Shown here: in pieces, positions 1 to 33,928 of the stretch
Numbering within the stretch: the stretch's first letter is position 1
Layout of the letters: the number at the start of each line of letters is the position of its first letter
Assembly: GCF_000301055.1 (NCBI RefSeq)
Contig: NZ_JH932301.1
Coordinates: 79,563-113,490 of the forward strand
From: Falseniella ignava CCUG 37419
Lineage (GTDB): Bacteria > Bacillota > Bacilli > Lactobacillales > Aerococcaceae
DNA: 33,928 bases
Direction: 5' to 3'
Made by a program: the position numbers and the translations under genes
Notes under the pieces: model-generated
Databases searched by the model: none
What the model was told of the DNA's origin: nothing
Seen by the model: the letters and a program-made list of their open reading frames with translations, nothing else

Positions 1-1
1 T

Positions 2-91
2 CCCGTCTTCATAACGAAAGCGAGCGGCGACGAACTGAATGCGGATGGAGGCACGGTGCCAAAGGCGCCGGTTAAAATATGGAATCCATGA
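2..91 (+). CDS. 3' end of an unrecognised CDS (partial, truncated by window start)
   Basis: Frame 2 is open from the first base to a TGA at 89-91. It reads about 29 residues and ends in ...KAPVKIWNP. The stretch is visibly richer in G+C than the following spacer, as expected of coding DNA. The other plus frames close earlier (frame 3 at once, frame 1 at 73-75). No family can be recognised from so short a tail. It is followed by a non-coding gap and a fresh promoter, so it is probably not co-transcribed with the next gene. It could still be a chance open stretch. Confidence 0.35.
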   Translation, partial: PVFITKASGDELNADGGTVPKAPVKIWNP

Positions 92-169
92 AACTAGGTT
101 CAGGGAAATAAAAAAGTATGGTAGAGGAAAACCAACAATAATTTGACACTATCAAATTGTGATGTACGC

Positions 170-199
170 TTGCTTATTTTCATAGCATTTCGGTATAAT
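170..199 (+). promoter_or_regulatory. sigma-A type promoter for the glycosyltransferase gene
   Basis: The -35 element is TTGCTT (170-175) and the -10 is TATAAT (194-199), with an 18-base spacer. The predicted start near 206 gives a very short leader before the Shine-Dalgarno GGAGG (211-215) and the ATG at 223. A TTGACA at 143-148 is too far upstream to pair with this -10. Confidence 0.6.
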
Positions 200-222
200 A
201 AGTCAGAGAAGGAGGCGGTAAG

Positions 223-1245
223 ATGCGAATTAATATGATTGCCCACGGACAAAATGTCAAAGGCCAAGGGGTAGGAAGTGCCTATTTTGAACTCGTAAAA
301 TTGCTCGAGACGCACGCCGCTGATCAAATTCAATTGTCTTTTAATCATGCGAAAAATTGCGACTTCAACCATATCCATACGATCCATCCATATTGTTACT
401 ATCAGATGGCAATGTCCAAGCTCCCATCTTGCATGCACGTCCATTTCTTACCTGAAACCGTTGAAGGTAGTATTAAAATACCGAAATTTGCTCAAGGCGT
501 TTTCTACGATTATTTTATGAAAATGTACCGTTCAGCCAATGAACTGATCGTGGTCAATCCCATCTTTATCGAACCCTTAACGCGATATGATATCGATCCG
601 GAGCATATTACGTATATACCGAATGTCGTTGCCACAAAAGATTTTTACCCAATCGATCGTTCAAAATTAGAAGCGACCTATGCTTTGTACGACATCAATC
701 CCGATGTATTTACGGCGATTAGTGTAGGTCAAGTCCAAACACGCAAAGGTGTCATCGACTTTATCGAGATTGCAAAGCAAATGCCCGATATTCAATTTGT
801 CTGGGCAGGTGGCTTTAGCTTTGGCAAAATTACCGATGGCTATGAAGCATTGAAGCAAGCAATCGAGACCGCACCGAATAATGTAAAATTTATCGGCATC
901 GTAGAACGTGAACAGATGAACGCACTCTATAATATTTGTGATGTGTTCCTATCCACTTCGTATAATGAGTTATTCCCAATGGCTATTTTAGAAGCCATTA
1001 ATGCGGGACTGCCCCTGATTATTCGTAATTTAGATCTCTATCAACAAATTTATTTTGCAGATTATTTAAGAGCGGACACCCTCGAAGAATATCAGACACA
1101 TCTGAACACACTCAAAACATCTAAAACGGCATACTTATCCGCCCAAGCTGTTTCCCAAAAAATTGCCACAGATTACTCTGAAACGCAAGTTCTCCAACAA
1201 TGGCTCAATTACTATCACGGCTTTATGGAACGTTGGGTAAAATAA
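223..1245 (+). CDS. GT4-family (GT-B fold) glycosyltransferase, possibly glycolipid-forming
   Basis: This 340-residue protein is a retaining glycosyltransferase of the GT4 type. Its N-terminus (MRINMIAHGQNVKGQGVGSA) has the glycine-rich acceptor-side loop of Gram-positive glycolipid and lipoteichoic-acid-anchor glycosyltransferases. The C-terminal half has SVGQVQTRKG followed by the EX7E donor-binding motif (E249 and E257, in NELFPMAILEAINAGLP), the GT4 nucleotide-sugar site. There is no signal peptide or membrane span, so it should act at the cytoplasmic membrane face. The ATG at 223 has GGAGG seven bases upstream. The gene has its own promoter and a terminator shared with the converging phosphoesterase gene. 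The family is secure. The diacylglycerol-glycolipid acceptor (LafB-like role) is inferred from overall resemblance, and another cell-surface glycan acceptor is possible. Confidence 0.85.
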   Translation: MRINMIAHGQNVKGQGVGSAYFELVKLLETHAADQIQLSFNHAKNCDFNHIHTIHPYCYYQMAMSKLPSCMHVHFLPETVEGSIKIPKFAQGVFYDYFMKMYRSANELIVVNPIFIEPLTRYDIDPEHITYIPNVVATKDFYPIDRSKLEATYALYDINPDVFTAISVGQVQTRKGVIDFIEIAKQMPDIQFVWAGGFSFGKITDGYEALKQAIETAPNNVKFIGIVEREQMNALYNICDVFLSTSYNELFPMAILEAINAGLPLIIRNLDLYQQIYFADYLRADTLEEYQTHLNTLKTSKTAYLSAQAVSQKIATDYSETQVLQQWLNYYHGFMERWVK

Positions 1246-1261
1246 TACTCGATAAGATAAA

Positions 1262-1306
1262 ACCCGAATGCAATCGACGCATCAATGCATCGTAACACAT
1301 TCGGGT
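1262..1306. terminator. bidirectional Rho-independent terminator
   Basis: ACCCGAATG (1262-1270) pairs with CATTCGGGT (1298-1306). The loop contains a second imperfect stem (about 1275-1292). T-rich sequence follows on both strands. It sits between the stop of the glycosyltransferase and the converging stop of the phosphoesterase, so it probably serves both. Confidence 0.75.
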
Positions 1307-1311
1307 ATAAT

Positions 1312-2133
1312 TTATTTTAAGAGATCAATAACAACAACCTCTGGTCGATTAAATAATCTTGGAATTCGAGTGGTTGCATACGCTAAGCCCCGACTAATAA
1401 TTAAATAAGCATGGTTGGGTAATTGGTGCAAGCCATGGGTATAGAGTGGACGAAATCCTTGTTGCGGTGCATATAAACCTTGGTTCGCCCATGGAATTCG
1501 AATTTGCCCGCCGTGTGCATGGCCTGACACAATTAAATCAAACGGATATTGCGTATATTCTTTAATGCGTTGCGGTTGATGACTCAATAAAATATTGTAA
1601 GTATCAGATGGCAGTTGCCGATCAATTCGCTTCAACTGTTGCTTAAAGATTCTACGACGTCCTCGATTAGGATCATCAACACCACTGATGGTAAAATCCA
1701 TTGTTCCGTGTTGAATCTTTACCGTGTCTCCTGCCAAAACTGTGACTTGATGGCGCGTTAGCCAATTTTTCAGACGTTGAATACTTGGGTATTCAAATTC
1801 ATGATTGCCAGTAACATAGTAGACCGGATAACGTTCTACCAATGCCAATATCAATGTTTGAGCAGCTTGAGCGCTCCAACGTGAATCAAAAATATCCCCG
1901 ACTAGTAAGATATAATCCGGTGCCTCCACTTCAACCCGCTTCAATAAATCTTTCTGCTGCTCACCAAAATAGTGATTATGTAAATCGGTTAATACGACAA
2001 ATCGTACCGATTCAGTAACTTTCGGATGTTGTAGCCGATAATAACTCATCGAGAGACGGTGACTAAATCCTTCTCGTAAAAGCGCCAGCCCTGCAACTGG
2101 GACGCCCACTTTAAACAGTCGTTTGATGTTCAT
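1312..2133 (-). CDS. calcineurin-like metallophosphoesterase (YkuE-type)
   Basis: This 273-residue protein carries the binuclear-metal phosphoesterase signature in order: DLH (D50, H52), GDIFD (D80), GNHE (N110, H111), a SHQ histidine, and GHAHGG near the C-terminus. It is the YkuE-like class, which acts on phosphoesters or pyrophosphates, often membrane-associated; the substrate cannot be read from sequence. The frame is open further upstream into mnmG, but the start chosen is the ATG at 2131-2133, preceded by GGAGAG at a normal distance. The upstream extension has arginine/lysine-rich, non-conserved sequence and overlaps mnmG. It is the last gene of the mnmE-NUDIX-mnmG operon, 31 bases after mnmG. 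In many relatives rsmG occupies the place after mnmG, so this neighbour is lineage-specific. Confidence 0.88.
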   Translation of the reverse strand: MNIKRLFKVGVPVAGLALLREGFSHRLSMSYYRLQHPKVTESVRFVVLTDLHNHYFGEQQKDLLKRVEVEAPDYILLVGDIFDSRWSAQAAQTLILALVERYPVYYVTGNHEFEYPSIQRLKNWLTRHQVTVLAGDTVKIQHGTMDFTISGVDDPNRGRRRIFKQQLKRIDRQLPSDTYNILLSHQPQRIKEYTQYPFDLIVSGHAHGGQIRIPWANQGLYAPQQGFRPLYTHGLHQLPNHAYLIISRGLAYATTRIPRLFNRPEVVVIDLLK

Positions 2134-2164
2134 TGTATTCTCTCCTTCAGTACTAACCCTTCTC

Positions 2165-4069
2165 TTACACCTCTTCGCGTCTTTGAATCCGTCCTTGCTG
2201 TAAGTATATCGATAATACGGCGATATCCGCTGGGTTAACTCCACTCACACGACTCGCTTGCCCTAGCGTCTCAGGACCAATCATCTTCAAACGTTCGCGA
2301 GCCTCGGTCGCTAAATTATCGACGGCATCCCAATCAATATCTTGAGGAATCCACTTTTCTTCCATCCCAATCATTTTATCAACTTTTCGATTGGCTTTAT
2401 CAATATAACCATCATACTTAATTTGAATCTCAACTTGTTCTGCTACCACCCGTGGTAATTCTCCGGCTTCAGGAGGGATAATCTCCATCATATCAAGATA
2501 TTTAATTTCTGGACGACGCAATAAGTCACTTGCCAAAATTCCATCTTTCAAAGGTGTCGAACCGACTCGCTCAAACCACTCTGATAAACCTGGTGTATTA
2601 GGCGTCAAGCGAATTTGACTTAGACGATTAATTTCCGATTCAACTTGTGCTTGCTTCATTTGGTAAGCTTGGTAGCGCGTTTCATTAATTAATCCGAGTT
2701 GATAGCCGTACTCCGTTAATCGGATATCTGCATTATCATGACGCAATAATAGACGGTATTCGGCGCGTGAAGTTAGTAATCGATACGGTTCAATCGTCCC
2801 TTTTGTCACCAAGTCATCGATCATCACCCCGATATAGGCTTCATTACGTTTCAGTATAAAGGGCTCTTCGCCACGAATTTTACGAACGGCATTAATTCCG
2901 GCAATAATTCCTTGACCTGCTGCCTCTTCGTAACCACTCGTTCCATTCATTTGACCCGCCGTAAATAAATTCGGTAAAGACTTAACTTCGAGTGATAAGG
3001 TCAATTGATGCGGAACAACCACATCGTATTCAATCGCATACCCCGGACGCATAATTTCAGCTCGCTCGAGTCCTTGGACGGTTCGCATCATTTCTAACTG
3101 CACATCTTCTGGCAAGGAGGTAGACAATCCTTGGACATACATCTCTTGATTATCTAACCCTTCCGGCTCGATAAAAATTTGATGTCGCGGTTTATCACTA
3201 AAGCGAACCACCTTATCTTCAATCGATGGGCAGTATCTTGCGCCAACACCTTCAACCATTCCACTAAACATCGGTGAGCGATGCAAGTTAGCTTGAATAA
3301 TTTCATGTGTTTGTGCATTCGTATGGGTTAACCAACACGGCACACTGTTAGGATTAAAATCTTCATCAGATGTTTCAAATGAAAAATGGTTTGGCTGTGT
3401 ATCACCGGGTTGAATTTCAGTCTGGTCATAATCCACCGAATCTTTATGAATTCGCATTGGCGTCCCGGTCTTAAATCGTACCAATTCCAAACCTAATTCG
3501 AGTAAGTGCTCTGATAATTTAACAGAAGGTAAGGTGTTGTTAGGTCCTGATGCATATTTCAAATCACCAATAATAATTTGACCCCGCGATGAAGTTCCTG
3601 CAGTTAAGACCACTGCTTGACTTTCATAAATAGCACCGGTATTCGTTATAACACCCTGTATCTCGCCGTCCACTAGATGGAGCTGGTCTACCATGCCTTG
3701 CTTTAAAGTTAAGTTGGGTTCGTTTTCGATAACCGATCTCATCGAATGAGCATAAGCTTCTTTATCTGCTTGCGCACGTAACGCTTGAACTGCCGGCCCT
3801 TTACTTGTATTCAATAAGCGCATTTGAATATAAGTTCGGTCAATATTACGACCCATCTCACCACCTAAGGCATCGACTTCACGCACTACCACTCCTTTAG
3901 CGGGACCCCCAATAGATGGGTTACATGGCATAAAGGCTATCATTTCAATATTCATCGTCAGAAGTAAGGTATTAGCGCCCATACGAGCTGCGGCTAACGC
4001 TGCTTCGCATCCCGCATGACCTCCACCCACAACAATCACTTCATAGGTTCCTGCTTTAAACGTATTCAC
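2165..4069 (-). CDS. mnmG: tRNA uridine-5-carboxymethylaminomethyl modification enzyme MnmG (GidA)
   Basis: MnmG is the FAD-binding partner of MnmE. The pair installs the (carboxymethyl)aminomethyl group on U34 of tRNAs reading NNA/NNG codons, using NADH and methylene-tetrahydrofolate. At 634 residues it is full length. The N-terminus shows the dinucleotide-binding motif [10 protein letters not shown] (G15-x-G17-x-x-G20). The family signature [11 protein letters not shown]-like segment appears as [15 protein letters not shown], and [16 protein letters not shown] is the second family signature. The start codon is GTG (4067-4069), with AAGGAAGG upstream. Its first 14 bases overlap the end of the NUDIX gene, so translation is probably coupled. 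mnmE lies two genes upstream in the same operon. Identification is firm. Confidence 0.97.
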
Positions 4070-4565
4070 TATCTGATTTTCCTTCCTTTAAGGGATAAAA
4101 TGTTACGTCATTTGCCACTAATTGTCCTGTTACGTCATATTCAAAATATGCTGAGAAGAATGGAGCATCCTCTAATACCCAACGTAAGAAAATATAGTCA
4201 CCTTCCCACGTTGGTAGCTCCATCACCTGATCATAATCGACCCACTTCAATGTTCCTTCAGGGCAGTCATCGATTAATTCACCGTTAAATTCTCGGACAC
4301 GATACACGAAGCTATACCAATCTTCACCATCATGTCTAAAATCCGGAAACGTAATGACACCGCATAATTCTAGGTTTAAAGCTTCTAAACCTGTCTCTTC
4401 TCGAATTTCACGAATCGCACATTGCTCGGGAGTTTCGCCAGCTTCGAATTTCCCGCCGACACTCACCCATTTATCTTGATGGATATCCCCCACTTGCTTA
4501 TTCCGATGTAACATTAAGAGTTGTTCTCCATTATCGATATAACAAATTGTGGCTAGTTTTACCAT
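4056..4565 (-). CDS. mutX: NUDIX hydrolase, MutX/MutT-like 8-oxo-dGTP diphosphatase
   Basis: A complete Nudix box GX5EX7REUXEEXGU runs over residues 38-60 ([20 protein letters not shown], then ETGL). The N-terminus [19 protein letters not shown] resembles streptococcal MutX, which hydrolyses 8-oxo-dGTP and prevents A-to-C transversions. The protein has 169 residues and is cytosolic. It sits between mnmE and mnmG: the mnmE stop is 10 bases before its ATG and overlaps its Shine-Dalgarno (GGGGGA), while its own 3' end overlaps the GTG start of mnmG. An insertion between mnmE and mnmG is unusual, since these are commonly adjacent. The Nudix assignment is certain; the exact substrate is inferred by resemblance. 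Confidence 0.88.
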
Positions 4566-4575
4566 TAATATCCCC

Positions 4576-5955
4576 CTACTTGCCTAAGCAAAATTGACTA
4601 AACAGTTTATTTAATAATTCATCTTGAACATTTTCCCCAATAATTTCACCGAGTAAATCCCACGCATGCGTATAATCAATTTGAATTAAATCAACTGGAA
4701 TCCCCATCTCCGTTGAAGCCACCACTTCATCGAGCGCAGCACTCGCTTGTCGCAATAACTCGGTATGGCGCGTGTTCAGTAAATAATTGACATCGCGCGA
4801 TTTTAAATCGCCTTGGAAGAAGTATTCTTCAATTCGTTCTTCAAGTTGATCAATCCCTGCCTCCGTTAAGAGCGAGGTTGTAATAATCTCATCTGATGCC
4901 GCATAATCTAATATATCTTCGACTGTAACTTGTGGGGTTAAGTCTTGTTTATTCAGTAAAATGACTCGAGGATAATCTTTCGTCAAGTCTAATAGTTCGC
5001 GATCCATCTCATTGAGCGCTTCGGAAGCATTCAACATTAAAATAATAAAATCAGCCTGTTCCATCACCGCACGACTTTTTTCGACCCCAATTTGTTCGAC
5101 AACTTCCTCTGTCTCGCGAATTCCTGCAGTATCAATTAAGTGAAGCGGCACTCCGCGAATATTGACGTATTCTTCAATGGTATCTCGCGTTGTACCTTCA
5201 ATATCAGTCACAATCGCTTTATCATAACCTGTCAGACGATTCATTAAGCTCGACTTACCGACGTTAGGCCGACCGATAATTGCCGTTTGAATCCCTTCGC
5301 GGAAAATGCGTCCTTGTTGCGACTGTTGCAATATTTGCTCGATTTGTTGCTTGACACTTAATGCGGTCTGGTTCATTTCCTGAAGTGATAACTCTTCGAC
5401 GTCATCATACTCTGGATAATCAATCGTCACTTCTACTTGAGCCAAAGTTTGTAACATTTCGTGGCGTAACTGCTGAATTTTTCGCCTTAAACTCCCATTC
5501 AATTGGCTTATGGAGGCATCCATTGCTTTGCTCGTTCGGGACTGGATTAAATCCATTACCGCTTCCGCTTGAGATAAGTCAATACGTCCATTTAAGAAGG
5601 CGCGTTGGGTAAACTCTCCTGGCTGTGCGATGCGCGCCCCGTTAGCTAAGACCATCTCTAACACGCGTTGAATGGCAACCACCCCTCCGTGACAGTTGAT
5701 TTCGACACTGTCTTCTGTTGTATAGGATCTCGGTGCACGCATCACAGATACCATCACCTCATCAATCACTTGTTCGATCTTAGGATTGATAATATGACCA
5801 TAATGAATAGTATGACTCGGTACTTCGATTAAATTCGTCCCTTTAAAGATACGGTTCGCAATTTCGACCGACTCACTACCGCTTAATCGAACAATTCCAA
5901 TGGCACTTTCGCCTAAAGCCGTCGCAATCGCTGCAATGGTATCATTTTGATACAT
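4576..5955 (-). CDS. mnmE: tRNA modification GTPase MnmE (TrmE)
   Basis: MnmE is a potassium-activated GTPase that dimerises through its N-terminal formyl-THF-binding domain and works with MnmG on U34 of tRNA. The 459-residue product has the full domain set: N-terminal domain from MYQNDTIAAIAT, helical domain, and an inserted G domain with P-loop GRPNVGKSS (229-236), switch DIEGTTRDT, DTAGIRETE and NKQD. It ends in the invariant C-terminal F-C-x-G-K, with the catalytic-site cysteine at C456. The ATG at 5953-5955 has AAGGAGGAA six bases upstream. It is the promoter-proximal gene of a four-gene minus-strand operon. Elsewhere mnmE usually follows jag; here about 10 kb of other genes separates them. 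Confidence 0.97.
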   Translation of the reverse strand: MYQNDTIAAIATALGESAIGIVRLSGSESVEIANRIFKGTNLIEVPSHTIHYGHIINPKIEQVIDEVMVSVMRAPRSYTTEDSVEINCHGGVVAIQRVLEMVLANGARIAQPGEFTQRAFLNGRIDLSQAEAVMDLIQSRTSKAMDASISQLNGSLRRKIQQLRHEMLQTLAQVEVTIDYPEYDDVEELSLQEMNQTALSVKQQIEQILQQSQQGRIFREGIQTAIIGRPNVGKSSLMNRLTGYDKAIVTDIEGTTRDTIEEYVNIRGVPLHLIDTAGIRETEEVVEQIGVEKSRAVMEQADFIILMLNASEALNEMDRELLDLTKDYPRVILLNKQDLTPQVTVEDILDYAASDEIITTSLLTEAGIDQLEERIEEYFFQGDLKSRDVNYLLNTRHTELLRQASAALDEVVASTEMGIPVDLIQIDYTHAWDLLGEIIGENVQDELLNKLFSQFCLGK

Positions 5956-6085
5956 TTAAGTTCCTCCTTACTTTGTCATTCAATATTGTCTCATTCAACA
6001 AAAAAATGCCGACACTCCTCCTATACCCATCCAACCTTTAGAAGAAACGCTAGCACTTTGACTGCTATCTATCAAATTAATCTGA

Positions 6086-6114
6086 ATTATATCGAATTCA
6101 TCGCTAAAAATCAA
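6086..6114 (-). promoter_or_regulatory. promoter for the mnmE operon
   Basis: On the minus strand there is TTGATT (6109-6114), a 17-base spacer and TATAAT (6086-6091). It predicts a leader of about 120 bases before mnmE. It lies back to back with the plus-strand promoter at 6135-6162. I see no convincing regulatory fold in the leader. Confidence 0.65.
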
Positions 6115-6134
6115 TTAAAGCGAGGTAATAAAAC

Positions 6135-6162
6135 TTGCATTCACAAGAATAAACTCTATAAT
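6135..6162 (+). promoter_or_regulatory. promoter for the serine hydrolase gene
   Basis: TTGCAT (6135-6140), a 16-base spacer and TATAAT (6157-6162). It is divergent from the mnmE promoter. The only genes it can serve lie to the right, ending at the terminator at 7285. Confidence 0.6.
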
Positions 6163-6210
6163 TACTGATGTATATTGCGACAATTTACCAGAAGGGAATG
6201 ACAACTACTC

Positions 6211-7284
6211 TTGAATCCAAAAAATAAGAAAAATTTAATCGGCTTAGGCGTCGCTTTTATATTCGCCTTACTACTCTATATTATTTATATCAATCGAAAT
6301 AATCAGCCAAGTAATCATCCGACTGCCGTCATTACGGAAACCGTTGAAATTACAACGACTGAGTCGATTGACACAAGTAACTCAAATCAACAACGTCAAT
6401 CTGTTGAAACGTCCGAGGAATCCACGACGGTTTCATCCGATTCCGCTGCCGTTCGATTCGATCCAAACATTTATCGTACGGATCTCATCCAAGAATACGG
6501 TAAAGACCAATTTGATGTTTCGGAATATGACACAGTTGATGAGTTAATCGAACAGTTAGTGACGGATTATCAAGTTGATTTCAACCAAGTCGGTATCTCG
6601 TTCTATAACTTAAAAGATGATCATTATTACGGGTACAATGATAATAACTTTATTGTCGCTGCCAGTACGGCGAAAATTCCAGTCGTTATGGCCTTTATTG
6701 ATTTAATCAATCAAGGACAGTACGATTACGAGACAGAACTGCTCTATAATGATTACTTTAACTATGAAGGGGGTGGCAATATTGCTAACTCACCTGCTCA
6801 AGCAAGCTATTCAATTGCTGATTTGATGGCAGAAGCCATCCGTCATTCCGATAATACGGCCTGGTATACCTTAGTCTTTAACTATCCGAATAACTTCGGG
6901 GGTGTTGCAAATTATATTTTACAAAAAACGGGTAATTACAATATTCCTGAGTATTTCTATATGGATAATTATGGTTCTGCTTATCTCTATTTCCAATTGC
7001 TCTATATTGTTGCCACACAGCCAGAGTATGACTATTTAGTTCAATTAATGCGCGAGACAGATCCGCCACAACTCTTTACGTCATTTATTCATACCGATGT
7101 CTTAGCGAATAAGTACGGACGGGTAGATGGTGAAATCAACGATGTTGCAATCTACTATGAAAATGATCAACCACAATATATATTGACCGCTTTTACAACT
7201 AACGTACCTGGAGCAGATCACTTGTTAGAAGATTTATCACTCTATGTCAATTTGTGGTATCGTGATCACTATATTTTAAATTAA
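6211..7284 (+). CDS. membrane-anchored serine hydrolase, class A beta-lactamase-like fold
   Basis: This 357-residue protein has one N-terminal membrane span (residues about 9-28, positively charged N-flank), a Ser/Thr-rich linker (about 30-80) and an extracellular domain of the penicillin-recognising superfamily. All three active-site elements are visible: S-T-A-K (S152, K155), S-D-N (S213-N215) and a K-x-G triad, KYG (301-303). The fold is shared by class A beta-lactamases and by non-lactamase serine hydrolases that are common in Lactobacillales. I see no reason to call it a resistance gene; a cell-wall peptide or lipid-linked substrate is equally possible. The start must be TTG at 6211, because an in-frame stop lies just upstream (6199-6201) and the nearby ATG at 6198 is out of frame. 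GAAGGG lies about 14 bases before it. It is monocistronic and head-on to replication. Confidence 0.85.
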   Translation: MNPKNKKNLIGLGVAFIFALLLYIIYINRNNQPSNHPTAVITETVEITTTESIDTSNSNQQRQSVETSEESTTVSSDSAAVRFDPNIYRTDLIQEYGKDQFDVSEYDTVDELIEQLVTDYQVDFNQVGISFYNLKDDHYYGYNDNNFIVAASTAKIPVVMAFIDLINQGQYDYETELLYNDYFNYEGGGNIANSPAQASYSIADLMAEAIRHSDNTAWYTLVFNYPNNFGGVANYILQKTGNYNIPEYFYMDNYGSAYLYFQLLYIVATQPEYDYLVQLMRETDPPQLFTSFIHTDVLANKYGRVDGEINDVAIYYENDQPQYILTAFTTNVPGADHLLEDLSLYVNLWYRDHYILN

Positions 7285-7311
7285 AAAGGAAGGTCAGAGC
7301 GACCTTCCTTT
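7285..7311. terminator. bidirectional terminator between serine hydrolase and psuG
   Basis: An 11-bp perfect stem (7285-7295 with 7301-7311) encloses a five-base loop AGAGC. A/T runs on each side supply U-tracts for both directions. The hairpin begins within bases of one stop codon and ends nine bases before the psuG stop. Confidence 0.85.
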
Positions 7312-7319
7312 ATTGATTT

Positions 7320-8270
7320 CTATACAAAGCTAATATTTTTCATAGCTTCTTGTGCATTTTTAATTTGATGATATTCGGCAGCAATCTCTGCACCTAAACG
7401 GGCATTATTGTATACCAATTCGATATTCGCTGCTAAACTACGTCCTTCGGTTAACTCAACAATTTTAGCTAGCAAGAATGGCGTTGAATCTTTACCTTTT
7501 ACGCCAGCTTCACGTTCTTCTGCTAAAGCTTGAGCAATAATCCCATCAATTTCTGATTGAGGAATTTCGTGTTCTTTTGGAATTGGGTTAGCTACTAAAT
7601 GAGCTCCTTTTAATTCCATCATATCTGCTGCAACCATTCGTTGCGCTACTTCTAAAGCTGAATCCACACGCGAATTTAATTTATAATCTGAAGTGCTTGA
7701 GAAGAATGCTGGTAGATAGTCTGTCTGATAGCCCATCACTGGAACACCTTGTGTTTCAAGATATTCTAACGTACGAGGCAAGTCTAAAATCGCTTTAGCC
7801 CCAGCACAAACGACTGTGACAGGTGTTTGGCCTAATTCAACCAGATCTGCTGAAACATCCATATGCTCTTCATAACCACGGTGTACGCCTCCAATTCCTC
7901 CGGTCACAAAGACCTTAATACCTGCCATATGCGCAATAATCATCGTTGTTGCGACGGTTGTCGCTCCGAGTCCTTTACTTGCAATGACTTCTGATAAATC
8001 ACGACGTGATACCTTCGAAACATTCTCTGCTGTCGCGAGTAATTCTAAATCTTCAGCTTCAAGTCCTACTTTTAACTCGCCATTCATGATCGCAATAGTT
8101 GCTGGAACTGCACCATGATCACGAATAATTTGTTCTACAGTACGCGCCATTTCGACGTTTTGTGGATATGGCATACCGTGAGAAATAATCGTAGATTCTA
8201 AAGCTACAATCGGCTTACGATCATTGATTGCTTGTTCAACTTCTTGGCTAAATTTAATTAATGAGTTCAT
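7320..8270 (-). CDS. psuG: pseudouridine-5'-phosphate glycosidase PsuG
   Basis: PsuG cleaves the C-C glycosidic bond of pseudouridine 5'-phosphate to uracil and ribose 5-phosphate, the second step of pseudouridine salvage. The 316-residue product has the family N-terminus ALESTIISHGMPYPQN and the signature FVTGGIGGVHRGYE. Residues E25, K86 and K159 fall where the E. coli enzyme has its catalytic Glu31, Lys93 and Lys166, a constant offset of seven. Its ATG lies three bases after the stop of psuK, and its ribosome site AAGGAAA is inside the end of psuK, so the two are co-transcribed and probably coupled. The two genes form a complete cytosolic degradation module; no nucleoside transporter is seen beside them. 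Confidence 0.96.
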   Translation of the reverse strand: MNSLIKFSQEVEQAINDRKPIVALESTIISHGMPYPQNVEMARTVEQIIRDHGAVPATIAIMNGELKVGLEAEDLELLATAENVSKVSRRDLSEVIASKGLGATTVATTMIIAHMAGIKVFVTGGIGGVHRGYEEHMDVSADLVELGQTPVTVVCAGAKAILDLPRTLEYLETQGVPVMGYQTDYLPAFFSSTSDYKLNSRVDSALEVAQRMVAADMMELKGAHLVANPIPKEHEIPQSEIDGIIAQALAEEREAGVKGKDSTPFLLAKIVELTEGRSLAANIELVYNNARLGAEIAAEYHQIKNAQEAMKNISFV

Positions 8271-8273
8271 TGA

Positions 8274-9395
8274 TTAGTTTCCTTTCTTTGTTTCAAATAA
8301 TAATTCACGTTCTTCTTTTAATTGGGTAGCTGATAGATCCGACCGTACGGTCTGATGCGTTGCTACTGTATGGTAAGCATTGGTCATTCCAAGCTCAATC
8401 GATTCTTGAGCTGATAGGCCGTGAATACATCCATAGATAATACCGGCTGCATTGGAATCTCCTGCACCTGTAACATCTACGACATTCGGTTGAAGTGGAG
8501 GTTGAATAGCTAAATATTCTTCCTGTTGATTCGTATACACTGTCGGTCGCTTGCCACTTGTTATAACAACATGTTGAACACCACAATCTAGCCACCTGTG
8601 AGCTAATTGCTCTGTTGATTCTTGTCCCGCTTCGAGATTGAAATATACTTCAGATTCATCTTGGTTAACAATTAACCAATCCAAACCTTCTAAATGTTTT
8701 GGTAAGTGACTCATTTTTGGACCACTTACTGGTACAATAATTAATTTCGCGCCAGATTGCTTGGACAGATTCAATAGTTCTTCAATAACTTCCTTTTGTA
8801 CATTTAAATCAACAATAATATAACTAGCATTTGAGAGGATTGATAAATATTCGTTAATCCATTCTCGATTCATTTGATCAGCAATCGACATATCCGCTAA
8901 GGCATAACGCATCTCGCCTTCTGTATCTAAAATTGCTGAATAGGCACTCGTTGACTGATCGCTATAAAGCTTCACTTTATTTAAATTAATGTAAGGCTCA
9001 CTTTGTTGTTTAATATATTGATAATCTTGATCATTTCCTGCGACTGACAAAAGGGTAATATCCATACCTAAGCGACCTAAATTTTCAGCCACATTTCTTC
9101 CAACACCACCAACACTGACACTTGAAGTAACCGGGTTACTTGTTTGTGGCAACATCGGTTCTAGCAAACGATAATTTCGATCAATATTCATTCCACCGAT
9201 ACAATACACATTCATCGCATCTTTCACCACATAAGCACGGCCTTGAATTCGACCTTTGCGCGTTAGCGCCTGGATAATTGTTGCAACAGTTGAACGGTTC
9301 AAGTTCAATGTCTCCCCAATTTCCGCTTGGGTTAGATAAGGATCTTGTCGCACCAACTCCAAGACACGCTGCTCATTGGTATTCAGTTGTTCCAC
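8274..9395 (-). CDS. psuK: pseudouridine kinase PsuK (PfkB family) with N-terminal winged-helix domain
   Basis: The 373-residue protein has two parts. Residues about 5-55 form a winged helix-turn-helix (LTQAEIGETLNLNRSTVATIIQALTRKGRI). From about residue 62 a ribokinase/PfkB domain begins with YCIGGMNIDRNY and contains the C-terminal PfkB signature DVTGAGDSNAAG, whose D313 is the catalytic base. Paired with psuG it is assigned as pseudouridine kinase, which makes pseudouridine 5'-phosphate from ATP and pseudouridine. HTH-fused PfkB proteins occur in other Firmicutes, and the DNA-binding domain suggests that the enzyme also controls its own operon (inference). The start is GTG (9393-9395), with GGAGGT five bases upstream. 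Starting later would delete the HTH. Confidence 0.9.
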   Translation of the reverse strand: MEQLNTNEQRVLELVRQDPYLTQAEIGETLNLNRSTVATIIQALTRKGRIQGRAYVVKDAMNVYCIGGMNIDRNYRLLEPMLPQTSNPVTSSVSVGGVGRNVAENLGRLGMDITLLSVAGNDQDYQYIKQQSEPYINLNKVKLYSDQSTSAYSAILDTEGEMRYALADMSIADQMNREWINEYLSILSNASYIIVDLNVQKEVIEELLNLSKQSGAKLIIVPVSGPKMSHLPKHLEGLDWLIVNQDESEVYFNLEAGQESTEQLAHRWLDCGVQHVVITSGKRPTVYTNQQEEYLAIQPPLQPNVVDVTGAGDSNAAGIIYGCIHGLSAQESIELGMTNAYHTVATHQTVRSDLSATQLKEERELLFETKKGN

Positions 9396-9444
9396 ACGGC
9401 ACCTCCTTTAACAATAATCTTTATAAGGACTTTTGTCTTTATTT

Positions 9445-9473
9445 ATCATAAACTGTTTTTCTCTTTTTTGCAA
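9445..9473 (-). promoter_or_regulatory. promoter of psuK-psuG, with a possible operator downstream
   Basis: Minus-strand TTGCAA (9468-9473), a 17-base spacer and TATGAT (9445-9450). Between this -10 and the Shine-Dalgarno lies an imperfect inverted repeat (AAGGAC-TTTT-GTCTT, about 9425-9439) that could bind the HTH domain of PsuK. The promoter is fairly clear; the operator is speculative. Confidence 0.5.
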
Positions 9474-9488
9474 TCTTTTTTACAAAAA

Positions 9489-9514
9489 AAGATTGACGAT
9501 TCTCCGTCAATCTT
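9489..9514 (-). terminator. terminator of the CorC-GerMN operon
   Basis: A perfect 10-bp stem (9489-9498 with 9505-9514) has a six-base loop. On the minus strand it is followed by a run of Ts (9482-9488 region), giving a standard intrinsic terminator just after the lipoprotein stop at 9528. Confidence 0.8.
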
Positions 9515-9527
9515 CTCTTTATGCATC

Positions 9528-10835
9528 TTATTCGTTACTTGTAGTGTCTTCTAGCTCTAAATTTTCTGTTATTTCTTCTTGTGACGCTTCTTCTGACGTT
9601 TCTTCGTCATCATTTTGGTCTGCCTGATCCGTTAATGGATGTTTTAAATAATAAATTCCATTGGATGGATATTCTACTTCTTGTGGAAGCATTCCATTTC
9701 CATCAACTGAGATGCGGACTTGATTTCTTTGGAAAAATTCTCCTAAAGTTTGAACTAACGCATCAATAATCCCTTGTTCCGAACTATCATAAGAATTTAA
9801 AACTGAGACAATTCCTGGTGAAAAATCAATATAAACGATGTCATCATCAAAGGTAACTGATTGTACTTGAATCGTTTCATCAATTATCTTCGCGCGACGT
9901 AAAACATCTTGAAAGGCTTCAGCAAAAGTCCAATTTGTCTGCCATTTAAATTCAACATAAGTTGGATTCAAAATTTCTGAACCATCTTGGCGCACCGGTA
10001 AATAAACTGGAATTTCGGTAATAATCCGATTATTTGGAAAATCACCATTTAATACCCAAGTAGTTTCTGGCGTGATAGTGGCAATGAGTCCAGCACCTTC
10101 CGCATAATATTCTTTCGTAGGCTGACTTTGAGTTTCGTCTGTAACCGTAATTTCTAAAATATTACGGTAAGTTCCTGACGGGAGCGTTCCCTCGGCAAAT
10201 AATTGCGTAATCTCACAAGTAATGCCCGCACGTCTTTCCCATTGGTGCCCAACTTGAAGCGGACTATCTAAAATTAATTCATTGGTAGACCCATCTGCTT
10301 GATAAGCGACCGTCTCCATTTGATTGACAAAAGGATTATCATTCGAGGCTTCAATCATTACTAATTGTAATGTGCCCCAATTATAATATTGGACTTCTTG
10401 AGAATCATCGTTAATTAAAGCAAGCTGCATTAAACTTAATTCATTATCAACATAAGTTGGATAGACCCGTCGTTCATGAGTACCATCTGTAAACTTCTTA
10501 AATTGATACATCTGACTTGGTAAATAATCAATCACTTCAAGTAACGGTGTTTCACTCGAAACTTGCCAATTTGACGAATCTAAAACAGCCGGTTCTTTCG
10601 GTTTTTCAGAATTTTCGCTTTCACTACTTGATTCTGCTACCGATTGCGAGCTTTCTTCAGCGTTATTTTCATCCGATATTGTTTGATCCGATGTTTCTGT
10701 GCTGCTCGTTGTATTTTCATTACGTCGTATTTCAAGTCGGGTTTTATTTTCATCACTCAAGTGAATCATCGGTTCTTTTCGACAACCTGTTAGAAATAAT
10801 ACGAAACAAAACAAACATAAAATTCTCTTACTCAT
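9528..10835 (-). CDS. GerMN-domain lipoprotein
   Basis: This 435-residue exported lipoprotein has a short hydrophobic signal and lipobox LTGC (lipidated C18). A Ser/Glu-rich linker follows (about 38-85), then a middle beta-rich region with no assigned family. A GerMN domain lies around residues 270-390 (IPVYLPV..., VTFDDDIVYIDFSPG, EQGIIDALVQTL). The protein ends in an unusually acidic tail (about 405-435, many Glu/Asp/Thr/Ser). GerMN domains occur in spore-germination GerM and in lipoproteins of non-sporulating bacteria, where the role is unclear and probably involves the cell wall. The ATG has AAGGAGGG in front. It lies 51 bases downstream of the CorC-type gene with no terminator between, so the two are likely one transcript. 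The domain call is by pattern; function unknown. Confidence 0.75.
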   Translation of the reverse strand: MSKRILCLFCFVLFLTGCRKEPMIHLSDENKTRLEIRRNENTTSSTETSDQTISDENNAEESSQSVAESSSESENSEKPKEPAVLDSSNWQVSSETPLLEVIDYLPSQMYQFKKFTDGTHERRVYPTYVDNELSLMQLALINDDSQEVQYYNWGTLQLVMIEASNDNPFVNQMETVAYQADGSTNELILDSPLQVGHQWERRAGITCEITQLFAEGTLPSGTYRNILEITVTDETQSQPTKEYYAEGAGLIATITPETTWVLNGDFPNNRIITEIPVYLPVRQDGSEILNPTYVEFKWQTNWTFAEAFQDVLRRAKIIDETIQVQSVTFDDDIVYIDFSPGIVSVLNSYDSSEQGIIDALVQTLGEFFQRNQVRISVDGNGMLPQEVEYPSNGIYYLKHPLTDQADQNDDEETSEEASQEEITENLELEDTTSNE

Positions 10836-10886
10836 ATCAACCCTCCTTAATCCATTTATTTACTTTTAGATATTTTAAAGAATTTA

Positions 10887-12146
10887 TTAAATTAATTCAA
10901 CAAGTGCACTCATGACGCGCCCATTATCGATTGATTCAACAGTGATTTTCAATTGATCTATTTCCACACAATCGCCAACTTCAGGCATACGATGAATTAA
11001 CTCCATAACTAACCCACTTACGGTTGAAGAATCCCAATCGCCTTCATAACGTTTATCAAAATAATCATAGAGATCCTCTAACGTCATTAAGCCTGACACT
11101 TGAATTTTTTGTTGTGGTTCTATTTCGGTCAACTCTAATTCTATTTGATCATGCTCATCCCAAATATCTCCAACTAATCTTTCTAAAATATCCTCCATCG
11201 TGACAATCCCTTGAATACTACCGAATTCATCGATCACATACGAAAGATGGACTTTATTTAATTGCATAAACTGCAATAAATCTGATAATAACATTGTAAT
11301 CGGGACATAATGAGGTTTAGAAATAATCGAACGTAAGTCTTTATTTGATTCCGGATGATTCGCATGTCGTTTTACAAATCGATTAAAATCACGTTCATGA
11401 ATCGTCCCAATTAACTCGTCAATGGTCCCATCATAAACTGCCAATCGCGTATGATTCGTTTGTTCAAATACTTGATCAATCTCTTCAAAACTACTCTCAA
11501 TATCAATCCCATCGATATCAATCCGTGGTGTAATAATTTGAGAGACTTCGGTATCATCAAAGCGAATCGCCGCTCGAACTAAATCATGCTCATCGTCTTC
11601 TAAAGTTCCTTCAGATTTTGCCACATTCAACATAGTTAATAATTCGTCTTCACTGATGGAAGGAGAATTTTTAACGGGCAGGAGGTCAATCACCAAACGT
11701 TGCCATTGCGATAGAACCCATACGACAGGTGAAAAAAGTTTATTTAGGACGGTTAGAATTCCTGAAAATTGTTTGGCTAATTTTTCAGGAAATAACTTTG
11801 CAACTAACTTTGGAGTAATTTCGCCAAATATTAACAAAATAATCGTTGTAACAATCGTTGATATCGTGGCGCCATAGATTGGAAACAACTGAACAAAAAA
11901 TAAAGTAGCGACAGCTGAACTTAAAATGTTTACTAAGTTATTTCCAATTAGAATGGTCGATAACAATTGCTCATATTGATTAATAAGTTTCTCCGCTTGT
12001 TGTGCTTGACGATTCCCTTCTTCAGCTTGATTTTTCAATCGGTGTTGATTTGCTGAAGTAAACGCTGTTTCAGAAGATGAAAAGAACGCGGATAAAAATA
12101 TACATAAAATAAAGATACCAATACTGGTAACCTGATCAGTGCCCAT
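10887..12146 (-). CDS. CorC/HlyC (CNNM-type) membrane protein with CBS pair, probable Mg2+ exporter
   Basis: The 419-residue protein has the standard three-part layout: an N-terminal CNNM/DUF21 transmembrane domain (about 1-185, with the SSSETAFTSAN motif of this family and GEITPK), a CBS-domain pair (about 205-325, TPRIDIDGID and VIDEFGSIQGIVTMEDILERLVGDI), and a C-terminal CorC_HlyC domain (about 340-419). Relatives such as S. aureus MpfA and B. subtilis YhdP protect against excess magnesium, and the CBS pair senses nucleotide. Older annotations call this family hemolysin; there is no reason to think it is one here. The ATG at 12146 has AAGGAGG upstream and a good promoter at 12235-12263. 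It is followed by the GerMN lipoprotein gene in the same orientation. Confidence 0.92.
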   Translation of the reverse strand: MGTDQVTSIGIFILCIFLSAFFSSSETAFTSANQHRLKNQAEEGNRQAQQAEKLINQYEQLLSTILIGNNLVNILSSAVATLFFVQLFPIYGATISTIVTTIILLIFGEITPKLVAKLFPEKLAKQFSGILTVLNKLFSPVVWVLSQWQRLVIDLLPVKNSPSISEDELLTMLNVAKSEGTLEDDEHDLVRAAIRFDDTEVSQIITPRIDIDGIDIESSFEEIDQVFEQTNHTRLAVYDGTIDELIGTIHERDFNRFVKRHANHPESNKDLRSIISKPHYVPITMLLSDLLQFMQLNKVHLSYVIDEFGSIQGIVTMEDILERLVGDIWDEHDQIELELTEIEPQQKIQVSGLMTLEDLYDYFDKRYEGDWDSSTVSGLVMELIHRMPEVGDCVEIDQLKITVESIDNGRVMSALVELI

Positions 12147-12234
12147 AGAGGTATTTCCTCCTTATAAATTGCAAATTGCACTGAGTGTTTTTAAATCATT
12201 AAAAATCCAATCAGTGACTGAAATGATTGCTTTT

Positions 12235-12263
12235 ATTATACCTTGAATTAAGCGATTATACAA
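12235..12263 (-). promoter_or_regulatory. promoter for the CorC-GerMN operon
   Basis: Minus-strand TTGTAT (12258-12263), a 17-base spacer and TATAAT (12235-12240). It leaves an untranslated leader of about 80 bases. A weak hairpin (CAATCA/TGATTG, about 12208-12230) lies near the transcription start and is too small for a known magnesium riboswitch. Confidence 0.65.
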
Positions 12264-12279
12264 AATTTCTAAAATAGTA

Positions 12280-12308
12280 TTGACAGGTAAGTGTACTACT
12301 CATATAAT
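12280..12308 (+). promoter_or_regulatory. consensus promoter of the GntR/ABC operon
   Basis: TTGACA (12280-12285), a 17-base spacer and TATAAT (12303-12308): a full match to the vegetative consensus. Such a strong promoter normally needs repression, and the two repeats at 12292-12311 and 12320-12339 sit on the -10 and just downstream. Confidence 0.85.
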
Positions 12309-12339
12309 ACAGTTAAAGTTGTATTATATACTTAATACA
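12292..12339 (+). promoter_or_regulatory. two identical-pattern operators for the GntR repressor
   Basis: Two 20-bp inverted repeats share the pattern TGTAYTA-N6-TAATACA: 12292-12311 and 12320-12339. Each half-site is 7 bp; the only variation is C or T at the fifth base. Their centres are 28 bp apart. The first covers the -10 element; the second lies in the early transcribed region before the Shine-Dalgarno of the gntR gene. Autoregulated YtrA-type GntR proteins bind sites of this general kind, so these are very likely this regulator's own operators (inference). Confidence 0.75.
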
Positions 12340-12361
12340 CTTTAAGAGAAAGGAGAGGCTT

Positions 12362-12733
12362 ATGAATATTAATTCACACCTGCCTATTTATGAGCAGTTG
12401 AAACAATACTTCAAATCCGAGATTGTCTCAGGGAATTTAACACCCGGTCAAGAATTACCGTCCCGGCGATCGATTGCCCAAGAATTTAAAGTCAATCCGA
12501 ACACCGTCCAACGTGCTTTTAAAGAACTGGAAGAGGAACACATTATTACAACCGATGCGAATGTTCCTAGCCGTGTTACAGAAGATATTCAAATAATCGA
12601 TGCATTACGTCATACGTTATTGCAACAAGCGATGATAGACTTTTATCAATTAATCCAACAATTGAATATCTCTCCACGCACAGCGCTCGAGGCACTCAAT
12701 GAATTTATTCAACAGAAGGAGGAAAAACAATGA
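12362..12733 (+). CDS. GntR-family regulator, YtrA subfamily
   Basis: The 123-residue protein has an N-terminal GntR winged helix (residues about 6-72: PIYEQLKQYFKSEIVSGNLTPGQELPSRRSIAQEFKVNPNTVQRAFKELEEEHII as one continuous family pattern), followed by only about 50 residues of helix. This short C-terminus defines the YtrA subfamily, whose members repress linked ABC-transporter genes and often respond to cell-wall-active agents. The ATG is preceded by AGGAGAGG. Its stop overlaps the ATG of the ATPase gene by four bases, so both are translated together. It should autoregulate through the paired repeats upstream. The family call is firm; the inducer is unknown. Confidence 0.92.
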   Translation: MNINSHLPIYEQLKQYFKSEIVSGNLTPGQELPSRRSIAQEFKVNPNTVQRAFKELEEEHIITTDANVPSRVTEDIQIIDALRHTLLQQAMIDFYQLIQQLNISPRTALEALNEFIQQKEEKQ

Positions 12734-13416
12734 TTGAACTGAAACATGTAAGTAAAAAATTCGGCAATAAAGCTATTTTGAATGATGTTTCATTTACCAT
12801 TCAACCCGGGGAAGTCACACTCCTTGTGGGAGAAAACGGGAGTGGCAAGACCACCTTATTGAACCTAATAATGCAATTAATCCCTCAAGGAAAAGGTGAA
12901 ATTTTATACAACAACCAACCCATCACCTTCGATGATTATCACAAAATCAGTTACGTGCCGGATCAAATTATTGTATTAAAACACTTAACCATATCAGAAG
13001 CTTTACAACAGATGAAAGATTATTATGCTACGTTCAATGAAAAGCGAGCCTATGAGATTCTAGAATTTTTCAATTTAAATGCCAACGATAAAATCAATCA
13101 ACTTTCAAAAGGGAATGTTGCTAAAGTAAATATTTTATTAGGGTTATCACTCGATAGTGACTTCATCTTAATGGATGAACCTTTTAGTGGAATTGATATT
13201 TTTACACGGGAAGAAATTCTTAGCGTATTTACTTCAAAATTACTCGAAGGACAGGGTGTTCTTATCTCAAGTCATGATATTCCTGAAATCGAATATATTG
13301 TGGATAAAGCAATTTTAATGCGCGATGGAACGATTGTAGAAGAAATTATTCCTGAACAACTTAGACAAGAACGAGGAATCAGTCTCGTTGATAAAATGCG
13401 GGAGGTGTATCGTTAA
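12730..13416 (+). CDS. ABC transporter ATP-binding protein (YtrB/BcrA-like)
   Basis: The 228-residue single nucleotide-binding domain has Walker A GENGSGKTT (34-42), signature LSKGN (125-129, a variant of LSGGQ seen in this kind of exporter), Walker B ILMDEP (D149, E150) and the switch histidine H182 in SSHD. It overlaps the GntR gene by four bases at its start and the permease gene by one base (TAATG) at its end, so the three form one translational unit. Energy for export or for lipid/peptide handling at the membrane is supplied here. The substrate is not evident. Confidence 0.92.
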   Translation: MIELKHVSKKFGNKAILNDVSFTIQPGEVTLLVGENGSGKTTLLNLIMQLIPQGKGEILYNNQPITFDDYHKISYVPDQIIVLKHLTISEALQQMKDYYATFNEKRAYEILEFFNLNANDKINQLSKGNVAKVNILLGLSLDSDFILMDEPFSGIDIFTREEILSVFTSKLLEGQGVLISSHDIPEIEYIVDKAILMRDGTIVEEIIPEQLRQERGISLVDKMREVYR

Positions 13417-14219
13417 TGAAGAAATTTATGAATTTACTGAATGATGAACTTAAACGCGCAAAATGGCTCTACTTGATTTTGGTTATCGCCGTTATTTTGA
13501 CACAAAGTTTGGTAATTTTCCGTCAATTTCGTCAAGCGAATTACTATTTTATGAATCAAAGAGACACTTTCTATATGTTAACGCTGGCAGATATTTTTAA
13601 ACAAACACCCTTATTTTTCTTAATTATTGGTGTCGCAGCTTTAAGTTTAATTTTATATAGTATGTTTACTTGGGTGCGTGAGTGGCATTTTCAAGGTAAT
13701 TATATTTATCGGTTGTTAATGCTACCAGGTAATCGGATGCCAATTTTTATGGCAAAATTTATCAGTATCTTATTAATGATTGTTGGCTTATGGATGACTC
13801 AACTATTTATTTTATTCGCAACCGATTGGATTGGAAGTTTACTACCACACTTATATCATTCCAGCTCTGTAGTTCAAGTTTTAATGCAACACTTAGATGG
13901 ATTTCAAGTTGTGATGCCAATGCACTTCCAAAGTTTTATCTACATTTACTTCTTTGGATTTAATTTTCTAATTGGGCTGATGAATATTACTATTATCGTC
14001 TTAAGCTATCGCAGCTATCATTTGATTCAAACGATTTTGTTGCCACTGCTCTATCTATTTTTCAGTTGGGGCATTTCTGCCTTAATTATTCAATTTGCAT
14101 CGGCGATTAACTTTACAAGTTTTGAGTTTAATATCGTCGCAATGACCCTACTGGTGATAGCCATGGTTATTCAATTATCAATTAGTTATTACATTATGAA
14201 TCACTACATTAGTGTTTAG
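13416..14219 (+). CDS. ABC transporter permease, six membrane spans
   Basis: The 267-residue protein is almost wholly hydrophobic. It has about six spans, near residues 14-32, 60-82, 109-138, 172-196, 202-228 and 238-261. The N-terminus (MKKFMNLLNDELKRAKWLYL) resembles ABC-2 type permeases. Its start overlaps the stop of the ATPase gene by one base. With a single permease and a single ATPase, the likely complex is a homodimer of each. There is no large extracytoplasmic domain within it; the following gene may supply that function. No specific family substrate can be named. Confidence 0.82.
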   Translation: MKKFMNLLNDELKRAKWLYLILVIAVILTQSLVIFRQFRQANYYFMNQRDTFYMLTLADIFKQTPLFFLIIGVAALSLILYSMFTWVREWHFQGNYIYRLLMLPGNRMPIFMAKFISILLMIVGLWMTQLFILFATDWIGSLLPHLYHSSSVVQVLMQHLDGFQVVMPMHFQSFIYIYFFGFNFLIGLMNITIIVLSYRSYHLIQTILLPLLYLFFSWGISALIIQFASAINFTSFEFNIVAMTLLVIAMVIQLSISYYIMNHYISV

Positions 14220-14234
14220 GAAGGAGTCTTAACC

Positions 14235-15362
14235 ATGCGACGCAATTTTACTGCAATTAGTACCATCATTATTAGCATACTATTTCTTATTATTTATTGG
14301 ACAATGCCACTTCAAATTAAGCAAACCGTTAATTCAGACTTAATTCATGGGAATCGTGAAGTCATTCAAAGACTGCAACCCGAATTGTATTACAACTTGT
14401 CTAATCCATCGATTAATGATGCACCCACAATTATCGATGTCAGTGCCCAATCAATTCAACCAAAAATGTTTAATTTATTTCATAATACTGAACAACGTGA
14501 TTCGATCTATCAACACTATTCATTATCTAAACGACCACCGATAGCCAATCAATTTCCAACCAACCATCCGCTAGTATGGTATAAAATCAACTATGACTTT
14601 AATGGCAATGCGACCGAACTTGATTATACTGTTTTTAATACCGATTATCGTGAATTTTCTACGTATCATTACCCATTAACCAATAATTACAATACACAAT
14701 TCATCGCCTGTGTTGAAGATCAAGATTATTATTATTTCTTATTTACCTATCAAAACTTTTCTACAGAAAATGAGATGGGAAGCCAATCTATCGAACGACT
14801 CAAAATTGATAAAACATCCGGTGACGTTGTGGATTCGAAAAACATGGCAATTGATTCCAAATATTATTTAAATGTTAATTACCATTCATATAATACCCAT
14901 CACCAATCTGAAACAACCTTAATCTGTCTAGATGAAGTTCAAACTGAACCACAAAATGATCTCGAGTATCAGCCAATTTCTCACTATCAGTGGCTCAATA
15001 TTAAAGACTTGACGATGGAAGAAGTTAAACATCCAGAAATCGTTGAAGACATGTACTACAATCATAATCTCATTTATAACTCGACCTTTTATTTTGTGGA
15101 ATTAAATCAAGATCAGACAGAAGCAACGATCAAAGCTTTAGATATTGCTTCGAATAAGACGAAAGAAATTCGTACCATTCCTCAAATGATGGATATTGCA
15201 CTTACATCTGAGTTATTAATTACAGCTGAGAAATTATCTAATCAAAAGATTCAGCTTCAAGCATTCAATTTATTAGATAATCAATTGATTTATCAAGAAA
15301 ATTTTGAAACTAATAAAGATTATCAATGGAGTGGTGTTAGTTTACAATCTGAGAATTATTAA
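14235..15362 (+). CDS. unrecognised membrane-anchored extracellular protein linked to the ABC transporter
   Basis: I do not recognise this 375-residue protein. One hydrophobic segment (about residues 7-24) follows MRR and should act as an uncleaved anchor; no lipobox is seen. The remaining 350 or so residues are polar, rich in Asn, Tyr, Asp and aromatic residues. They show recurring short beta-strand-like segments (for example FIACVEDQDYYYFLFTY, TTLICLDEV, LIYNSTFYFVELNQD, ELLITAEKL), suggestive of a beta-propeller or other all-beta sensor. The gene is 15 bases after the permease, with GGAAGGAGT as ribosome site, so it belongs to the GntR/ABC operon. It probably acts outside the cell with the transporter (inference from context). 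Confidence 0.7.
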   Translation: MRRNFTAISTIIISILFLIIYWTMPLQIKQTVNSDLIHGNREVIQRLQPELYYNLSNPSINDAPTIIDVSAQSIQPKMFNLFHNTEQRDSIYQHYSLSKRPPIANQFPTNHPLVWYKINYDFNGNATELDYTVFNTDYREFSTYHYPLTNNYNTQFIACVEDQDYYYFLFTYQNFSTENEMGSQSIERLKIDKTSGDVVDSKNMAIDSKYYLNVNYHSYNTHHQSETTLICLDEVQTEPQNDLEYQPISHYQWLNIKDLTMEEVKHPEIVEDMYYNHNLIYNSTFYFVELNQDQTEATIKALDIASNKTKEIRTIPQMMDIALTSELLITAEKLSNQKIQLQAFNLLDNQLIYQENFETNKDYQWSGVSLQSENY

Positions 15363-15442
15363 CCTTCAATGCGTATGATTGTATTTTTTGCTGAATCCTT
15401 GATACGCTAATAGTAGACTTACATAGAAAGGTTTGATTTTTA

Positions 15443-16030
15443 ATGAAACAATTATTTACAAAAAGTAGTCTATTCCTTCTTGGTCTTTTGACAACAACAT
15501 CATTTATCGTAGCGCCAGTCTATGCGCAAAATGATGCTAAGGAAGAAACAACCGTCGAAGTGAGTCAAGAAGATAAAAGTGAATTTCAAACTATTTTAGA
15601 AACTGCATTGAAGGATTTTGAGGAAAAATATCCCGAGGTAAAAATTAGTGGTTTGAAAGTAAAAATCCAAAAAGATGATATTATTGAAGTTGAAATTGAA
15701 GGGTTTGATAACGATTCAGACTACGAAGTCACTTACAATAGTAAAGAACAACAATTCACTAAGGAAGAAAAAGATGAATTAGATTCCGATGATGAATATA
15801 TTGAATTAGCCCTAGATAAGCTCAAAACTTTGGATGAAATTACCGAAATTGCAAATCAAAAAACGAATTTATCTAACATCGAATCTTGGAAATTAAGTGC
15901 AGATGATGATCATAACAATCAACCTGTTTGGGAAGTCGAGTATGATGACGAGAAAGAAAAAGATGATGTTGAATTAAAAATTGATGCCCAATCGGGAGAA
16001 ATACTCAAAGTTGAAGGGCTTGAATCCTAA
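15443..16030 (+). CDS. secreted PepSY-domain protein
   Basis: The 195-residue protein begins with a signal peptide (about 1-28, ending in the A-x-A-like site VYA before QNDA). The mature part is strongly acidic. The C-terminal half has the PepSY pattern: helix (ELALDKLKTLDEITEIA), then WKLSADDDHNNQPVWEVEYDDE and LKIDAQSGEILKVEG. An earlier segment (ETALKDFEEKYPEVKISGLKV...) may be a first, diverged PepSY-like repeat. PepSY proteins are thought to modulate extracellular proteases or act as small wall-associated sensors. It lies 80 bases after the previous gene, with GAAAGG ahead of the ATG. A weak promoter (TTGCTG at 15388, TAGTAG at 15411) is possible, so operon membership is uncertain. Confidence 0.8.
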   Translation: MKQLFTKSSLFLLGLLTTTSFIVAPVYAQNDAKEETTVEVSQEDKSEFQTILETALKDFEEKYPEVKISGLKVKIQKDDIIEVEIEGFDNDSDYEVTYNSKEQQFTKEEKDELDSDDEYIELALDKLKTLDEITEIANQKTNLSNIESWKLSADDDHNNQPVWEVEYDDEKEKDDVELKIDAQSGEILKVEGLES

Positions 16031-16034
16031 GCTA

Positions 16035-16136
16035 ACTTTCTAATTACATTAATGATTATTATGACAAAAAAACCTTCGGCTTCACAGCCGAAGGTTTCAA
16101 TGATTTATGGACATTAAATCATTGTAATTAGAAGGT
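16035..16136. repeat. 102-bp nested palindrome between convergent genes
   Basis: Outer arms 16036-16047 and 16124-16135 pair over 12 bp with one G-T wobble, extended by A16035-T16136. AATGATT (16051-16057) also pairs with AATCATT (16117-16123). Inside are two further hairpins: 16070-16097 (11 bp stem) and 16098-16124 (10 bp stem). The second shares bases with the outer arm, so two alternative folds compete. The size and whole-length symmetry recall a small non-autonomous palindromic element, but only one copy is in view. Confidence 0.5.
16070..16097. terminator. intrinsic terminator hairpin (stronger on the minus strand)
   Basis: An 11-bp perfect GC-rich stem, AAACCTTCGGC/GCCGAAGGTTT, has a six-base loop. 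On the minus strand it is followed by seven Ts. On the plus strand only three Ts follow. It therefore looks better placed to stop any jag-operon read-through than to end the PepSY transcript, though it can work both ways. Confidence 0.65.
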
Positions 16137-16283
16137 CATTTTGTTTATTTGGTAGGAAAAAATGACTATCAATTGATGAACTGGTCAAAGTGTACATAAA
16201 ATCAACTCACTAATCTATTCTAACACAAAAAACTTTTTTCTGTTGATCTAAAATAACACTTTTTTTTTAATCTTCTGAACAAC

Positions 16284-16310
16284 AAAAGGCTGACCTAGAA
16301 TCAGCCTTTT
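16284..16310. terminator. terminator after jag (khpB)
   Basis: A perfect 10-bp stem (16284-16293 with 16301-16310) has a seven-base loop, ten bases after the jag stop on the minus strand. The U-tract is moderate (TTTT then GTTGTT). The interval 16140-16283 between this and the palindrome is A/T-rich, and I see no gene in it. Confidence 0.7.
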
Positions 16311-16319
16311 AAAATACAA

Positions 16320-17219
16320 TTATTGTGTTTTATCTACATATTCAACAACTAAATAACGATTTGGCTCTTTTCCTTCAGAATGTGTCTTAATACGATCATA
16401 TTCAGCAAGATGAGCGTGAATTTGTTTGCGTTCATATGCAGGAAGTGGGTCTAAAATCACCGTCTGACGTGTACTTAAAACTTCCTTAGCAGTACGTGAT
16501 GCAATCTGTTCAAGGACGTTTGCACGACGATCACGATAGTCGCCAACATTTAATAGGACAGATACACGGTGGTGACAATAATTTTGTAATAATGTTTGAG
16601 ATAAAATTTGCAATGAATTAATAATTTTTCCGTGTTTTCCAATAACCAGACCTGATTTGTCTGTTTCAATATTAAAGGTTACTTGGTTACCATTGATATC
16701 AAATGTTGTTTCAGATTTTGCACCGTACTCTTTTATGACACGGTCAATATAAGAAGCAACTAATTCACTTGATTTATCCAATGGCAAACCTGTCGAATCA
16801 GTTTCTTTAGTTTCATTTGTTTCTTTTACAGCTGATTCTGGTGCACTTGGAGTCGCTACTGTTTGCTCTGTTGGCGTTGAAATTTCGACTTCATTTGTAA
16901 CATCATGCGATAAAGGTTCTTCTACCACAACTTCTTCCGATGGTTCGACCGGCGCGGTAGTTGGTTGTGGCGATTGAATTTCTTGTTGTTCTTCTTTTTC
17001 TTCTTGAATTAAAACTTCAGTTAATTCTTTGTAGCTTAAATTATCTTTCACCTGGATTTCTACAATCGCATCTTGCTTCCCAAAGCCAAATAATCCTTTT
17101 TTACCTTCACTAATGACACGAATTTCAGCATCTTTTTCTTGGATATTTAGCTCACGAAGTCCTTTAGCAATTGCTTTTTCTACCGTTTCACCACGAACTG
17201 TTAATGAATTTTCAATCAT
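16320..17219 (-). CDS. khpB: RNA-binding protein KhpB (Jag/EloR)
   Basis: KhpB is a cytoplasmic RNA-binding protein that, with KhpA, controls cell elongation and division in Gram-positive cocci. The 299-residue product has the Jag_N domain (1-52, MIENSLTVRGETVEKAIAKG, ending GKKGLFGFGKQDAIVEIQV), a long Glu/Pro/Thr-rich linker (about 60-145), a KH domain whose GxxG loop reads GKHG (about 165-215), and a C-terminal R3H domain (RKQIHAHLAEYDRIKTHSEG, ending NRYLVVEY). It lies 12 bases downstream of yidC, as in most Firmicutes, and closes the rpmH-rnpA-yidC-jag set. The normal next gene, mnmE, is displaced by about 10 kb here. Confidence 0.95.
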   Translation of the reverse strand: MIENSLTVRGETVEKAIAKGLRELNIQEKDAEIRVISEGKKGLFGFGKQDAIVEIQVKDNLSYKELTEVLIQEEKEEQQEIQSPQPTTAPVEPSEEVVVEEPLSHDVTNEVEISTPTEQTVATPSAPESAVKETNETKETDSTGLPLDKSSELVASYIDRVIKEYGAKSETTFDINGNQVTFNIETDKSGLVIGKHGKIINSLQILSQTLLQNYCHHRVSVLLNVGDYRDRRANVLEQIASRTAKEVLSTRQTVILDPLPAYERKQIHAHLAEYDRIKTHSEGKEPNRYLVVEYVDKTQ

Positions 17220-17231
17220 TATATTTTCCTC

Positions 17232-18071
17232 CTACTTCTTCGGATTTCTTCCAGTTACTTTACGATATTGTCGTCTAAGTTCTCGTTGTTTTTCTTTTTC
17301 TGCCTTAATTTTCGCTTCACGTTCAGCAATAATTTTATAAGGGTTATTAAATAAGAAAGTCATCACCAGCGTTGCAGCATTGGATACGACCCAATATAAT
17401 GCAATCGCACTTGGTAATCGAATGGCAATTAATAAAATCATAATTGGGTTTACTAACATGATTCCTTTTGTCGCCGCATTCGTATTTGGATTACTTTTCA
17501 TTGAGAAATACGTCGCAGCAAAGGTTAATACCGCAGCAATAATTGGTAATATAAAATACGAATCCGGTTGACCTAAGTTCATCCATAAGAAATGTCCTTG
17601 ACGTAATTCTGGGGTTCTTAAAATCGATTGATAAAGAGCCATCATTACCGGTAATTGAATTAAAAGTGGGAAGCATCCTGCAAATTGATTCACTCCACGT
17701 TCGCTCATCAATGCTTGTTGTTCATGTTGAATCAATTCTTGAGATTGTCGATCTTTATTCGGATACTTAGCTTTAATCGCATCTAATTCTGGTTGTAATT
17801 CCATCATTTCGCGTTGCGATTTAACTTGCATTTGGTATAAAGGTGTTAATAATACCCGAATAATAATTGTTAAAATCGCAATCCCAATAGGATAACTTTG
17901 TCCAAATAAATTAGAAAACCAAATAATCAGTTGAGACAAATTATAAACGATATATCGATCCCAAATTCCAACACTCTCAGCACTGACTGGTTCATTTATA
18001 TTACCACAAGCTACTAACATCATCGTAACTGATAGTAAAAGACCTATTTTAAACCATTGCTTTTTCTTCAT
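17232..18071 (-). CDS. yidC: membrane protein insertase YidC (SpoIIIJ/YidC1 type)
   Basis: YidC inserts and folds membrane proteins alone or with SecYEG. The 279-residue form is the short Gram-positive type: a lipoprotein signal with lipobox LVAC (C22), five membrane spans, and a basic C-terminal tail (AEREAKIKAEKEKQRELRRQ...) that contacts the ribosome. R72 in TIIIRVLLTPLY matches the conserved groove arginine (Arg73 of B. subtilis SpoIIIJ). The cytoplasmic hairpin loop and the GCFPLLIQLPVMMALYQ segment are typical. It lies ten bases after rnpA and is followed by jag with 12 bases between, so it is part of the same operon. Confidence 0.96.
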   Translation of the reverse strand: MKKKQWFKIGLLLSVTMMLVACGNINEPVSAESVGIWDRYIVYNLSQLIIWFSNLFGQSYPIGIAILTIIIRVLLTPLYQMQVKSQREMMELQPELDAIKAKYPNKDRQSQELIQHEQQALMSERGVNQFAGCFPLLIQLPVMMALYQSILRTPELRQGHFLWMNLGQPDSYFILPIIAAVLTFAATYFSMKSNPNTNAATKGIMLVNPIMILLIAIRLPSAIALYWVVSNAATLVMTFLFNNPYKIIAEREAKIKAEKEKQRELRRQYRKVTGRNPKK

Positions 18072-18080
18072 TCCAACCTC

Positions 18081-18431
18081 CTATGGTGTCGTATTATCAT
18101 AGATGCCAGCAAGTTTCATGACATGAATGATAGATTGTTTAATTTCATGATAATTTTTATTTAAAATATCTTGACGTGCGATGAGAATAAAATCAATGTC
18201 ATGCCGAATATGACCATCCAATTCATGAACAGCCTGGCGTAAATAACGCTTAATTCGATTACGCACCACCGCTGGACCCAACTTTTTACTGACCGAAACA
18301 CCCAGTCTAAAATGTGCTTGGTCTAGTTTTTCATAATAATATAAAACCAGCTGGCGGTTTGCTTTTGATTTTCCTTGATGAAAAACTCGCTGAAAATCTC
18401 GATCTGATTTAACGCGATAAGCTTTTTTCAA
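18081..18431 (-). CDS. rnpA: ribonuclease P protein component RnpA
   Basis: RnpA is the small basic protein that binds the RNase P RNA and positions the 5' leader of precursor tRNA. The family signature RNRIKRYLRQ and the SVSKKLGPAVVRNRIKR core are present. The frame also offers tandem ATGs at 18446 and 18443 (MMRDNLKKAYRVKS), but neither has a Shine-Dalgarno. I chose the TTG at 18429-18431 because GAGGG lies five bases before it and the resulting N-terminus, (M)KKAYRVKSDRDFQ, matches other cocci. The product is then 116 residues. The longer version (121 or 120) cannot be excluded. The gene follows rpmH after a partial terminator and may have its own promoter. Confidence 0.93.
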   Translation of the reverse strand: MKKAYRVKSDRDFQRVFHQGKSKANRQLVLYYYEKLDQAHFRLGVSVSKKLGPAVVRNRIKRYLRQAVHELDGHIRHDIDFILIARQDILNKNYHEIKQSIIHVMKLAGIYDNTTP

Positions 18432-18471
18432 ATTATCCCTCATCATCTATTATTCAACGCTATACTCATTT

Positions 18472-18477
18472 ATTATA
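18472..18477 (-). promoter_or_regulatory. possible rnpA promoter (-10 element)
   Basis: A perfect TATAAT on the minus strand lies between the rpmH terminator and rnpA. No good -35 is seen at 16-18 bases (the best is TTTTCT-like). It would let rnpA-yidC-jag be expressed at a level separate from rpmH. Confidence 0.35.
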
Positions 18478-18523
18478 GCGAACTTTCAATTAAAAGAAAA
18501 ATTAAATTAGCTGATAAAAAAAT

Positions 18524-18563
18524 AACATTCCCTATCAGTACTACATACCTGTTAGGAAATGTT
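18524..18563 (-). terminator. terminator or attenuator between rpmH and rnpA
   Basis: On the minus strand AACATTTCCTA pairs with TAGGGAATGTT (11 bp including one G-U) around an 18-base loop and is followed by A and seven Ts (18516-18522). This is an intrinsic terminator after rpmH that probably allows some read-through. Confidence 0.7.
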
Positions 18564-18582
18564 GTTGACGCCTATATCACGT

Positions 18583-18720
18583 TTATACTGCTAAACGTTT
18601 ACGACCTTTTTGACGGCGTTTGCTAAGTACGCGACGTCCATTTTTTGTACTCATACGTTTACGGAAGCCGTGAACTTTTTTATTTTTACGTTTTTTAGGT
18701 TGATATGTTCTTTTCGACAT
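18583..18720 (-). CDS. rpmH: 50S ribosomal protein L34
   Basis: The 45-residue basic protein starts [19 protein letters not shown] and ends GRKRLAV, which is the near-invariant L34 sequence. It is a late-assembling protein of the large subunit. The frame extends 15 codons further upstream, but AGGAGGTG sits seven bases before the ATG at 18718-18720 and the extension has no family similarity. It is transcribed away from dnaA, with a strong promoter at 18775-18803. Its position beside dnaA is the classic bacterial origin arrangement. Confidence 0.97.
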
Positions 18721-18774
18721 TAAGCTGCACCTCCTGCATATAAATCTGTACACTAACGCATACAATACCTACCT

Positions 18775-18803
18775 ATTTTAAATAATCCATCTAGAAAAGT
18801 CAA
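18775..18803 (-). promoter_or_regulatory. rpmH promoter
   Basis: Minus-strand TTGACT (18798-18803), a 17-base spacer and TAAAAT (18775-18780). It lies at the edge of the DnaA-box cluster, so initiator binding and rpmH transcription may influence one another. Confidence 0.7.
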
Positions 18804-18820
18804 GAAGATTTAAAGGGTTT

Positions 18821-19115
18821 TTATGCACAAAATTATCCACAACCTTTGATGTACTGTGGATATATTTAAGTGTTCAATAAAGTTTTAAACATCATCATCA
18901 CATTAATTATCCACAATCCACAGTTTGTTAATAGTATTTTATTTTATCCTCAGTTTCTGTGAATATCTTTTCAAAACCTTGTTAAACCAATATTCATTAA
19001 TATTTTTTTATGAACAATACAATATTTATTTACACTTATTTTGAAAGTTATGCACAAAAATCATCCACTTGTTCATAACTTTAAAATATGATTGTAGATA
19101 ACTTAGTTATGCACA
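18821..19115. other. oriC: oriC, upstream DnaA-box cluster
   Basis: This gene-free stretch between rpmH and dnaA is A/T-rich and holds a DnaA-box array. Perfect TTATCCACA: 18833-18841 and 18907-18915 (plus). One mismatch: TTATGCACA at 18821-18829, 19048-19056 and 19107-19115 (plus); TTATCCTCA at 18944-18952 (plus); TGTGGATAT at 18855-18863 and TGTAGATAA at 19093-19101 (minus). Weaker two-mismatch sites occur at 18958, 19008, 19061 and 19070. Together with the second cluster beyond dnaA this makes a bipartite origin of the Bacillus type. It also probably mediates dnaA autorepression. Confidence 0.9.
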
Positions 19116-19123
19116 GAAAAAAC

Positions 19124-19151
19124 TTGTTCAAAACTTTCGTTATGATAGAAT
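19124..19151 (+). promoter_or_regulatory. probable dnaA promoter
   Basis: TTGTTC (19124-19129), a 16-base spacer and TAGAAT (19146-19151). A TATGAT at 19141-19146 is an alternative -10 without a well-placed -35. It sits nine bases after the last DnaA box of the upstream cluster, consistent with repression of dnaA by its own product. Confidence 0.45.
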
Positions 19152-19195
19152 AAGAAGTAACGAATTTCTTTAAAAAGTGAGGTGAATCAATTCAA

Positions 19196-20521
19196 ATGAA
19201 TGAATTAGAATCATTTTGGCATGGCTGTCAATTATATATGCAAGATCGTTTATCAGATAGTTCTTATGAACAATGGGTAAAGCCTGTCAAAGCAATTCAG
19301 ATTGGAGACTACAGTGTCAAATTAGCGGTTCCTAATGATTTAACAAAAACATACTGGCAACGTCATTTAACAGGCTATGTCATTCAATATAGTGCTGAAA
19401 AGTATGGCGTTGAATATATTCCAGATTTTGAAATTCAACCGTTTGAACAGCCCATCCAAGAAACCAACGATTTTACGGATGACTATGAAGTAGGATTCTC
19501 TCAAGCAAAATTAAATCCTCATTATACCTTTGAAACGTTCGTCGTCGGAACAGGCAACAATATGGCGACTGGCGCTGCTTATGCTGTCGTAGATTCTCCA
19601 GGAACTACTTATAACCCACTTTTAATTTACGGAGGGGTTGGTCTTGGTAAAACACACTTAATGCATGCAATTGGAAATGAAATTTTAAAACAACATCCAG
19701 GCACACGAATAAAATATGCTACGAGTGAATCATTTATGAATGACTTCATCACCTCAATTCAAAATGGAAGTCAAGCCGAATTCCGAGCGATGTATCGCGA
19801 GATTGATGTTTTATTAATCGATGATATTCAATTTTTATCGAATAAAGGTAAAACCCAGGAAGAATTTTTCCATACCTTTAATGAACTCTATAACAATAAT
19901 AAGCAAATTGTCTTAACGAGTGATAGACTGCCAAATAAAATCGCTAACTTAGAAGAACGATTGATTAGTCGATTTAAATGGGGGCTTTCAACCGATATTA
20001 CCCCTCCTGATTTAGAGACACGAATTGCTATTTTACGTAAAAAAGCACAGAGTGATCGATTAGATATTAATGCAGACACCTTAACCTATATCGCAAATAA
20101 TATTGATACTAATATTCGTGAGCTAGAAGGTGCGTTAGTACGTGTGATCGCCTATGCTGCGATTCAAGGGCGAGAGATTAGTATTGAGTTAGCGGCTGAA
20201 GCGCTGCAAAGTATTATTACCGATTCGGATTCACGACCTCTATCTACTGAAACGATTATCGAACAAGTGGCACATTATTACCAAGTAACTCCAAATGATA
20301 TTAAAGGAAAGAAACGAGTCAAGTCGATTGTCTATCCTCGACAAATTGCCATGTTTTTAAGTCGAGAATTAACAGAACTGTCTTTTCCTAAAATAGGTGA
20401 AGGTTTTGGTAATAAAAACCATACAACCGTCATTCATGCCTATGAGAAAATTCGTGATGAATTAACATACGATTCGAATTTAAAACAAGAAATTGAACAA
20501 CTAAAAAGCCGATTAAAATAA
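19196..20521 (+). CDS. dnaA: chromosomal replication initiator DnaA
   Basis: DnaA-ATP binds DnaA boxes, forms a filament and opens oriC. The 441-residue protein has domain I (1 to about 75, ESFWHGCQLYMQDRLSD...), a short linker (about 76-105), the AAA+ domain with Walker A GGVGLGKTH (146-154), Walker B LLIDDIQFL (D209, D210) and sensor regions, and domain IV with the DnaA signature GNKNHTTVIHAYEKI (405-419) that reads the box. The ATG at 19196 has GAGGTGA about ten bases upstream. The gene is flanked by box clusters on both sides and followed by dnaN with no terminator between. Confidence 0.98.
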   Translation: MNELESFWHGCQLYMQDRLSDSSYEQWVKPVKAIQIGDYSVKLAVPNDLTKTYWQRHLTGYVIQYSAEKYGVEYIPDFEIQPFEQPIQETNDFTDDYEVGFSQAKLNPHYTFETFVVGTGNNMATGAAYAVVDSPGTTYNPLLIYGGVGLGKTHLMHAIGNEILKQHPGTRIKYATSESFMNDFITSIQNGSQAEFRAMYREIDVLLIDDIQFLSNKGKTQEEFFHTFNELYNNNKQIVLTSDRLPNKIANLEERLISRFKWGLSTDITPPDLETRIAILRKKAQSDRLDINADTLTYIANNIDTNIRELEGALVRVIAYAAIQGREISIELAAEALQSIITDSDSRPLSTETIIEQVAHYYQVTPNDIKGKKRVKSIVYPRQIAMFLSRELTELSFPKIGEGFGNKNHTTVIHAYEKIRDELTYDSNLKQEIEQLKSRLK

Positions 20522-20526
20522 TCGAC

Positions 20527-20672
20527 TGTGGATAATGGTTGAATAAGTTCAACAGTTATTTACACCCACATTCACAAGAGAATTCCTTGCTATTAAACGA
20601 ATAGTTTAGTTTATACACACAATACACAAGGCCTACTACCACTACTAATTTATTAATATTATATAAATAAAG
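20527..20672. other. oriC: oriC, downstream part: DnaA boxes, DnaA-trio tract and unwinding element
   Basis: The dnaA-dnaN gap starts with a perfect minus-strand DnaA box TGTGGATAA (20527-20535) and has TTATACACA (20611-20619, one mismatch). Fourteen bases later comes CTA-CTA-CCA-CTA-CTA (20633-20647). Read 3'-5' on the opposite strand this is GAT-GAT-GGT-GAT-GAT, the DnaA-trio pattern known from B. subtilis. An A/T-only run follows (about 20647-20671), which fits a DNA unwinding element. The order box, trio, A/T tract matches the melting site of known bipartite origins, so opening is expected here rather than upstream of dnaA. Confidence 0.85.
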
Positions 20673-20682
20673 GAGCCTAACG

Positions 20683-21825
20683 ATGAAATTTACCATTAAA
20701 AGAACTGCTTTTATGAACCAACTTAATAATGTTTCTCGTGCGATTTCTTCTAAATCAACTATCCCAATTTTATTAGGTATCAAAATGACAGCGACTGAAG
20801 AGGGAATTACGCTAGTTGGTTCTGATACTGAATTATCAATCGAAGGATTCTTACCGATTAAAGACGAGTCACTTGGTTTATCGATTGAATCAACCGGGAG
20901 TGTTGTAGTTACTTCACGTTATTTCTTAGAAGTAATTCGAAAACTTCCGGCCGACACTGTGACTGTTGAAGTCAATGACCAAGCCATTGTAAATATTCAA
21001 TCAGGGCAAAGTCACTTTACATTAAATGGCATTGATGGAAATCAGTATCCACTTTTACCAGAAATTATTTCTGAAGAATCCATCCAACTTCCTACAGAAC
21101 TTTTTAAAGAATTAATTGCTCAAACAATTATTTCTACTTCAAATCAAGAAACGCGTCCAATTTTAACAGGAGTTAATATTACGCTTAAAGGAAAACAATT
21201 AACAGGTGTTGCTACTGATAGCCATCGCCTAAGTCAACGAACAATTGAAATTATGAATGATCAAGAATTAGAAATTGAATCGATGACAATTCCTAAAAAA
21301 ACATTAAATGAATTAAGTCGTATTGTAGAAGATGAAGATCATATTAAATTAATTATTTCAGATGAACAATTAATTTTTGCGCTTAAAAATTTAACGATTT
21401 ATTCAAGGATTTTAGAAGGAAATTATCCTGATACGGATCGGTTGATTCCTACCGAACATGCAACACGTATTGTTGTTAATGCGGATACGTTCTATCATGC
21501 GATTGATCGGGCAAGTATTATGTCCAATCAAGGAAAAAATAATGTCGTTCGATTAGAGATTGAAGATCAACGGGTTGAACTTTCTGTTTATGGTAGCCAA
21601 TTGGGCTCTTCAAATGAAGCTATTGAAACTCAAACAGTGACGGGAGAGTCACTTCAAATCTCCTTTAATCCAGACTATATGAAAGATGCACTAAAAACTT
21701 TCAATGGGACTGATATTCAAATGGATTTTCAATCGAATGTTCGTCCAATTTTACTGACAGCTGTGGAAGATGAAACTTCTTCAGCAAACCTAATTCAATT
21801 ATTAACACCGATCCGAACACATTAA
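20683..21825 (+). CDS. dnaN: DNA polymerase III beta subunit (sliding clamp)
   Basis: The 380-residue product forms the dimeric ring that tethers polymerase and repair proteins to DNA. MKFTIKRTAFMNQLNNVSRAISSKSTIPILLGIKM is the canonical N-terminus, and the three-domain length is normal. The C-terminal segment ILLTAVEDETSSANLIQLLTPIRTH resembles the usual clamp ending (L-x-P-I/V-R). The ATG has AAAGGAG eight bases upstream. It follows dnaA across the unwinding element, is probably co-transcribed with it, and ends at a clear terminator. Confidence 0.98.
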   Translation: MKFTIKRTAFMNQLNNVSRAISSKSTIPILLGIKMTATEEGITLVGSDTELSIEGFLPIKDESLGLSIESTGSVVVTSRYFLEVIRKLPADTVTVEVNDQAIVNIQSGQSHFTLNGIDGNQYPLLPEIISEESIQLPTELFKELIAQTIISTSNQETRPILTGVNITLKGKQLTGVATDSHRLSQRTIEIMNDQELEIESMTIPKKTLNELSRIVEDEDHIKLIISDEQLIFALKNLTIYSRILEGNYPDTDRLIPTEHATRIVVNADTFYHAIDRASIMSNQGKNNVVRLEIEDQRVELSVYGSQLGSSNEAIETQTVTGESLQISFNPDYMKDALKTFNGTDIQMDFQSNVRPILLTAVEDETSSANLIQLLTPIRTH

Positions 21826-21837
21826 TCCAAATTTTTT

Positions 21838-21873
21838 AGACCTTTGTTTTATCAAACATAGGTCTTTTTTTTT
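21838..21873 (+). terminator. terminator after dnaN
   Basis: AGACCTTTGTTT (21838-21849) pairs with AAACATAGGTCT (21854-21865) with one mismatch and a four-base loop, followed by a run of Ts to 21873. It separates dnaA-dnaN from yaaA-recF-gyrBA. The rest of the gap to 21975 shows nothing further. Confidence 0.85.
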
Positions 21874-21975
21874 GAATAATGAATTAAATGCTTCTACTAG
21901 AAAAAAATATTTCAGAAAGCTTTTTACATTATATTCAAATAGAAACGCTAAAACCCCCTTAAAATCGCCGATTAT

Positions 21976-22004
21976 TTGATAAAACGTTCAAAATCAACTA
22001 TAAT
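21976..22004 (+). promoter_or_regulatory. promoter for yaaA-recF-gyrB-gyrA
   Basis: TTGATA (21976-21981), a 17-base spacer and TATAAT (21999-22004), with start near 22011 and the yaaA ATG at 22038. No other promoter as good is seen before gyrB or gyrA. Confidence 0.75.
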
Positions 22005-22037
22005 ATAAGGTAGTTTAATAGACAGGTAGGTGGAAAA

Positions 22038-22271
22038 ATGGAAGAAATTACGGCATTAATTAACACGGAATATATTACGTTAGGGCAATTACTTAAATTA
22101 GCTGACTTGATTTCTAGCGGGGGTATGGCTAAATGGTATTTAAATGAGCACCAAGTCCTAGTAAATCAAGTTGAAGAAAATCGTCGTGGACGAAAATTAT
22201 ATTCAAATGACCAAGTTGAGATTCCTGAAGAAGGTATCTTAATTACGGTTGTCTATTCTGATGAAGATTAA
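22038..22271 (+). CDS. yaaA: S4-domain RNA-binding protein YaaA
   Basis: The 77-residue protein is a single S4-like RNA-binding module (TLGQLLKLADLISSGGMAKWYL, then VNQVEENRRGRKLYSNDQVEI). It sits between dnaN and recF exactly as in B. subtilis yaaA, also called rlbA there. It is thought to act in ribosome assembly or RNA binding; the precise target is unclear. GGTGG precedes the ATG. Its last 11 bases overlap the recF start, giving translational coupling. Confidence 0.93.
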   Translation: MEEITALINTEYITLGQLLKLADLISSGGMAKWYLNEHQVLVNQVEENRRGRKLYSNDQVEIPEEGILITVVYSDED

Positions 22272-23376
22272 CCACCTCTCCTTGCATCAATTCCGTAACT
22301 ATTCGCAACTTGATATTGAATTTAATTCGAAGCTGACGATTATTACTGGTGAGAATGCCCAAGGAAAGACCAATCTCCTTGAGGCTATTTTTTTATTAGC
22401 CATTGGAAAAAGTTATCGTACACAACGTGATCAAGAGTTAATTCAATGGAATCAATCGAGTGCGATGGTGGAAGGAATTATTGAATATCCTCATTATAAT
22501 TTGCCACTTTCGTTAGTGATTAGTCCTAAAGGAAAAGTTGCTAAGGTCAACCACCTTGAACAACGTAAATTAAGCGATTTTGTTGGTAATTTTAATGTTG
22601 TTCTATTTGCTCCAGAAGATTTACAGTTTGTGAAAGGTCCACCGAGTATTCGTCGTAGATTTTTAAATGCCGAACTAGGGCAAGCATATCCAGTTTATTT
22701 AAGAACCGTTGTGGAATACGAGCGGATTTTAAAACAACGTAACACTTACTTGAAAAATTATGCCCGCACTGAAGAATTTGATGAAATTTACTTTCAAATT
22801 ATGACAGAACAGTTTATTGAAAAAGCAGTCGATATTGTAAAGATGCGTCTTGAATTTATTCGACAAATTGAAGGTTTTGCACAATCCATGCATCATCTAT
22901 TATCGAAAGAGCGTGATGAATTTAGAATGGAATATTCATCCTCTTCGTCAAAACTGAATTATGAACAAGTGGATACGTTAGCGGATCAATTCAAAGCGTT
23001 ATTTGACCAATCTTATTCACGTGAATTAAAGCAACAAGTCACACTGTATGGTCCGCATCGAGATGATTTGAAGTTGTGGCTTAATGAACGAGAGGCGCAA
23101 CAATTTGCTTCGCAAGGTCAACAGCGAACAATTGCGCTATCTATCAAACTAGCAGAATTAGAATGGTTTAAACAAATTAAAGGACATTACCCAGTGTTAT
23201 TACTTGATGATGTCTTATCCGAACTTGATGATGAGCGGCAGTTTATTTTAATGGATCAAATCGAGAATCGCGTACAGACTTTCTTAACGACCGCCTCAAT
23301 TAATCATGATTTATTAAAATCACTAAATCAAACAGATATTTTGTATGTCCATCAAGGACAAGTACAACGAAAATAA
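22261..23376 (+). CDS. recF: DNA replication and repair protein RecF
   Basis: RecF is an SMC-like ATPase that with RecO and RecR loads RecA at gaps. The 371-residue protein has Walker A GENAQGKT (30-37), a signature-like SQGQQRT near residue 285, and Walker B LLLDDVLSELD (D316, D317). I start it at ATG 22261 (MKINHLSLHQFRNY), which matches the family N-terminus, rather than the in-frame TTG at 22249. The start lies inside yaaA and has no strong Shine-Dalgarno, so coupling to yaaA translation is likely. gyrB follows after 18 bases. Confidence 0.96.
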   Translation: MKINHLSLHQFRNYSQLDIEFNSKLTIITGENAQGKTNLLEAIFLLAIGKSYRTQRDQELIQWNQSSAMVEGIIEYPHYNLPLSLVISPKGKVAKVNHLEQRKLSDFVGNFNVVLFAPEDLQFVKGPPSIRRRFLNAELGQAYPVYLRTVVEYERILKQRNTYLKNYARTEEFDEIYFQIMTEQFIEKAVDIVKMRLEFIRQIEGFAQSMHHLLSKERDEFRMEYSSSSSKLNYEQVDTLADQFKALFDQSYSRELKQQVTLYGPHRDDLKLWLNEREAQQFASQGQQRTIALSIKLAELEWFKQIKGHYPVLLLDDVLSELDDERQFILMDQIENRVQTFLTTASINHDLLKSLNQTDILYVHQGQVQRK

Positions 23377-23391
23377 ACGATAAAGGAGTAA

Positions 23392-25308
<1,917 letters not shown>

Positions 25309-25326
25309 TCGGAAAGGAGATAATCA

Positions 25327-27798
25327 ATGACGGAAGAATTTATCAATCATCGTGAAGTTCAATCGATTAGTTTGCCGGATGAAATGCGAACCTCCTTCCT
25401 CGATTATGCAATGAGTGTCATTGTTTCACGGGCCTTACCTGATGTACGTGATGGCTTGAAGCCTGTGCAACGTCGTATTTTATACGGAATGAATGAAATT
25501 GGTGTCACGCCGGATAAACCTTATAAGAAATCAGCTCGGATTGTCGGAGATGTGATGGGGAAATATCATCCACATGGGGATAGTGCAATCTATGATGCAA
25601 TGGTACGAATGGCACAACCGTTTAGTTATCGTGAAATGTTAGTAGACGGACACGGTAACTTTGGTTCAGTCGATGGTGACGGTGCAGCGGCAATGCGTTA
25701 TACCGAAGCACGTATGTCACGAATTGCGCTTGAAATGTTACGAGATATCAATAAAGATACGATTGATTTTATGGATAACTATTCGCAAGAAGAACGTGAA
25801 CCGGTTGTTTTACCTGCACGCTTTCCAAATTTATTAGTAAATGGTGCTGCTGGAATTGCGGTCGGTATGGCTACAAATATTCCACCTCATAATCTGTCTG
25901 AAGTCATCGATGGCGTGATTGCTTTAATTCATAATCCTGAAATTACGGTGGAAGAATTGATGGAATACATTCCAGGCCCAGATTTTCCAACTGGCGGGAT
26001 TGTTATGGGTAAAGCAGGGATCCGGAAAGCTTATGCGACAGGACGTGGACGTATTTATGTTCGTGCAAAAGTTGATATTGAACCGATGAGAGGCGAAAAA
26101 GAGCGAATTGTTGTGACAGAAATTCCGTATGGTGTCAATAAAGCCAAACTTGTAAAACGGATTGCAGAATTAGCTCGTGAACAAAAAATTGAAGGAATTA
26201 CCTATTGTAACGATGAATCCGGTCGAGAAGGTACTCGAATCGTGATTGAAGTTCATCGAGATGTATCAGCCAATGTAGTTTTAAATAATTTATTTAAATA
26301 TACAGCAATGCAAGTTACTTTTGGCTTCAATATGTTGGCAATTGATCATGGGGTTCCTAAGATTTTAAGTTTAAAAGAAATTTTAGAAAAATATATTGCG
26401 CATCAAGTCAATGTTATTCGTCGTCGAACAGAATTTGATAAGCGTAAAGCAGAAAATCGAGCACATATTCTTGAAGGTTTATTAATTGCACTGGACCATA
26501 TTGATGAGATTATTCATATTATTCGTTCATCTCATGATGGAGATACTGCCAAAGATAAATTAATCAGTCAATATCATTTGACCGAAGTACAAGCACAAGC
26601 CATTCTTGACATGCGATTAGTTCGATTAACAGGTTTAGAACGTGAGAAAATCGAAAAAGAACATCGAGATTTAATAGAATTAATCGAACGATTGACTGAA
26701 ATACTTGGCAGTGAGCAGCGAATCTTAGAAATTATCGAAGATGAGTTACAAGAGTTAAATTCTCGCTTCGTTGATGCGCGACGTACGGAGCTTCAAGTCG
26801 GTGAATTAACTGACATTGAAGATGAAGATTTAATCCCTGAGAGTAAAGTCTTGATTGCTTTGACGAACAACGGCTATGTTAAACGAATGGATCAAGATGA
26901 GTTCCAAGTTCAACGTCGCGGTGGCCGAGGTGTCCGTGGAATGGGATTAGGGGAAGACGATAATATTCAGACATTAATCTCTTGTTCGACTCACGATACT
27001 CTACTCTATTTCACAAATACAGGACGGGTCTTTCGAACCAAAGGCTATGATGTCCCTGAATATGGTCGTCAAGCTCGAGGATTACCAATTGTTAACTTCT
27101 TAAGTCTTGATAGTGGTGAATCGATCAAGGAAGTGATTGCGATTGAATCACGTCGAGAAGAACAAGGTGTGTCAGATGGCTACTTATTCTTTGTAACCCA
27201 ATCTGGAACGGTTAAAAAATCCAATATTAGTGATTACTTTAATATTCGTCAAAATGGCTTGATTGCTCTTAACTTGAAAGAAGATGATGAAGTAGTCAAT
27301 GTATTTGAAACAGATGGTGACCAAGCAATCATTATTGGAACGCGTCATGGTTACGCGATGGCTTTCCATGAAGAAAATGTTCGTCCGATGGGCCGAACAG
27401 CTACTGGTGTTCGAGGCATTCGTCTTCGAAAAGATGACTATGTTGTCGCAGCGGATGTATTCAACGCTGGGGAAGAAATTCTAGTGGTGACTGAAAATGG
27501 TTATGGTAAGCGAACTGCCGTAGAAGAATATAGTTTGAAAAATCGTGGTGGACTCGGTGTTCAGACTGTTCGTTTAAGTGAGAAGAGTGGGTACTTAACG
27601 GGTCTAGTTTCCACCGATGGTAGTGAGGATATTATGATTATGACGGATACAGGTGTTGTGATTCGCTTTGATATCAATGACATATCCCAAACGTCACGTG
27701 TTACCCTCGGTGTTCGAATGATTCGACTAGATGAAGGCGCGAAAGTAAGCTCATTAACTGCCATTTCTTCGGTTGAAGATGAGGATGAATCGCAATAA
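25327..27798 (+). CDS. gyrA: DNA gyrase subunit A
   Basis: GyrA is the DNA-cleaving and wrapping subunit. The 823-residue protein carries the breakage-reunion domain with catalytic Y125 ([11 protein letters not shown]). In the fluoroquinolone-binding stretch ([12 protein letters not shown]) it has S86 and D90 at the two residues where resistance mutations usually arise; both are unmutated types. The C-terminal domain has the GyrA box QRRGGRG (in [13 protein letters not shown]), which marks gyrase rather than topoisomerase IV. The tail is acidic (EDEDESQ). It is the last gene of yaaA-recF-gyrBA and ends at a strong terminator. Confidence 0.98.
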
Positions 27799-27851
27799 GA
27801 TGATGAATAAGTATTAGTATATTTATAACTTAGATATAATAGAATAAATTT

Positions 27852-27887
27852 AAAACGCATCGCTGAGTATGTTGGCGATGCGTTTTT
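27852..27887. terminator. bidirectional terminator between gyrA and pncA
   Basis: A perfect 12-bp stem, AAAACGCATCGC/GCGATGCGTTTT (27852-27863 with 27875-27886), has an 11-base loop. T runs follow on both strands. It ends five bases before the converging pncA stop. Confidence 0.88.
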
Positions 27888-27891
27888 GCAA

Positions 27892-28443
27892 TTATGAACG
27901 AATAACATTGAATTGCAGTGTTTGTTCGAAGTGGTCCAGCGCCCATTTGTGCCCTATTTGATTGAAACTCGTGACACCTGCTTCTGGAATTGTCACATTA
28001 TAACCTAAGTTATAAGCATCTACAGAAGTGTGTAAGATACAAATATCGGTGACGACCCCAACTAACCAAATTTCCGTAATATTCCGTTCTCTTAATCGAA
28101 TATCGAGTTCTGTGCCGGCAAAAGCAGAGTATCTACGTTTATCCGACCAAAAGACATTCGGTTGCTCTTTATTATCTTGATATACTCGACCTACTTCGCC
28201 GTAGAGCTCGCGCCCCCATGTTCCTTGGATATTATGAGGTGGGAAAGCTTTGCTCTCAGGATGATATGTGTCATCAAGTACATGTAAATCATTGATAAAT
28301 GCTACAAAATCTCCCTGTTTAATAAAATCCCCAGCTAAATCAGCAATATAAGTATCAAGTGCTTGAGCAGGTTCACCCGCTGTTAAAGCACCTTCTGAAC
28401 TGACAAAGTCGTTTGAATAATCGACAATAATTAGACCTCGCAT
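27892..28443 (-). CDS. pncA: isochorismatase-family hydrolase, probable nicotinamidase PncA
   Basis: The 183-residue cysteine hydrolase has the PncA triad: D8 (IIVDYSNDF), K102 (WSDKRRYSAF) and C135 (VTDICILHTS). Metal-binding residues D52, H54, H61 and H70 lie in NDLHVLDDTYHPESKAFPPH. Nicotinamidase converts nicotinamide to nicotinate for NAD recycling. The metal site makes this better supported than a generic isochorismatase. GAGGTAA precedes the ATG. It has its own promoter, stands alone, and is the only minus-strand gene to the right of oriC, so it is read head-on to the fork. Confidence 0.88.
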   Translation of the reverse strand: MRGLIIVDYSNDFVSSEGALTAGEPAQALDTYIADLAGDFIKQGDFVAFINDLHVLDDTYHPESKAFPPHNIQGTWGRELYGEVGRVYQDNKEQPNVFWSDKRRYSAFAGTELDIRLRERNITEIWLVGVVTDICILHTSVDAYNLGYNVTIPEAGVTSFNQIGHKWALDHFEQTLQFNVIRS

Positions 28444-28475
28444 TGTGTTACCTCATTTCGTAATCATTTAGTACA

Positions 28476-28484
28476 ATTATATCA
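28476..28484 (-). promoter_or_regulatory. extended -10 promoter for pncA
   Basis: Minus-strand TGATATAAT (TGn plus TATAAT; 28476-28484) lies about 35 bases before the ATG. No -35 of good quality is seen, which is common when the -10 is extended. Confidence 0.5.
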
Positions 28485-28550
28485 TGTAAAAGTTTTTAGA
28501 GGGCAATAAATTAGCTTTTTTTTACTATGAAAATTAGCTTTAAAATGCAC

Positions 28551-28579
28551 TTGCTTAAAGTGCTTCTGTCTTGTATAAT
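28551..28579 (+). promoter_or_regulatory. promoter of rpsF-ssb-rpsR
   Basis: TTGCTT (28551-28556), a 17-base spacer and TATAAT (28574-28579). Transcription should start about 28586, just before the first leader hairpin. Confidence 0.75.
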
Positions 28580-28589
28580 TAATTGATGT

Positions 28590-28650
28590 GAGTATTATCA
28601 AAATAATACTCTCCTTGCTCTATTCAATAGAGCCATTAGACCATAAGGAG
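28590..28650 (+). ncRNA. structured rpsF leader that can mask the ribosome-binding site
   Basis: Two perfect hairpins lie in tandem: GAGTATTAT/ATAATACTC (28590-28598 with 28603-28611) and GCTCTAT/ATAGAGC (28617-28623 with 28627-28633). In addition CTCCTT (28611-28616) is complementary to AAGGAG (28645-28650), the Shine-Dalgarno of rpsF. This pairing closes a stem around the second hairpin with an 11-base unpaired 3' strand containing GACCA. S6:S18-binding leaders are known before rpsF in many bacteria and repress the operon. This may be the local version, but the conserved CCG loop is not clearly present. Confidence 0.5.
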
Positions 28651-28659
28651 GTGCAAGTG

Positions 28660-28959
28660 ATGAGCCAATCAACAAAGTATGAAATCATATATATTATCCG
28701 TCCTGATTTAAACGACGATGAAAAGAAAGAGTTAGTTGAACGTTTTGACGGTATTTTAACTGACAACGGTACAACAATCGAAGAATCAGCTGATTGGGGT
28801 AAACGTCGCTTAGCATATGAAATTAATGATTACCGTGAAGGTGTATATCATTTAATTCATGCTACAGCAAACGATTCTCGTGGAATCGATGAATTCGACC
28901 GTTTAGCTCGTATCAATCGCGGTATCTTACGTCATTTAATTACACGCGTTGAAGAATAA
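28660..28959 (+). CDS. rpsF: 30S ribosomal protein S6
   Basis: The 99-residue protein ([31 protein letters not shown]...) is S6, which pairs with S18 on the central domain of 16S r[28 protein letters not shown] is the typical core. The frame is open 24 codons upstream, but those codons are the structured leader. The ATG at 28660 has AAGGAGGTG in front. It heads the conserved rpsF-ssb-rpsR operon. Its stop codon is followed without a gap by a parS site. Confidence 0.97.
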
Positions 28960-28975
28960 TGTTTCACGTGAAACA
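28960..28975. other. parS: parS site 1 (ParB/Spo0J-binding palindrome)
   Basis: TGTTTCACGTGAAACA is a perfect 16-bp palindrome identical to the well-known Firmicute parS core. It begins at the base after the rpsF stop and ends before the ssb Shine-Dalgarno, inside a transcribed operon. Confidence 0.93.
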
Positions 28976-28991
28976 CTAGGAGGGTAATCTA

Positions 28992-29537
28992 ATGAATTCT
29001 GTTCAATTAGTCGGCCGATTAACGAGAGAGGTAGATTTAAAATTTACTCAATCAGGCATAGCAATGGGAACATTTACATTAGCAGTCAATCGTAACTTCA
29101 CGAACCAACAAGGTGAACGCGAAGCAGACTTTATTAATTGTGTCATTTGGCGCAAGTCAGCTGAAAATTTTGCGAATTTCACTCGCAAAGGTTCACAAGT
29201 CGGTGTTGAAGGACGAATTCAAACGCGTAATTATGAGAATCAGCAAGGACAACGTGTTTATGTTACCGAAGTTGTAGTGGAACAGTTCCACTTATTAGAA
29301 CCAAAATCTGTGACTGAACAACGTCCTCGTGGAGAGTCTCAAAATAATTCTTATAATCAAAATCAAAATTTTAACTCATCTTATCAAAATAATTACGGTA
29401 ACTCATCCAATCAATTCAATGCAAACAATAATGCATCGAATTCAAATCAATATAATCCTTCATTTGATCAATCACCATTCAGTGGATATGATCAAGGTGA
29501 AGCCATTGATATTTCTGAAGATGATTTACCATTTTAA
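28992..29537 (+). CDS. ssb: single-stranded DNA-binding protein
   Basis: SSB coats single-stranded DNA at forks and recruits partners. Residues 1 to about 106 form the OB fold ([20 protein letters not shown]..., [17 protein letters not shown]). About residues 112-170 are an Asn/Gln/Ser-rich linker. The last residues DISEDDLPF are the acidic tip that binds partner proteins. The length (181) is normal. The ATG has AGGAGGG upstream. It lies between rpsF and rpsR as in most Firmicutes. Confidence 0.97.
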
Positions 29538-29573
29538 TAAGAAGTTCGTTTAAATATTTAAGGAGGAATTCAC

Positions 29574-29807
29574 ATGGCACAACGTCGTGGTGGAAGACGC
29601 AGAAGAAAAGTATGTTATTTCTGTGCTAATAAAATTGACCATGTTGACTATAAAAATGTTGAGCTATTGAACCGTTTCGTATCTGAAAAAGGTAAAATCT
29701 TACCTCGTCGCGTTACGGGAACATGTGCAAAACATCAACGTACATTAACTACAGCAATTAAACGTGCACGTATGATTGCATTATTACCATTTGTAGTTCA
29801 AGACTAA
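29574..29807 (+). CDS. rpsR: 30S ribosomal protein S18, cysteine-containing (C+) form
   Basis: The 77-residue S18 has the typical C-terminus [35 protein letters not shown]. It keeps CYFC near the N-terminus and CAKH in the middle, three Cys and one His able to hold zinc. Many lactic-acid relatives have lost these residues (C- form). S18 binds 16S rRNA together with S6, whose gene is in the same operon. TAAGGAGG precedes the ATG, and a terminator follows 12 bases after the stop. Confidence 0.97.
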
Positions 29808-29818
29808 TTAGAATGAAA

Positions 29819-29846
29819 GAGCTAACCTCAGTGTTAGTTCTTTTTT
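29819..29846 (+). terminator. terminator after rpsR
   Basis: GAGCTAAC (29819-29826) pairs with GTTAGTTC (29833-29840), including one G-U, around a six-base loop. Six Ts follow (29841-29846). The last T is the first base of a parS site, so terminator and parS abut. Confidence 0.8.
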
Positions 29847-29861
29847 GTTTCACGTGAAACA
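29846..29861. other. parS: parS site 2
   Basis: A second exact copy of TGTTTCACGTGAAACA, 886 bases from the first, lies between the rpsR terminator and the gdpP promoter. Confidence 0.93.
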
Positions 29862-29893
29862 TTATACCAATCATGGCTAAACATTGAATTATA

Positions 29894-29902
29894 TGATAAA
29901 AT
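29894..29902 (+). promoter_or_regulatory. possible extended -10 promoter for gdpP-rplI
   Basis: TGATAAAAT (TGn plus TAAAAT) lies 32 bases before the gdpP ATG. No clear -35 is present; a nearby TATGAT (29892-29897) is an alternative. Some promoter is needed here because the rpsR terminator is upstream. Confidence 0.4.
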
Positions 29903-29934
29903 AAGCGATATACATTGAAGGAAAGAGGTGAAGT

Positions 29935-31944
29935 ATGTTAGATAAGGATCGTATTAAACAATTTATGAAATTATTTCATTCTTTAGAGATTGGTTGGCAA
30001 GTTTATAGTATAACGATAATTTATTTACTAATCACATTCGCGGCACTATTTCTTCGCTGGCAAATTGGTCTCATGCTTCTATTCTTACTAATTATTACAT
30101 TTTTTGTTTTATACTTTAACTATGAGAATATTATTCGTAATTTAAATTTAATTGCGAATCAACTTTCAACCGATGTTAAAAATGCCCAGGAAGATTCAAT
30201 TTATCGTGCGCCGATAGGTGTCCTACTTTATAATCCCTCGGATCACCGAATCAAATGGATTAATCCAATGATGCAACATATGTTAGGGGATAAAGATTTG
30301 GTGGGCACGGTTATGGATGAAATTGATGAAAAATTTGTCGACTTATTATCTGGAGATGACAAGCAATGGCAAATTATGAATTATCGTAATCATTCCTATA
30401 AAGTACTTCATCAAAAAGAGTCGAATGCACTCTATTTAATGGATGTGACAGAGGAAGTAGATATTCGTAATTTAAGAAAAATAGACCGGACAGTATTTGG
30501 TTATCTTTTCCTAGATGACTACAATGAAATTGTTGAATCAATGGATGATAAGCAGTCGACAACGTTTGACTCAGAGGTTATTACGGATATAAATTATTGG
30601 GCTAAAGAATATGGTATATATATGAAGCGAATTGATGATGAAAAATTCATTCTTCTCCTTAACCAATATGTTTTAGAACAACTAGAGAAAGACCGTTTCA
30701 AATACTACGATACACTGCGTGAGAAGTATTTAACACGTAATACTCCACTTTCATTTAGTATCGGAATTGCTTACCCCGAAGAAGATATGTATTCAATTGA
30801 TGAATTAGCCATCCAGGCGCAAGCAAATTTAGATTTAGCGCTAGGACGCGGGGGCGATCAAGTCGTAGTCCGGTCGAAAAGCGAGCGTGCACGTTTCTAT
30901 GGTGGTAAAACAGATCAAAGTCAGAAACGAACCAATATCCGTTCAAGATTAGTCTACCAAGGGTTAAAAACATCGATTACTCATGCGGATAATATTATTA
31001 TCGGTGGGCATCGAACTCCTGACTTAGATTCAATTGGTTCAGCATTGGGACTATATCGAATTTGTAAAATCTTAAAGAAACCGACTTATATTGTCGTTAA
31101 TGAAGAAGATTTTAATAAAGACGTTCGAAAATTACTTGAGATGGAGCAAGCGGCAGGACTATGGGATGCTGAAATATTAGTCGATATTGACCATGCTAAA
31201 CAAGTCGCAACAAAAAATTCATTAGTTGTAATGGTTGACCATCATCGCCCAAGCTTAAGTGAAGTCGAGCCGTTGATTGGTAAATATGATACGGTGATTA
31301 TTGACCATCACCGTCGTGGTGAAGAATTTCCAGAAGGACCGGTACTCACTTATATTGAACCGTACGCATCATCAACAAGTGAGATGATTACGGAATTCTT
31401 TATTAATATGCGTAATACGACGGAATCATTGAATGAATTTGAAGCAACGGCATTATTAGCGGGTGTAATTGTAGATACGAATAACTTTACCAATCGAACA
31501 GGGTCAAGAACTTTTGATGTGGCAAGTTATTTAAAATCACGTGGTGCCGATTCTGGACAAATTCAACGGATTATGCGAGAAAATCTAGCTCATATGCTGC
31601 AACGTAGTGAAATGTTGGAAAAAACTCAAATGATTGAAGGAAAATATGCGGTTATCGTGGCGGATAATGATATTATTATTGATAATGTTACTGCGGCTCA
31701 ATCAGCAGATTTCCTTCTTGAAGTGGAAGATGTTGAAGCTTCCTTTGTTATCTACCGACGTACAGAAAATACTGTAGGTATTAGTGCGCGAAGTCTCGGT
31801 GAAGAAAATGTTCAAACAATTATGGAACGTCTCGGTGGCGGCGGTCATTTATCCAATGCGGCTACCCAAATCGAAGGTGTAACAACACAAGAAGCGTACA
31901 ACCAGTTGTTTGACCAGTTAATTGATCAATCTCAAGGAGGTTAG
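29935..31944 (+). CDS. gdpP: cyclic-di-AMP phosphodiesterase GdpP
   Basis: GdpP hydrolyses c-di-AMP to pApA and so affects osmolyte transport, cell-wall homeostasis and beta-lactam tolerance. The 669-residue protein has two membrane spans (about 22-40 and 44-62), a PAS-like domain (about 85-150), a degenerate GGDEF domain (about 170-305) with no GGDEF motif, and a C-terminal DHH/DHHA1 phosphodiesterase. The active-site residues are visible: H359, D363 and D365 (GGHRTPDLDS), D435-H436-H437 (VDHH), a second IDHH, and GGGGHLSNAA in DHHA1. AGAGGTGAAG precedes the ATG. rplI starts three bases after its stop, a pairing conserved in Firmicutes. Confidence 0.97.
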   Translation: MLDKDRIKQFMKLFHSLEIGWQVYSITIIYLLITFAALFLRWQIGLMLLFLLIITFFVLYFNYENIIRNLNLIANQLSTDVKNAQEDSIYRAPIGVLLYNPSDHRIKWINPMMQHMLGDKDLVGTVMDEIDEKFVDLLSGDDKQWQIMNYRNHSYKVLHQKESNALYLMDVTEEVDIRNLRKIDRTVFGYLFLDDYNEIVESMDDKQSTTFDSEVITDINYWAKEYGIYMKRIDDEKFILLLNQYVLEQLEKDRFKYYDTLREKYLTRNTPLSFSIGIAYPEEDMYSIDELAIQAQANLDLALGRGGDQVVVRSKSERARFYGGKTDQSQKRTNIRSRLVYQGLKTSITHADNIIIGGHRTPDLDSIGSALGLYRICKILKKPTYIVVNEEDFNKDVRKLLEMEQAAGLWDAEILVDIDHAKQVATKNSLVVMVDHHRPSLSEVEPLIGKYDTVIIDHHRRGEEFPEGPVLTYIEPYASSTSEMITEFFINMRNTTESLNEFEATALLAGVIVDTNNFTNRTGSRTFDVASYLKSRGADSGQIQRIMRENLAHMLQRSEMLEKTQMIEGKYAVIVADNDIIIDNVTAAQSADFLLEVEDVEASFVIYRRTENTVGISARSLGEENVQTIMERLGGGGHLSNAATQIEGVTTQEAYNQLFDQLIDQSQGG

Positions 31945-31947
31945 AAA

Positions 31948-32400
31948 ATGAAAGTTATTTTATTACAAGATGTACGTAAGCAAGGTAAAAAAGGCGATGT
32001 AATTGAAGTAAGTCCAGGTTATGGTCGTAATTATTTAATTAAAAATAATTTAGCTAAAGAAGCGGACGCAGGCGCCTTAAATAAGCTAAAATCTCAACAA
32101 AAAGCGAATGCACGTAAAGCAGAAGAGGAACACCAAGAAGCATTACAAGTACAAAAAGAAATTAATCGTGAAGAATGTGTTGTTACGATTCCGGTTAAGA
32201 TTGGTGAAGAAGGTCGGGTCTTCGGAACGATTACTTCAAAGCAAATTGCAGAGGAGCTTGAAAAACAACAGAATATTCAAGTTGATCGCCGTAAAATTCA
32301 ATTAGATGAGAATTTGGCTGCTGTAGGTGATTACCAAGTACCAATCAAATTGCATCCAGAAGTTACTGCAGAAATTAAAGTTCGCGTTATCGAAGAGTAA
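31948..32400 (+). CDS. rplI: 50S ribosomal protein L9
   Basis: The 150-residue protein begins MKVILLQDVRKQGKKGDVIEVSPGYGRNYL, the L9 N-terminal domain that binds 23S rRNA. A long helix follows (about 41-75, rich in Lys/Glu/Ala), then the C-terminal domain (GRVFGTITSKQIAEEL...). Its AAGGAGG lies in the end of gdpP, so translation is closely linked. A terminator follows 12 bases after the stop. Confidence 0.97.
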   Translation: MKVILLQDVRKQGKKGDVIEVSPGYGRNYLIKNNLAKEADAGALNKLKSQQKANARKAEEEHQEALQVQKEINREECVVTIPVKIGEEGRVFGTITSKQIAEELEKQQNIQVDRRKIQLDENLAAVGDYQVPIKLHPEVTAEIKVRVIEE

Positions 32401-32412
32401 TTATTAGATTTT

Positions 32413-32440
32413 GAGTAGGACTGAGTTCCTACTCTTTTTT
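32413..32440 (+). terminator. terminator after rplI
   Basis: GAGTAGGA (32413-32420) pairs perfectly with TCCTACTC (32427-32434) around a six-base loop, followed by six Ts (32435-32440). Confidence 0.88.
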
Positions 32441-32453
32441 ATACAAAATGATG

Positions 32454-32459
32454 TATAAT
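32454..32459 (+). promoter_or_regulatory. possible dnaB promoter (-10 element)
   Basis: A perfect TATAAT lies 14 bases after the rplI terminator and 28 bases before the dnaB ATG. The -35 position falls in the terminator T-run and is poor. Confidence 0.4.
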
Positions 32460-32487
32460 AAGATAGAATATTAAAAGAGGTGAACCG

Positions 32488-33879
32488 ATGGAAAACCTAG
32501 AATCAATGAATTATCAATTGCCTAATAGTATTGAAGCTGAAAAAGCCGTGCTCGGTTCATTAATGTTGGATTCAGTACAAGTTGGGACGATTCAATCAAT
32601 TATAACGGATGATGATTTTTATTTAGAGAAGCATCGTAAGATATTCCAAGCGATGGAGCAATTATTTGATCAAGAACGGACGATTGATGTCGTAACTTTG
32701 ATTGATCTTTTGAGGTCTGTCAATGAGTTAGATAATGTAGGTGGCGAAGAATATATTATAGAATTATGGGAAGAGACGCCATCCGCCGCTAATGCAGATA
32801 ACTATGCGCAAATTATTAGTGATAAAGCGCAACTACGTCGTTTATTCCATGCAGCCGATAAGGTCCGTAAAGCTGCGATGCAAGAAGGCGATACGGTAAA
32901 TAATATTATTGATGAAAGTGAACGATTAATCCTTTCTGTCGGAGAGAACAATCAAAATGATAAACTTCGCTCGATTCGTCCACTCATTTCTGAAGCGTTT
33001 GAACGCGTCGAAGAACTATCGAAGCTAAAAAAAGAAGTGGTTGGATTGCCAACGGGCTATGTTCAATTGGATAAGTTAACAACGGGATTTCATCCTGATC
33101 AACTCATTATCATTGCCGCTCGCCCTTCTGTGGGTAAAACAGCATTTGCCTTAAATATTGCACAAAATGTGGCTACCAAACAGAAAGTCCCAGTTGCTAT
33201 CTTCTCGCTCGAGATGGGTGCCTTGGACTTAGTAAATCGAATTATTTGTGCAGAAGGTAATATTGATGCGACGAACTTACGAACGGGACAGTTAACGGAT
33301 AGTGAATGGGATAGTTTTGCCCTTGCTACCAATGTGTTAGCCGATGCACCAATCTATATTGATGATTCACCTGGGATAAAAGTATCTGAAATTCGTGCAA
33401 AGTGTCGACGTTTGAAGCAAGAAAGGGCCGATTTAGGTCTAATTGTAATTGACTACTTGCAATTAATCGATGGAAGTGGTCGAACTGAAAACCGTCAACA
33501 AGAAGTTTCTGAAATCTCTCGTCAGTTGAAAAAATTGGCGAAAGAATTAGCAGTTCCTGTGATTGCGCTAAGTCAGCTATCGCGTGGCGTTGAACATCGA
33601 CAAAATAAACGACCAATGTTAGCGGATATTCGTGAATCCGGATCGATTGAGCAAGATGCTGATATTGTAGCATTTCTCTACCGGGAAGATTACCATCAAC
33701 AAGATGAAGACGAAGAGTCAGCGCCATCGATTGGAGATATGCCGAATAATACGATTGAAGTTATTATCGCCAAGAACCGTGCAGGAGCGCGCGATACGGT
33801 GAAGTTATTATTCAAAAAAGAATATAATAAGTTCTCGTCATTAGTTCCATTTGACGAGTCTCAAATCCCCCCTGTCTAA
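32488..33879 (+). CDS. dnaB: replicative DNA helicase DnaB (DnaC in Bacillus naming)
   Basis: This is the hexameric helicase that unwinds DNA at the fork. The 463-residue protein has the N-terminal DnaB domain (about 10-110, PNSIEAEKAVLGSLMLDS) and a RecA-like ATPase with Walker A ARPSVGKTAF (K217, T218), SLEMGALDLVNRI, Walker B LIVIDYLQLI, and HRQNKRPMLADIRESGSIEQDADIV. The insertion around residues 395-410 (QQDEDEESAPSIGD) is acidic and typical of Gram-positive forms. AAAGAGGTG precedes the ATG. No intein is present. A parS site begins five bases after the stop. Confidence 0.97.
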   Translation: MENLESMNYQLPNSIEAEKAVLGSLMLDSVQVGTIQSIITDDDFYLEKHRKIFQAMEQLFDQERTIDVVTLIDLLRSVNELDNVGGEEYIIELWEETPSAANADNYAQIISDKAQLRRLFHAADKVRKAAMQEGDTVNNIIDESERLILSVGENNQNDKLRSIRPLISEAFERVEELSKLKKEVVGLPTGYVQLDKLTTGFHPDQLIIIAARPSVGKTAFALNIAQNVATKQKVPVAIFSLEMGALDLVNRIICAEGNIDATNLRTGQLTDSEWDSFALATNVLADAPIYIDDSPGIKVSEIRAKCRRLKQERADLGLIVIDYLQLIDGSGRTENRQQEVSEISRQLKKLAKELAVPVIALSQLSRGVEHRQNKRPMLADIRESGSIEQDADIVAFLYREDYHQQDEDEESAPSIGDMPNNTIEVIIAKNRAGARDTVKLLFKKEYNKFSSLVPFDESQIPPV

Positions 33880-33883
33880 TAAA

Positions 33884-33899
33884 TGTTTCACGTGAAACA
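33884..33899. other. parS: parS site 3
   Basis: A third exact TGTTTCACGTGAAACA lies between the dnaB stop and its terminator, 4038 bases from the second site. Confidence 0.93.
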
Positions 33900-33904
33900 A
33901 AAAC

Positions 33905-33926
33905 CCTCACATTACAAAATGTGAGG
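33905..33926 (+). terminator. terminator after dnaB (cut by window end)
   Basis: CCTCACATT (33905-33913) pairs perfectly with AATGTGAGG (33918-33926) around a four-base loop. The T tract has just begun when the window stops. Confidence 0.75.
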
Positions 33927-33928
33927 TT

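Follow-up and report, generated by a model that had tools for sequence, protein, structure and literature searches.

A YtrA-type ABC-2 transporter operon of Falseniella ignava with a probable membrane-anchored beta-propeller protein

Introduction

A compact operon in Falseniella ignava CCUG 37419, a member of the Aerococcaceae, raises the question of what an exported protein of unfamiliar sequence contributes to the ABC transporter with which it is encoded. In Gram-positive bacteria, an ABC-2 exporter is usually regarded as an ATPase plus a permease. In this operon, a regulator, an ATPase, and a permease are followed by a fourth gene, here called g4, whose product is predicted to carry its own extracytoplasmic domain. 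The window analyzed is the whole stretch of 33,928 nucleotides (contig NZ_JH932301.1, positions 79,563 to 113,490, forward strand) in which the operon was noticed; the genome measures 1.77 Mb and is the sole representative of its genus among the genome sets searched. The original prediction, made from this DNA, proposed that g4 supplies the extracellular domain that the permease lacks, as a ligand sensor or accessory subunit of an envelope-stress transporter. Here, we describe the organization and control of the operon, the predicted fold of g4, and the conservation of the four genes across the Bacilli, and we weigh the possible functions of the encoded proteins.

Organization of the operon

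All four genes are on the forward strand. The first encodes a GntR regulator of the YtrA type (12362-12733, 123 residues), the second an ABC transporter ATPase (12730-13416, 228 residues), and the third an ABC-2 type permease (13416-14219, 267 residues), while g4 (14235-15362) encodes a predicted exported, single-anchor protein of 375 residues that, by a family profile and the model of a relative, is probably a beta-propeller. The regulator and ATPase genes overlap by 4 bases (12730-12733), the ATPase and permease genes by 1 base (13416), and a gap of 15 bases (14220-14234; GGAAGGAG) separates the permease gene from g4, exactly the layout that had been predicted. Because the cassette recurs across many genomes, this arrangement is more than chance. 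A PepSY gene downstream was considered as a fifth member and rejected, as the open reading frames of 35 fetched regions from the same taxonomic family include no relative of it at E<=0.01. A role as a defense system was likewise dismissed, the PADLOC matches being only to generic ATPase and helix-turn-helix parts.

The ATPase matches ABC_tran (PF00005, E 3.8e-26) and its translation contains the Walker A (GENGSGKTT) and Walker B (FILMDEP) motifs of an ABC ATPase, with the signature LSKGN where the textbook form is LSGGQ. The nearest NCBIfam models are PmtA, LptB, and a lantibiotic-protection ATPase, and all score far under their cut-offs. The permease matches the Pfam family ABC2_membrane_4 below the cut-off (E 0.17), and the same family is matched by 4 of 20 aligned permease relatives at E<=0.1, with a best value of 1.8e-7. 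A Kyte-Doolittle scan gives approximately six membrane segments joined by short loops, the longest of about 37 residues, which leaves no large extracellular domain and agrees with the earlier statement that the permease lacks one.

Regulator, promoter, and operators

The regulator has the size expected of the YtrA subfamily, with a GntR winged helix (PF00392, E 1.3e-16) at residues 10-70 of 123 and a short C-terminal part. Upstream of its gene, a putative sigma-A type promoter on the forward strand (12280-12308) consists of TTGACA (12280-12285), a 17-base spacer, and TATAAT (12303-12308). It matches the consensus at 12 of 12 positions and is the top of the 24 promoter-like sites listed in 12147-16330; the call is a consensus match only, and 24 sites are no excess over the 20.2 +/- 4.6 found in shuffled sequence.

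An unguided search for repeats returned TGTATTAT and TTAATACA in most regions upstream of gntR. When one mismatch is allowed, the common motif, TGTATTA-N6-TAATACA, is found in 66 of 70 cassette upstream regions, often in two or three copies, and it is absent from four (L042, L044, L050, and L061). The spacer is six bases in all 123 sites, though 2-11 were permitted. In mononucleotide shuffles, which keep base composition and not dinucleotides, the motif occurs in 0.26%. It was also found in all 20 upstream regions obtained later, none of which had been used in its discovery. Among the seven named loci L067-L073, the motif is present within one mismatch in five; L073 has it only at two mismatches, and L068 has no copy within two mismatches.

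The window contains two such palindromes, to which no strand is assigned. Operator 1 (12292-12311, TGTACTA-N6-TAATACA) has one mismatch to the common motif and covers the -10 box, and operator 2 (12320-12339, TGTATTA-N6-TAATACA) has zero mismatches and lies 8 bases past operator 1. With the flanking A/G, the operator measures 24 bases, and a site of about 24 bases with widely spaced half-sites is described as typical of YtrA regulators (PMC6746942); the palindrome, the distant half-sites, and the nearness to the promoter all agree with that description. In the whole 1.77-Mb genome, the pattern TGTAYTA-N6-TARTACA occurs in two places only, 12292-12311 and 12320-12339, and a reversed control pattern has zero occurrences. 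The regulator most likely controls the window operon alone. Signals reported for YtrA-type repressors are, in B. subtilis, antibiotics that bind lipid II (PMC7828314, PMC12772383) and, in S. aureus, the phenol-soluble modulins, toxin peptides that the cell exports (PMC5080381).

The g4 protein

The g4 protein of the window has no match in Pfam or NCBIfam at E<=1 and no sequence match in the PDB at E<=10. Across 26 g4 relatives, Pfam gives 13 families, each from one member, of which several are propeller repeats and several are unrelated, and NCBIfam gives 11 scattered matches of one member each. PADLOC gave no family for g4 either, and a known domain was rejected. Membership of g4 in a known family with a different function, one of the two outcomes named as contradicting the prediction, did not emerge; only the broad beta-propeller fold did.

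Hydropathy analysis (Kyte-Doolittle) gives one hydrophobic segment, at residues 2-29. Only a few residues precede it, and the protein has no further cytoplasmic domain, so that g4 would be an extracytoplasmic domain on a single anchor, as had been proposed and as the model of a relative also indicates. A simple lipobox pattern is found in none of 89 g4 proteins, which sets them apart from substrate-binding lipoproteins, and an AxA motif, a possible cleavage site, is found in 15 of the 89. The only positions conserved in more than 90% of these proteins are a glycine (window residue 39) and an arginine (window residue 100), present in 82 and 83 of the 89.

Most of the best matches of the g4 profile in the PDB are propellers (myocilin, Kelch, FAP, TolB, YncE, and tricorn), with E values from 2.4e-5 upward; some clear non-propellers are among the matches as well (S6 kinase, ribosomal L24, and PP1 regulatory subunit 7). 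AF2 modeling of the window g4 from its single sequence was poor (pLDDT 39.8). For the g4 of Robertmurraya massiliosenegalensis (L072), which is approximately 18% identical to that of the window, a model from six sequences, the window g4 included, reached a pLDDT of 80.1 and a pTM of 0.72. The DSSP assignment of this model may be read as a membrane helix at the N terminus (2-27) followed by three strands, an insert of helical structure (81-105), and then five four-stranded blades plus a last strand. The last strand and the first three strands would together close a sixth blade, and the whole count is tentative. Foldseek matched the model to 313 PDB chains at E<=0.001, with TM-scores of only 0.20-0.41 over the model for the best 50 of the 313; the blade number is uncertain because of these low scores. 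In structural comparison with VIA-align, methylamine dehydrogenase and a prolyl-oligopeptidase-type propeller both reach a Z of 12.3, XusB reaches 11.4, and BtuK1 10.9; rows within 1 Z count as tied. Of the checks that the prediction had called for, a structure model together with HMM and Foldseek searches returned no curated family, propeller-type PDB matches, and an anchored beta-propeller as the model of the relative. The g4 protein is likely a beta-propeller.

Conservation of the cassette

Permease relatives are present in 39 of 76 genomes of the taxonomic family, the window included, and 35 of the other 38 were fetched. In 34 of these 35, a g4-type open reading frame of 345-422 residues adjoins the permease, starting between 23 bases before and 15 bases after the permease stop; in the 35th region (G073), the ATPase and permease survive only as a broken remnant. 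The other outcome named as contradicting the prediction, a g4 gene not conserved next to this transporter, did not occur. Plain BLAST recognized only 3 of the 34 neighbors as relatives of the window g4, which is 9-17% identical to 25 aligned family g4 proteins. A single-sequence search had returned only its own copy in 60 genomes, and zero relatives in further genome contigs; the resulting view of g4 as an orphan was overturned by gene order and profiles. It is the position of the gene, rather than its sequence, that is conserved.

A search profile built from 31 family g4 proteins matches 62 of 295 genomes in the order, a few of the matches being weak and outside the cassette, and 52 of 398 genomes in the class. 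Outside the family, 42 genomes of the order were matched and 40 were fetched, two weak ones being left out. The permease and g4 lie side by side in 37 of the 40 loci, and gntR, ATPase, permease, and g4 follow in that sequence in 36, with one more truncated by a contig end; three weak matches are without ABC genes. In the class, 29 of 51 other matched genomes were examined, the remainder having weaker E values. ATPase, permease, and g4 occur together in 27 of the 29 and two weak matches are without them, genome G036 being counted in both surveys. All 20 class loci refetched with more upstream DNA begin with gntR. The profile matches away from ABC genes (L214, L215, L216, L244, and L245) have E values of 1.4e-8 to 2.6e-4.

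The full four-gene cassette is present at the named loci L067, L068, L070, L071, and L072, from Robertmurraya siralis, Virgibacillus oceani, Bacillus sp. CECT 9360, Paenibacillus lycopersici, and R. massiliosenegalensis. Heyndrickxia coagulans has a close relative of the ATPase, and the end of its cassette is missing at a contig end. In a Sporosarcina MAG (L069), an ATPase 57% identical to that of the window is followed by an unrelated open reading frame on the opposite strand, with no permease and no g4. Six Clostridial loci (L075, L076, L077, L080, L082, and L083) were considered and are not counted as the same family, profile-profile comparison aligning 55 N-terminal columns at a probability of 57%. 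At these loci an ATPase is followed by an exported protein of 463-576 residues.

Rates of evolution were compared in 88 complete cassettes and the window (89 in total, from 95 regions). The ATPase has a mean pairwise identity of 57.5%, GntR one of 45.5%, and the permease one of 28.9%; g4, the least conserved member of the cassette, stands at 16.8%. The median dN/dS ranks the genes in the same way (ATPase 0.056, GntR 0.090, permease 0.15, and g4 0.23) in the 21 of 121 close pairs that passed the filter, pairs that share genomes and are hence non-independent. Diversifying selection over the whole gene was rejected, as dN/dS is always below 1 in the 21 pairs (0.06-0.39 for g4). The g4 value of 0.23 indicates that the protein is kept by purifying selection, loosely, as we would expect of a surface-exposed domain with variable partners.

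Comparison with known systems

A search of the open-access literature, with subscription papers and preprints outside its scope, found no publication on the cassette. Within that literature, the earlier statement that no described system has exactly this composition holds, with one close parallel in a survey of phage-shock (PSP) partners, namely operons in which a GntR regulator, an ABC ATPase, and a permease are encoded together with a Toastrack protein anchored in the membrane (PMC11237479). These operons are the nearest in composition, as both have GntR, one ABC ATPase, a permease, and an anchored extracytoplasmic beta-rich protein; they differ from the window cassette in having Toastrack as the anchored domain and in including a DUF2884 lipoprotein (PMC11237479). 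Toastrack/DUF4097 is not among the 13 Pfam families matched by the 26 g4 proteins at E<=0.1.

A YtrA-type repressor also heads the ABC operon ytrGABCDEF of B. subtilis, whose described products include two ATPases, two permease-type proteins, and YtrF of the FtsX family, whereas the window operon encodes one ATPase, one permease, and a probable propeller (PMC7828314, PMC12772383). No partner of the YtrF kind was recognized, as neither the window g4 (E<=1) nor the 26 g4 proteins (E<=0.1) match FtsX/MacB. NosDFY, like the window cassette, joins an ABC-2 ATPase and permease to a beta-rich protein outside the cytoplasm; this protein, NosD, serves copper and folds as a beta-helix instead of a propeller. 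The pmtABCD genes of S. aureus encode two ATPases and two permeases and are not known to include a propeller. The window proteins reach 54.5 of 200 bits against the NCBIfam model PmtR and 131.9 of 350 bits against PmtA, and are not assigned to these equivalogs. What the pmtR-pmtABCD operon has in common with the window operon is a small YtrA-type repressor under one promoter with the ABC genes (PMC5080381).

In Bacteroides, the surface beta-propeller XusB is reported to capture a ligand and pass it to the membrane transporter XusA (PMC13142918), and by analogy g4 may work in a similar way. The superposition of XusB on the L072 model has an rmsd of 5.2 over 264 residues, and its Z is tied with those of other propellers. 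Unlike g4, XusB is an outer-membrane lipoprotein that serves a TonB-dependent importer, and the two have no sequence family in common.

Proposed mechanism and alternatives

We favor, with a probability of about 0.6, the reading that the cassette is a self-contained, self-repressed ABC-2 module of the YtrA type with a dedicated extracytoplasmic propeller subunit. The YtrA-type regulator would bind the two conserved operators, one of them on the -10 box, and would keep its own operon silent as long as no signal releases it. The ATPase and permease, probably two of each, would form an ABC-2 transporter that has no extracellular domain. The g4 protein would be exported through Sec, remain tethered by its N-terminal helix, and set its propeller on the outer face beside the permease, with which it is consistently paired in the genome and probably in contact. 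There, it may recognize or receive whatever the pump transports or removes from the membrane, the likeliest candidates being an envelope-active peptide and a lipid-linked compound, and the faster sequence change of g4 would reflect a variable external partner. Of the two roles in the original prediction, the accessory subunit fits well because of the conserved pairing and the modeled single-anchor outer domain; the sensor is considered with the alternatives below. As to envelope stress, induction of B. subtilis ytr by antibiotics did not mean protection and no consistent survival role is reported (PMC12772383), which calls for like caution with the window cassette.

An unlikely alternative is that the ABC part moves no substrate and that ATP use alters the permease and through it switches the propeller, which would control a cell-wall enzyme or lipid II turnover in the manner of FtsEX. 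FtsEX drives a cell-wall hydrolase, and inspection of the neighborhood listings by eye found no cell-wall hydrolase gene conserved beside the cassette; g4 itself belongs to no enzyme family and matches neither FtsX nor MacB. The small permease with its short loops would suit such a device, as would the reports that YtrBCDEF alters cell-wall synthesis with no clear role in antibiotic survival (PMC12772383, PMC7828314). More doubtful still is a role of g4 in immunity or as a decoy, in which it would bind an extracellular antimicrobial by itself and the ABC genes would only share its regulation, as for LanI and LanFEG. The operon and operator common to g4 and the ABC genes, the fast sequence change of g4, and the match of the ATPase to TIGR03740 (E 2.4e-30, yet 105.9 bits against a cut-off of 309.75) are consistent with this idea. 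However, LanI proteins are lipoproteins and g4 proteins show no lipobox, g4 lies after the permease in every one of the 61 loci from the order and class surveys where it has a permease or ATPase nearby, no strong g4 match without the ABC pair was seen in these two surveys, and no bacteriocin genes were noticed nearby by eye.

The least probable of the alternatives, and a very improbable one, is that g4 is a sensor that signals to the regulator, with the transporter as output. YtrA-type regulators are described as having little room for a ligand pocket (PMC6746942), so that a separate sensor would be useful. However, g4 lacks a cytoplasmic part apart from the few residues ahead of its membrane segment, and the regulator is soluble and binds DNA, which leaves no visible path between them.

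Concluding remarks

The preferred reading, an ABC-2 module with its own propeller subunit, extends to a broader and more tentative proposal, to which we give somewhat less than even odds. The cassette may represent an undescribed class of ABC-2 systems in Bacilli, in which an obligatory, fast-evolving, anchored propeller subunit captures or releases the substrate outside the cell under the control of the system's own YtrA-type repressor and tandem operator. Such a class would be a Gram-positive counterpart, in reverse, of XusB. A conserved outer subunit of recognizable fold would offer a way to learn what these pumps bind, and a reporter built on the conserved operator allows a direct test for the inducing signal. 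What databases list as a lone hypothetical protein would become part of a module that can be tested and that approximately a fifth of the sampled genomes in the order contain.

Genes outside the cassette

In the window, the gene for g4, the exported fourth protein of the cassette, is followed after 80 bases by a gene (15443–16030, + strand) that encodes an exported protein with a PepSY domain (E = 5.8e-10). Because the consensus scan detected no + strand terminator between these two genes, the PepSY gene may lie on the same transcript as g4 here. A search of the 35 regions from the family yielded no relative of the PepSY protein with E ≤ 0.01. In some genomes, an ORF that was judged by eye to resemble an ECF sigma factor is located directly downstream of the cassette; such ORFs are present at 8794–9303 of locus L067, 8782–9291 of L072, and 641–1189 (− strand) of L220. 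Elsewhere in the window, the gene at 6211–7284 (+ strand) codes for a protein in which a Beta-lactamase2 (serine hydrolase) domain is recognised at E = 4.2e-25.

Variation and distant relatives of g4

Although the ATPases of loci L048, L052, and L053 are about equally close to one another (93–95%), g4 of L048 is 92% identical to that of L053 versus 64% to that of L052, and g4 may therefore have been exchanged between strains. In genome G073, the remnant locus L066 retains a broken cassette consisting of an ATPase piece of 134 residues and a permease piece of 59 residues, followed by further ABC genes on the opposite strand. A separate branch of the cassette is formed by class hits L230–L243, from a single genus with genomes of about 3 Mb, in which g4 is shorter (355–366 residues). 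Genome size and the adjacent genes hint that this genus may be Listeria.

In the clostridial loci L075, L076, L077, L080, L082, and L083, an ABC ATPase gene is followed by one for an exported protein of 463–576 residues. These exported proteins begin in a g4-like manner, with a GD motif past the membrane segment, and their profile match to g4 covers 55 columns only. These loci are possibly a distant version of the ATPase–g4 pairing.
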